A stretch of DNA of 64,000 bases from the NCBI GenBank assembly GCA_038049695.1, contig CP142456.1:78515422-78579421 (forward strand). Reading direction: 5' to 3'. Under the pieces are notes generated by a model. It was not told the DNA's origin and made no database searches. It saw nothing but the letters and a program-made list of their open reading frames with translations. Positions 1-64,000 of the stretch are shown piece after piece; the first letter of the stretch is position 1; every line of letters begins with the position of its first letter. Made by a program: the position numbers and the translations under genes. The stretch is from Cinnamomum chago. Lineage: Eukaryota > Streptophyta > Magnoliopsida > Laurales > Lauraceae.

Positions 1-330
1 ACGTGAAATTGAACTTTATATAATTCCTCATTAGAAGCATAACAATGACTTAAATGGCATCTCAAAACCCTAATTACTTTCCTGGCAAAAGACACTAAAA
101 AAAAAGGGGCATTAGGCGAGAGGTCCCTCAAAGTGTGACTTTGTTGCAAACAGTCCACAAAAAAAGTCATGCTGCCAAAGGTCCTCTAACACATTTTCAT
201 AACTGATATGTCTAATTTACCCTTTATTTAAATCATATCCCATGATTGGTGCGATATCTCATTAATAATAGTTAACTACCACTTAATGGGCCATGATTAA
301 TGGAATCTCATTAATGAGATTTTCAAATAA

Positions 331-1010
331 ACTCTAAAAACACACAAATAAATTTAAAAAAATGCAAATAAATTTCAAAAAACACAATAAGTTTTTTTAA
401 AAGCAATAAATTTCAAAATAACGCAGATAAATTTAAAAAGATACAAATAAATTTCAAAAGATGAAAATCAATTTCAAAAGATCCAAATAAACTTCAAAAG
501 ATCCAAATAAATTTAAAAAAACATAAATAAATTTCAAAAGATTCAAATAAATTTCAAAAGACATAAATAAAATTAAAAAACAAAAATAAATTTAAAAAAC
601 ACAAATACATTTGCCAAAACTAAGATAACCCAATTTTTCAAATTAGCGAACAATGTGGCAAAAAACTCAAGTCTTTTTGTAAAAAACTCGGTTAAATTTA
701 TTTCAAAAAATACAAATAAATTTCAAAAGACACAAATAAAATTCAAAAACACAAATAAATCTGCTAAAAACTCATATAGATTTGTTTATAACTCAGATAG
801 ATTTGTTCTAGAACTCAGATAAATAGCCTAAAACTCGTATAGATTTGTCCAGAACTAAGATAAATTTGTTCCAGAAGTCAGATAAATAGCCAGAAACTTA
901 GACAGATTTGTCAAGAACTCAGATAAATTTGTTCTAGAAGTCACATAAATAGTTAAAAACTCAGATAGATTTTGTCCAAAACACAAATAAATTTGACAAA
1001 AAATACAAAA
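331..1010. repeat. Degenerate A/T-rich minisatellite arrays (about 20-22 bp units)
   Basis: From about 331 to 770 the sequence repeats a unit close to AAATAAATTTCAAAAGAYAC many times with scattered substitutions. From about 771 to 1010 a second, related unit takes over, built around ACTCAGATAAATTTGTYC. The two types look like diverged versions of one founder. No coding potential is seen. Confidence 0.75.
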
Positions 1011-1333
1011 CTTAGATAAATTTAAATTTGACTGGAATGGGGATGGACTTTTGGAACGGGTCAGATTGAACCTGACCTAGAACCAACCCGGAACTGCTGT
1101 AGATCCTGGCCCACTTTCTTCTTCTTCTTCTTCGTTCTGGAATCAGAAACACAAGCCATCTTCCATTCGCCTTCTTCCTTGATTTCGACGATGGTATGGC
1201 GCGGCGTCCGGTGGCAAACCCCCTTCTCCGGCAACATGTAGGAACGACGGTGGCGCAGGAAATCCGGCGATGGTATAGAAGATCGTCTTCTTATTCGTTT
1301 CGTGTTCTGTAAGTCTTATTCTTCGTTGCGGTG

Positions 1334-1480
1334 GTCTTCTTCTTATTCTTCTTATTATTCTTCTTCTTTGTAGGGGTCTTCTTCTTCTTTTTCTTCTTCA
1401 TTTTCTTCTTCTTTGTAGGGGTCTTCTTCTTCATTGCAGGGGTCTTCTTCTTCTTCTTTGCATGGATCTTCTTCTTCAAA
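1334..1480. repeat. TTC-rich imperfect trinucleotide tract
   Basis: This is an imperfect TTC/CTT microsatellite interspersed with GTAGGGGTC-like words. Both strands have long open frames here only because the trinucleotide gives Phe/Leu on one strand and Lys on the other. Confidence 0.8.
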
Positions 1481-1780
1481 AATCGATCTCAACTATTGAG
1501 ATCCAATCTATCAATGTCCATATCCGGTTTGAAGAAGAAGAAGAGGGAGGATGGAAATTTTCAAATTTCAAAATTTAAAATTTTATGCCTAATCAGTTAC
1601 AAGGGCAAATCAGTGATTAAAATGTATGAGGTGATGTGTCTAGGGACCGTTCTCCATGGGGTGACGTGTCTAAGGCACCTCTCACCGAAATATGTCCAAG
1701 CTGCATAAACTACAGGCCTTAAAAGAAAAGTTTGTAGACTGGAAGCCTTACAAGTCCTATATGAGGGACCTTTCGCTAAT

Positions 1781-3575
1781 TATCTAAAAAAAACCCAAAT
1801 TTCATTTAAATCCTTAGTTTGACACTAATTAATTTTTAAGACCTTCCACAAAAGTTCATACTAAAATGGACTAAAAAACCTCCTAAAATAAGCATAACTT
1901 AGTATAAATAGTAAGTTAATAACGAAAAGTACATTTTGACCTTTGAAAAGGCCTTTCACTTCTGAAGATAGCAGTAGTCATAGAAAGGTGTTGAAAACAT
2001 AGAGCATGTCGATGGCTATCGAAATGTCATGTAACAATAATCAAATCGAAAGTTATGGTCGTTTGAAGTTAATAGTGCCTACCAAGGCTTCTAAATTGAT
2101 TTCTTACAATCCTCTTGTTCCAAAAATTATTTTGCCACTTGTTCTACATTGTTATCTTATATTGTTACCCTCTTTGTTCTAGTTTTGCTTGCATTTAGTT
2201 ATTTGGTTCTCACAATAATATATTGATGGTTGGATTGAACCAAATATTCTTTCAGTGGAGTTAATCATGTTTACCGCATGGTTCAATACAGTAATTGTGA
2301 ATATAACTCCTATCTAGTTGAGTTTTAGGCCCTTCAACATCAAGGAAGTGGATTGGGATCGAATAATTTGTGGCCTTCATCTACGAACCCATTGTATAGG
2401 TTTGCTCTGACTTTAATATGTTAAGGTCAGATTTACCCAATTAGTCCTTTGTAAAGTGCAGTATAAACCATATCAATAATTTTTGTTTTGATGACTCAAT
2501 TAACTCTTTATTTCAAGAATATATCTCCTTGAAGCCACACTCATGTGAGGAAGAAGAAGAGAGAGAAATGTGCCCATGAAGACTAAGTAGCTCATTGCCT
2601 AGTTGTATGTCTACTGTCTATCTGAAATAGTTGAAGTCGCAACAGAATTAAGGAAGAAGATAATCATGTGCAATTAAGGGCGCATTTGTGTAACATCACG
2701 GAAGAGGACAAACATGCTTCCTTTGTCATAGAAGTAGTATTTGAAACACTTCATCCATACATATATAGTAAGGAATTTCATCTCAAAATTACCCCTTTTC
2801 CTCGAGCTAGGGAATAGAGTTTGCACCCAACGGAGGAAAAAGCTTGGACGAGAAGCTTTTCTTTTTTGCTGTCATAGAAAAACGGCTACACAAACTTATC
2901 TTAAAAGCGGCAAAAGTCAAGGCAATGAAATACTCTAGAGCTAGATTTAGATTCTCAAAATGGAGATATTTCCCAATTCAATCGAACTGATGTTAGATAA
3001 AATTCAAATTCGGTTGCACTAATTCAAGGAGGGCTGTCTGGAAACGATTAGATTAATCATGGTGGGTCTTATACATAAGAATTGAAAATAGGGCATTAAA
3101 TAAAGTGTACATTTTGGGAAAATTTGTTATAGTAAAACTAGATTAAAGAAATAAGTGCACTCCTTAAAAGCAAGCAACATAAAATGTGGTAACATGAAGT
3201 GGACATTTTTAGGTCAATCATTTCTATATCATAAGCTTTCTTTTGGTGGGTGTCATTTGTCATGCTTGCAAAATAATAACATTTGAGAAAGATATGAGAT
3301 TAGGCAAAATAAGTTGATGCACTAAATTAACTTTCTTTTCTTATTGGGTGCAGTCCCTTTGGCACAAGCAACAGGAGGTGTGGGATCAACCAACCATTAT
3401 TCGGCATTAAAAATGGATTGCACACAAATGCACAGCTCATGTGACATGGGTCCATCTAATTTATTCTTGACATGGTTTTAAATATCGGCCAATACATATT
3501 TTTTTTCAAAAAAAATATAAATACCAGACTGATGAATTTTGCTGAAATATATGGAATGATACAGACCAAAACAAG

Positions 3576-3607
<32 letters not shown>

Positions 3608-3853
3608 TTTTTTTTTTTTTTTTTTGAAATCATGACCAATTCATCCATATGTATTGATCATATCTTGAATCCATAACCTCAAACGTATCAAGCCCGTCGA
3701 TCAATCGGGACCCACTGTTGATTGGCAGTGACCATCTTGAATTGATCTATACTGTTGATCTAAAGGTACCCATTGTTATAGACAAAGGGAGAGATTTGTT
3801 GGGTTAGTTGGGCTCATCACATCAATGGTTTGGATGCCTGAATTGTAGGTGTT
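1781..3853. other. Intergenic, no gene recognised
   Basis: This is A/T-rich DNA with no reading frame resembling a known protein and no RNA gene that I can recognise. It contains an ATT microsatellite followed by a T run at about 3578-3625. Confidence 0.6.
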
Positions 3854-4037
3854 CTTAATACAAGCCTTGCAAAACATATACATCTAAAATTTGTGCGGCA
3901 GTTACAAATGAGATTGCTTAGAAAGGTTACAGCTTACAAATGCATCTTAATACAAACCTTGCAAACCATGTACGTCTAAAAATTGTGCAGCAGTTACAAA
4001 TGAGATTGCTTACAAAGGTTACAACTTACAAATTCAT
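3854..4037. repeat. Tandem duplication, two 92-bp units
   Basis: Two direct copies, both starting CTTAATACAA, begin at 3854 and 3946 and differ at only a few positions. Each contains GTTACAAATGAGATTGCTTA. Nothing suggests coding or a mobile element end. Confidence 0.85.
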
Positions 4038-5519
4038 ACTCTTTGGCTGTCTTTTTCCCTTAATTTTAGGAAGTCGAAAGTCCACCACTCCTTATTTTTA
4101 TACTTTGTTATTATTTTAAACGTCAGTGCGCACTCCTTTGTTGTGTACATGAGTGGTAATTCCTAGCCCCAACCCACCAACTCATGTCAACTTGAGAATG
4201 GCTTCTCTTCCCGCTTGTGTAGGCTCGCTCGTGTATCCAGCCGAGTAATAAAAAAAAAAAAAAAAAATCTACAAACTTGACTTGTGTTCAACTCAATTTA
4301 TTTTCGAACCTGATTTATAAGTAGGATGAGTTCATTTTGAGTCTCTATATGGTACAGAAGCCATCAACTGGCCGAATCGGACCAAACCCAATTTATTGAA
4401 CTTCTCTGTATCAGCCTGACTTAAGATTTAAGTGTTCAGTTTGACATTTCCAACCCAATTAATATGTAGGTGATATTAGGGTTAAGCCCATATACCCGTT
4501 ATGATATGAGGTCAATTCATTCTGAGCCTTGGCTGAATTGGCTAATGGGTCAACCTGTCCGAGGGTTGTACACATTCAAAAGAGTAAGACCCATTAAATG
4601 GAATCTTGATAACTTATGATTGCCAAAGCTGTAGCTTTTATAAATATATATAGTTTATATAAGAGGCTTCCATTTTTAAAGCAACTAATGGGTGGTTCAA
4701 CTAGGTCAGCAGGAAAAACACCCTTCTTCTAAACTTTCATTTCATTTTTATTAAATTGACCTAAACTTTGATTATTATCTCACGAGTTGCCTAAACTATA
4801 CTGAGCAATGTGATCAAGCCACATGTCCTGGTGGGGTCATGGGTGTGATGCAGCTGTTGCACCCCCAATGGCTTGACTTCATCACAGGTGGCCCACAAAA
4901 AGAACTTTGAAAAAAAGAAAGAAATAACGACCACAGAAATAGTTAGAAAATATCAAGGCTGTTGAAAATGTGTGACATGTGTGACAGATGACACAAAGAT
5001 TAAAAAACCAAGATCAAATAAGGAATTTCTTAATCTTCTTTAATTGGGACAGAGATTGAAAGTCAAAAAAGAATGCCTTCATAATGAAAACCCTTGGACT
5101 CATCCCCCAATTCCTAAGAAACTCTATGGCCGTTTTCTTCATTTCAAAGCTAATAGTATTTTGTCAATGTTGGGAATTCAGGGGTGCTGATTTGTCTTGC
5201 CCATAAAGGAAGATATGAGATCACATTGGGAAAAATGAGTATCTAGGAAATGTGAATGCAATATGACTTCTAGAAGGGAATACAGCACACCCAATTTCCA
5301 TTGATATGTTTCTCATGTAAGGGTGGTTTCATGGGCCGGGTCAGGTCGGGTCGGGGCCCAAGATTAACCAAGCCAAGCTCATTAGGTATTGGGCCTAATA
5401 TTTGTCGGGTATAGACCATGTGCCCACACATGATACCCATAGAAACCCCCATACGCTCATTGATTTCACCAACCCTATATTTATAACAGTCCCAAGATTG
5501 TCTGTAACTATCCCTCAAG
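4038..5519. other. Intergenic, no gene recognised
   Basis: Low-complexity and degenerate sequence. Words rich in GGGTCAACCTG and GGTCGGGTCGGG resemble the ends of old hAT-type elements, but no paired termini could be placed. No host exon is seen. Confidence 0.5.
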
Positions 5520-6044
5520 TGTTAATATACGGTTGACTAAATCAATGAGCTTAGGAGACTTTTTTTTTTTTTTTGGTAACCCGACCAAGGGGCCTGGATC
5601 CAATTGAGAGCTCGCACACATGGAGAAATAATCTACTAAAGTGGGAATGGAGCCCTTATACATGGAAAGAAAGTCCATATAAATAGAAAGGAAGCCCGTA
5701 CATGCAGGAAAAACCCTGGACAGCCAAGTGAGAACCGTTCTCCTAAGAAACTCCTATATAGCCTTCATTAGTAATTTTTATTTTTGGTACCCAGTTATAG
5801 GGGTTTGGGCCTTTCATGAGGTGAGGGAAGTAGACCTTGCAAAAGGTGAGAGAGCCCCGGAACGAGGGAAGGTGGCATGGCATGCATATGATTTAAACCT
5901 TGGGCAAGCGAACATATTTAGGATAGGGCTGAGTCCCACTCCCACCCACTTGCAAGGTCTATATGACCCAGCTGGTTTAACTATTGAACTATTGTTGGGA
6001 AAAATGGGTTTCATGAAATGGTGACTACAACACTGGTATTAGAG
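5520..6044 (+). mobile_element. Possible solo or 5' LTR of an LTR retrotransposon, fossil
   Basis: A stretch of about 513 bp starts with TG (5520), ends with CA (6032) and is followed at once by a stretch resembling the initiator-tRNA-Met primer binding site of plant LTR retrotransposons (about 6034-6044). No gag or pol domain and no second LTR were found, so this is at most a remnant. The superfamily cannot be told. The assignment rests only on the ends and the primer-site-like word. Confidence 0.35.
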
Positions 6045-6143
6045 TAATGTGAGTGATCTTTTCTTCTTGGTTGTTTTTTTTCTTTTGTTTTTTTCTTTGT
6101 ACTGTGTCAATGCATTGGTAGGTCACCGACATTAATACTTTTA

Positions 6144-6213
6144 ATGCTTGTGATGTAAATGATTCCTTTATTAATTTCATGCTTGTGATGTAAATGATTC
6201 CTTTATTAATTTC
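6144..6213. repeat. Tandem duplication, two 35-bp units
   Basis: The word GCTTGTGATGTAAATGATTC occurs at 6146 and again at 6181, each followed by CTTTATTAATTTC. The copies are identical across the shared part, which suggests a recent slippage event. Confidence 0.85.
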
Positions 6214-6856
6214 ACTCATCTGACATCACTGATCACTGATGTGGCTGTCAGAGTGATGGGAAGCACTTTATTTGCCAAGTAATAAGTGAATGCACTATTC
6301 AGGGTGACAAAACATGGCCTTCACATGTGGCCCAAGTCATCAGCAATTGCAGCCAGTTCAGACTAATTCAGGGCTGGGCATTGGAATTTTGAGGATTACT
6401 GTAATTTAAAAATGCTCAAATACAATTTAATATTTAAGGTGTTAACTTTTAGAATTGTTTAAATAATAAATTTCAACTGCTCTAAAGATATGATCTGACA
6501 TCATTGACAGAAGTTTCTAACACCTCGGACTCTCTTAAAAAATACCTCCAAATAGAAAGGCCCTTAATATGTTCTGCCCAAGGGATTAATTAAGATGATA
6601 CAAATTTAATTTTTAGCAAAGTTGTACTAATCAATCATATTTATTTTCAAAGAATATCCATCTTTTGGGAATTCAAAGAGGATTAAGTGTTCTCATAAAA
6701 AATAAAAAAAGGAGGATTAAGTGTTCAAAATCCTAACATACTTTAATGATTTGGAAGATGATCATATCTTGACATTCTTACCATCCCTTTGATAAGTAAG
6801 AAGCCCATTTGCTTTATTCCATTCCAATCACATGCAATGACCCAGATTCTACTTTA

Positions 6857-7090
6857 GGGCCCGTTTGTTTGCATAGAAAGCATAGAAATTCATGCCATAC
6901 AGGATTAAAAACAAAGGTCCTAAAGAGAATATACAAAAATTATCATCAAACAACCTCCTCTTTAATGGAAAGTAAACGAAGTGAAGATGGAAAATAATTG
7001 CCCACCACTCATCACCTAGAATTTCGACACCTAAAAAAGTCAAGTTCTCCTTGACATCTCCACCTCATATCTATCTCCTACCTTATGCCG
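6857..7090. mobile_element. Truncated MITE, same family as 14594-14895
   Basis: It begins GGGCCCGTTTGTTTGCAT, preceded by TTA, a PIF/Harbinger-like arrangement. The interior aligns with the copy at 14594 through blocks such as ATCATCAAA, TTTAATGGAAA, AAAAGTCAAG and CATCTCCACCTCATAT. The right terminus is not recognisable, so the copy looks truncated or decayed. Confidence 0.55.
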
Positions 7091-7499
7091 TTTGATTAAG
7101 ATTTTAGTTGGGTTAAGAAACCCGAATCCAAAAATAAATGGCAGTGTTCTTATTTTGGGGTGGGCCCCATTATTATTTATATCAATGGGTAGGACTCACT
7201 CTAGTTTTCATCATTTTTGCTGGATCCATCTTTATATGCGTTATTGGAGCTGACCCACCATAGTCCATCATAAGCAAATGGGTGGGCCCCTATCATTTTA
7301 ACTAGAGGAATTTACGGCGTAGGTTCCCGTAGGACCCCATACCACTCTTGAGGTCCCAGACACACTATATTTATGGATAAGGTCCTCCATGTGCATTTTT
7401 GTATTTTTTTTTTTTTTTTGTCGTTTAGCGAATGGTCGATATCGAATATTCTGCAGGAACCCAAATAAAAATTGGGTTTTTCAAGAGAGAGAAGAGGGG

Positions 7500-7556
7500 A
7501 GGGGAGGAGGACGGAGAAGAGGTGATGGGTTCTTTCACGGCCCCTTCTTCCTCATC
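7500..7556 (-). pseudogene. NAF1-like gene fragment, part beyond the hAT insertion
   Basis: Read on the minus strand, this piece gives GDEEEGAVKEPITSS. It resembles the acidic stretch just before the conserved core of plant NAF1, an assembly factor for H/ACA small nucleolar ribonucleoproteins, where a similar EEE..VKGPI string is usual. It is the continuation of the fragment at 11347-11893 once the hAT element and one copy of its target duplication are removed. The conserved RNP-binding core does not follow, so the copy is truncated. Confidence 0.4.
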
Positions 7557-7564
7557 GCCATTGT
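7557..7564. repeat. 8-bp target site duplication of hAT element (left)
   Basis: GCCATTGT here is repeated exactly at 11339-11346. An 8-bp duplication is diagnostic of hAT transposition. Confidence 0.92.
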
Positions 7565-10500
7565 CAGGGCCGTCCCAAACTTTTTGGGGGCCTCAAGCCA
7601 AATCTTAAATTGGGGCCTTTTTTTTTTTTTTTTTAACCATTCAATACTAAATAAAATTAATATCTATGATTTTTTTACTAGAATTTCATTTTTCTTGCTC
7701 TTTTTGATGCAAAATTATTGATCAAACTTTTATAATCAATTTTCTCTAACACGTTCCTTTCAATTGATAAAATCGCTAATCCACTTAATCTTTCTTGTGA
7801 CATAGTCGATCTTAGGTAAGATTTTATCAATTTTAATTTTGAAAAAGTTCTTTCTGCAGAAGCAACTGTTACGGGAATTGTTAATAAAATTCTATATGCG
7901 ATGCATGCATTTGGAAAAGATTCTAGTTTTTTAATATAATTCAATATGTCAATTGGAGTGTTCTTGTTTTCTTCTGTTTGTATAACTTCTCTTAAAACTT
8001 TTAATTCCGAAAATAAATCTAAACCATCAATATCAATTGAATTTTCATATGTGAGAGCACTTTCGAGAGAAAGGCATTTATCTTTTAAGCTATCATCGTC
8101 AAATGATTTTAGTTTTTTGAAACTAAATAGAAAACCAAAAAGTTCTTCATATATATGAAACTGTTCAAACCTTTGCTCAATTGAGGAAATAGCTTGATCA
8201 ACTATAAATAAGAAATAATCGATTCTAAATGATTCTTCAACTGATTGTGTTATCTCGTGATCAACATTTTCATCAAAGTGTCTTTTCCTACGAATTACAC
8301 GTTTTTCTTGAAAAACCGGTTGAATTTCTAATTCTTTAGCAATCTCTATGGCTGAACTCATAGCAGTTGCAAATCCAGTTTCTCTATAATTTTTGAAAAA
8401 ATCTATAAGAGTTTTTAATTGATTTATAGCCACATCAATATGGATATCTTTAGATTGTAAGATTTTACTAGCTGAATTGACAGCAAATAACACTTCATAC
8501 CAAATAGTCAAGCTCAATAAGAACTCAAAATCTCCAAACTCATATTTTGCTAAAGAGTTAGCTTCACTTCTTGTCTTAGAATCTTGATCACTACTTTCTG
8601 CTAACTCTAACAAAGCATCCCTTATTTTTGGAGCTTGAAATCTTATAGCTTTAACACTTTCAATGCGACTTTCCCAACGTGTTTGTGATAACGGCTTAAG
8701 AGTGAATTTCGATAATTTTTTTTTTAAAATATTCCATCTCTTTGTTGAAGAAGAAAATAATGTATATAAACGTTGTACCACTCCAAAAAAAGATACAGCT
8801 TTAGTACAAGAGTTTGCCATATCACAAAGTACTAGATTAATGTTATGACTACCGCATGGTGTGTAAAATGCTTTAGGATTAATATCTAGAAGTCTTCTTT
8901 GTACACCTTGTTTATTTCCTTTCATATTAGATCCATTATCATAACCTTGTCCTCGTATGTCATTAATGTTAAGTTTAAGTTTCATTATTACATTTATTAG
9001 TTCATTAAAAAGACCTAAACCAGTAGTGACATCTACTTTTATAAATTCTAAAAAATATTCTTCTATTTTTATTGGACTTGTTGAAATATCCACGCATCTT
9101 AGTATGAGAGTCATTTGTTCTTGATTACTTATATCAGGAGTGCAATCAAGTATAATTGAAAAATATTTTGCTTCTTTAACTTTTTTAATAATTTTACTTC
9201 TAATTTCATTTGCTATCATTTGTATCAATTCATTTTGAATTTTATGACCAAGATAATGGTTATGAATTTCACCTTGTTGAATACGATGAATATGTTCTTG
9301 CATCACCGGATCAAATTCAGCAATCATTTCAATTAAACTTAAAAAAATTCCATTATTTTCTTGATAAATTTTTTCTTTTGTTCCTCGAAATGGCAAATTA
9401 TTTTTACCTAAAGTCTTTATGATTGCAATAATTCTTTGTAATACATTTTTCCAACGATCTTTCTCTTTGTTAATTAGGTCTTGAACACTTTTATCAATTG
9501 TTTTATTTTTCAATAATCGTATCTGTAAATCACTCCAAGTGTTCATATTAGTAATATGCTCACTACTTGTTTCATGTCTTTTAATTTTACCACTAATATT
9601 TCTCCAATCATTAGTTCCTTGATTAGCTAATTGATTTGTACAAGATTCCGAATTAAACAACTTGCAACAAAAACAAGATACGCTATCTAATTCATTTGAA
9701 TACACTAGCCATTTTCTATCATGTTTCTCCCCATTTGGTAAGGTTCGAGTGTAATATGAAGTAGAAAAATGCCTAGAATTTCCATCTTTAGGAAATTCTG
9801 AATCATTATGTCTAATTGGACCCTTTTCTACTAATAAATCCCTCAATTTTGAGTCAATATTTTGCCATTGAGCTGGATCATAAATATTTAAAGGCCTATA
9901 ATCAAGTGTTTCGTTAATATATTCATTTGCTTCTAAATTTTTTTCATGTTCTTCATCAAAAGTAGGTATATTAAAATTTTGACCATCATTCGATATATTT
10001 TCATTTGTATCTTTTGATTGACTATCATTAAGATTATCGTAAGTTGGTATATTACACTTTTGACTATCATTTTGAATATTCTCATTAGTATCTTTTGATT
10101 GACTAGCATTAGGATTACTTTCATTGTTATCATTCAATTGACTATCGTAAGGATTATTTTCATTTGTTGAACTATCAACTAATTTTTCTATGATATTTTG
10201 TTTATTACTGGTAACAAATTTTTCAAGAGACCCCTTTTGAGATTCAATCAATTTTTCTATTCTTTTTTTTTTTTTTAGTTTTTGATGCCCAGATTCATAT
10301 TTTCGAGGAGCCATATAGTGAAAAAAAAAAAAAACACACAAACAAACAACCAAATAACAACAAATACTTTACACAGGCAACAGCCAAAACAATATATAAC
10401 AATACTACAATAGTCAATAGTACCTAACTAACAAATAAAATTAAAATAGAAAAGTATAGAACAATAGAACCAGATTTGCTGCTTTATCCCGCTGATTTAT

Positions 10501-11338
10501 CCCAATATCTACTGCTCTATATAAGTTTAATATCTGAACAGTGAATATCACAAATTCACAGTTTATTAAATCTTAATTGCAAAGAAAAAAAAATTATTCA
10601 AGAGGGTAAAGATTGATATTATTACCTATTTATGTGTTGACTCCAAATTTTGTAGTAGATTTCAAGACTCAAATCCTCAAATTTGAAGCCAATACGTATA
10701 GAGAGAGAGAGACAGCCAGAGTTAGAGAGAGAGAGACTGTGAGAGCAATAAGAGAGAATGAGAACAAAAGCCAAAATCTCACTAGACCGCTTGACTGCTT
10801 GAGAGTTGAGAGATGGAGAGGAAAGTGAAGAAAAGCCCAAATTCACAGCACAGGGAGAGAGTCCAAGAGAGCACAGGGAGAGAGTCCAAGAGAGTCCAAG
10901 AGAAAAGTAAAGAAATTGAAGAAAGAAGAGAGAGACGTTGAGGTTGAGGGACAGAGAGTTGACTTGAGTATCACATGGGGTTTGGAAAGAGAAAAGAAAA
11001 TCTTGTGTCATGTGGTATGGATTATAGAGAGAGAGAGAAAAATCTATTGTGATTGAATTGATTGGGCATTTGGGCTGCTGGGCCAGCTGCTATACCGTAT
11101 AAGAGAAATTTTTTTGGATAACCAAATACAAGTTGTACAGCTGGTGGGCTGTTGCTGAGAAGGGAAAAAAAATCTTGGGTTGGAGTACAGCTGCCCCCAG
11201 CTGGTGGGTTGCTGCCAGTGCCCAGTGGTACAAAGAAAGAAAAGAAATAGGCATGAATGGGTTTTTAAAATTTTGGGCCTTCCCAAATTGGGGGCCTCAA
11301 GCCATTGCCTAAATGGCCTTACACTTGGGCCGGCCCTG
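7565..11338 (-). mobile_element. Apparently complete hAT DNA transposon, 3,774 bp
   Basis: The termini are CAGGGCCGTCCCAA (left) and, on the other strand, CAGGGCCGGCCCAA (right), 13 of 14 matching, flanked by a perfect 8-bp duplication GCCATTGT. Subterminal regions at both ends repeat GGGGGCCTCAAGCC and GGGCCTT-type words that may be transposase binding sites. One minus-strand gene for a ZMYM1/TTF-type hAT transposase fills 7678-10314. About 1 kb of A/T-rich and GA-rich leader lies between the start codon and the right end. Perfect TSD, near-identical termini and an uninterrupted gene all point to a young insertion that may still be autonomous. Confidence 0.9.
7678..10314 (-). CDS. hAT-family transposase (TTF-type finger, DUF4371, C-terminal dimerisation)
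   Basis: An uninterrupted 878-aa frame. I start at the ATG giving MAPRKYESGHQK; the open frame extends 13 codons upstream but begins with a non-ATG codon. The N-terminus is Lys-rich (GHQKLKKKKR, nuclear-signal-like), followed by an Asn/Asp/Ser-rich linker with an internal duplication (residues 71-97 and 98-123). A TTF-type zinc finger (about 180-290) includes CFCC at 214-217. A DUF4371/RNase H-like region contains DCTPDISNQEQ and GQGYDNGSNMKG, which carry candidate catalytic aspartates. The C-terminal 80 residues hold the hAT signature TVASAERTFSKLKLIKS, used for dimerisation. The family cuts and pastes its own element in the nucleus. No stop or frameshift is visible. Domestication is unlikely because the termini and TSD are intact. 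Confidence 0.93.
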   Translation of the reverse strand: MAPRKYESGHQKLKKKKRIEKLIESQKGSLEKFVTSNKQNIIEKLVDSSTNENNPYDSQLNDNNESNPNASQSKDTNENIQNDSQKCNIPTYDNLNDSQSKDTNENISNDGQNFNIPTFDEEHEKNLEANEYINETLDYRPLNIYDPAQWQNIDSKLRDLLVEKGPIRHNDSEFPKDGNSRHFSTSYYTRTLPNGEKHDRKWLVYSNELDSVSCFCCKLFNSESCTNQLANQGTNDWRNISGKIKRHETSSEHITNMNTWSDLQIRLLKNKTIDKSVQDLINKEKDRWKNVLQRIIAIIKTLGKNNLPFRGTKEKIYQENNGIFLSLIEMIAEFDPVMQEHIHRIQQGEIHNHYLGHKIQNELIQMIANEIRSKIIKKVKEAKYFSIILDCTPDISNQEQMTLILRCVDISTSPIKIEEYFLEFIKVDVTTGLGLFNELINVIMKLKLNINDIRGQGYDNGSNMKGNKQGVQRRLLDINPKAFYTPCGSHNINLVLCDMANSCTKAVSFFGVVQRLYTLFSSSTKRWNILKKKLSKFTLKPLSQTRWESRIESVKAIRFQAPKIRDALLELAESSDQDSKTRSEANSLAKYEFGDFEFLLSLTIWYEVLFAVNSASKILQSKDIHIDVAINQLKTLIDFFKNYRETGFATAMSSAIEIAKELEIQPVFQEKRVIRRKRHFDENVDHEITQSVEESFRIDYFLFIVDQAISSIEQRFEQFHIYEELFGFLFSFKKLKSFDDDSLKDKCLSLESALTYENSIDIDGLDLFSELKVLREVIQTEENKNTPIDILNYIKKLESFPNACIAYRILLTIPVTVASAERTFSKLKLIKSYLRSTMSQERLSGLAILSIERNVLEKIDYKSLINNFASKRARKMKF

Positions 11339-11346
11339 GCCATTGT
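11339..11346. repeat. 8-bp target site duplication of hAT element (right)
   Basis: GCCATTGT, identical to 7557-7564. Removing the element plus one copy joins the two parts of the NAF1-like fragment. Confidence 0.92.
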
Positions 11347-11893
11347 TAAGGGCTATCTCCTCTTTTTCAAGATTACTTTCTCACCTTCTACAATATCTAC
11401 ATCATTTCCCTCATCATCATTTTATTTTTCTTCTTCATCATTGTCGTCGTCGTCTTCATCTTCTTCACTGCTCGAAGAAGAAGAATCACTGCAATTATTA
11501 GTATCAGCATCGCCGCCATCACTCTCATCCTCATGAACTGCTATCTCGGCACTTTGTGCGTAACTTTTACCGATGGTGTTACTCTCCATATTCACCATTG
11601 TATCAGCAACATTAACTTCACTCCCTCCATTGCCGTTTTTTCTTGAAGTCACGAATTGCTCACTCTTCATCATCAAACAGTCATCTCCTCCACCAGAAGG
11701 AACATCATGATAATATACAGAAGTTCCATCGCGGACAGCAACTAAGCTAACCTTCTCCATCTCCTTTTCTATAGAGACACCCAAAACCCTAAATTCCACC
11801 TCTTTACAATCAGTTCCGTTATGAGCACCAATTTCATGTGAAAACCCTTGCTCCACAAGTTTCAAATCAAACCCATTCGAACCCAACACGTCT
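11347..11893 (-). pseudogene. NAF1-like gene fragment, broken by the hAT insertion
   Basis: The minus strand encodes a Ser/Asp/Glu-rich, NAF1-like N-terminal segment: EKEMEKVSLVAV, then a variable stretch, then SDSSSSSSEEDEDDDDNDEEEK. Plant NAF1 proteins combine an E(E/K)EMGKVSLV-like motif with a poly-Ser/acidic run before their core. The frame ends with a stop after DEEEK. The next bases, in a shifted frame, give NLEKEEIALNNGDEEEGAVKEP only if the hAT insertion at 7565-11338 is skipped. The copy is therefore disabled twice, by a frame problem and by the transposon, and it lacks the core domain. It could be a gene fragment carried by another element. Family assignment is from motif resemblance only. 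Confidence 0.42.
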
Positions 11894-11943
11894 TTTCCGC
11901 ATTTTTCTTGATGAGTTTATCCTGAAATCCCATAAATCCCAAC

Positions 11944-12135
11944 TTAGGCTATTTTCAAATCAAAATCAGAACCAAACCCAAAAGAGTATGTAATCTCAAT
12001 AATAATATCTTGATGGGTTAGTTGAGGAAATCCACAATCAACCCAATTTGGAACAGACCCACCTGTGTATGGATTCTCATTTTGAACATACCCACCTGGC
12101 CATGGAACAACACCAGCAACCAAGGGAGAAAACAT
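11944..12135 (-). other. Unassigned 63-codon open frame upstream of the NAF1-like fragment
   Basis: An ATG-started minus-strand frame (MFSPLVAGVVPWPGGYVQNE..., ending GSDFDLKIA) lies just upstream of, and in the same direction as, the NAF1-like fragment. Its composition is protein-like (Pro/Gly/Asn) but I do not recognise it. It may be the 5' part of the same captured or duplicated gene, separated by a stop. Confidence 0.25.
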
Positions 12136-12162
12136 ATATTTGTCTTTTTTCTTGTTATTTCG

Positions 12163-12258
12163 TATTATGGTCGATATCGACCATTTTGTTGCGTTCAGCA
12201 GATAAGATATTTACATATTAAAGCAAATCTGACTAACAGAATGGTCGATATCAACCAT
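12163..12258. repeat. Palindromic ATGGTCGATATCGACCAT words
   Basis: A perfect 18-bp palindrome, ATGGTCGATATCGACCAT, at about 12167-12184 is followed by a near copy, AATGGTCGATATCAACCATT, at about 12240-12259. A third related word, AATGGTCGATATCGAATATT, lies at about 7432-7451, on the far side of the NAF1-like fragment and the hAT element. Confidence 0.6.
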
Positions 12259-12518
12259 TCAGGGAAAAAATGCCTTTCAGTTATATTACTGCTAGGTCAG
12301 GTGGTCCCTTCTATATTGAATCATGGGCTGATGGTGCTACCACAGTTGTTTCCTTTGTTGGCAGAGTCCAACGGAGGTCGTGATTCTCTTCATTGTTGGT
12401 AGCACTTTCTTGGTACTATCACCACCATGGAACCCACTTATGTTTCTATAATTTTGAGACGCACCATGTTTTTATCATTAAAATAACACATTCATATTCT
12501 ATCATTAGGTGCCCTCTT

Positions 12519-12701
12519 AACCTCAATGGTAGCTCAGTTGGCTTAAGACCATGATTTACACCCGGAGATTGTAGGTTTGAAATTGCACTACTGTACTGGG
12601 GTTATAGGGGAGTTTATCCGACTTTCCTTTGTTCCCGGAGGGATTAATCCAACTAAAGATTTGAGAACCCTCCAGTAGCAAAAAAATAAAAAATAAACAT
12701 T
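12519..12701 (+). mobile_element. tRNA-headed SINE with A-rich tail
   Basis: The head has a Pol III A box (TAGCTCAGTTGG, 12530-12541) and a degraded B box (GGTTTGAAATT, about 12574-12584). The body ends GAGAACCCTCCAGTAGC followed by an A-rich tail. TGCCCTCTT flanks the unit at 12510-12518 and 12702-12710 and is a short target site duplication. It shares its body and tail with the SINEs at 28251, 35416 and 42412. Confidence 0.8.
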
Positions 12702-12719
12702 TGCCCTCTTCAGCTGGTT

Positions 12720-14593
12720 AGGCAAAAGTTATTCTCAATCATCTCATTGCAATCCAGTAGAAGCTCATCCAAAATTGCTCCCACCCATTAAATAGGAGAA
12801 CTTCCACTTTCATTAGTGTGTTTGAATGAATGCACAGCTATCAAGTTAGATTGTGATATTTAAATTGGAAAAATGTGCATGGTTCATACTTCGTCCAAAA
12901 TGTATTCAAGTTTCCAGTTTGCTATTTGGTACCTGTCATTGTGGGCCAAGCCATTAGTAGGTTCATTTAGCTCCTTTGTTTCCTTCTCTCTTTTTATTTG
13001 TAACTCATTATTCAGAGTTCACTTGCTTCAACGGAAGAATCTGGTTTTTAGTTCAATAAATTTTGATTCGATTTGCATGGTTTGAAGATAATGCAACTAA
13101 TTTATAGCTGCATCATTATTGTGTCCCTCACTACTATGACTAACCCTAAATGACCCTTATATACGTAGAAGAAAATGGTATATGAAATTTGCACATATGA
13201 CCTCTTTTAATAATTTCTAGGGATTTTTATGAAAAATTTAAGATCCAAGTTAAACAATGGAGGGCCCAAATACTTAATAACAACAGTATAAGGCCTCCAT
13301 TCCATGATATTGTGAAATAACCCATCATTCAATGGTAATAAAGAATAATCTGATATGTAAATTTCACGAAAAAGGACATTCCACGAAATCCTTGAATGAC
13401 CCAACATTTGGTGATATCGTGAAATGGGGCAAATTCCCCAAAAAATAAAAATAAAAAAGTGGTGGGAAGCCCTTTGGCATCACTAAGAATGTTTGAGCCC
13501 TTCGTCATTTCCCTCAATTTTAATAGTTTTATTTTCCTGTAAAAATCCTACAAGAAGAGATGACAAGCCTATTGCTTAGCTCTATACCATATAAAAAATC
13601 ATATACCAATCCAAAAGCTTAAGCTGATAGGTGGAAGGCTCATATAAGTTTATTAAGACATCACAAGCCTATTACTTATGCGATGTGAGACTTCCTAACA
13701 AATACTTCTCAAAAGCCTAAGTTCCTAAGTTAGGAGGTGGAAGACCAATCTACTTAATAGTACCGATCCACTAGTAGCTCAATGGTGAGTGACATGAGTG
13801 AGTGTGTGGATGAATATTTACTAGAGAAAAAATTATATATATATATTAATTATTATTCAAAAGTCTTCATTATCATCAAAGCTTTATTCTTATGTTAGTG
13901 TCGGCTAAATGAGTTCTATTTTACCATTTCAATCTATGTTGGACAACATCCTCGAATAAGTTGCACTTCTTCAAATCTATAATTATTCAAAGATACTAAT
14001 TCAAGTTTCGAACTTAATTAATACGAACTAGGTAACTATGGTTGGAACATTCTAGTTTTCTCTTAATTTAATTACAAATATTTTATTCCAGATTCATCTA
14101 TGAATGAGGGCAATCACATTTTCGGTGTTGAAGAAACTCGTCCACTCCTGAAATTGGGAGTAAAATAACTTAAATTATGTGTGAACTGCCATTTACATTT
14201 CCATCTAAGGACAACCATCTGTGCTCAACGTTTAGACCTTGTCTTATTTGGATTGAATACATTTTGTTTGTGAGATTTCAGCCTACAATTGTCATTTTGC
14301 AGAAAAATATCCCAATACTGTAACTGGTTCTTGGAGACCAAGAAGTCTTTCTTCATAGAATTTTGACATAAAATAAACTGAACATGCAGACCTACCCGTG
14401 AAGGCGACAGAAACCAGCTTTCAGAAAAGCAAACATGAGTAGCCCAAATGAAACCAATGGCCATTTGGATCTTAGTACACATAAATAATAAGGATTAGTG
14501 CATTCAGAAAACCGAGTTACTTCAAAGTATCAGTTGTTCTTGTTCTTCTCCGTAACTAGTTACAAATAAACATAGTTAGATGTAATTTGACAT
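12720..14593. other. Intergenic, no gene recognised
   Basis: A/T-rich DNA without recognisable exons, paired termini or RNA genes. The short reading frames here have no family resemblance. Confidence 0.55.
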
Positions 14594-14895
14594 GGGCCTA
14601 TTTGTTTCATGTAATTGAATACCTAGAATTGTACTTCTATGATTGGTTAAAAACGAAGAACCAAAGGTGAATGTCCCAAAATGATCATCAAATAGCCACC
14701 CGTTTAATGGAAATTGAATCATGGGAAGATGAAAAATGAATGTCCAACCATTACCCAGTAACTAGATACCTAGAAAAGTCAAGCTCCCATCTACATCTCT
14801 ATCTCATATACTTCACCCCTTGCCACTTTAATAATTCTTTAGTAGAGCTCAATTCACTAAGAGTTTATATGTATTTTATGCAAACAAACAGCCCC
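14594..14895. mobile_element. MITE, PIF/Harbinger-like termini (302 bp)
   Basis: The termini are GGGCCTATTTGTTTCAT at the left and GGGGCTGTTTGTTTGCAT on the opposite strand at the right, the GGGCCTGTTTG type of Tourist-like MITEs. The interior matches the truncated copy at 6857. No clear 3-bp duplication was found. It is non-coding. Confidence 0.65.
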
Positions 14896-16050
14896 TACAA
14901 GTAGATTGAGCATAGAGCAACCGAGTTAAGAGGATCCAACTGGAGAGAGTGAAAAAAAAAAAAAGAAAGGACAAGGTCATTGGATTATAAGGCAAAACCT
15001 TCCTGCTAATGAACAAATTGGACAAATTCGGGGTCATTTTTTTGGCGTTGCTCAATATGCAGAACCCAGAAGGACAAATTTATTTTGAAAACTATCCTAG
15101 GAAAGGAACCTATCAATAATCCATTGCCACTTCATCCAGGACTCTGGAGGTAATTTGGTTCCATCTGGGTCCTGAGAACTTGGTTAGGCCAGCATCCATT
15201 TGCCTATAACTAGTTATGATAAAAAACAAGACTACTGTCACTTACATAGATAATCCAGATCATTTAATTGAATGAATCTGTAAAGCATCCGATGTGGAAT
15301 CTGAGATTGCTTACGGGAGATTGATCCTGTCTCATTCACTATCAGAAGGCAAGGATGGACACCTTGATCATATGACCAGAGGATGGACACTTTTATCAAA
15401 TGAACAGATGATGGATGGCTCTGATCCACTTGGATTGAGTTACCTGCACTTTCTTTATGAAGATCAGAATAGGCTGTTAGTGCTTTCGCATTTCTTCCCA
15501 TGTCATCATCCAAGTAGTTTGTTCGCTGCTGCAACAGTCTGATTTGACTCAGCAAAGGATGCTGTAGCATTCATACCATTTTAGTTCAGACATGTTACAA
15601 AGCAACTTCTTTTGTCATGAGACACCCAAAGCTATACCCCAACTTGGACCACAATGGCATTCCATCACATCAGATCATTGGACAATCGGCGTGGTCGCTT
15701 CGTCAGCACTCCAGACCTGAAAATGTGAGTGGCTTTGATTGGTCACACTCCCAATTATGCAAGCTCAGCTGGTGTGACAGGTACTTCAGATGGCACTTCC
15801 TTGGGGACTCTGAATTTCTTTACACCATTCATTGATCTCAGTGTCTAACATCAGGCATTCCTCTCCATTTCGAGCCTTGATCTCACAATCTTGTCTTAAT
15901 AGTATGTATGTAATAACACCAAAGTATACCTAAGCAAAACACAGCCGTCAGTTGTCAAATACAACCATATAAAAGATTTTAAGGGCCAATAATTTAACTA
16001 AAATGTAAAGAGAGAAGCCCAAACGGGTAGAAGTAACATTAACAATAAGG
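14896..16050. other. Region downstream of GDPD, no gene recognised
   Basis: This stretch lies 3' of the phosphodiesterase gene. An exon-like minus-strand piece near 15440-15540 reads QQRTNYLDDDMGRNAKALTAYSDLHKES and is followed by a possible GT donor. I cannot link it to a family or to neighbouring exons, so it is not called as a gene. Confidence 0.4.
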
Positions 16051-16067
16051 AACAATGACGGAACAGA
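16051..16067. repeat. 17-bp target site duplication of L1 fragment (left)
   Basis: AACAATGACGGAACAGA occurs here and again, exactly, at 16509-16525. Confidence 0.9.
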
Positions 16068-16508
16068 CGGGAAGGCATTGTGTTGGCTTTGTTCTCAAAG
16101 CATGTGGGTTATATGGAGTCTAATGAGGCTGAGGTTGTTGCTATTTTAGAAGCTATCCGGATTTTCACTTCAACCTCTTCTCGTTCTAGACTAGTGGTTG
16201 AAAGTGATTCTCTTAATGTTATATCTTGGGTATCTTCATCAGCTATGTTTCCTTGGAAATTTCAATTGTATTTGAATGAGATTAGAACCCTATCGTCTTC
16301 AATTCAAGTGAGCCTTATTCATGTGGGGAGGGCAGCAAATGGTTTTGCTGACTCTTTAGCTAAGCAAGGGGTTCATAGGTCTTCTTAGCTTTCACTATGT
16401 AACTTGTTTTGTGGTATAATGCTTTTATACCATAATGCACTTTGGCCGGGTCTTCTTTGCAATACTCTTTCCTTTCTTAATATATTTTCTTCGTTGCCTA
16501 TCAAAAAA
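16068..16508 (+). mobile_element. 5'-truncated L1-type LINE, RNase H 3' end
   Basis: About 105 codons encode the end of an RNase H domain of the plant L1 type: GIVLALFSKHVG, then SNEAEVVAILEAIRIF and later the conserved VGRAANGFADSLAKQG end motif. A short 3' untranslated region and a TATCAAAAAAAA tail follow. A perfect 17-bp duplication flanks the unit, so this is a discrete retroposition event truncated within the last domain of ORF2. It sits about 235 bp beyond the stop codon of the GDPD gene and may lie in or near its 3' untranslated region. Confidence 0.9.
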
Positions 16509-16742
16509 AACAATGACGGAACAGATTTTTCAAAGATATGGGTTGTAACATTGACAAAGATTTCAGTGCTACAAAAGGAGGTCCCCTTCCAATGTTGATG
16601 TATGAATTTCAATGGTAATAAAAAAATTTGAAAGCATTTACTACACAATAATGCCCATGAGATGAGGCCACCACTACAATGAAGAACTTAATACACAGAT
16701 CTTTCCTTTTCACCAAAAAAGATTCTGTGTGGCTGTTTTGCC

Positions 16743-18523
16743 TTAAGGCTGTATCAACTGAGGTATGAGCTTCAGTAGAAAAGATAGTTCACGCTGAGAG
16801 AAATTAGGCCTTGTGACGGCTGCCATCTGCCCTTCTCCTTCCCTGACATGCAGTGATCCCTCTCCCTCTTCAGCTGGCTTGGTGAAATCTGAAACAGCTT
16901 CTGTGATCTCCTTCACTAGATCCACGATCACACCATTGATGCCCATCAAGTACTGCATGTAAACAGCCTCTGGAACATTGCTGAAATGCATGAAATTAAG
17001 CAACCTTGTCAGAACTGGGTTGGTTAACAAAAAAATCACTCCTGTGGTTTGACTCCTACTAAATAGGATTACACATTGATATGGAGTGGGAGCTTTTGTG
17101 GTGCTTATTATAACATACCAAACTTGGATAGAAGTATAGAACAGATGTTACATGGTAAACTATCTAAAACTAAAAGAAAGGTACAATTTTGGATCAAGCA
17201 CTTGCTTAGCCCAACAGAGTTGAGTGGGCCAAACTTTTTTCTCAATTCTAATGTGGATATGTTGTGTTTTCCATCCTCCAACAGATGGATAGGATCATCT
17301 GTAAGAGAAGATCTCGCAGCTCTATCAAGCATTTCCATGATGGCCAACAGATCAACATCCCACACTAGAAAAGTGGACCCTGAAACCTTTTGGTTGTGAC
17401 ACTGAGTACCTTCCAACTGAACTATAGGCTCCTTCCACCATGAGTCAGCTTATGTATAGGACAGAACAAATAGCAAAAAATGGCGTTAAAATTTAACTCA
17501 GTAACGAGGCCATGTTACCCAAATCAAACCCAAGTTTATGAAGGGTGGTACATAGAAAACTCAAGGTTAAATTGAAATTGTACTGATGGAAAAAGAATGC
17601 AGACATACTTCAATTGACCATAGGTTAGAAGGCAAAGATTAGCTTCTTTGAGTTTGGATATTGCTCCTGGATTTCTAAAAATGGCTCTGACTTCTGACAC
17701 TATCCCTTGCAAACCACAGGCCACGCTCAGTTTAATGGCTTCATCCAAGGAATTCCTTCTCGCATCAGTGTAAAGTTCTGATCCTCCATCCGTGAGGAAG
17801 AAAACCTGGTTTAGTCAATACCAATGTCATTCAAATAGTTTACTTGCTAACATATCCAAATCATCCAGCCAATACATCAATCAAAGATATCTTCTCCAGT
17901 TTGAGATAAAATCCCAAGATACTTCAGAACTTTCTTATATACTACTACTTAAGACCTAAGAAAATTAGTAATTAATGTAATCTATATGATTTATAAATGC
18001 CTACTCTTTGTTAGCCATATTATTCCCAGGCCAAAAATTATATATGCATTCAACAAATCACCTTGCAATATACACTTATTCTTGTAAAATCCGACCTATT
18101 TAGTATCGATACTATTTATTCCGAACAAAACTGCCCACATAATTCAAACTTTAAACCTCATTTATCAAGAGTGAGTCAAATTATAGCTATCGAAGCTTTG
18201 TAAGAGAACAGTATTCATCATTCTATCTGCTCGGGCATCTATCTGAATGGTAACCTCAAAATAGGCAGTATAGAACTTCAGTGTATTCAGGCTGTATATC
18301 GCTGTAACAATATTACTTGTAATATTTTCATAGTGGAGGCCACTCGTCTAATGGGCAGCACAGTGGTTGGACCACAGGAAAAAAGGAAGTTATGATCTGA
18401 TGGCGTGATCATAACCTCTTGACTTTAGGACTTCTGTGTGTTGGATGGGGAAAATGGCACCCATTCAGCACACAGAAGTCCTAAAGTCAAGAGGTTATTA
18501 TGATCATGCCATCAGATCAATAG

Positions 18524-18560
<37 letters not shown>

Positions 18561-21500
18561 CAGCCACTGTGCTGCCCAGTAGATGAGTGGCTCCACTAAG
18601 AAAATAATACAAGTAACAGTGTTACAGCAATAGATACTAAACAATCACTATCCACTATATTTATACAATTTATTAGCATGTCCTTATTCATTTCTGGATT
18701 CATTGAGCGAACATTAAGCAAATCAAATACAATAAATTCAATCTTCTATCCATACATCTCTGTCAACAATGAGGAATGCAAGAAAGCTGAAAGGCAGAGG
18801 GGATTTCCAACCAAAGTACCCTCAATTGCAAATTTGCAATCATACCTTTATCACATATTTCCTAAAATGCACTTATTTCCTAAAATGCTCCTATTTATCA
18901 CTAGCCTAACTATTCCACATACCGCTACTCTGCCACCACCCACTAGAAACTGAAATTTTCCATCTTGTATATATTATTTATTTCTAAGACTTCCAAGCTA
19001 TTAGATTGTAAACACAGAAACATAACCACCTTAAATTGGAAACTTGAAATCTTACAGTTACCATTATATCAAAATACTGCCAGACATCTGCATTTCAACA
19101 CTATTCATGCACTTGAATTATACTAGTTTGTGAATGCATAATATTGAAGGAAGAGCTCTTACAGGATAAACACACTGTAATTTTCGAACGAGCCGTGCTG
19201 CATCTGGTTGGAAGCTTGAAAAGATAATAGGTCTCTCTTTGGCATGTTCGAACACCACCTGTGCCAAAAATAACATGAAACAAGAAGAATTAATTTCATA
19301 AAATCAATGCTCAAAAATCCACCACAAGAGGATCCACACTTTTTGTCTGAATAGATTGAATACCTGCAAGATGATTTGAAGAACATGTATAAGATCGTCT
19401 TCTTCATAGACTACATTGTCATCAAATTTCAATTCGATGTTGAAACCCAAAGACGAGTCGACCTTCTGAAATGCCTCTTTCAATGTACAAAGTGCGTCAT
19501 CTTCTTCCACCTTCCAGCTGAAAAGCCTCCCATCTGTAGCTTTTCTAAACATTGATTTCCCCCACTACAAAAAATAAATAAATAAAATAAAATCTCAAAT
19601 GAGCTTCTATTTCCCTCATCAGTATGAAGAGATCACACCACAGTAAAGGGGAATAGATATACATTTCCAGCTTCTCTCTGGGGTCCATAGCATAGGAATT
19701 CCTGTAAAGTAAGTTCAGTAACTCGTTTCTCGGATATAGAACCCTGGAAATCAAACAGAAGAATTAAGAAAGAAGGAAATGTAGTAAAAGCAGGAGAACT
19801 GTCACTTTACACAGATTTAAAAACACCATCAGCTTGCAACCAATGTACATTCATGTTAGGGTACAAGCACTGCTAGTTTTTACCAATCAAGAAACCAAAC
19901 TGTTATAAACCTTTAAGCTGAAAATATTGGTTGATATGCTTTTAGTTTTTTTCTCAATATTTTCTTCATATAGGTTAGTTTGAACTGAGATATCAGCCAA
20001 CATTTTGGCCTCTGCAGGTGATGTAGACCTAAGAGCAATATATACAGACAGCAAGTATTCCTATCATGGGTAATATTTGGCTTGGAACTGGACTCAAATC
20101 TAAAACAGAGATCCTGTTTTGTGGGTCCACTTGGATGCCTGTCATTCAACAGGGAAAGGTTGGATTGGAAGGTAGTATTATGGATTAGAGGTTGGGGAAA
20201 ATCTGCTTGATCTGACTGTCTTATCTATAATGGATAGGATTATAATCAAGCTTATTTTTTATCCACTTGTAATCCACTGTAAACCTACCAATCCTTCTTT
20301 ACCTGCGTGATTGGTGTGCATTCAGGTGGGCCCATAAAAGTAGCTTTCAAATCTAAAACTTGTGGGTGGTTCTCATATGGACATTTGATCTCTACCACAA
20401 GTCAGAGCTCCAAGTATATGTATAGGTCTGAAAACTGTAATATTCTGTGCAGGTGGGTTAGGTGATCTATATTATCATGATGAGACTCACCAAAGATGGG
20501 AATTCTCTTAAACTGCATAGATTTTAACCTTTTGTTTCAGCAAAGTAAAACAATGACAATCCAAAATGAGAAAAAAGAACTACATTATGATTACGATTAC
20601 CAAAAAAGAAAAAAACTATTGCATGGTCTTCCATTCTGTGAAAATTTTGGAATGCTCCCCATCCACATTGGGGATCATCATATTGACCCTTTAGATTGCT
20701 TAAACTTTGCACATGGGTAGCATGTATCGTATCTGATGTAAGCCACAGACTAGATGGAAAAGCCGTGGATGTAATCCCCTTCTCTTTCAATTTTGGATGG
20801 TTCTTAAATCTTGTATTATCTCCCTATTTATAGATTCCTTGAGGATTTTCCCATTTAGCTAGTGATCCCACCATGGAATTCTTCACAGCCTGACAGGATT
20901 TTCCAAATCCTCATTCCTCATTACCTGAGGATTACTAACCTTCTGCAAGTATGCATTAAAAGGCAACTTGTCTAACATTTGATGCATCTATAAATCATCA
21001 ATGTCCACAGATTACACATGAAAAAAACTTGCTTCACTATTAAAGACAGCTTTTGTATTGGTAGGATTGGTTTATAAAGTGAGTCATTTAATACAATAGA
21101 TACGTTTGATAGAGAAATGAGTTCTAAAATTACCTCTTCTTCGGCGAGGATAAAATCGTCGTGGAAAATAATTGGACAGCTGTCTCTAGTCACCTACACA
21201 AAAAGATGAGTTTGAGATTAATTGGGTATGCAGAAAAACAAGTAATGGAAATGAGAAAATCCAAGAGCCATAATTATCTACTTGTGCAACAAGTTTGAAA
21301 GGATGAAGATATTTAAGAATTTAAAGCCTACAAATTTACTGACAAGAAATGGGAAAGATATGCCAACCAGTCCAGAGTTCTAGATACGTCCATTTGTAAA
21401 CATTCACACTTATTTCTTTTTAATTCCTGGAAACCAAAAATTTTGTTTCGTAAAACCGCATAGTCAAAACAACATCTCTATCACTCACCATTACCATTAC

Positions 21501-24268
21501 CACTACCATTGTCATCCATCATCATCGTAACTTTATCTCATCTTTTAAAGGTCGGCTTACACTTGTAGACCATCCTATTAGGTAACCTAGACATGTCAAA
21601 CGGCCCAGCCTGGCCCGCCCATATCCCCGCATAGCCCACGACGGGCTGGGCCGTGCTTGGCTTGCCTCTTTAATTTTTTCTTTTCGATTAATTTTCACAA
21701 TTTCGGTATTAAATTTAAAATTAAAAATCAAAACACAAGCACTGAGAATTGCATTCTTATTATATGACCCGCCAACTATCCTGACTAATTGCACTTAGCT
21801 TATTCTCTTTTATGGTTTAGTTTGATCTAAGTTATCTTATTTTTCTTATTCTCAATTTAGTTTGATCTAAGTTATCTTATTTTCCTTATTCTCAATGTTA
21901 AAAAGAAATATAAATGATGGAATCATCGCTGAAAAAGGCTAGAAAATAGTACGTGTGAAATAATTATTTGTAGAAGTCTTATTCCTTCTCACTTCCATGA
22001 TGGAATTATCACCCTCTTATCAATTTTTATGCTGCTTCTTGGAATGTGTCACCATAGTTGAACTTGAACAGTACTGAGGTTACAGTACATATTTTCCCAG
22101 AGTGCACTATTCAACCCATTGCCGCCCAACTACAGGGAAAGCATTAAAACAAACTTAGAACCGTAAAGCATTTATTCCTTTTCACTGCTGCTTATGCTGA
22201 GCCTTTTTACTGCTGAGCCGGTTGGTATAAGAGTTTCTGAGTTTGATTACAATCCATGCATGTTAGCCACTGATTTGAATTCAACCCTTTGCAATCCTAC
22301 AGAGAAGGCATTAAAAATTTAAAAACTAGAACCCATTTGAACCATGAATCATTTAATTTGCCAAATTGCTTGGCAACGTGGTTTGCTTTTAAAACATCCG
22401 AATCATTTGTGCTGCTTCTGTCATGTTATATCTATTAATTAATGACAAATCTTATACAGCTCATGATATTATCAGATCTTTATCCTAGAAAGGGAAGAAA
22501 AAATATAGAAACAATGCACGGTGGGCTGTGCCTAGCGGGCCTCCATTATGGAAAGGTCGGCCCATGGCATGCCATGCCGTGCCGAAACAGGCCGACCGTG
22601 CCAGATCCCTTGCCTTGACTGGCAGGCTGGGCTATGCCATCGCGGCCCAGCCCATTTGACATCCCTACAGTTAACCCTTTGTATAGGGGTGATATCAGGT
22701 GGATTTTGGTCAGGTCCATAGTATACCCAGACCCAGGCTCAAACTCGGTTAGGACCTCAAAACCAGATCTGAACCAAAAAAAAAGAGACTAAGCAAGGAA
22801 ACAAGCAAGGCCCCAAGTACCCAGATACTTGTATAATGTATTTGGATGCAATATCTAATATATGATGGTGGCATGGGTTATTCAGGTCCTCCTGGAATAT
22901 GGATCCACATGAATTCATTCTCAAAACCCAAATGAAAAATGTCCAAACCTTGAATCTTAGGCTGAGTTTTAAAGTTCAATGGCTTTGGGCCTATTAGGCA
23001 CACATGAATGCCAACAAATGAGGTTTAAGGGAAAGATGGCCAACAAAATGAGGATAAGGGCCCAAGCGATTACACTAGTAGGCTGGCCTAATCTTTTTGA
23101 CCATGACATGTTCACGGTGAACTCCAGCTGACGAATGGTCAGGATCCACGCATGTGCACGCAGTTAATTCAGTGATCCTCTTCCTGCATGTGGGGGTCTG
23201 GCTTTATTATTGCATGGGCCTTTTTTCTACGTGAGTCGGCTATCTTTTCATGTATTCGGATTCTCTCTTGCATCCCAGCCCTTAGGTAAATAATAATAAT
23301 AATAAGTGATCCCGACCATTAATCTATGGTACGATCATCAGATGGTGCCTACGTGGGGTCCATTCAATAGTCTGTTATTAGACCTGCCAATCTAAATCGC
23401 CCAAATAATTTGCCTGGATCCAGGTGGTCCAACATCCAAGTTGTGGCCCATCCCTAGCCGAACATCACTCTATACATATCCATTGGGTTTCTCACTAGCA
23501 TCAGGCGACGAACAGTTGCCCCTAACGAGGTGGGCCCCACCTGACCTAGCTCTACAACAGGCAACATCCTAACCATTCAAAATAGTAACACAGTGTGCCC
23601 CAACAAAATATCGACAGAAAGTTTTTTTAAAAATAGAGCACAGAACCAAATCTCAGCCGTACACGTGTCATCCATTGATCTGTTCCAACTTCCAAGATCC
23701 TCTAATCCAACACATTCTTACGGCGGGAGCAAACTAAAAATTTGAGGAGGGAGTTTCAGCTTTCAAAAAGTGGGCCCCACATTGGATCCGGACTCACACG
23801 GGAGAGCGAGTGAAACTCACCCAAAACTCGGCGACAGGAAGCCGAATTCCGTGGAGTAGAAGATAACGGAAAAGTTAAAGGCGTTACCCACCTGGACGTC
23901 GAATTCTACGAAGTCAACGGCGAATCTCGCAGCTGCGTCGAAAGAGAGGATGGAGTTCTCCTTGATCGCTCTCATCCTCCGGTCCGCCGAGCACAGCTTG
24001 TTCATGCCGCAGCCCCGGTGCCCGATCACGGCGAACCTCGCCTGTTTAAACGGCACTCTAACGGCGCCATCACCTGAAACCACCAAAACAACAGAAACAT
24101 CAAACACAGCTGCAGAAAAGCTAACGGCGACTGACGGAAACCGTTTCCCCTTTCTTCCTCTCTCTCACCTGTGGAGCACTGAGTGGAGGAGGAGAGGGCC
24201 AGAGATGCATTTTCCTGTATATGATCGAAGTTGAAGATTTCTGCCACGTGGAGGGCCCTGATGGCCAT
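16743..24268 (-). CDS. GDPD: Glycerophosphodiester phosphodiesterase, plant GDPD1-3 type
   Basis: Hydrolyses glycerophosphodiesters to glycerol-3-phosphate and an alcohol; relatives act in plastid/phosphate-starvation lipid turnover. Eight coding exons on the minus strand: 24169-24268, 23892-24073, 21134-21193, 19663-19743, 19364-19564, 19163-19258, 17609-17805, 16743-16980. All junctions are GT-AG and all phases agree, giving 384 aa, close to the usual 380-390. The N-terminus MAIRALHVAEIFNFDHIQENASLAL matches GDPD1-3. The metal and catalytic set is intact: GHRG (H52), EFD (E90, D92), FHDD (H105), FNIELKFD (E185). Later motifs are PIIFSSFQPDAARL, FFLTDGG, RNSLDEAIKL and YMQYLMGINGVIVD. Introns 2 (2.7 kb), 3 and 6 are enlarged, and introns 2 and 6 carry transposon-like sequence. 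Which of GDPD1, 2 or 3 it matches best cannot be told. Confidence 0.95.
16981..17608 (-). other. GDPD intron 7
   Basis: A 628-bp intron between the YGQL and NVPEAVYMQYLMG exons. It contains about 100-codon open frames on both strands near 17076-17416 that have no recognisable family and are most likely chance frames. Confidence 0.8.
18295..18636. mobile_element. Foldback MITE in GDPD intron 6
   Basis: Two imperfect inverted arms of about 150 bp face each other. The left arm runs through GCTGTAACAATATTACTTG, GGGCAGCACAGTGG and CTTGACTTTAGGACTTCTG. The right arm repeats these on the opposite strand, with a CT microsatellite (about 18527-18556) inserted in it. The tip lies near 18440-18460. No target duplication was found. 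It lies within an intron and would form a hairpin in the pre-mRNA. Confidence 0.7.
19744..21133 (-). other. GDPD intron 3
   Basis: A 1.4-kb intron separating the VTRDSCPIIFHDD and GSISEKRVTEL exons. No discrete element with paired ends was found in it. Confidence 0.75.
21588..22667. mobile_element. Degenerate hAT-like element in GDPD intron 2
   Basis: The ends are inverted: TAGACATGTCAAACGGCCCAG at the left and, on the other strand, TAGGGATGTCAAATGGGCTG at the right, with further GGGCTGGGC words inside both ends. AGGTAACC before the left end and AGTTAACC one base beyond the right end may be a decayed 8-bp duplication (7 of 8). About 1.08 kb, no coding capacity. It contains a 40-bp tandem duplication at 21816-21895. 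Confidence 0.55.
21816..21895. repeat. Tandem duplication, two 40-bp units
   Basis: TTTAGTTTGATCTAAGTTAT begins at 21816 and again at 21856. The two units differ at one or two positions. Confidence 0.85.
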
Positions 24269-24334
24269 TGGATTGAGAATCAGCGGTTGGGATGATGCTG
24301 AGATTTTTGGAGGGCAGAGGGAATGCGGGAGGGG

Positions 24335-24343
24335 TTTTTATAT
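24335..24343 (-). promoter_or_regulatory. TATA box of the GDPD gene
   Basis: On the minus strand ATATAAAAA lies about 67 bp upstream of the GDPD start codon, which would leave a short 5' leader of some 35-45 bp. No competing TATA-like word lies nearer the gene. Confidence 0.55.
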
Positions 24344-24773
24344 GGTGGAGGGAACGAAACCGAGACGGAAAAAGTAAACGGTGACGTTATTTCGCCGTCA
24401 GTGAAAGATGTTCCGTTACCGTTACATATGGACAGAAAACGGAGAGGAGAGAGGTCCAGCTTCGTCGTTTCCTTTCTCTTTTGGCCCCATTCCGTTTCCG
24501 TTTCCATTTCCGTTCCGTTCCGTGCGACTGAAGCTTCTGTTGTCTTTCTTTTCAAATTTCTGCCTCCCTGGAGTCGCCGTGTTGCATACGTGGCGAACTG
24601 ACCACATGTGATCTTATCTCGTTTGAGTTTGAGTTTGAGTTTCTCGAGCATCATTTTTTCGTTCCGATATTTTGGTTTCTCGGGAGAATTTGTTCGGATG
24701 TTATTCGGACTCGAAGTTTAAAGAAAATTGGCCTTCAACCCAACCCGACCAGACAACCATTGAGTCGCTTGAT

Positions 24774-25137
24774 TATGGTTCAAAATAGCGGCCACAACAT
24801 AGTGTGACATCTACATTATTGACCGTAGTGGTTGAGACCGCTACGCTATTTTAAAAATAGCGGCGCTACGGTTTAAAACCTAGTATTGCCAAGTAATTTT
24901 AGTATTAAATACTATTTTTGTTATTTATTCTCCTCAATAGCCTTTTTTAAAATTGTTTCTGCCCTTATATTGTTTTAAATCACTAAAAATACACAATCTA
25001 GCTTACTATAAAAGATTAAAAAAACTTAAGCCATTTAAAAAATTCACACCGCTACACTGCTACGTATCATCGCAACCGCTACGTAGCGTTTTGGCCACTG
25101 ACCGCTACACCTGCTGTAACCGCTATTTTGATCATTG
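24774..25137. mobile_element. Non-autonomous hAT element (364 bp), CAAAATAGCGG termini
   Basis: The left end is TATGGTTCAAAATAGCGG and the right end, on the opposite strand, CAATGATCAAAATAGCGG. The flanking octamers CGCTTGAT (24766-24773) and CTCTTGAT (25138-25145) match at 7 of 8 positions, as expected of an older hAT target duplication. The interior repeats ACCGCTACG-type words in both orientations. It lies about 0.5 kb upstream of the GDPD start. Confidence 0.72.
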
Positions 25138-28100
25138 CTCTTGATAGTTAAGATAGGTTTTGGCGCTTATAAGAATGGGTGGTCCTGTTAAAATGAATTC
25201 AGATAAGCTTTAGGCTTTAACTTAGAAAAATCCTAAGTTAAAAGAGTAACACTCTACTCTGGGTCCTACCTACTGAAATCCTAACGGCCTAAAAATAATG
25301 TCTTCGCACATAGGCTATCCTCAAGTTTTATGTTAGTCTGAATTTGTTGTATCATTAGGCTAACTATTTCTTGATAAAAAAAAAGTGATTATCTCTAATA
25401 CATATTCATTATTATATTTTTCATCAAATAATCAATCTAACGATGGAAATAACTCAGATTGAGGTCAAATTTGATAATACCCCAAATAAATAGAGGGTGT
25501 TTATTTTGAACCTTTTAAATTTCTATAGGTGGATTTGATTATGAAGTTTCACTTTTTTAACTCGGCATTTCTCTAGGTTGAAAGGCTTATAGGAACCAGG
25601 CTTATTCTGTGAAATGGGGCTAGGTGGTATCTTATATGGTTAAGCTCCAAGTCAAGTGCGGACCGAGGCACAAGCACGTGGGTGTGGTTGCACCCGTTAA
25701 ACCACGGTGTGCTTAAAAAAAATTAAATAAAAATCTTGGATTCTCTCTCAAAATTTATATGAAAATCTTGTATTTGCCCTCAAAACCAAACTATCTATTT
25801 AGGTCCGCACATCTCAAATGAAAATTTTGGGCCCGCCAATGCTCCAAGTAATAGATAACTTAGCTTGAAGCATGGGCAGGTATAGATTTTATTATCTAAT
25901 TTTAAATTTTGAGCCGTGACAATTTCTCTTGGTTCAGAACCGGGCCTTTTTTAAAGCATGAATATGTGACCTTGATACATGTTATTTCCATCATTAAATG
26001 TCAAGAAATTCATGTCTTTTTGCAGTATAAGATTGGAGATATACATGATTACATGAAAGCTCATTGATTTTTCTCTTATATTTTTAATTTAATTCAATAT
26101 CATTGTGATCATATCTTATTGTATTTTAAATTTGTCAATGTCTTGAAGATATCATGATATTATCACAACATAGTGACATACTATTGTGAATAATTATGAT
26201 ATAACATCACGATATTTTCAAAATCCCCTCAATATGTGTGACCCCACAGCCACTATTTCTTTCTTGAAGCTACCAACCCCACCCCACCATTTTTTTTTTG
26301 TTGTTGTTTTGGGTAAGTGCATTGTGCTGACATATCCTCTACACCCACTCACATGATACTCTTGATTGATTAAAACAATGCTCGTACAGAAACAATATAT
26401 TTTACAATTGCTATTGCGGTCATAGTCGGATGCACGATCCTGAGGTTCTTTCAAGGCACCTTCTTGTTGTATGGGCGTTTCCAAAGGTTTGTGCCAAGGG
26501 TTGCGTCATCACCTTTAAATAAAGTTCATGGAATCCATTCTTAAATTTTATTTCAAGATTGAACAAGGGAGGTGGAATCTACCTATTTTCTACCTTGTGT
26601 TTCTTGCTCAAGGCTATCCAACCAACCAACCAACCTCAGTATAGATTGGTTTTATTTATTTATTTTTCCTTCTGCTTCCTTGAATGACACCTCAAATCAC
26701 TTAGGTTTCTACGAAGATGCAAGAATCCACGGAAAATCAAATCTGACCACCCATCTGGAAAGGGTTTTCCACGGAATCACAAAAGGTCAACTCATTTTTC
26801 CTCTTTTACTCGTGAAAATTTGGACATACTAAATGTGGATTTTACTTAGGCACGAAACATTATTTCCACCTTTTATACTTTTTTTTCGTGGGAAAGCAGT
26901 TAGACAAGTGTGACTAAAAGTCTTTTTTTCCTGGGATTAGAACTTCAAATATTGTGAGGAGAGTTACTTACAAATTACAATTGTCAAACCTGATTTTTCT
27001 AAGTCTTCATAGTAAACTACTGATGAATTGCCAAAAATTTGTTGTGAAACATGACCTTTGGTGTTGACTGATGTGAAAAAAAACAGATGGAGAATAAATC
27101 ATAGATCCTTGCATTGATCCTCTCTCTCTTTCAATTGTTAGGTCGACCAAAAGCACAGGGCCATGTGCTTGTAAATGCCTAAGCCCAACTGGACATGAAC
27201 AAGCACAACCTGAATTCCATTCTTGGTCAGATTGTGCCATGTGGGCTTGAGTTTGGCTTGGCCTCCCAAATTTGCAAGTTGCAACCCCTACTTGCTATCA
27301 GTTTGAAGCTGAATTTCCCTCCTATTTTCATAGTCATACATTTTAGGCAAGTTCATGCAGTTTAAGAGCTAGAATTAATTAGGCCCCATTTGGAATTTGC
27401 AGATTGTGACTCGATATTTGATATAACAAAATGGCCCTACCAAATCCACAAACCAGCAGGATTCTTCCTGCGAAGAACATGTAACAATTGGAACTAATCA
27501 AGATTTATTAATAAAGCCCAATTTATACAAGCCGAGGGCGAACGTTACACAAGTCTTGAATATGCATAGTTGAATATCACAAAGAAATTAATGAGCCTCA
27601 GCAGATGATAGTAATTAATGAACCCATATCACATCACCTCTCCCCATTGTCATATGGAAATAAAGGAAGGGCGGTTTGTGTAGCCCATTTTCGCGGAAAA
27701 AATGATGTAGTTTTCTGCAAAAAAAACTTCTTTTTTATGTGTTTGGTACAACAGTTTTTCATGAAACTGTTAACCTGCGCATCGCAACTTATAAGGTTAA
27801 GTCTGGGTACCCTTGTGAAAAGTTAGACCTGTTCCAAATCCAAGCTTAAGAACCCAGCCAACGCAACTCGGCTGGGCCAAAATAGTATAACTAGGATTCT
27901 GTGACAAATTGGCATGTGTAGTGTAGGGCGACGAGTCTTCAACACTATCATAAATTGCATTTCCTACTACTACCAACAATTTCAATTTAGGCCTGGCCAA
28001 GTATTTTGGCCCATGGCTGGACATGCGTCGAATCGAAACATAGAGGTACTATTGGCTGAAATTGAATGGAGAATTTCCTCCTATGGGGAGGTTCCCATCC

Positions 28101-28250
28101 AACGGATGGATGCTGTGAAAAGCAAGTGGTCCCCATTTTTTATGTGCCCCCACTTTTGTTGTTTAATACATTATAATAAACTCAGCACATAGATAATAAC
28201 AAAACTTGATTGTTTGCTGAACCATTAATACCTATGTATTAGATTGCAGC
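25138..28250. other. Intergenic, no gene recognised
   Basis: About 3.1 kb of A/T-rich DNA with scattered short open frames, none like a known family. No paired termini or RNA genes were found. Confidence 0.5.
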
Positions 28251-28420
28251 CCCCAATCCCGAGGGGATAGCTGGGTTGGCCTAGGACCCGGTTTACATAT
28301 GGAGATTAAGGGTTCGAAACTACACAGCCACATTAGGGCCATAGGGGGTTTACTCGACTCCCCTTGAGCCCGTAGGGATTATTCGGCCCCCAATTGCATA
28401 TGAAAAAGGTTCCTTTCAAT
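28251..28420 (+). mobile_element. tRNA-headed SINE, decayed tail
   Basis: The unit contains a CCCCGAGGGGATAGCTGGGTT-like head (one base of the A box changed), an intact B box (GGTTCGAAAC, 28311-28320) and the family body ending in GTAGGGATTATTCGGCCC. The usual end and A-tail are replaced by unrelated sequence, and no target duplication is visible, so the copy is old. Confidence 0.7.
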
Positions 28421-29560
28421 TACCGGCTCAACCTATAGCAATCAACCTATAGCAATCTAATACAAAGAAGGCAATTGGAGGAAAATCTCATTGGAAATGA
28501 AATCGTTTCAGACGATTTTGTTTAAAAAAAAAATGTTTTGTCTTACATGAACTATACAATACTGAGCACAATTGAAGCCCAGCCCAGATTAGAGTGGAAT
28601 TGAACTGTGTTGCTAGGCTCATGGACAGAAGTTGGGCCTATTTTCTGGATCGATAGTAAGCCACCTGATCTTTGACCTGACATTCAGGCCTGCAGGTAGT
28701 TAGGATGGATCCGAGCCTGATTATTAGGCAAAGTAACCAAAACGGGCCAGGCTTAGACAAGCTTGATCCAGCTCAACCCAGTCATGACACCCTCTATTCC
28801 CGTTTCCTTAAGCTTGTTTGCCTACTTTAAATTGAAGTCGTACGAATAATATTGGGTCATGCATGCTTCAACTGTTTTTGGAGGTATAGGACCAATTGGA
28901 CCTAGTAGACCCTCTAAAAGGCAATTGGCCCCAGTACTTGTCGATATTGGTTATTCGATCCCATTGTCATAAAATCAATCTACTACACCTAGGTATAGAA
29001 TTTACAAACCGGTATATATACATTGACAAATGAAGTGAGTCAAATTGTGCAATTTCAATGAAATTGTAAGTCAACATTTTTTTTTTTTTTTTAATTTGTG
29101 TAGAATCTCAATGAAATCTCTATCTGAGATGAAATCATTTCGGAGAGTTTTGTTTCAAAACAATGTTTTAGGGTTTTTCTAAAGCTATAAAACTCAAACA
29201 TGTCTGAGGTCTGGGTGTAACTTGAAAGAAAGAAAAGCTGGCCACATTCAAGCCGGACTCACTTGTCCTACCCCAGGTTCAGGTCCTACATGGACCTGGA
29301 TTCGGCTTAAGACTGTTCCCAAATTCATTTAAAGCTCAAAAACTTTATAAACTCATACAGGGGATTGACAATCGGCACATTTATTTTATATATATATATA
29401 TATATTTATTTATTATGGGGCCTTTATTATACAGGTTGTGCGTTTGTAAATGGCGGGAATTGAAAATACCGTATTATTCTTGTATGGGATCATAGTCCGT
29501 GAAAACTTTGCCAATAGCAGATATGTTCTCCTGCGAGCACTTGTAATCACAATCTAGCAC

Positions 29561-29815
29561 TATGGGGCCCGCCTGGACCCACCTTTCATCATCGCAGCCC
29601 TTTTGATAGTCTTTTTATCCTATGGTCTAGTATCAGGCTCAATTTTACACTCAATGCACCTCCACTCACCATTGAATTGATTCTCAAGAAAATATATAGT
29701 TAAGATGCCATCAAACTTTAAGGTTGTCAAATAAAAGGCCAGGAGACCTTTCAATATGCCCTCATCCCGATTGGTATACTTGCATCTAAGTGGACCCCAT
29801 GAACTGAACTATATC
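29561..29815 (+). repeat. GGGCCCAC dispersed repeat, copy 1
   Basis: It begins TATGGGGCCCGCCTGGACCCACC, passes through CACTCACCATTGAATTGATT and AGTTAAGATGCCATCAAACTTT, and ends with TAAGTGGACCCCATGAACTG. Three more copies lie at 33531-34210, 40275-40590 and 42009-42272. It is non-coding; its order is unknown, though GGGCCC words near both ends suggest a MITE. Confidence 0.6.
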
Positions 29816-30072
29816 TAAACTATGTAGTCTTCTCGCAAGTGAACATTTCTCTACATGTAATATCATTTTGCATAGTATATTTATGCTATATTTCTCAAAT
29901 ATGCGTAAAATGTAAAATCTCAGGGCATGTAGGTTATCACAATATAATGAGTGCATGACCAATGTGCCACTAACCTAATCTGGCCAAGGAGGACAAAGAA
30001 GAAAAATTCCAGTATTAATGAGAACACTGTTGAAAACTAGGGTGAGTAGGCCGGGCTAGTTATTGATAATGA
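29816..30072. other. Intergenic, no gene recognised
   Basis: Short A/T-rich spacer between the repeat copy and the hAT element; nothing recognisable. Confidence 0.5.
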
Positions 30073-30080
30073 CCAAGACC

Positions 30081-30712
30081 TAGGGATGTCAATGGACCGG
30101 GGCGGGGGCGGGGGGCATGGTCTCCATCCCCGTACCCGCTTAAAAAATCTTCGTCCATCCCCGGTCCACCCCCGCTAACGGGAATAATTTTCATCCCCAT
30201 CCCCGTCCACGGGTAAATTTATAATCCCCGTCCCCGTCCCCGCTTCCCCCGTACCCACCTAAGCCTAAGCCTTTTTTTTTTCTAGCCTTCCCCCAGCTTC
30301 CTTGCAACAGGAGATCACACCTGAATCAAGGGTATGAGAAATATTATGACACTTTCAGTACACGAACATCAATAGAGAACTACTCCTATAAAATCATATA
30401 CATAACAGCGAAATCAAACCAATCATTGCTGCCACGAACACCTGATACATACATTCCTATGAAAAACAACAGCACCTAAATCACTAAATGTCATAACACC
30501 ATAGGTACACTACATATATATTTATTTATTTATTTAGCGGGTAACGGGGACGGGGCGGGTACGGGGCGGGGGTAAGGGTAAGTCCATCCCCGCACGGGTT
30601 TATACGGGTATCCCCGTATACGTCCACCGTCCAATACGTATAGTCCATCCCCGGTCCAAACGGGGCGGGTTTGGACGAATACCCGTTTTTCCCCGGTCCA
30701 CTGCCATCCCTA
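30081..30712. mobile_element. Non-autonomous hAT element (632 bp), TAGGGATG termini
   Basis: The ends are TAGGGATGTCAATGGACCGG and, opposite, TAGGGATGGCAGTGGACCGG. A perfect 8-bp duplication, CCAAGACC, flanks it (30073-30080 and 30713-30720). Subterminal arms are rich in CCCCGTCCCCG and GGGGCGGGTACGGG words in opposite orientations. This matches a widespread group of plant hAT elements. No transposase is present, and the centre is ordinary A/T-rich DNA. Confidence 0.88.
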
Positions 30713-30835
30713 CCAAGACCTACGGAAAAGGCCTGTGCGTATGCCCCGCCCGGCTAGGGTTTCAATTTCGGGAGGGTAAGTCTATGCCTAGGGTCTCATT
30801 CTAAGTCTAAATGACATTATAAGTATTATAAGTAT

Positions 30836-33480
30836 GGGAGGCAGTCCTATAAGGACCGTCCTCTCCTTCTCATGTAAGGACTCATCCACGCCGTCAGGGT
30901 GCGGGTCTCATTCAACGCCCCTCGTAGGCCGTATTTAATACACGGAGGGAAACCAATTGAAAAGAAAATTTTCGCTGGATCAAAAGAGAATTTGGAATAT
31001 GTCAACTTCATCTCAGCCACGTCCTCCCCACGTTCACCACGCCCTCCCCATTGTGATGTTGTCCTCCTCCAATCCAAAGCAAACCAACTTTGACGATCGA
31101 CACAGGGAAAGCGGTTCTCCTCCGTGAAAACCTCCTCATGTTTGGAGCTGGGAGTCAGTATTGGGGCCGGGTGTGGTGGGCTAATCGGGATGGGACTTGG
31201 TGAGCGGATTTGGGTGCAGAACCATTTCAATTTGTTGTTGGTGGTGGACATGGGTTTTGGCATTGGACTTGGATTTGGGTACAGCCGAAGCCAGGCTTGG
31301 GTTTCGAGTTCAGTGATTTGGGAGATTCCCTTTTCAATCCAAGAAGAAAAAGATCTGATGTTAGTAGATCGGTTGTTATCCACATTCTTGAAACTTTTCC
31401 TTTCACTTCTTTTTCTTCTATTTTTCAGTCAAATGAATGCAACTCCGTCCAAGACATGCCGTGTGATATTGTTATTCAAATCCATCAATAATGTAATGGC
31501 ATATTTTTGTCATATACATGATGAGGAATTCATGTGGAGTGCTACTTTTTTCCTTGGAACATCATGCCTAGCTCTTCTTTTAATGGTCTTCTTCCACTCA
31601 AATTCTACGAACTCAGGCTCATCTAAAAAATAACTACTGATTTGGATTAGGGGCTGAACATGTATGGCTGTTTGACAGTCTTGACTCTTGAGTGTAGACC
31701 AACTGTTTGAATTAATTAATCAAATAACAAGATTAAAAATTGAAAAACCAACAAGATTATATATGTGCAACCCGAATTTAGGTAACGGTGTCGGTTTGTA
31801 TGTTTGGGGCACCGCATACTACCCTTTCTCCTAATGTAGCAGGGACCCATGGATGAATGAAAGAATATTCAAGTGTTGAAAATGAATGAATGTACAGGTG
31901 TTTCAAAATGTCAATATGCAGTTGCAGTGATTCAAGGCTACAGGTTAAGTCTGTTACTTAATTTGGGTGCATGGTTGAGAAATCACCCAGGACAAAATAA
32001 AATCTCATGAGCAGATTGACTGCAAAAACTTAAACGATTAAATACTTCTTTATAAAAATCTCAATTGCTCATTCTCTGTACTAGCAAAGAACTATTCCAT
32101 CTCATGTGCTGTAGGGATATCTTCAAAATGCAATAACTTACTAATTTAATTTCCATTCAATAACCATTTAAAGATACACCAACCATTTTGTCACGTTTCC
32201 ATTAAAAAAATACTTCAACCTTTTGATTGAGAAATACACAATCCAATTAGAGCAACTTGAAGCAAATCAAATTACATTAATTCAATACATAACTGAATAC
32301 AGCAAGTCCAAGCAAATAAAATTACATCAATCCAATTCATATCTAAATACAACATTAACCCATATTCAACACTCAACCAAAACTCAATCTGAACAACCAT
32401 GTACATTGAAAATCACACTTGGTTTTATCCATCATCGATCATTCACATTCAACACGAACTGAATATTTAACATCAATTATCCCATTGTAAGATCAACAAC
32501 AACATCAAGTTGGCTTCACCATCAACTTCAAAATTCAACATCAACATGGCTTAACCATCACGCTTTTAGTGACTCACTGGGTCTGCACAACATAAAGTTA
32601 ATTAGGGCTTTAGGGGATTAGAGATTGGATTGGGGTTTAAGGCTTTTGGGTTCATGATTTGGGGGTTTTGGAGGTAAAGGGTTTGTGTTCGGTTATGGTC
32701 GGCTAAGCGAGAGAGGGTGAGGGATGGAGAGAGGAAAAGGGAGAAAGTAAAAAAAAATAGAAGAAGGTGAAGGAACTAATCTTAAAACAAATTAAAAAAG
32801 GAGGAGAAGGAACTAATGTTCCCTTGTACATGGCCTTTGATATGTCTTCTCTGATCCTTCTCAAAACTCATATTTGAATAGACATTTTCATTTGGGTGAG
32901 AGTTCTGATTTAATGACCAAAACCCCAAATACGAGAGAAAGAGAGAAACAAAGAAGAGGGCCTGATTTTTTTTGTTCGAATGATTGCCAAGCAGAGAGAG
33001 ACGAGGAAAAGGGGGAAAGTGCATTTCGTTCAATCGATTTGGGCTTTTTTTTAAGCGTTGGATTGGAATCGTCAGGCCAGTGATTTGTGGTGGGAGAGAG
33101 GGAGGTGAAACGGAAGGGCAGAAAGAGAGATGGCTGAGATCGTTTTGATGGTTTTCCTCAGGCACTATTTCCAGGAGAGATACGACTAAGATCACGCGGC
33201 CGACGCACTTCTCCCTGTTTTGATCGTCAAAGTTGATTTGCTTTGGATTGGAGTAGGACGACATCACAGTGGGGAGGGCGTGGTGAAGAGGAGGCGACAT
33301 ACTAGTGGATGTATTCAAATTTCAAAACCCTCTTTTGATCTGAAAGTTTTTCTGTTCATTTGGTTTCCCTCCATACATTAAATGCGGTCTACGAGGGGCG
33401 TTGGATGAGACCCACGTTCTGACGGCGTGGATGAGTCCTTACATAAGAAGGAGAGGACGGTCCTTATTGGACAGTCACCC
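30836..33480. mobile_element. MULE-like transposon with about 280-bp inverted repeats (2,645 bp)
   Basis: The left arm (30836 to about 31113) and right arm (about 33206-33480) are inverted copies sharing ATAAGGACCGTCCTCTCCTT, CGCCGTCAG, AACGCCCCTCGTAG, GGTTTCCCTCC/GGAGGGAAACC and TTTGACGATC. The element starts GGGAGGCAG and ends CAGTCACCC. A perfect 9-bp duplication, TATAAGTAT, flanks it (30827-30835 and 33481-33489), which is the Mutator signature. The 2.1-kb interior encodes no transposase; its open frames match nothing I recognise, so it is non-autonomous and could carry captured host sequence. Confidence 0.88.
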
Positions 33481-33530
33481 TATAAGTATAAAGAGAAATG
33501 TCCTCCCACAAGCTACTGCTTATGCAGTCC

Positions 33531-34210
33531 AGCCCTATGGGGCTCAATTGGGCCCACCTTTAATTAGTGCACAGTGGCGGATGGAGTATAATCACTTTCT
33601 AAGTTTTAGTTCTAATTTTGGGGAGGCCCACTAATTTTTTCCATAAGGCACCAAATGGATTTTTTGGGCCCCCAATGGATTTTTGTAGCCCAATATTAAC
33701 TTTAGGTATTCCATATTCTTGTCCTCCCCAATTTTGATTGTTTTAATCACTTTCTTGTAGCATCACCGCGTTCTCTGTCTCATGCAAGGGCTAATGCCAA
33801 GAAAAATCAACAGTAGTCATCGCTGAGTCGCAGCCATCATTGGTTGCTCCTTGTGCATTTAGAAATAACCAAAAAAAAATTCCGAGGGCAGCCGCATTCT
33901 TTCTGTGCCCCCAATGACTTTGAATCCTAGATTCGCCACTGTTAGTGCAGGCCCTTCCACCCTCTCATTCCCCTATAATTTTGTTTCAGAGGGAATTTTA
34001 CGATCATTAAATATTCATCCACCATTGGATTTTATCTTTAAGAAATTTATGGTTAGAAGACCACTAAATGTAAAGGCTATTGAATTAAGGGCTGGGATTA
34101 TTTTAGGGTTTTTTTTTCCTTGTAGTTGTCCATAACGAGACCTTTCCATGCACCCCACCCCACTAAAAAAAAAGGGGATCTTAAGTGGGCCCCATGATGT
34201 GGATTGCAGT
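33531..34210 (+). repeat. GGGCCCAC dispersed repeat, copy 2, interrupted by a hAT element
   Basis: The left part (CCTATGGGGCTCAATTGGGC) and right part (CACCATTGGATTTTATC..., GAGACCTTTCCAT..., TTAAGTGGGCCCCATGATGT) line up with copies 1 and 3 when the 370-bp hAT element at 33572-33941 is removed. The nesting shows that this family was present before the hAT insertion. Confidence 0.6.
33572..33941. mobile_element. Non-autonomous hAT element (370 bp), CAGTGGCG termini
   Basis: The termini are CAGTGGCGGATGGAG and, opposite, CAGTGGCGAATCTAGG. A perfect 8-bp duplication, TTAGTGCA, flanks it (33564-33571 and 33942-33949). The interior is non-coding, with GGGGAGGCCCA-like subterminal words. It is inserted in copy 2 of the GGGCCCAC repeat. 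Confidence 0.9.
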
Positions 34211-35036
34211 TTGCTTAGTACATGAAAGTTATTCAGGTGTCTTTGAGGAATTCTTATAAAACAAATCGTTTTTAGAGAGTTTCAAAATAAGGGTATACAA
34301 AATATTAATACACATTCAAAACATATTCAGTATGACAAAACTAGAATAAAAGAAATGAAATTGAACTATTTTTCTTAAATTTGCAAGATAACCAAATCAA
34401 GTTTTGTACTATTGAGGTAATCGAGCTTAGAAATTATTTGTAGTAGTTTGCAGTTTTAGAGTAGTTGGCAAGAATTAAATGATAATGATTCAGACATTTA
34501 GGCATACTACTGAAGGCCTTATCCTGTTTCTTATGGTAAGATATCAAAATTGAGATAGAAAATTGATCGGATCCCGCCAAATTTCCTTCCTTTTTTTCAC
34601 AACGACCAAATATTAATTTCTGGATGTACCTGCGAAAAAGGTGATGCTTTACCACCGAACCATCAATTGGATCTTTAGTTTCATTTCTTTGTTCGAAATA
34701 ACCCAATCCAGTTCAATATCTAGGAGGCATGTAGATCGAGAATCCCATTATCTACTTGGGGAGTAATTTGGTCTAGGATCACGTAAATGTCACCCCTCTA
34801 GTACACTTGGTTCATGCATAAGGAATCTGAACTCAATAATAAACCAAAACCAAGGTGAAACTTAGAGAGTACCTAAAAATTAAATAAATAAATAAACTCG
34901 AGCATATATATATATATATAATTTCTCTCCGCTGATTTCCATATTAAACCTCAAATAATTGAGGTTTTCATTTAAATAAAAATGGTTATCACCAGACATG
35001 CAAGAGAAACCATCACGCACTGACCATTATGTTAGG
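34211..35036. other. Intergenic, no gene recognised
   Basis: A/T-rich DNA with a TA microsatellite near 34903-34920. No exon or element end could be supported. Confidence 0.5.
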
Positions 35037-35171
35037 CAGTCTTTATAAACATGCACTATAAGTAGTGTTATGGGCCATAACCCGGCCCACATTGAGCTGT
35101 TTGCACTCAATGTGGTCCGGGCTCTGGCGCATAACATTGTCTATTTATATAGTGCATGTTTATAAAGATTG
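35037..35171. repeat. Compact hairpin: inverted arms of about 60 bp
   Basis: The left arm (35037-35095) runs CAGTCTTTATAAACATGCAC to GGCCCACATTGAG. The right arm (about 35106-35171) reads CAATCTTTATAAACATGCAC to GGACCACATTGAG on the opposite strand. The loop is about 10 bases. A half copy of the right arm lies near 38319-38375. This could be a small foldback MITE or a young small-RNA precursor. No target duplication is clear. Confidence 0.75.
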
Positions 35172-35415
35172 ATTGCCATTGTAGTTTAATAAAACTCGAC
35201 CCGGTCCAGTATGTAGTCACGGGCCTGAGATGTTTGAGGTAGGCAGGGTTTGGCCAGCCATTTCGGGGCACATGTCAGGCTTTGGTCATATATAGGCATA
35301 TGTTTATAAATTGAGGTCCAACCTGGTCCATGAACACCCTATGAGTGGATACTTGAGTCAGACGGCCCTAGTGGTCCCTTTTGAATTAATACCATTGTTA
35401 GGTCTGCTCAATGTC

Positions 35416-35610
35416 TAACCCCGAGGGGTAGCTCAGTTGGCCTAGGACTACGGTTTGCACCCGGAGGTTGTGGGTTCGAAACTGCTCTACCACACTGGGG
35501 CCACAGGGGAATTTTATCCGGCTTTCTCTCCTGGGCCTGTAGGGATTATTCTAGCCCAAAGGGCTGGGAACCCTACGTTATCAAAAAAAAAAAAAAAAAA
35601 AAAGAAAAAA
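35416..35610 (+). mobile_element. tRNA-headed SINE, well preserved
   Basis: A box TAGCTCAGTTGG (35429-35440) and B box GGGTTCGAAAC (35472-35482) form a good Pol III promoter. The body ends AGCCCAAAGGGCTGGGAACCC and a tail of about 20 As follows. A perfect 15-bp duplication, GGTCTGCTCAATGTC, flanks it (35401-35415 and 35611-35625). The TSD and long A-tail make this the youngest of the four SINEs in the window. Confidence 0.92.
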
Positions 35611-36374
35611 GGTCTGCTCAATGTCCAGAAATCAGACCGAATTTTGTCAATAGGTGTCAATTATTGCTCTGCTCTGCTCTCTCTCTCTGGCAAATAAAAC
35701 TTGATGCCTATTGCGTGGGCTTCCACTGTCACATTGCTGCTAATTATATGTGGGCAAGTTGGCAAGTAACCGTCTGCTTCGAGGGACAATGGGACCATTG
35801 TTTTAAAACAATGGATGGTTTCTCTTGCTATGTGTAAATTTAGAGGGAATATTATTATTTTAGGCCATGACAGTTTGTAATAAATACTGTTTTCGGCCAT
35901 AGTGGTTTAGAAACTTTGTTTTTTTACCCAAAAATGCATTGAGAATTAATGACCAATGAATCAATCACCTATAAATATTGTATACCAAAATAAATAAATA
36001 AACATTTTTAACATTTCAAAAATATTAAAGTTAACTAAAACCATTGTAGCATTTTGTATGTGATGTACACTAGAGAATATAATATTCTATTATGATGTAT
36101 AGAACCAGGCTAGGTTTTGAAAACCATGATAGGCCTCATGAAGAATGCCCACGGTTTGGTTTGGCACTGAGTTAATTAACTTGAACAAATCAACTCAATT
36201 TCGGTCAATACAAGTATACAAGTTAAGAATTGGGATCTCACTAACACAAATTTCATAAGAATCCTGTGTTTAAATTCTTGTGCTGATTATGAGAAGTGAT
36301 GAAAATCATGTTAGTCTTCAGCAAACTAAACATTTACATAGGCCATTTAAGATACTAGTTTTCTGTTTTAATTA

Positions 36375-37416
36375 GGGCTTGTTTGGCAAATCTTATCTTT
36401 ACGAAATAGATCTGTATGATATAGATCTATTTCAAATGGAGCGGTTTGAAATTGATGTTTTACAAATAGACTGTTTGGTAAGACATAGATATTTTAAAAA
36501 TAGACTGTTTGGTAAGACATGTAAAAATAGATCTAATGGTCTAGACATTTTGCAAATCTGTGATCATCCAACGGTTGGAATTTTATCTCAAACACGTGTT
36601 CCACATTTTAATTACTATAGGCGGTTTGGATCTTCATTTTGGTTTGGATTTTGCATTTAGGGGCCATGATTTAAAAAAAAGTATATATAAATGTCTGTCG
36701 TTTTTTGTAAATATCTCAAAATCTATGATGATCCAATGGCTAAAATTTGGACCCTTAGTCGGGAATGATCTTTTGAATATATCCAATGGTTTGGATCATG
36801 ATTTATGATGCCTGAATTTAAAAAAAAAATAAAAATACTACACTGCTGTGTACAACTTCAAGACTCAATCACTAAGGCATGGGACATCAATGGTCAAACA
36901 CGTTTTTGTAAATATCTCAAGATCCACTTTGAATTAGAAGCTCAATTTTGGGCCCATAGCCGTTTTTGGCCCTCCAAAGAGAACCAACGGATCGGATCTT
37001 GAATGTGGGGCCCACAATGTCCGGAATATTACATCAAATGGCTCACGTTTTTTTGCAAATATCTCGAGATTCGAGAAAGATCAACGGCTGAAATTTGGAC
37101 ACGTGGCCGTATTGGGCCTTCTTCACATTTCTAACGGCTTGGATCATGATTGTGGGTCCCATAAATTAAAAAAAAAATGAAAAACCGGACTGTCCTAGGA
37201 GGACGTCCGTTTCACTGTAGCAGGTGCAGTCTTTCCGCTTCAGACATGAAGCCCTGATTCAAATCAGGTGGTTTTGATGGCTTCTTTTTATAGACACCTT
37301 TCCTCTTAAAACCAATTGAAATGGGCACAGTAAATACCCCTACCAAACATTCTAAAAATGGATTCAATAAGTTTTAAGTATATAAGAGGCAAAATTAAGA
37401 GAATCCAAACGGTACC
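36375..37416. mobile_element. PIF/Harbinger-type non-autonomous element (1,042 bp)
   Basis: The ends are GGGCTTGTTTGG and, opposite, GGTACCGTTTGG, and TTA flanks both (36372-36374 and 37417-37419). The interior repeats a loose unit three times around TTTTTGTAAATATCTCAAGATC and AACGGCTGAAATTTGGA, with ATGGTTTGGATC-type words between. No transposase is encoded. Confidence 0.78.
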
Positions 37417-37770
37417 TTATTTTTATTAACTTTTTGAGAAACATCTTGTGATTCCCACTCTGACATGCACATGGGCACCAGAAATTTGGGAACCTTAATT
37501 TGATCCAATGGTGTGATTTAATGATAACTCACTTGATTAATTACTCCATCAAATTTATTTTTACTTCTCAGTACGTACTTTTGTTTTCTTTTGTTAATTA
37601 ATAAAGTCAGGTGGGCTTGTTGAGAGAGTGCATAGAAGTGTTCATGGGGCATTCTGGAGCTTGTAAAAGCCAATTCAATTTACTTATTAGGGCTAAAACT
37701 CAGGCTAGGATCAAGCCTATGGGCCTTGAAGTGAGGTCCAGTCATTGCCCAATTGAAAAGCATATACAGG

Positions 37771-38178
37771 TGGGGGTGTTCATGGACCGGGCTGGCCTGA
37801 GCCTGACCTGTGTTTGGACTAAGTTTTAGATTTCGGGCTGGGCTCAGACTAATTAATTGGGCCCATTTGATAGATGGGCCGAGACTGGATTGACTGCTAG
37901 AGAGCCCAAGCCTGGGCCAACTGTAAAAATAATTGTGAGAAAAGAGAGGGAGGCTGGACTTGAAATCATAACATTTCATTGAGAAACAACCAAACCAGTT
38001 GAGGCAGGATTTTTATATTATAATGTTAACTAGGGCTGGGCTCGGGCTTAATATGCTTCAAGAGGGGCATGCTCGGGCCAGCCAGTTATGGCCCAATCCG
38101 GGCTTGGGCCAAGAGTTCGGAAGTTGGCCTGGTCCTGTATGTCCTCAGCCCAGAGCAGCCCGACCATGAACAACCCTG
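37771..38178. mobile_element. Non-autonomous hAT element (408 bp), GGGTGTTCATGG termini
   Basis: The ends are TGGGGGTGTTCATGGACCGG and, opposite, CAGGGTTGTTCATGGTCGGG. Octamers TATACAGG (37763-37770) and CATACAGG (38179-38186) flank it with 7 of 8 matching. The interior is rich in GGGCTGGGC and GGCCCA words. A lone end of the same type (CCATGAACACCCTA) occurs near 35328. Confidence 0.75.
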
Positions 38179-38444
38179 CATACAGGCCATTGTGTTAATT
38201 AGCCAGTCTAATCTTGGCGTTTAAGTATATAAATTTCCCCAGCCCAGCCCATTGAACAATCGAACCAGAAAATTAGACCTGGTAACAATCCATTGCCCAA
38301 TGGCCCCAATCCAAACTCAATGTGAACCACGCTCTGGGGCATATCACTATTTACAATGCATGAAGATTGCCAAGTAAAAATAGTCATGCATTACCAAAAC
38401 TCCACCCCATCGGTGCTTCTCCACTACTAATCCTCTCTCTATCT

Positions 38445-38453
38445 CTATAAAGA
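38445..38453 (+). promoter_or_regulatory. TATA box of the aspartic protease copy
   Basis: CTATAAAGA lies about 70 bp upstream of the ATG at 38522, in a pyrimidine-rich leader. The promoter appears to have survived although the gene is rearranged, so the copy may still be transcribed. Confidence 0.5.
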
Positions 38454-38521
38454 ACACAAAAGCCACGCTTCCAAGTCCCAAGTCCCAACTCGTCTTCCTC
38501 CCCTAGTCCCTTTGTTTAGCC

Positions 38522-39465
38522 ATGGCTGCTTCTGCTCCTCTTCTTCTTGCCATGTTACTATTCTTCTGTCTACCCTACAACCTCATCGCCGCTGGTTTCA
38601 GTGTCGAACTCATCCACCGTGACTCCCCCAAGTCCCCATTTTACAACTACTCCTCTGAAAGTGAAAGCATCTCTGATCGGTTGTCCAGAGCAATCCAACA
38701 ATCCAATTCTCGAGTTGAGTACTTTGTTAATTCTAGCTCTGCTGCCACCCTGATCAAAGGTGTGTCCTCCAGTGTGCGGCCTGGCCATGGAAATTATCTC
38801 ATGGCCATATATCTCGGCACCCCCATTTCATCAAAATCATACCCAATCTTGATGCTTTGTTGCGCAATGCTTCCAATGACAAGAGTTAATAGAGTCTGAC
38901 CCAAAGAAGGCAGCACAAGTCACATTCTCATCCACCGGAACAAAAGTATTTAAAGGCCCCAGAAGCAATTCATCAGCCCCATCAATCCCAAACTTCAAAT
39001 CGGGAACGTTGAAATCTTTCCCATACTCGTAGCAGAGATAGAAGTTGTTAGATGGGTCTTGTACTGGTGCGAGATCAATGGCACCCTTCAACACAGACAA
39101 AAGCTCAATGTAGGCTTGGGTGGGAAGATAGGTAAGAGTTGTGCCCGAGCCTACATTGAGCTTGGTGCCATTATCTCGCACCAGTACAAGACCCATCTAA
39201 CAACTTCGATCTCTGCTACGAGTATGGGAAAGATTCAACGTTCCCGATTTGAAGTTTGGGCTTGATGGGGCTGATGAATTGCTTCTGGGGCCTTTAAATA
39301 CTTTTGTTCCGGTGGATGAGAATGTGACTTGTGCTGCCTTCTTTGGGTCAGACTCTATTAACTCTGTCATTGGAAGCATTGCGCGACAGAGCATCAAGAT
39401 TGGGTATGATTTTGATGAAATGGTCGTGGCGTTCCAGCCAACAGATTGTGCCCATGATCAGTAGG
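38522..39465 (+). pseudogene. CDR1-like aspartic protease, internally rearranged
   Basis: Plant CDR1/nepenthesin-like proteases are secreted, about 430 aa, with two catalytic Asp motifs. The start here is normal: signal peptide (MAASAPLLLAMLLFFCLPYN), then FSVELIHRDSPKSPFYN, DRLSRAIQQSNSR and GNYLMAIYLGTP. After LGTP the frame runs into an inverted copy of the gene's own 3' end and stops at 38897-38899. The first DTGS motif and the whole central lobe are missing. The true 3' end follows on the plus strand: LKFGLDGADELLLGPLN, TCAAFFGSDSINS, GYDFDEMVVAFQPTDC and a stop at 39463-39465. In the inverted copy (minus strand) the second catalytic motif reads GSGTTLTYLP where the family has DSGTT. The protein cannot be a functional protease. 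Confidence 0.88.
38823..39423. repeat. 601-bp near-perfect palindrome within the protease copy
   Basis: The left arm (38823 to about 39116) and right arm (about 39148-39423) are inverted copies of the protease 3' coding region. The spacer is about 31 bases (39117-39147). The arms differ by a few substitutions and by about 16 extra bases in the left arm (around 39086-39101). Transcription from the upstream promoter would give an RNA with a stem of about 270 bp. Confidence 0.9.
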
Positions 39466-40274
39466 GTTGTGATGGACTCAGGCAACACTCTTGTTTTTAT
39501 TTTTATGGTTTTTAGTTGTACTTTTGTTTTTTATATATAGATATATGCATGAATATGTAAGAATGGTTGGGACTGAGTTGTACTTTCAGCCTCTTGTTAA
39601 TAAAACTGTGTGTTTAAGATTTCTAGGAACTATTTTGTTCCTCTTAGGTTAGTTTGGTTTCTCTTAAAAAAAAAGCAGAAAACAAGCTGGTTAACAATTA
39701 TGATGCCAATGTATCCAGCACTTAGTTGAAAATAAAAATGCATATTTCCTCTTTCACTTGGTGGTTTCTTGATAATAAAAAATGGATCAAAACTGATATT
39801 TCCTCTCAGTTGGTGGTTTATTGATCAATAAAAAATGATCAAAATGAACATTTCCTGTTTCACTGGTTCAACCTCATGTAGTTAAAAATTATCACAGAAG
39901 CCAGAGGAATCCAGGGGATGTTAATAGGTGAAAGATCAATCCAAGAAAAACTGATTGTACAGAACAGCGGTGTTAAAAGGCAAAACATACTTTTAGATGC
40001 CAAATTAATCTAACCAATTCTTATGGACATACAGTTAGCTCTATGATTACTTTCTTTACATACACTTTTCCCACCATCATTAATGCTGGAAACTATTTTT
40101 ACAGCTTGACATTTCAGAGCTCAACTATATTTAGTTCTGCGGCCAGGCAATTTATGAACAAGAGACGCCATTTATACTCTGAATAAAGTTTAAGAAACTG
40201 AAGTACTGAAGAAAGAGAGATCAACAAAAATTTTACAGGAAAGCTGCAGAGTATGACTGGAGGATACAGTGCAT
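39466..40274. other. 3' flank of the protease copy, no gene recognised
   Basis: The bases after the stop include AATAAAACTG at about 39599, a possible polyadenylation signal for the protease copy. Beyond that there are only A/T-rich sequences, including a loose repeat built on TTTCCTCTTTCACTTGGTGG (about 39740-39870). Confidence 0.5.
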
Positions 40275-40590
40275 CTATGGGGCCCATTTGGGCCCACCTT
40301 TGGTCCGAACAGCTCCTTTGATAATCTTGTGGTCCCATTACAAGACCTCAGGCTTATTCTACACCTATTGAAGACTCGCGTTGGATTGAATCTTAAATTA
40401 ATCTACAATTAAGACATCATTAAACTTTAAGATTTTTAAATTAAGGACTAGGATAACCTAGTGGGGCTGATTTTAAGTTTTGTTTCCCCGCTTTTTATGT
40501 GGAGACCTTTCCATCTCCCCTCCTCCGGTCGTCCCATTGATACATACATACACACATCTCTAAGTGGGCCCCATGAACTGGATTGCATCT
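40275..40590 (+). repeat. GGGCCCAC dispersed repeat, copy 3
   Basis: It starts TATGGGGCCCATTTGGGCCC, continues through TTTGGTCCGAACAGCTCC and GTTGGATTGAATCTTAAAT, and ends TAAGTGGGCCCCATGAACTG. It is close to copy 4 in its left part and to copies 1 and 2 in its right part. Confidence 0.65.
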
Positions 40591-42008
40591 TACCAAGATG
40601 CCATCTGCGGGGCCCACCTATTAAAATTTAGTAAGAGCATAGCTCCTATTTTCTGCCGGGCCCACCTGTTGAAATCCAAACCATTCAAGATAAATGGCCT
40701 CTAAGTATGTGGGATATCCTCATCTTTTATGTCAATATGGATTCTTTCCACTGTTGGATCAATTTTCTGATGAAAAACGTGATATTGAATATGCATAAGA
40801 TTGTGCAAGTCACATTTCTTTTTAATCAAACAGTCTTGTGTGGGTTTAGTGGGTACTTCCCAAGGAATTAGTCCTCAAAGGTCTCAAAGATGGCCATGTC
40901 ATTATAATTCAAATAAAAAAGTCAATCCAAAGGTGAAAAAAACTTGAATTGACGTAAAATTGGAAGAACCCCATATAAGGAAAGGAGCTTTTATCTTTGA
41001 CGATTCAGATTTCAATAGGTGGGTCTCATTGTGGAGATCCAATGTTTTAATTCAAAATTTTTCAAGGTCAAAGCCTCAGGATCTAGATTCTTTTCTAATT
41101 TGATCTTCTCCTTTTTTTTTTATTGTTAATTAAAAACACAACATCAACACTACATAATTACGTTGTTCAAAATCTAATACCAGTGTTTGAGAAGGAAAAG
41201 AAAACTGGCCATCTACAATCAAAATATATTATAGACGTATGACTCGATTTCGAAATTGAGCTCTAATTTCGCAAATGATTGCAAAATTGGAGCTCAATTT
41301 CGATTTCAATTTTAATTTGAGGAGAGATTTTAGGGATTTGAGAGAGATTTTCGATTTTAGTCATCTAAATATAGAGTCCAGTACATTCAACACATTTATT
41401 TAGACTTTTAGATAAAGATGGTTTCTCATGTGGTCTAAAAAATATTCTTTCTAACATATAAGGATACACATTGCATAGATCTATGGTCATAAATTATAGA
41501 TCTATGGTTAAATAATTAATTTAAAATTAATTATTTAAAATTATTTTTTATTTTTTAATATTATAAATTATATTGCCCGCAATAAACACGGGCGTGTTTT
41601 GCTAGTTTCTATTTATAGTTCCATTTGGGGCTTTCTAATTACTTGTTTGGGTAAATTAATACTAATTTACATGCATTACTAATTTGGGTCGGGCCAGGCC
41701 GGGCTTTGAGCTTTATATCACTTAATTCAAGCCCAGCCAATATATTAAACAGGCCAAAATCGACATCCAAGTGCAGCCCAAAGTGTGCTGTTGCACGCTT
41801 ACTTAAAAGTAGGAGATAGGCCCGCTGTGGGCATCAAATTGATCACATAATACATGGATTCTTATTCATGCATTTTACATGTGATCAATTTGAAGCTTGT
41901 GCCAAAAGATCAAAATTGTTCGGAGCCCAAAAGAGAGAGGGACATGTATATTTTGAGGGAGAATGTTCTGCAACAAGCAACCTGCATATTGCTTATATGA
42001 AGTTCAAC
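40591..42008. other. Intergenic, no gene recognised
   Basis: A/T-rich sequence. Near 41575-41606 the word GGGCGTGTTTTGCTAG (opposite strand CTAGCAAAACACGCCC) resembles ACTAGCAACAAAGGCCCGG near 53611 and may mark one end of an unclassified element. Confidence 0.4.
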
Positions 42009-42272
42009 TTGTGGGGCCCAGGAGGAGTGGAGATAGAAAGGTCTCCATATAGAACGGGGGGAGCAAAAAAAACAACCCCATCAGGGTATCCTAGCCCTTG
42101 ATTTAACAACATGAAAGATTAATTGCATCTTAACTATGATTTTTTTTTAGATTCAATCCAACGGTGAGTGATGGTTTAATGAGTGTAAAATTACGTCTAA
42201 TACGATATAGAGGGATGATAAAAGTATCAAAGGGGCTGTTCGGACCAAAAGGTGGCCCAAATGGGCCATAGA
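42009..42272 (-). repeat. GGGCCCAC dispersed repeat, copy 4 (inverted)
   Basis: On the minus strand it reads TATGGCCCATTTGGGCCACC, then TTTTGGTCCGAACAGCCCC, the CACTCACCGTTGGATTGAAT block and ATATGGAGACCTTTCTATC, ending in a GGGCCCCAC word. Its orientation is opposite to the other three copies. Confidence 0.65.
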
Positions 42273-42366
42273 GGCACTCACCGGTTAAAGAACTTTCCAA
42301 CGAGTGGGCCGGAACATGGCTGCATCATTCCACATGCATGTGCTCTCCTTTGAAACACTTGTAAAG

Positions 42367-42368
<2 letters not shown>

Positions 42369-42411
<43 letters not shown>
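42369..42411. repeat. (AT)n microsatellite
   Basis: About 21 AT repeats directly abut the 3' end of the minus-strand SINE at 42412. The microsatellite probably grew from or replaced the SINE tail. Confidence 0.95.
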
Positions 42412-42414
<3 letters not shown>

Positions 42415-42618
42415 CGCTACCGGAGGGTTCCCAACCCTTTGGGCTGGACTATTCTCACTGGACCAGAGAAAAGCTGAGTAAAACCCCTGTGGCTTTTAGG
42501 TGGTAACACAAGTGGATTCAATATTCGGTTTCTGAAATGTGAGAATCGGGGGTCAATACCAACACCTCTAACTTCGGAAGAGGGAGAAACGTGGTCCTGA
42601 CCACTCGGCCAACCCCTT
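42412..42618 (-). mobile_element. SINE with a tRNA-Ser-like head
   Basis: On the minus strand the head begins GGGGTTGGCCGAGTGGTCAG (A box TGGCCGAGTGG) with a long variable-arm-like stretch, as in type II tRNAs such as Ser or Leu. The 3' part, with TCCAGCCCAAAGGG and TTGGGAACCCTCCGGTAGC, is the same as in the SINEs at 12519 and 35416, whose heads are of another type. The B box is degraded. No target duplication was found. Confidence 0.75.
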
Positions 42619-42619
42619 A

Positions 42620-42944
42620 AGGCTTGTTTGGATAGGCAAAAAATAAAATAGAGTGAAGTTAAATGGGCCTTAACAGTCTAAAATTTCAACTCTATTCCGT
42701 TTGGATGAGTCTGGTCCAATAAATGAAGTAATGTTGTGAGCCACATGTACTCCACTTCACTTTAACTTTAAATACTTCAATTTTTTTGAGTAAAAGTGGA
42801 TTCTACTTCAAACCTTAACTTCAAAATAAACATATAAATGGAGTGAAGTGAAGAACTCTACTTTAACTTCAACCTATTTTCCTTCACTCTGCTCTACATG
42901 TGAAATCCACTTCATTTTATTCCACTCCTCGTTGAAACAGGCCT
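42620..42944. mobile_element. MITE with AGGCYTGTTT termini (325 bp)
   Basis: The termini are AGGCTTGTTTGGATAGGC and, opposite, AGGCCTGTTTCAACGAGG. The interior is partly self-complementary with repeated AGTGAAGT and ACTTCACTTT words in both orientations. It abuts the SINE at 42618. A PIF/Harbinger-like origin is possible, but no 3-bp duplication is clear. Confidence 0.5.
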
Positions 42945-43318
42945 GTGCCCTTAGGGTTGTGTAGTGAGAACATATACACTCGGTTATGAGAGAGTATGCG
43001 TGGCCAGTGCTTTTATTTTTTGATCGGACCTTTGAAATGATGGGCCCAGCCCTGATCAGATGAAAAACTTCCTAATTTGGTTCCCTCTGTTTTGACCGTT
43101 AATTAATTCAAACAGAACTTCAACACTCACTTATGCAAGAAAGCGGCCTCTGCAAGTAAGAGTTTGTGAAGGAAAAGGAAACCATCAGTGAATTTGCAAT
43201 CTCTGTTTCCACTTCCATTTTCTTGGATTGGGTTCTTGCCCAATACAAAAAGGAAAGAAAACCGTTTGTGATTTTGGAAATAGAAAGTTTCCAACTGATT
43301 ATCAGATTGTGTTCATTA

Positions 43319-43327
43319 TTATAAATA
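43319..43327 (+). promoter_or_regulatory. TATA box of the B3-domain gene
   Basis: TTATAAATA lies 152 bp upstream of the chosen ATG. This implies a leader of about 120 bases, which fits the pyrimidine-rich sequence in between. Confidence 0.5.
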
Positions 43328-43478
43328 CAAGACAATTCTAGCTCCATTCTTCCAGTTCCTGCAATTCTCTTGAGATCTCTACACTGTTTCCTGATTTTCT
43401 ACTTGTTCTAATTCCTGCAATTCTTTTTATCTGCTGTTCTTGTTGTTCTTTCTCATTGACTGCACTCGCATTAGTTCA

Positions 43479-44039
43479 ATGGTGTGGGTTCCTTTCTATG
43501 AATTTCTTCCCACCAAAGCCAGAGAAAAAGAGATTCAAGACAAAGGAGCTTCAAGTACTCCATCTTTGTTGGGTTTTACATTCGTTCGAAGTGAGATTCG
43601 TGAGAGCCCAGTGATTGATTTTTTTGCGCAATCGGAGCACCAGCTGAACAACCACCCTCAACAAGAGGAGGATCACCACAGGCCACCGGTTTGGGATATT
43701 GTCAAGAGTCTGACGAAGAGCGACGTGGGTCAGCTGTGCAGGATGGTATTGCACCATGACCACGTCACGACTTTCTTCCCCAAGTGGGATCCTACTGCTG
43801 TGGAGAGGATTAAAAATGAAGGGTTGCGAGTTCGTGTGCTTATCAAAGATGTAGATACTCAATTCTCTGCTCACTGGGTGGTATTCCGCCGTTGGAGATC
43901 GAACAGAATGTACGTGATTCAATCTGGATGGCGCCCAGAATTCGTCGTCAGGAGGAAATTAAAGGAAGGTGATGAGATTGGATTGTGTTGGGACTCAGAG
44001 CAGTGGTGTTTCTTGTTTTCGGTTCTGAAGCGCGCTTAA
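43479..44039 (+). CDS. B3-domain protein, 186 aa
   Basis: The first ATG (context TCAATGG) gives MVWVPFYEFLPTK; the open frame reaches 13 codons further upstream only through a non-ATG codon. Residues 1-70 are a variable N-terminus ending in a His/Gln/Glu/Pro-rich linker. A B3-type DNA-binding fold occupies about 72-184: IVKSLTKSDVGQLCRMVLHH, FFPKWDP, VRVLIKDVDTQFSAHWVVF, MYVIQSGW..FV, RKLKEGDEIGLCWD and WCFLFSVL. The single-exon layout and size match the small plant-specific B3 group (REM or At2g/At3g-type B3 proteins). B3 proteins act as sequence-specific transcription factors in the nucleus, but the target here is unknown. The stop is followed by an ordinary 3' flank. Confidence 0.85.
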   Translation: MVWVPFYEFLPTKAREKEIQDKGASSTPSLLGFTFVRSEIRESPVIDFFAQSEHQLNNHPQQEEDHHRPPVWDIVKSLTKSDVGQLCRMVLHHDHVTTFFPKWDPTAVERIKNEGLRVRVLIKDVDTQFSAHWVVFRRWRSNRMYVIQSGWRPEFVVRRKLKEGDEIGLCWDSEQWCFLFSVLKRA

Positions 44040-46052
44040 AAGACTAGCACTGCTGCCCTGTCTCTCGCGATCTTCTTCCTAACATGAGATTTCTTTGTCC
44101 TTTATTTTTAGTCCAAGAGCCTGTAATCTTAGATTTCAACTTTTTGGGATTATATGCAAATCAGATTCTACAGTACTTTTTTTTTTTTTTTCTAATATTT
44201 AGCTGGTGTCTTCATTCATGTAAACTCGATGAAATCTTGCATCCATTAATATCAATTAATTGCAGTCCAGTTATCCATTCAATCACTTGCTTCTTTTCTT
44301 TTAATCATTTCCAATTAAGGGAAAGACATACATGCTACTAGTGAATGTGTTCCTACTTTTGAGTGATGATGCATTGAATGGTCCGCATTTGAATTATCAA
44401 TATTTTTTCACTTATAAAGAGGAAATTCTACTAGACACTCGGTTTACCTAAATTGGATTATTACAATTCATTGATTTCATAGTACAAACGATTTCGCAGA
44501 TATTGCTAACAATAGAGGGCAGCCAAGAGGTTTTCAATTACATAGTACATAAGCTTGTGGTGGGGGTACTTGCTCAGTAATCCAACAGGAGATCGCTTGG
44601 TTATCTTATATTTCTGTTTGCAATTATGGCTTATATTGGATATATTTGTATGTTTTTTGACCCAAAATCTTGGGCATGTTCCGAAAGAGTAAAGAAATCA
44701 GGTCCCTTATTAGAAACTGCAATTTTGTAAATCAGCATTCACCTGCAGATACCCGCTATAAGAAAGAAAGAAAAAAAAAAAAAAAAGAAAGAGCACAGTT
44801 TCCATGTTTAATCATACAATTTGGTTGTGCGAGTGACAGATTTTTAGATTGACTGTCCAGCTATTCTTGGCTACGGAACTATCTATTATTAGTGCTTTGT
44901 GAGATGGTGGACTTCAGTAAATGAAAGAGGCTAGTTACGATATTGGATGATGGGTCTAACGCTTAAAATCAAGTACATTGGAACATAAATAATTCATTTA
45001 AACAATAATTAGCTGACTCCAGATTCATGAGATGAGTCTGTGACAATAATGATTTCAATAATAGTCACAATGGAAACAGAGAGTTTTGACTCTATTTCCA
45101 ATGTCCAAAATCAGAAATGGATGTGTGAAGTGAAGCAAGAATAAAATGAGCGAGTCTACCTGTTTTCCAAGTTTCTGCATATCATTCATGTGGATGCATG
45201 TAATATAATTCAAAAAACAGGGAACAAGAAACATAGGTTACAGCAGGTTATCTTGTTCTTATTTTGGTTAATAGTACTCTAGGAATACATTTAAACTCTT
45301 ACTGCAAGATAAAGTAGACTTATAGAATTTTCTCTTTAGTTTGGAGGGTTCAAATTTGTTGATACCTTTACAAATTTCTCCTGAGAAGTGACATTGTAAA
45401 CACAGATGCGGTATTGCACCTAATGATCTCTTAATATCATGAATGATAATAGCCTTGATTGTATTTAACTGACTCTCATAGATCCTCTTGACATGATTTT
45501 TTCATTGGTGATCCTCTCACTTCTGTTGATACAGCGAGATGTGATTCTACTGAACCTTCACTGATATCCAAATGGAATACCATCTTAATTTCCCAGTACT
45601 TGGTAGATCTCCATCATGCCACATTATTCAGTCCCAATTTTCATGCATAAATGGCCTTTGGGTGGAGAATGTGTACCACAAATACACTACTACTCTCTAT
45701 CTCTTGACACAAAATCTATATAATTGGTGGCTGTGCCATACTGCCATGGATATTCTTCATAGAATATACGTTCTAGATATCAATAGGGTGATTCATATAC
45801 GGGCTTAACTATTGGAAAACTCTGTTACCGTCTAATTAAATGACCTCTATGCTAGTTTAATGTGATTTATTTATAATATGCAGTGTTCATTAATAAGGTC
45901 AATTGCGGGTTTTTTCAATAAATTGAGCGCAACTAATATGATATGAAAATCAAGCTGAGAAAGAAGGCTAAAACCATTTTGGCCTTTCTGAAAGCTGGAA
46001 AACAAAAACCAAAGCTGCAGCACCATGACGACAAAACCACTGAAAACTAGAG

Positions 46053-46057
<5 letters not shown>
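44040..46057. other. Intergenic, no gene recognised
   Basis: About 2 kb of A/T-rich DNA downstream of the B3 gene. The short open frames lack family resemblance and no paired element termini are seen. Confidence 0.5.

Positions 46058-46106
<49 letters not shown>
46058..46106. repeat. (AT)n microsatellite
   Basis: About 24 uninterrupted AT repeats. Confidence 0.95.
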
Positions 46107-46110
<4 letters not shown>

Positions 46111-46379
46111 CAGAATTCACATAATTAGATCTTCATTCTCTGATACATCATCAGGATTCAGGAGTCTGATGATGACCTCTTCCCTCTCCAACTTGTTCTT
46201 ACCTATTTTGTTCTTCCTGCAATATATCTGATTTTGTTGTGCAAGTTCCAGCCCTCTCCGCATTATCTTGAAGCTGCAGAATGTCCCCAATAGCTACATG
46301 CTGCAAGGATATGAATAGGCAAATGAAGAGTAAAAATAGTGATCGTAGGGAATGTTAAATGAGCCAACATATGTGCAAC

Positions 46380-46935
46380 TCAATTTGCCAAACACCTGCA
46401 CCGATGGTAATTCCATTGCTTGTGATGATGCAACATAGATTTGATATTTTTCCTCAAATACATAAGCCTCCATGATATTGTACCTCCCTGTTTCAAGTTA
46501 TTCATAATTGTTGAACACTCTCCTTCAATGATAAGATTATGAAACTGGAATTTATCTGCCAATTTTAGCCCCTCTAATAGAGCCATTAATTCCTGCTCAA
46601 CTGCAGATGTTGCAATGATTTGTCCTGCAAAAGCCATTATCTTAAAACCTGTGGGATTCCTAAATATTCTGGATGACAGCCCATATGAAGGTTTCAAAGC
46701 CCCATCAAAATTCATTCTGAAACAATTTTTTGGTGGGGGAATTCCATATTTGGAGATGGTAACCCGGCCCCCTAAAGCTTGCCTAAACAGTTGAGATGTG
46801 CACCATTGGTTCAGATTTACCAAAAGAGTTTGAAATAACCACTTTAGGATGTAAAGAACTGTGGTTGAAAATGTAGCAATTTCCTGCTTTCCAAATGTAC
46901 CATGGGATAGTAATACCTACAGCCTACAATCCTAT
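46380..46935 (-). mobile_element. Old L1-type LINE fragment (RNase H region)
   Basis: Read on the minus strand, WYIWKAGNCYIFNHSSLHPKV resembles the zinc-finger-like segment that precedes RNase H in plant L1 ORF2. It is followed by NCFRMNFDGALKPSYGL, TSAVEQELMALLEGLKLA and LIIEGECSTIMNNL, which are RNase H (RVT_3) motifs. The closing motif is decayed and no poly-A tail or target duplication is visible, so this is older than the copy at 16068. A domesticated RNase H gene is unlikely because no start or intron structure is seen. Confidence 0.75.
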
Positions 46936-47812
46936 CATTGTGGAGGCTAGTTAAGTCTTTACTTAAAATTTGGGCCAACTTCAAACCCTACTCAATTAAC
47001 AATATATATATATATGTTCATAGCCGTCCTAAATTCCAATAATCACTACCAAACTTACTCCTAATAAGACTAGTCGCTTCGGGTCATCCATTTTACCCCA
47101 CCTAGGGCAATGGAGCCCCAGGTTCATGTCATCTTACCATGTGGGGTACACAAAAAAGGTCATATTAGTATGTGATCTAACAAATATGAAAAGTCAAAAT
47201 ATTATAAATGGCCAAGTACCAACTACCAACTTAATTGTCCTAAAAGAACACTTCCTTACCCGAGTGAGGAGTGTCGGCGGTTCTTTCCTAGTTGCCCAAT
47301 ATTTGAATTCTGAGCTTTCTTTCCACCCGAGTGACCTACTTTTTCCAGTGTATGTGGGCTCTCTCTTGGGTTCCAACCTCCTTGGACAGGCTCAATGGTC
47401 GTAAAATTTTCAATTCAACTTAAATCCCAACTCAATTAACCAAGAAAAGTATTTATTCTTTCTCAATGAAAGCTAAGATGCATTTGTGAAGATTCCAAAA
47501 TCCATGTGGATTCCTCTTTCATTTTTTCAGGTTAAGCTTATTTAATTAGTTTGGACTTCTTTAGGGGTTGAATTCTGAAACCCGTAACGAATACAGGCAC
47601 CTAAAAATCAACCTGAATACGAAGATGGAGAGAAGAGACACCGCTTCGTTTTTCTTCTGCCGAACAGAGAAATGGTGTGTATGCACGTAAGGTGTTTGTT
47701 TATTTGTGGGTGTTTTGATCAGGAGAAAGTAAGTGCTGAAACGCTGTCTGTCTCTTTATCTGAAGGAGAAAGGAGATAATGTGATCTTCTTCTTCTCCTC
47801 CAACAAAGAGAA
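46936..47812. other. Upstream region of the PPR gene
   Basis: There is no recognisable coding sequence. The last 230 bases contain GAGAAATGGTGT twice (at about 47667 and 47808), a small duplication that includes the start-codon context of the PPR gene. Confidence 0.45.
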
Positions 47813-49840
47813 ATGGTGTTTACAAGGGCTGTTGCATCATCTTTATCTCCAATTGAAACTTTAACTTCAATGAGAACTGCTTTCAAATGGGGTACTGCAA
47901 GTTTTGATCTTTCTATATCCTCCCTCACTCCTGATGACTTTTCTAATAAAACCCAGTTCGAAAATCATGTTGAAAGACTATGCAAATCAGGAAATCTTAG
48001 CCTTGGTGATGCCTTACAGCTGTTTGATAGAATGCTTGTTATGGAACCTAGGCCATCAGGTGCTACTTTCACTCATTTGATTAGAGTAATGGCCAAGATG
48101 AAACAATATACTACGGTGATTTCTTCCTGTAAGATGATGAATTTGGTTGGAACCCAACTTGACTTGCTTTCACTTAACACCCTGCTTAATTGCTTCTGCC
48201 ATTTGAAGCGGGTTGATTTAGGCTTTGCGGTTTTCGGAGATGTCCTGAAACGGGGTTATGAACCTGATGCCGCGACCTTTGCAACTCTAATTAAAGGACT
48301 TTGTGTGGTTGATAAGGTGAATGATGCAATGAAACTGATTGCGAAAGTGGGAGAGATGGGGTACCCGCGTAATGCAATTACGTATTCTACCCTCATAAAT
48401 GGGCTTTGCAAGGCTGGGAACATTGAAGGGGCGCTTGGTTTGCTAAAGGAAATGGAGGAGGGAAGAGCTTGTGCACCCAGCATGGTGGCGTATTCCACAA
48501 TCATTGATGGCCTTTGTAAAGGTGGATTGGTGAAAGAGGCCATGGACCTCTTTATGAGAATGGTTAACAAGGGGTATCCCTGTAATGTAGTTACATATGG
48601 AGCTCTTGTGAATGGCTTTTGCAAAATGGGAAATACCGGCATGGCTCTAGGGTTGCTGAAGGAAATGGAGAAAGGATCATGCAAGCCAAATGCAATTGTG
48701 TATAACACCATCATTGATAGTCTCTGCAAGGATGGATTGATAGATGAGGCTATTGGCATCTTTAAGGAAATGCCCAAAGGTGGCATTTCGCCAAATGTTG
48801 TAACCTATAGCTCTTTAATTCATGGCCTTTGCACTTCAGGAAAGTGGAAAGAAGCTAACAGATTTTTTGATGAAATGATTGGCCAAGGAATCTCGCCAGA
48901 CATGGTAGCGTTCAACATATTGATGAATGGTCTATGCAAAGAGGGAATGCCTGAAGAAGCACATTCAATCTTAAAACTGATCATTCAAATGGGTGAGAAG
49001 CCTGATATGCAGACATGTAATACACTGATGAATAAGTATTGTCTGAAAGGCCAAATTCATGAGGCAAGGAAGGTCTTTGATTCCATGATAGGTACAGGTC
49101 TTGAGCTGAGTACTGTTAGCTACGTCGTGTTAATTAATGGGTATTGCAAGAGTAGGAGAATGGATGAGGCTATGATGCTCTTTGAGGAAATGCATCGAAA
49201 GGGATTAGTGACTGATGTTATAATTTACAACTGTCTTTTAGGTGGATTGTGCAACAATGGTAGAATAAGGATGGCAGAAAATATCTTTAAGGAGATGCAG
49301 TCTCATGGCCCAAGTCCTAACCTAATTACATACATTGTATTTTTGGATGGGCTTTGTAAAAATAAAAAAATGACAGAGGCATTGAAAATATTTCAAATGA
49401 TGATTAGCTCAGGAATCAAACCTGATGTTACAATTATCAATATCCTCATTGATGGCATGTGCAAAGATGGAAATTTTGAAGCTGCGAAGGAAATATTTGA
49501 TGGCATGTCACAATATGGTTTGATGCCCAATGCTATTACATACAATATAATGATTAATTGCCTCTGTAGAAAAGGATTAATGCAAGATGCTAATGAACTG
49601 TTGTTACAAATGGAAAAAAATGGTCGTGTGCCTGACAGTTGGACTTTAAATCCAATCATCCGTGGCTTTTGCGGACAAGAAGAGGTGGACAAAGCAATGG
49701 AATTTCTACATATAATGGCCAAGAAAGATATCCTTCCAGATGAAAAAACTGCTGCTATTGCAGTTGACTTACTTTCAAAGGATGAGAAGTATGAAGACCG
49801 TTTAAAATCTCTTCCTACATTTCCATGTAAGAGTGGGTAA
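47813..49840 (+). CDS. P-class PPR protein, Rf-like (RFL) type, 675 aa
   Basis: An intronless, complete frame. Residues 83-643 form 16 back-to-back PPR motifs, all 35 aa except the fourth (36 aa), each of the form xxTYxxLIxGLCKxGxxxEAxxLFxxMxxxGxxPN/D. A partial motif precedes them (FENHVERLCKSGNLSLGDALQLFDRM, 49-74). The N-terminus is Arg/Ser/Thr-rich with no acidic residue before Glu15, consistent with a mitochondrial targeting peptide. The C-terminus has LLSKDEKYEDRLKSLPTFP, typical of restorer-of-fertility-like proteins. No E, DYW or PLS motif is present, so RNA editing is unlikely; such proteins bind single-stranded organelle RNA and direct cleavage, stabilisation or blocking of translation. 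No premature stop is seen. Confidence 0.92.
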   Translation: MVFTRAVASSLSPIETLTSMRTAFKWGTASFDLSISSLTPDDFSNKTQFENHVERLCKSGNLSLGDALQLFDRMLVMEPRPSGATFTHLIRVMAKMKQYTTVISSCKMMNLVGTQLDLLSLNTLLNCFCHLKRVDLGFAVFGDVLKRGYEPDAATFATLIKGLCVVDKVNDAMKLIAKVGEMGYPRNAITYSTLINGLCKAGNIEGALGLLKEMEEGRACAPSMVAYSTIIDGLCKGGLVKEAMDLFMRMVNKGYPCNVVTYGALVNGFCKMGNTGMALGLLKEMEKGSCKPNAIVYNTIIDSLCKDGLIDEAIGIFKEMPKGGISPNVVTYSSLIHGLCTSGKWKEANRFFDEMIGQGISPDMVAFNILMNGLCKEGMPEEAHSILKLIIQMGEKPDMQTCNTLMNKYCLKGQIHEARKVFDSMIGTGLELSTVSYVVLINGYCKSRRMDEAMMLFEEMHRKGLVTDVIIYNCLLGGLCNNGRIRMAENIFKEMQSHGPSPNLITYIVFLDGLCKNKKMTEALKIFQMMISSGIKPDVTIINILIDGMCKDGNFEAAKEIFDGMSQYGLMPNAITYNIMINCLCRKGLMQDANELLLQMEKNGRVPDSWTLNPIIRGFCGQEEVDKAMEFLHIMAKKDILPDEKTAAIAVDLLSKDEKYEDRLKSLPTFPCKSG

Positions 49841-52360
49841 AGGTTATGTGATCTAAGTTAATTAATTATGATCATATTTTGAGGCTCACTGTATTCCTAA
49901 ATGAAGATTTTGTTAATATTCAACACTGCTTCTAGATCTATGCAGATATGGAAATGGGGCTACTTCATAAACAAAATGTACTTTGTTTGGCTGGATGGAT
50001 ATACATTGATTTTCTATTTATTTTTTTGAGCATTGAACATTCTTACAGACAGAAGACTTCTGACAAGAAAAGACAATCAAGTTCTGATTTAGCTGCCTAG
50101 AGTCTTTTTTATCTTGTGTCAAAAACTTTTCTAATTTAATTGTTTCTTGATTTTGGGGTGTGGATCATCAAATAGATGATGAATGTACAAATATAATAAT
50201 ACTTACTATATTAATTGTTTTGTGGTCTTTGTGAAGGTCCTTTGAGAAAATTTCCGTTCTCTGATTTATAGGTGGTGTGATGTGCAAAAGCAAAGGCTAT
50301 TCTTGGCCTACTTAAATAGGTTTAGTGGATAAATATATCTTAACTTTTCTAGTTGGATGATTGTTTCGTTTGTCTGCAAACTAGTTTAAACAAGCAGCAA
50401 CGCATTCTTTTAAGTTAAACTTACACTAAAGTTTTTTGATGCAAGTGTCACCTGTTTGGATGATGATACTGAGTTAATTTCTTGCCTACTTTGTGCTACT
50501 ACCTGCCTCAAAACCTGTTCATTGTTGGTTATGCGATGGTGGGGAAATATTTTGCAGTTAACATTGCTTTCAAGATATTTAAAATTGGGATCACTATAAC
50601 CAATTCTACCTTTTCAATAATTGAATGCCAATGTGTTGGTTCTTATCAGGGTTTTGGCCTCAGTTGCTGTTTTATTTTCTTATCAATATTGGACCCATTA
50701 CTCTGTTTTATGCATGTTCATTTCTTCTAACAATTGCCCTGACTAGGCAAAGTACCAAAATCCAACTGAATGACCAGATACTGTGCAGCCTCAACACATT
50801 TTCTGATGTGCATTTGCTGACCAGAAAGTATGGACCCTAGTTACAAGAACAACAGTCCCTTTAGCATTGTTTTGATCCACACAATTTCTCCATTGTCAAT
50901 AAGGTGGTCCTACAATTTGAAGAATGTGGGTCTCAGGTGCAGTTGAAAACTTCCCATGGAGTTCTTGCTCAAAGAACTATGACAATTGAACTGGCCTACT
51001 GTAAAATTTGGCATAGAGATTTATAAAAATCCAGGACTGCCCAGTGCAACCCATGATGAACAAATTACAATCAGAGTTTTGTGTCTAAGATTCTACCTTT
51101 TGCATATAAATTCAAAAACTGTTTCGAATTTGGACGACAGTCCAAGGAAATCCGTCACAAACACTTTTTTGCTTAAGGGGTGTCTCTCATCAATCATCAT
51201 GCAGCATGAGATTGCAAAATATTAGGGGTTTTTTTTTTTTTTTTTTATCCTTCCAAAAGTTGGAGAAAAGAACATGGTGACTGATGGGGCACCTAGCTAT
51301 TGAACCTTGACTTTTCTAAGATTTAAATAGGATGTTAGCCGGTAATGGTATTCATTTCACACCTCTTCTAGGTTTCTTTTTCATTTAAAAAAGATTATTT
51401 TGATGGTCATTTTTTTATATCCACCTTTTAAAAAAAATATTTTAAAAATACTAGTGTGTAGGATTTATGAACCTGCCTTGGTGATGGTTAATTGGCATAA
51501 GGCGAAGGTTTGCTCCCACGTGTTTGTTCGATGCCCCAAAATTTACACGGTGCATGTGTGCTACAGGGTTGTGCATGCACCCGGGTGATTAGTCTTGTTG
51601 CGTCAAATATCACCCCCTTTCAACGTACGCTCATACAAGAAAAGAATAAGGGGGCATTCCTAGGGTATTGAGGTTTATAACTTCAGTCACAGAATCCTAA
51701 ACATCTGAGAAAGAGAACTATGCAAAGAATAGTTGGGCATTATGATTTTAACAACCTATTAGATCAAATGGTTAGGTCTTAGCTTGCGTTTTGCAAATCT
51801 GAATTCTATCACAATGGTCCCACTGCCTGATTAGAACGCACCATGAGATGATTTTCCAATGTGGCAATATGGTTGCACCAAACACCAATACGTTCAAAGA
51901 ATCCGATGTAAACTCTCAGGAATTCATGCCAACTTTCTTCACTGCACCCAAAATACACAAAAAACCAACTCCACATGGCTTTGAAGCGCCACAAAAATAA
52001 GAGTCCTGATTCCCTATTTGGTAAAAACAAAAGAAATACTATTTCATCTAATACTCATCATCCGCCGTTGATTGTTTTCGTTACGAAAAAGCAATTGTGA
52101 TGGTATATTAAAAAATTAAATATATAATTTATAACATAATTAATAATACATGACATATGACCAACTCCTATTTAAGTAAATTTAAGAATATATTATCTAA
52201 AAAAATGACATTCATTTTTAACCATATAAATTGTCCATAGGTGGCCCCCATGACCCGTACTAACTTCATGCCAGCCTATTTAATTTACCTTCACGGCCCG
52301 AGCAATTTACAATTTCAGCGCGCTTCTTCTTTTAAAATGGAGGAAACGATAGTCTCTTTC
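49841..52360. other. Intergenic between the PPR gene and TIM8
   Basis: About 2.5 kb without a recognisable gene. The minus-strand frame at about 51809-52030 (73 codons) is not like any family I know. Confidence 0.5.
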
Positions 52361-52460
52361 TAGGGTTTCTAGGGTTTAAGTAGTCGGCGCATTCCAGGGG
52401 TTTTTTTTATCAGAGAGAGACTTTCTAGGGTTTTAAGAGTCGGCGTTTTAGGGTTTCGAT

Positions 52461-52493
<33 letters not shown>
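52361..52493 (+). promoter_or_regulatory. Telo-box cluster and GA tract upstream of TIM8
   Basis: TAGGGTTT (telo-box AAACCCTA on the other strand) occurs four times, at 52361, 52370, 52426 and 52449, followed by a GA microsatellite at about 52462-52493, nine bases before the ATG. Telo-boxes are known from promoters and leaders of plant genes for translation and organelle biogenesis, which suits a mitochondrial import factor. The GA tract is probably in the 5' leader. Confidence 0.6.
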
Positions 52494-52498
<5 letters not shown>

Positions 52499-52501
52499 GG
52501 A

Positions 52502-55500
52502 ATGGATACATCGTCGCTAGATTCGGCCGAGTTGCAGCGATTTCTAGAAGTAAGATCCCAAAAATCCTCTTTCCTTTTATGCAATCTCTTCGTTCTGATC
52601 AAATCTAATCTCTTTGCTTGGCTTTGGGTTATTCCAGATTCGTTCGCAGATGGGTTTTCTGTTGTTTGTGATTCTATTTAAGCTGTTATTGTAGTTTACT
52701 CTTTAATTTTTGGAGGAATGACTGATTCACATACAGGCGTCGGTGCTGTAATTTGTAGTGTTTATCTGATATTTCCATGTTTAGCAATTGATCGTAGTGT
52801 TTATCTGATATTTCCATGTTTGGCAATTGATCAATGAAAGAGGGGGAAAGTTAGTTTACGAATCATTCAATAAGTAAATAAAGAAACAGTCCTTTTGGGG
52901 AATCCTGTTTCACTTCCTTTTCTCTAGTTTTGGGAGAAAAGGGATTCCTTGGAATTAGTTGGAAAAGCACCCTAGAAATCGAATGAAAGGGTCTTGTCAA
53001 CCTTATTATTGTTATGACTTTCAGATTTTTACACCTTTTCCCCACTGTAAATGAGTTTCTTAAATCTCTTTTGATCGATTCAAGCTGAACTTGAGTTGAA
53101 TGGATAATAGGCATTTGATGATAGAAATACATGTATCTGCAATAAATTTTTGTAGCTATCAAAACAAACCTTACTATTAGAAGCAATTATTTTCTCCCAT
53201 TGATTATTTGTGTTTTGTTGTAGGTGAAGGGCCTTTTTTCACTAAAATCACCAAGAGATTTCCATAAATCATTTTAACATTTCCAGATGATGAATGAAAT
53301 GTGCAGAAACAGCATTCTGTGAATGCAATGAGTTTGCATGATCCACACGAGATTTCTGATGGAATTTTTAATTTCATATTTCTTTCTCTAATTTATTTAT
53401 TTGATAGGCAACCACACGGAAGCATCCATATTTACTAAGGAACTCCTATAAATTGTTTTTAACTTTTCCAGATGATGAATCACTTATGCAGAAACAGCAT
53501 TCTTTGGATGCAATGAGTTCGCATGTATCCACACGAGATTTCTGATGGATTTTCCATTATCCTCTTGCTTTCTCTCCCTAATTTATATTTATATTTATAT
53601 TTTTTTTTACTAGCAACAAAGGCCCGGTCCGGGCCCAAAGATGAGAACATAGTATTAAACTTTGAATTTTTTTAAATATTTTAAGAGAAACAAATCTAAA
53701 AGATAATATACCTTTCATCATTAATATTTATTCTATGCTTCAAAATTCTAAATTAAAAAATAAAAGATTGAAATAAACTTACGAAAACTACAAACCAAAT
53801 GTAAAATTATAAATTCCCACCCAGTTTTATTTTTCATGTCATATTTTGAAAGAAGAAATATTAATGGTGCAACAGGATGGAGAGATTGATACTGATGTAA
53901 GTCACAGGATTCAGGCCGGGTGGACCAAATGGAGGAGTGCTTTGGGGGTCTTGTGTGATCGGAAAGTCCCCTTCAAGGTTAAAGTAAAGTATTATAAGGT
54001 GGCGGTACGTCCAGCGTTGTTATATGGATCAGAGTGTTGGGCAGTAAAGCATAATCATGTTAAGAAGATGGAAGTTGTGGAGATGAGAATGCTAAGATGG
54101 ATGTGCGGGATCACAAGGAGAGATAGGATTAGGAATGAGGAGATTAGGGGCAAAGTAGGAATAGCACCGATTAAAGATAAAATGAGAGAAAATCGACTGA
54201 GATGGTTCGGCCATGTTAGAAAGCGCCCAACGGAGGCACCTGTTAAAAGGTGTGAAAGCATGGAGATTGCCCGGAGTAGTAGAGGGAGAGGGAGACCTAA
54301 GAGAAGTTGGAAAGAAACTATTAAACATGACATTGCCTACATGGATCCAACGGAGGACATGGCTCTAAACAGATTTAATTGGCGTCGTTAAATCCATATA
54401 GCCGACCCCAACTAGTGGGAAAATGTTTGGTTTGGTTTGGTTTGATTATTTTGAAAGAAGAAAAGAAATGTCCTATAAATTAGTTGCTGCAATATTTTTT
54501 AAATTACATAATTATTCTCAATATTGAAATAGGAAAATTGAAGGTGGGCATGATAATTTAATTATAAGATTTTACATGAATTTTTTAAATTATATTGTAC
54601 AAATACTAAAGTATGCTTATCTTTATAATTTTTTTGAAAACCTTTTCATCATCTTTCATGAGGTTTTTTTAAAAATCTGAATATTTGCTGATGAACTGTA
54701 GGGGAGGTGGAGGGAGCATTCTACTTAACCCCCTCACTAATTAATTTGACCAGTGGTAAGGTCATCTAAAACCAGGTCACATGGGTGTGCCCAAGTCCAT
54801 ACAAGTAAATTATAAAAAGATACAAATAACAAAAAAAAATAAAAAAATAAAAAATAAAATAAATGCTCAATAGGTTTTCACTCAACAATAGACATAGGAG
54901 AAACCACCAGAAACAACTAACTAAATTTGAAAAGGGATTAGCTAGACTGATCAAAGGTGGACCATATAGGAGCATTATGCGGACTTCTTTTACTACTATT
55001 TTGGAAAAGAATTTATAGGAGAGATTTGATAAGTTGGTTAGAGAAAAGTTTAAATTTTGAATCAGATAATTTAGGGTGGGTGAATTTAATCTAAAAGAGA
55101 TTTTTTAGGGATGAAGGCTAATGTTGTTGCTCAGATGATGAATGACTTGTGCAGAAACAGCATTCTTTGAGTGCAATGAGTTTGCATGGTCCACATGATA
55201 TTTCTGATGGATTTTTTAATTTCATAGTTCTTTCTGTAATTTATTTATTTATTTATTGATAGGCAACCAAATGGAAGCATAAAAAATATTTACTAAGAAA
55301 CTCCCATAAGTTGTTTTTAACATTTCCAGATGATGAATCACTTATGCAGAAACAGCATTCTTTGGATGCAATGAGTTCGCATGTATCCACACGAGATTTC
55401 TGATGGATTTTCCGTTCTCCTCTTGCTTTCTCTCCCTAATTCATATTTTTATTATTATTATTTTTTTTATTAGTAAATTTTATGTACTCAATCCTGCAAT

Positions 55501-57165
55501 ATCGTGATTACCACAAACAGCACCTGCCATAATTGTTAGAACTGAATAGGCCCAAGTCAAATGATGTTATCCCTGTCATGCCTTCGATCAGAACATAAAC
55601 CAACATGCGAATGGAGGCTAACAACCTTATCCATGTGATGCTTTTGATCAGACCATGAACCACCACTATTTGATCAGACCCTTCTTGGCCTCTAATCCCT
55701 TTAAAGCTCTTGCCTAATCCTCTTTTTCCATGAACCCAATCAACAAGTGGCTGATGCTTGTGCCTGGTTGGTGATTGTGCCTTTGATATTTTCAGGGGTA
55801 AAAGAAATGATGCTTAGTAGGGAATTGAATGAATCTACTGCTTTATTTAAAAGGCAGGATTTCGACTAGGTTTGAATTTCCTTGTCATCTGCATTGCTTC
55901 TATTGCCTCTGTTGGTGGTAATCCTTTTTTTTTTCGTTTTTTGAATTGTATGAACTCTCTTCATTTTCTTTGCTCTTGGAGAGTTGGTTTGTTAGTAAGC
56001 TGTCTTCATTTACACCCCAAAAAAACTGTCTTCTTTTAGCTTTAATGGCTAAAAATAGAGTTGTCTTCTATTCGTGCTTGGCCATGGAAACCAACCCTTG
56101 TTTGGGATTTCTATGGCCAACGCTATGTTTGCTATTATACCAGTTGGTGCTTTGTTAGATTGATCCAGATTGATTGATTACTGATCAGGTTTTTGGAGTT
56201 TATATTTTTTTTGCTTTGAGTTTATACCGTGCCCTTTCTTGCTTTATTCCTCTTCCCTGTTTGTGAGGTTGAGATGGTGGTGAATCATCCTTTGTGGGGC
56301 TCATGTCAGTTACATCTTGCCAGAGAAAAAACAATGGTCGGTTCCTTTGTACAATTTTTTTGTTTGTTCTTTAGAAATAAAACTGTTTTGAAACTAACGT
56401 CTTTCCTATCAACTGAAGCACTTACCATTGAGCAAGAAAACTTTCAATAGGGGGTTCCTTATATTGATATAATACTATAATAGGCATTGGTTGTCCTTGG
56501 TTTTTGTGGCAAAAGGTATAAAACAGAAGGGTTGTTGCAACTTGTGATATAAATGTTCATTGTTGTTAGTTGGAAGGCACAACTAGCTTTGAAGTTCATG
56601 GAAGTACCATGTTTTATTTGGTTGTTGACTTGATTAGTTGATTAGCACCTGATCGAAATCTTGTTGTTGCATCATTGACATGTTTGAAGTAGACATAAAT
56701 CTTATAATCTACAGATAAAACTTATAATCTGCCTTTTCCCCTCTATTTATTTAAGAGGAAAAGAAAACTATGTTCTTCCTTTTTTTTTTTTTCTTGTTAC
56801 TCTGCACTGCCCCTTTTCTTTTAAAAACCCCAAGTTTCATTAGGAGATTTGACAATGACAGGTTTTATCTCCTAATTGTTTAACTATGTGGTTTCATTGA
56901 TGATGCTGGAGAATTCTTGTTCCACAATCTTGTACTTTTTTTCTAATGTTGACGGCAGTACTTTATTTTTGTGTAGCAAGAAAAGGAGAGAGCTATGGTT
57001 ACCGAGATGGTAGGGAAGCTTACAAACGTGTGCTGGGACAAATGCATCACTGGCACCCCTGGCAGCAAGTTCAGCTCTGGGGAATCGACTTGTCTTACCA
57101 ACTGCGCCCAGCGGTATATGGACATGAGCCTCATCATCATGAAACGGTTTCAGTCCATGCAATAA
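52502..57165 (+). CDS. TIM8: Mitochondrial small TIM chaperone TIM8
   Basis: TIM8 works with TIM13 in the intermembrane space, carrying hydrophobic precursors to the inner membrane. Two coding exons: 52502-52549 (MDTSSLDSAELQRFLE) and 56977-57165 (QEKERAMVTEMVGKL... to FQSMQ). GT-AG junction, phase 0, 78 aa, against about 77 in other plants. The twin CX3C motif is intact: C35-WDK-C39 and C55-LTN-C59, which form the two intramolecular disulphides. The conserved WDKCIT and GSKFSSGES...CAQRYMDMS..IMKRF strings leave no doubt about identity. The single intron is 4,427 bp, very long for such a small gene, and holds an RTE LINE, duplicated blocks and small tandem repeats. Confidence 0.95.
52755..52832. 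repeat. Tandem duplication, two 39-bp units in the TIM8 intron
   Basis: GTAGTGTTTATCTGATATTT starts at 52755 and 52794. The units differ at one base. Confidence 0.88.
53284..53590. repeat. Duplicated block A in the TIM8 intron (two internal units)
   Basis: Two related units start CAGATGATGAAT at 53284 and 53469. Both contain GCAGAAACAGCATTCT, a GCAATGAGTT word and GAGATTTCTGATGG. The whole block recurs at 55132-55450. Confidence 0.85.
53859..54446 (+). mobile_element. 5'-truncated RTE-clade LINE (3' end of reverse transcriptase ORF)
   Basis: The frame contains motifs at the C-terminal end of plant RTE ORFs: VSHRIQAGWTKWRSALGVLC, KVKYYKVAVRPALLYGSECW, RMLRWMCGITRRDRIRNE, RLRWFGHVRKRP and GRGRPKRSWKE. 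It stops at 54391 and the 3' end is made of TTTGG repeats, typical of RTE elements, which use short repeats instead of poly-A. A 17-bp duplication, TATTTTGAAAGAAGAAA, flanks it (53842-53858 and 54447-54463). The catalytic core is missing, so it is dead on arrival. Confidence 0.93.
55132..55450. repeat. Duplicated block B in the TIM8 intron
   Basis: This is a second copy of block A (53284-53590), with units starting CAGATGATGAAT at 55132 and 55327. The second units of A and B are nearly identical, while the first units differ more. Confidence 0.85.
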
Positions 57166-58382
57166 CTTATTTGCCAATAAGTAAATTCATCTCGGGGTGT
57201 CCGATGCACAAATGTGGCACTTTTTCTTCTGTTTGGTTTAATGATTTGGGAGGGATGTTATGGTGTATTTGAGCGAATCACATTCAATAATTTGTAGTTT
57301 CAGAAAAGATATGGATTTATGTATTAGATTTGGTTATATCTGGAGGCGATAAATTTTCAAATTTCAAGACTTGGCAACAAGTGATTTTAGATATTTATGT
57401 CATCAAATAAGTGATATGAGACAAGCTTACAGGCTGGGCCGTCTGGCTTGGGCTGAGCTCAAACAGCTATACTCAGGCGACCTGAAGCTTCCCCGTCTTA
57501 TTTGTATGATGTCCGTTCGGTCACTATATGCTCTTTAGAAACAGCTTATATAGGCATATAATTCTGCGTGGATGTTATCGAGAAAAAAAGGCCCCCAGTG
57601 TGTGGTATGTTGACATTATAAATGAATGTTTTGACCAAATTACATTGGCTTTGCTAACAACCTGATTTTAATTTTTTAATAATAACAAATTTCTAGACCT
57701 TTCTAATTTCCACCGCTGCTCCTCTCTTGATTGTCATGGATCTAGGGTGGGCAATTTTAAGTGTTTTAGATATGAGTTGATGGTTTTGGGGATTCTACAC
57801 GTGGCCCACATCCCTCTTGTTTTCCTCTTCCTTTTCTTTTATTGTTTCCACATAGGGAGGTCACCTTGGGTTTAACCCATTCCCTTGGAATACACTGGTC
57901 TCCCTTGTACTGACCATGATCCTGATTTTGAACTGTTCCGTACATTTGCCATTGTTTAATTGTCAGTAGTCACACTAAATTTTCACAACGTATATCATTC
58001 GAGGGCCTACAGCTAGGATCACTTGATCAACATGAGATCCGGTGCTCTCCCAATTAGACATGGTAATGGGGGTACCCAACACAATTGGCACTTGCATTGC
58101 ATAATGGGCTTTATTATGGCTGTGATACCAAATCGGCCCAACGCAGTCACCGTGGGGTGGGGCATGTTAGTAGTTGATTTCTTTATTTTTTATATTTTAA
58201 AATATGAACAAAGTACTTGTACAAGCAAGATTTGAACCCACGGCAAGAGAATGTCCCGTATATAATATTTACCTTCATTTTTCCAATTTTTAGACACTTG
58301 GGAATATATGAATTTAAAAGAATTCAATTACATGCAAAGAAAATGGACATTCACATCTTTTTTTTTCCCACTCGGATGATGG
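57166..58382. other. Intergenic between TIM8 and V-ATPase C (left part)
   Basis: This holds the 3' flank of TIM8 and A/T-rich DNA. No exon is seen. Confidence 0.5.
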
Positions 58383-58390
58383 GATACCAT

Positions 58391-58804
58391 CATAGTTTTC
58401 AATTCCGCTCCGCTCTCTGCACCGGTTTGGCCTTGTAGTGGAATGGTTTGGCATTCCGTTCAATTCCAGTATTCCGTTCTAGAAAAGACGTGATTGAAAA
58501 ATGAAAAAGTCAAATAGAAAAGAATATCTAAAATTAGAAAAAATAGTTGAATGCTAAAATAATAGTAAAAATGCATATTTACATCATTTAAACTACACTC
58601 TACAATTGACCATTTTTTTAGTTTTCACTATATATGAATGCAAGTATAAAATCTTGACTGGAATGAGGCGGAATTGGGACCAGAACAGATCGGAATCGGG
58701 GAGCGAAAACTTTTAGGGGGGCCATTTCATTTTGCCCAAGGCTAATTCCGGAATGTTCCTGCCAATTCCGACCGGAACGAAATGGAACGGAATTGACAAC
58801 TACG
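58391..58804. mobile_element. Non-autonomous hAT-like element (414 bp), AATTCCG termini
   Basis: The left end is CATAGTTTTCAATTCCGCTC and the right end, opposite, CGTAGTTGTCAATTCCGTTC. The octamers GATACCAT (58383-58390) and GATACAAT (58805-58812) flank it with 7 of 8 matching. GGAATTG and CAATTCCG words recur throughout in both orientations. Non-coding. Confidence 0.72.
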
Positions 58805-58812
58805 GATACAAT

Positions 58813-59782
58813 CAAAAGAACAAAAGACCAACTCAACAAAACCTGGTCACAACCCAACCTTTTATCCTAGAAGCAGGTGTGAAGCAGAGGCGATTTGGGT
58901 ACAGCTGATTCTTCACCATGATGCATGATGCAGAAAATGGGATGCGGGCACTGCTTCTAAATCTGGCATGAATTACCTTGAATATTGAGAAGCTATTTAA
59001 AGGTCTTGCAAATAAAGTTCATGAACATCAAAGGGAAGATAGGTCTGGAATGTCGTTAACTGTTGGTAAATCAGACTTCGCAAGACCATCAACTCCCGGA
59101 TTCATAGATAGATTTATTAGGCAGAAATTCACTTCCAGCCAATATAGCTTGGACAGAAGGGCTAGCAAATATTTAACTTCATGGAGGATGTGTAAACCGG
59201 GTCAGGGCCCTTTGGTAAAGTCCTTTGTAGTGTTTGACCCACATGGGTAAACCAAGCTCTAGATATATGCTCATTTACATCCACCTTTATTTTAAGTGGG
59301 TATTATTCATCATGGCCTATACAATCGGATGCATTGAGAAAGGTCAAGATAGGCAAACTATCAGATAACCTCTAATTCTGTGTTGCTGATTTGTTAACCC
59401 TGGTGCAGCATAGACAGATCAGGAGGACCCCTTGATTCCTTCCCATGGAAAGGAGAACTCCAAGGATGCATCTGCATCTGGGTTTCTTTTAATGCCATTC
59501 AATTCAAAACAAACCCAATCTTCTGTTATCCTGTGCTCCCAAATTTCACTGGTCCCCCTTCCCTTCTCATGGAATAATTATTGGGGTTTTAAAACCTTGA
59601 AAGCATGTAGCTTAGAAATGTTTGTCCATGTCCCCACGAATAAAAACAATGTCAGCACTATAACTCAAAATCTAAGAATAATTAACACTTGGTGGCCAGT
59701 TATCTTAAAAATTATCACTCAAAATTAACATCAACTAAAGAATGAGCTGAGCAAGATGTATGGATAAACAACACAAGTGACA

Positions 59783-59813
<31 letters not shown>

Positions 59814-59911
59814 TTAACAACAAAAAGAATTGGGGTTAACTACACCAATATACACAGTACTAACCATTCTCCAATCCAATTTGTTACTATTCCAAGGGAA
59901 CTCAATTTAGA
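58813..59911. other. 3' flank of V-ATPase C, no further gene recognised
   Basis: About 1.1 kb with a TA/GA microsatellite near 59786-59813. Part of it should be the 3' untranslated region of the V-ATPase gene, but its end cannot be fixed. Confidence 0.5.
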
Positions 59912-62337
59912 TCAAATGAAATTCAGTGTGAACGAAACATACAGGTGGGTGTCAGCATCGCCTCCTAGACCAGCCATCCCAACTTCGTCTTCCGATTTCC
60001 AGTAGGTGCTGAAACACAGATAGTCATGTGCCAAACAGTTTATCAGAATCAGATTATTAGAATCAAGGATTTGAATTGCATGCTTAGAAATGACTGTTTG
60101 AAGGAACATTTGTATGTTTCTATGCCTCTGCCCAGGAGTGTGCGTGTTTTGTTTCCTAAATATTAGGCCTCTATATACATCAGGTTGTGATGATGATGAT
60201 TCATCGGGTGAAAATGCCCACTTATAAAATAATTGGATAAACGGACAACAGTCAACATACACGCATTGCACACTTGATGAATGGGCCACCCTAGGCCCAG
60301 TACATTACAATCTAGATCCACCTAAACCTATTCAATGCTTCAATGTTGCAAGTCTATAGGTCCATGGAGCTGCATGCACCTTTGCGCAAACATCCAAGTA
60401 GATAGGTTGGATATTTAACGGTGCAGAAATTATAGACGGGTCAAACTAAGAAAATGAAATTGGCAAAGTTAACCTGTGTACCTATCAAAAAAAAAAAATC
60501 ACCTGTTCATTCTGCTGCAGAGCCCTTCCAAGATGGAGCGCACTTTTTTCTCACTTTTCACAGCTGGAGCTAGTACTGCTGCCTGACATCAATTCCCAGT
60601 CAAAAATGTTTATTAGTCAAACCCATGAAACGAAAATACAGAAATTTCTTTTTCTTTTTCTTTTTCTTTTTGGTACTACAAGCTAGGCAGCTATAAATTA
60701 GAATGAGTTTTTTGTTTTTATTTTATTTTATTTTGGGACTTCTACAAATAATTAGGCACATACATACACAGGAAAATTACCCAGACTGAAGGGGTCTTGG
60801 GCAACACCCAAGGGCGAGAATCTATGTGGTCCCTACATCAGATCACATTCCCCCTCCATCCCCCAAAAAATTACCAACAGACCCCATACGACCCCCATTC
60901 TGAATGAGCTGTTCAATGGATTTAACATCCAAATATGTATCCCTACTCTATCTGCAGAAGGGAGTTCCATGGCTGCAATGTGAAGGCCTTAGCAAATTCA
61001 AGAGAGGTGAGAATGGGTCGGAATAACTTATATTGGAATTTGGAACTATATTGCAAGTTAGTAACCAGCAGTCCTCGGCAAAAAAAAATTTAGATCAGAT
61101 TCACTTTTTTTTTTTAAGCTAAAGAATTGGGTTCACTTTTAGTTTTGCTTTTGTATTGTCCAAGTTGCCTCCAGAATAGAAAAGACCTTTTTGTTCTTAT
61201 ATATCTATTATAGAAAAGTCTCTTAAGCACCCACCTTACCCAACACTCTATAGATCTTTTTCATCTATGAACAATCAAATCCCTTCACACACCTACCCTC
61301 TCTATTAACACCAGGTACCAATATGACACTGATCTGACTAAATCCCACATTGGAGTTAATTTTTAAAAAAAGGAAAAAAAAAATTATTGCACTTCAATAG
61401 GTCATTAAACTTTGAGGCGATCATCTAATTGGACTATATAGGGCCCACCCTTATCCACAATCAAACCTATTGATCCTTCTACCACACAGGCTAGTCAAGC
61501 ATCCAGGTGGGCCCCAAATAAGGTGTGTTTTATAAGAAAAACGCTTGAGCACACTGTAGTCAGCCTTATGTCTCTGCATCACAATTCCTTGAACGAAAAA
61601 AATAGAGTCCTAAAATTACCAATTTGCTTGGCACTACAAACTTGCACATGTGGCAGACAGCTTTTTAGTGATCCAAATCATTTACATGGTAGACCAGTCA
61701 ATTGCAGATAGGACAAGCAAAAGAATCCCCACCATCATATGACTTTTAACTATCCATTTGCCCCTTTTAAATGTGGATCACCGGCTGTAACTATCCAATT
61801 GCCAGCAAACAATCAGATATCTAGGACCGTCTGGTAGGAAGGATATTAAGGTATGGTCGGTTCACCCCACCAGATGAATGGCTTCAGATTACAGAAATGT
61901 GCTACCATCTGTCCCATCAAGGGACCATCAGATTAATGGTTAACAAGAAATGGTCTACCAATCCCATCATGAGACCAAACAGTTGAAAGTGAAACAGCAG
62001 TTTTCTCATTTGAAGTGTTAGGTTACCAAGAATGATGGCGGCAACCCATATCTTAGAATGCTCTCAGTGAACACACGTACAGCACAAAAGTGCATCCAGG
62101 AGCTGAAAACCTGCAGGGAAAACACATTTGCAACATAAGTTCAAACATCATTACCTATCAAACAAAAAACTATAAGAACAAGCATGAGAAATCTCATTAA
62201 AGATATCATAGCTGATGATGCAAGGATCTGATGTTATCAACTTTTTTCAAAAAAAGTTAATAATGACAATACTATCAAAGAAAAACTTCTTTAAGCAAAG
62301 GGCAGTGGGTGTCTGTTGTTTGTGTGTGGGTGTGTGT

Positions 62338-62382
<45 letters not shown>

Positions 62383-63618
62383 GGATATAGACAAAATCAA
62401 CAAATGAAGAGGACATGAGGCGACTACTTAGAAAGCCCTTTAAGAGCAAAAGTTGCAGGTAGAACATGGAAAGGATTGTCTCCCAGAGCCTCACTAGATT
62501 TCCTTTGGCATTTTTTAGGAGATTGGGAGACAATGAAGCAGGACTAGGTGGAATTTGTGGCAAAGTTCCACAAGTCATGTCACATTAACACCAACCTTGT
62601 TACCACATATTGCACTATTCCAGAGAAGTCAAGAAGGAACTCATTAATAGTCTATTGCTTGATTATTTTCTAATGAAGCCTTACAGAATTTTAGCTAAGG
62701 TCTTGGACTACCTGACTTAGATCCGATGCAGCCTGCAGCCATGAGGCGCTACTCCGAAATGGGCTTTTGGATCATGGACTAGAACCATGTTGAGATCCAT
62801 TGGGCCAAAGCCCATAAGCCAGCTCAAGGCCACCTAGTCCTATAACAAAGGAGGCCCCTTGGGCCAGCCGGTTGAGAGGATACATCAATATAGATTTACC
62901 TTGAGTCTTATATTGGTAAATAAAGAATAAAATGTAGAGATTTGCCTTGAGTTTTTATCTTGGAAAACTACGTAGATATTTACTTTTTTTAATTTTTTTT
63001 AAAAATGTATTGATTGTTTTCTGCGAATCTTTGTTTTTACACATCCTTGAAATTTCACCACATACCAGCTATACTGCAATTTCTTTCCACACATTAAAGC
63101 ATCTCTTTATTCTATTCATGAAGAATATCCACAAAAGCAAAACATACATCCCCATAACTGGCATAGCACCACTGGAGAAGAGAGTTTCTCATGGTCTCCT
63201 GATCTTGCATCAGCCTTTCCAACTCTTGTTTTCGACTGTCTTGGGCCTCAGGACTATGTTCAAAATCACGAATCTGAAAGCATCATGCAAATTCCCATTA
63301 CAGAATTTTAATTATTTACTTCATTGGTTTCTTAAAAGATGGAAAAAACTCCAGACAATCTATATTCTTTTAAAGCATTTGATCTGGGAAATACCAGCAA
63401 GGAAATTTCAAAGGACAAGAGTATCCATAGTCCATATCATAAGGTGAAGATATTGTTTGTAACATCCCAACTGGAATTTGGTCTCTAAAAAACAAGCTCA
63501 CCTGAAAACCCTTTTCACGCGCACTTGTTTTGAAGTTATCAGCAATTTTACCAAAGAGAGTTACAGTATAAAGAGCATATTCATTGTCCTCATGCAACTT
63601 CTTGGAGGACCTGGGAAC
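59912..63618 (-). CDS. VHA-C: V-type proton ATPase subunit C, 3' part (gene continues beyond the window)
   Basis: Subunit C links the V1 head to the Vo sector of the vacuolar/endomembrane proton pump and controls reversible assembly; the Arabidopsis gene is DET3. Five exons on the minus strand: 63502-63618 (VPRSSKKLHEDNEYALYTVTLF...), 63148-63273 (IRDFEHSPEAQDSRKQELERL...), 62027-62110 (VFSSWMHFCAVRVFTESILRYGLPPSFL), 60503-60582 (AAVLAPAVKSEKKVRSILEGL...) and 59912-60008 (TYWKSEDEVGMAGLGGDADTHLYVSFTLNFI, stop). All junctions are GT-AG with consistent phases. They give the last 167 residues of about 375. The N-terminal half lies past 64000. The third and second introns from the 3' end are 1.4 and 1.0 kb. 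Confidence 0.95.
60583..62026 (-). other. V-ATPase C intron (1.4 kb)
   Basis: It contains a CTTTTT microsatellite near 60650-60670 and pyrimidine-rich stretches but no element with paired ends that I could place. Confidence 0.7.
62320..62381. repeat. (GT)n followed by a 30-base G run, in a V-ATPase C intron
   Basis: A GT microsatellite runs straight into 30 uninterrupted Gs (62352-62381) on the plus strand. The gene is on the minus strand, so the transcript carries a C run and the non-transcribed strand the G run, which could form a G-quadruplex. Homopolymers of this length are prone to sequencing and assembly error. Confidence 0.9.
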
Positions 63619-64000
63619 CTAAAAGGATTTTAATTTAGCAGTCAGTGAAGTAAAGGAAAATGAGAAAAAAACTAGAAAAGCATTTTATACAGAAAAAATG
63701 CAAAATCATGCATGCCGTGCAAAAGGCTCATAGACCTCTTGTGCTTAGCTTTTAACAAAGTATTAAAAAGATAACCCAAAGATTCATAGATATGATATTA
63801 AAAAGCTAACACAAAGTTTCTTCTGCATTTACAATTTTATAGCATTCAGTACTTGCATTGTGCAATGTCATTCAAATTACGGGCACCCTAGGCTTAAAAG
63901 TGACAAGTATGCTCAGATAGTGAAAATTGGTTAAAGATTGCTTGTTTGGACTCTATGCTGGTGTCCACCACACCCACCCTTTCTGCCCATGATATTGATC
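63619..64000 (-). other. V-ATPase C intron, running off the window
   Basis: No further exon of subunit C (the expected next one ends before VPRSSKKL) is seen in the last 382 bases, so this is intronic. Confidence 0.7.

Follow-up and report, generated by a model that had tools for sequence, protein, structure and literature searches.

Within the window, a stretch of 64,000 nucleotides of contig C6 of Cinnamomum chago, positions 38522-39464 hold a pseudogene of a CDR1-like (TAXi-type) aspartic protease, the sole member of this family found on that contig. Some 640 bp from the middle of the coding sequence, with the first catalytic Asp among them, have given way to the gene's own 3' end in inverted orientation, so that the order is now 5' coding part, inverted 3' end and direct 3' end. 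We take the family to be CDR1-like from the preliminary description of the locus and from the architecture generally associated with that name, rather than from a comparison with a CDR1 sequence. The features are as follows:

38360..38521, + strand: core promoter and 5' UTR (TATAAA, pyrimidine-rich stretch, start context), by likeness to intact paralogues
38446: TATAAA upstream of the start codon, by its position in the sequence
38522, + strand: start codon of the protease pseudogene
38522..38823, + strand: kept 5' coding part in open frame, encoding the signal peptide and the propeptide and reaching as far as the GTP motif that precedes the catalytic domain
38824..39149, - strand: inverted copy of the gene's own 3' end (repeat search, gapped alignment, Pfam TAXi_C at 5.7e-09)
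39121..39143, + strand: spacer of 23 nt, part of the inverted copy (gapped alignment)
39144..39464, + strand: direct 3' end with the stop codon (gapped alignment; Pfam TAXi_C at 2e-08, 39234-39464)
39467..39490, + strand: possible third gene fragment, from the second-Asp region, directly 3' of the stop codon (19 of 24 bases identical to the intact paralogue L011, position 929)
39599..39604, + strand: AATAAA, possible polyadenylation signal, by its position in the sequence

When aligned to the paralogues, the window copy retains coding positions 1 to about 300, that is, the signal peptide, the propeptide and the GTP motif, and the mechanically called open reading frame that starts at 38522 continues into the inverted sequence, to 38899. 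The inverted copy, which is antisense in any transcript of the + strand, runs from the region of the second catalytic Asp-Ser-Gly almost to the C-terminus. The direct 3' end starts about nine codons beyond the second Asp-Ser-Gly motif and ends with the stop codon at 39462-39464; it shares 39144-39149 with the end of the inverted copy, and shows a 15-nt loss and 1-nt losses relative to the other arm. The junctions of the rearrangement are at about 38823-38824 and 39148-39149. In the paralogues some 640 bp separate the positions of the two breakpoints (the GTP motif lies at 282-303 and the second Asp at 915-945), which means that the pseudogene has lost most of the protease fold along with the first catalytic Asp. 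The stretch at 39467-39490 may be a third small fragment of the rearrangement, or else plain 3' UTR; its match to L011 is suggestive only, being equalled or bettered by six of 600 control stretches of the window (0 of 40 in a smaller set).

The arms of the predicted stem, 38824-39120 (297 nt) and 39144-39422 (279 nt), were delimited by gapped alignment; 274 of the 279 aligned bases are identical, with five mismatches and gaps of 15, 1, 1 and 1 nt, or 89% identity with gaps counted. Without gaps, the arms resolve into the pairs 38815-38881/39365-39431 (93%), 38882-39013/39234-39365 (99%), 39013-39075/39173-39235 (98%) and 39101-39120/39144-39163 (95%). The computed RNA fold of 38522-39465 has a free energy of -615.8 kcal/mol, as against -263.4 kcal/mol (sd 8.2) in 20 shuffled sequences, none of which folded as well (z = -43), ruling out chance. 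Repeat search, alignment and folding therefore bear out the inverted repeat at the position where it had first been described, as well as its few arm mismatches and the junction near 38823; the arms, however, are longer than the 270 bp or so originally given (279-297 nt), the spacer measures 23 nt and not 31, and the second junction, placed at about 39130 in that description, falls by alignment at about 39148-39149.

Across the whole window, 10 inverted pairs of at least 40 nt lie within 3 kb of each other; three belong to the protease hairpin, whose 132-nt pair (99%) is the most exact of all ten. Nested pairs are also present at 30836-33480 (76 and 133 nt, 87-92%) and at 40281-42267 (49, 56 and 96 nt, 75-84%), about 1.5-2.4 kb apart and perhaps representing the ends of mobile elements, and a foldback at 18297-18632 consists of two nested 42-nt pairs (88 and 93%) around a 10-nt centre. 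Other features of the window are an open 878-aa frame for a hAT-type transposase (7678-10314, - strand; DUF4371 and Dimer_Tnp_hAT), an open 675-aa frame for a PPR protein with many repeats (47813-49840, + strand), and a 186-aa frame (43479-44039, + strand) with a B3-like domain slightly below the Pfam cut-off (27.8 of 30.1 bits).

The reading of the locus as a copy of a CDR1-like aspartic protease, made in the preliminary description, holds as regards the TAXi type. In Pfam, TAXi_C is recognised in pieces of both arms (5.7e-09 and 2e-08); for the 5' part (38522-38823) no family passes its threshold, and TAXi_N is absent from the window copy. The first catalytic Asp motif is missing as well, which places the copy outside the two-Asp definition of the A1 family and marks it as a pseudogene of the CDR1-like family. 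A search of the genome (1.06 Gb, 14 contigs), in which 22 candidates were scored, returned 36 matches, all but a few of them clustered on C3 (125.44-125.61 Mb) and C5 (69.56-69.85 Mb), with two on C12 and the locus itself. For comparison, 18 family loci were retrieved, five of them in the C5 cluster; ten (nine on C3, one on C5) each contain one uninterrupted frame of 425-437 aa, which in L015, one of the ten, extends to 454 aa from an upstream ATG, and a complete frame of this kind is absent from the other eight. All ten intact paralogues have DTGS and a second DSG/DTG motif, and both of those scanned with Pfam, L009 and L011, contain TAXi_N, TAXi_C and Asp. The 5' part of the pseudogene has tblastn matches in 14 of the 18 loci (E<=1e-5). 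By sequence, the PDB yielded nothing beyond two weak matches (E about 1), both to xylanase inhibitors, and none of nine pattern-matching stretches in viral contigs encodes a relative of the protein by tblastn. CDR1 itself is an apoplastic A1 protease in Arabidopsis defence (PMC5855861).

Several observations suggest that the gene was functional before it was rearranged. Against the ten intact paralogues, dN/dS is 0.29-0.52 for the 5' part and 0.22-0.37 for the inverted arm, values that average both lineages of each pair, so that part of the constraint belongs to the paralogue; dS of the remaining parts is 0.65-1.3. No frame damage shared by the two arms was seen. Taken together, the dN/dS values and the lack of shared damage suggest a formerly constrained gene, probably a long-separate member of the family that was under constraint until recently. 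The retained promoter of the preliminary description was also recovered: in a comparison by eye, both the TATAAA at 38446 and the pyrimidine-rich 5' UTR correspond in position to those of L009, L010 and L011, the closest paralogues in this region. Further upstream, at about 37771-38179 (about 0.34-0.75 kb from the start codon), lies a dispersed repeat for which the genome gave 45 further match rows, by appearance a hAT-like short element; its ends are GTGTTCATGG.../...CCATGAACAAC, and ATACAGG is found on both sides (by eye). Nowhere else in the genome was the 3' flank (39440-40200) matched.

Apart from the locus itself, the top-scoring of the 22 candidates in the genome are 73-74% identical to the arms, and one 93-bp stretch matches the 5' part at 78%. 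The arms, in turn, are 89% identical to each other, and the inverted arm must therefore stem from this gene or from an allele of it; derivation from another paralogue is rejected, as the best-scoring ones are only 73-74% identical. An origin as a retrocopy is not argued here, because the intact paralogues, too, consist of single open frames. Both junctions show 2-nt matches by eye, CC at 38823-38824 and AG at 39148-39149; template switching would be expected to leave such matches, though ones this short also arise by chance. A comparison by eye with the paralogues suggests that the direct arm has lost the 15 nt and one base at each of two of the 1-nt gaps; the inverted arm has gained 1 nt and carries at least one private substitution. 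Substitutions between the arms number four or five in 279 sites, the first mismatch being at the junction. Rates of 2-7e-9 per site and year suggest an age of roughly 1-5 million years for the inversion, which would seem more recent than it is if gene conversion had taken place between the arms.

Inverted repeats are a known class of assembly and library artefact, and the hairpin might accordingly be a fold-back chimera of a single read, or a mis-join; the 1-nt gaps, taken alone, could be sequencing errors. We consider this very improbable. The arms differ by five substitutions and a 15-nt gap besides the three gaps of 1 nt, and the changes are distributed over both arms when set against the paralogues; such separate decay is unlike a fold-back read. 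In addition, the arms are bounded inside the gene, with about 640 bp missing, and the best-scoring genome candidates include no uninverted, near-identical copy. The artefact explanation is thus weakened, and the differences on both sides, together with best genome matches of only 73-74%, speak for a real and fairly young self-inversion. In the structure and origin of the locus as described we have high confidence.

The preliminary description had suggested that small RNAs from the hairpin could act in trans on functional relatives, and matches to such genes were looked for. All 305 21-mers of the antisense arm (38824-39148) were scored against the ten intact coding sequences with a plant target scheme (mismatch 1, G-U 0.5, doubled at guide positions 2-13; cut-off <=4). 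A score of <=4 was reached by 110 of the 305, 81 of which are clear of the 15-nt insert, and each of the ten paralogues has at least one such predicted site, two of them only at 4.0. Six windows match L011 perfectly, all of them overlapping the 15 nt lost from the other arm, and hence they lie partly outside the paired stem. As controls, the reversed arm gave 0 of 305 and each of 20 shuffled arms gave none at <=4. When the matching region of each intact gene was scored in the same way against the other nine, however, the proportion of windows at <=4 was 0.36-1.00, as compared with 0.36 for the antisense arm, nine of the ten paralogues being above it and the tenth equal; the unpaired 5' part of the locus gave 71 of 283. 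Thus, the complementarity is real and sufficient on paper, but homology alone explains it, and it bears no sign of selection for regulation.

These figures bear on the view that siRNAs from the antisense arm measurably lower the mRNAs of intact CDR1-like genes, which would make the locus an emerging negative regulator of a family of defence proteases. Predicted sites in ten of ten intact paralogues and the perfect windows in L011 are in line with it; the paralogue controls, and the overlap of those perfect windows with sequence that the other arm has lost, count against it. Regulation of CDR1-like genes in trans is possible, and as a description of what the locus does we regard it as unlikely. 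The earlier suggestion therefore survives as regards the presence of complementarity, which is no better than homology gives, to paralogues that are at best 73-74% identical.

Plants convert long hairpins of this type into small silencing RNAs. The course of events that we favour, and to which we would give an even chance, is that a broken protease gene yields a hairpin transcript and that the resulting siRNAs act mainly in cis, possibly also weakly on relatives. A formerly working CDR1-like gene on C6, its working state deduced from dN/dS, would have been hit by a rearrangement, most likely when replication or repair switched templates at 2-nt matches. With the promoter and the 3' end still in place, any transcript would carry both arms and fold, its order being 5' part, antisense 3' end, loop of 23 nt and sense 3' end, with a computed stem of about 280 bp. 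If the locus is transcribed, Dicer-like enzymes would probably cut the stem into siRNAs of 21-24 nt, and production of siRNAs from the hairpin is plausible on this basis. The siRNAs would act mainly on the locus itself, through RNA-directed methylation and loss of the transcript, and possibly, weakly, on related CDR1-like mRNAs. The hairpin form would then be a by-product of gene death, at the stage where some young MIRNA genes are thought to begin. A less probable, but serious, contender is an inert pseudogene, rearranged as described and either untranscribed or transcribed too weakly for siRNAs to matter. The dispersed repeat upstream of the start codon, which could favour a silent promoter, and the decay by indels in both arms are in keeping with inertness; the TATA box and 5' UTR that have been kept, and an upstream stretch like that of intact paralogues, are not.

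In its form the locus is one of a known kind, the hairpin pseudogenes, a proposed start of some MIRNA genes. In rice, Low glutelin content 1 is reportedly an inverted repeat of tail-to-tail gene-family copies that form a hairpin RNA; silencing of the gene family is said to have been demonstrated there, whereas the hairpin described here is deduced from sequence. Inverted pseudogene pairs of rice give hairpin transcripts, and one of two pairs has a 185-nt duplex with mapped small RNAs (PMC2708354). The Cinnamomum locus has the anatomy by which hairpin-forming pseudogenes are defined there, namely pseudogene parts in opposite orientation, a stem of >100 bp and a loop of <2 kb; it differs in its loop (23 nt, against 1,283 in rice), in that small RNAs were mapped in rice, and in that its arms come from one gene by self-inversion with its own promoter region kept. 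MIR161, MIR163 and MIR1444 are given as MIRNA genes born by inverted duplication of their target genes (PMC5223194); they have in common with our locus an inverted part-gene copy, arms similar to a family and predicted sites in its members. Their short mismatched foldback contrasts with the long, almost perfect stem seen here, and the Cinnamomum hairpin would represent an earlier stage, if it is on that path at all. Rfam gave nothing above threshold for 37500-40500, where two sub-threshold matches scored 22.9 of 53.1 and 22.6 of 90 bits. Another long plant hairpin locus, Tpd1 of Teosinte Pollen Drive, produces 22-nt siRNAs that target another gene with strong effect (PMC11390486); expression, target and effect were demonstrated in that system, and the present locus is known from its sequence. 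No publication describing a hairpin derived from a CDR1-like gene turned up in a narrow literature search.

A second inverted repeat exists in the family. At L017 (C3:125586500-125589000), a family member's promoter and 5' coding part lie opposite a second promoter-plus-5'-coding end of the family in inverted orientation, with inner arms at 502-901 and 1187-1638 (76% with gaps) and outer arms at 179-469 and 1941-2229 (84%); this repeat is older and less regular than the hairpin on C6, as judged from its arms. L017 is the only one of the 18 loci with an inverted repeat labelled as family sequence; L025 has a 44-bp inverted pair that may or may not be of family sequence, and L009, L011, L016, L019 and L023 have short self-palindromes only. 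In 180 kb of C3 there are four close inverted pairs, two of them at L017, one of which is labelled family sequence. Convergent transcription at L017 would also give double-stranded RNA.

The strongest version of these ideas, that a new hairpin locus under its own defence-gene promoter produces siRNAs that damp the whole CDR1-like cluster, is in our judgement a decidedly long shot; if it were true, then together with L017 it would mean that this protease family repeatedly makes its own RNA silencers by inverted duplication. The conversion of a gene into a hairpin has been caught here fairly soon after the event, with the promoter region, both arms and ten intact relatives available in one genome. 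The locus thereby makes the inverted-duplication route to siRNA and MIRNA loci testable and, if it is expressed, would reveal if an identity of about 73% is already enough for a long hairpin to silence its relatives.
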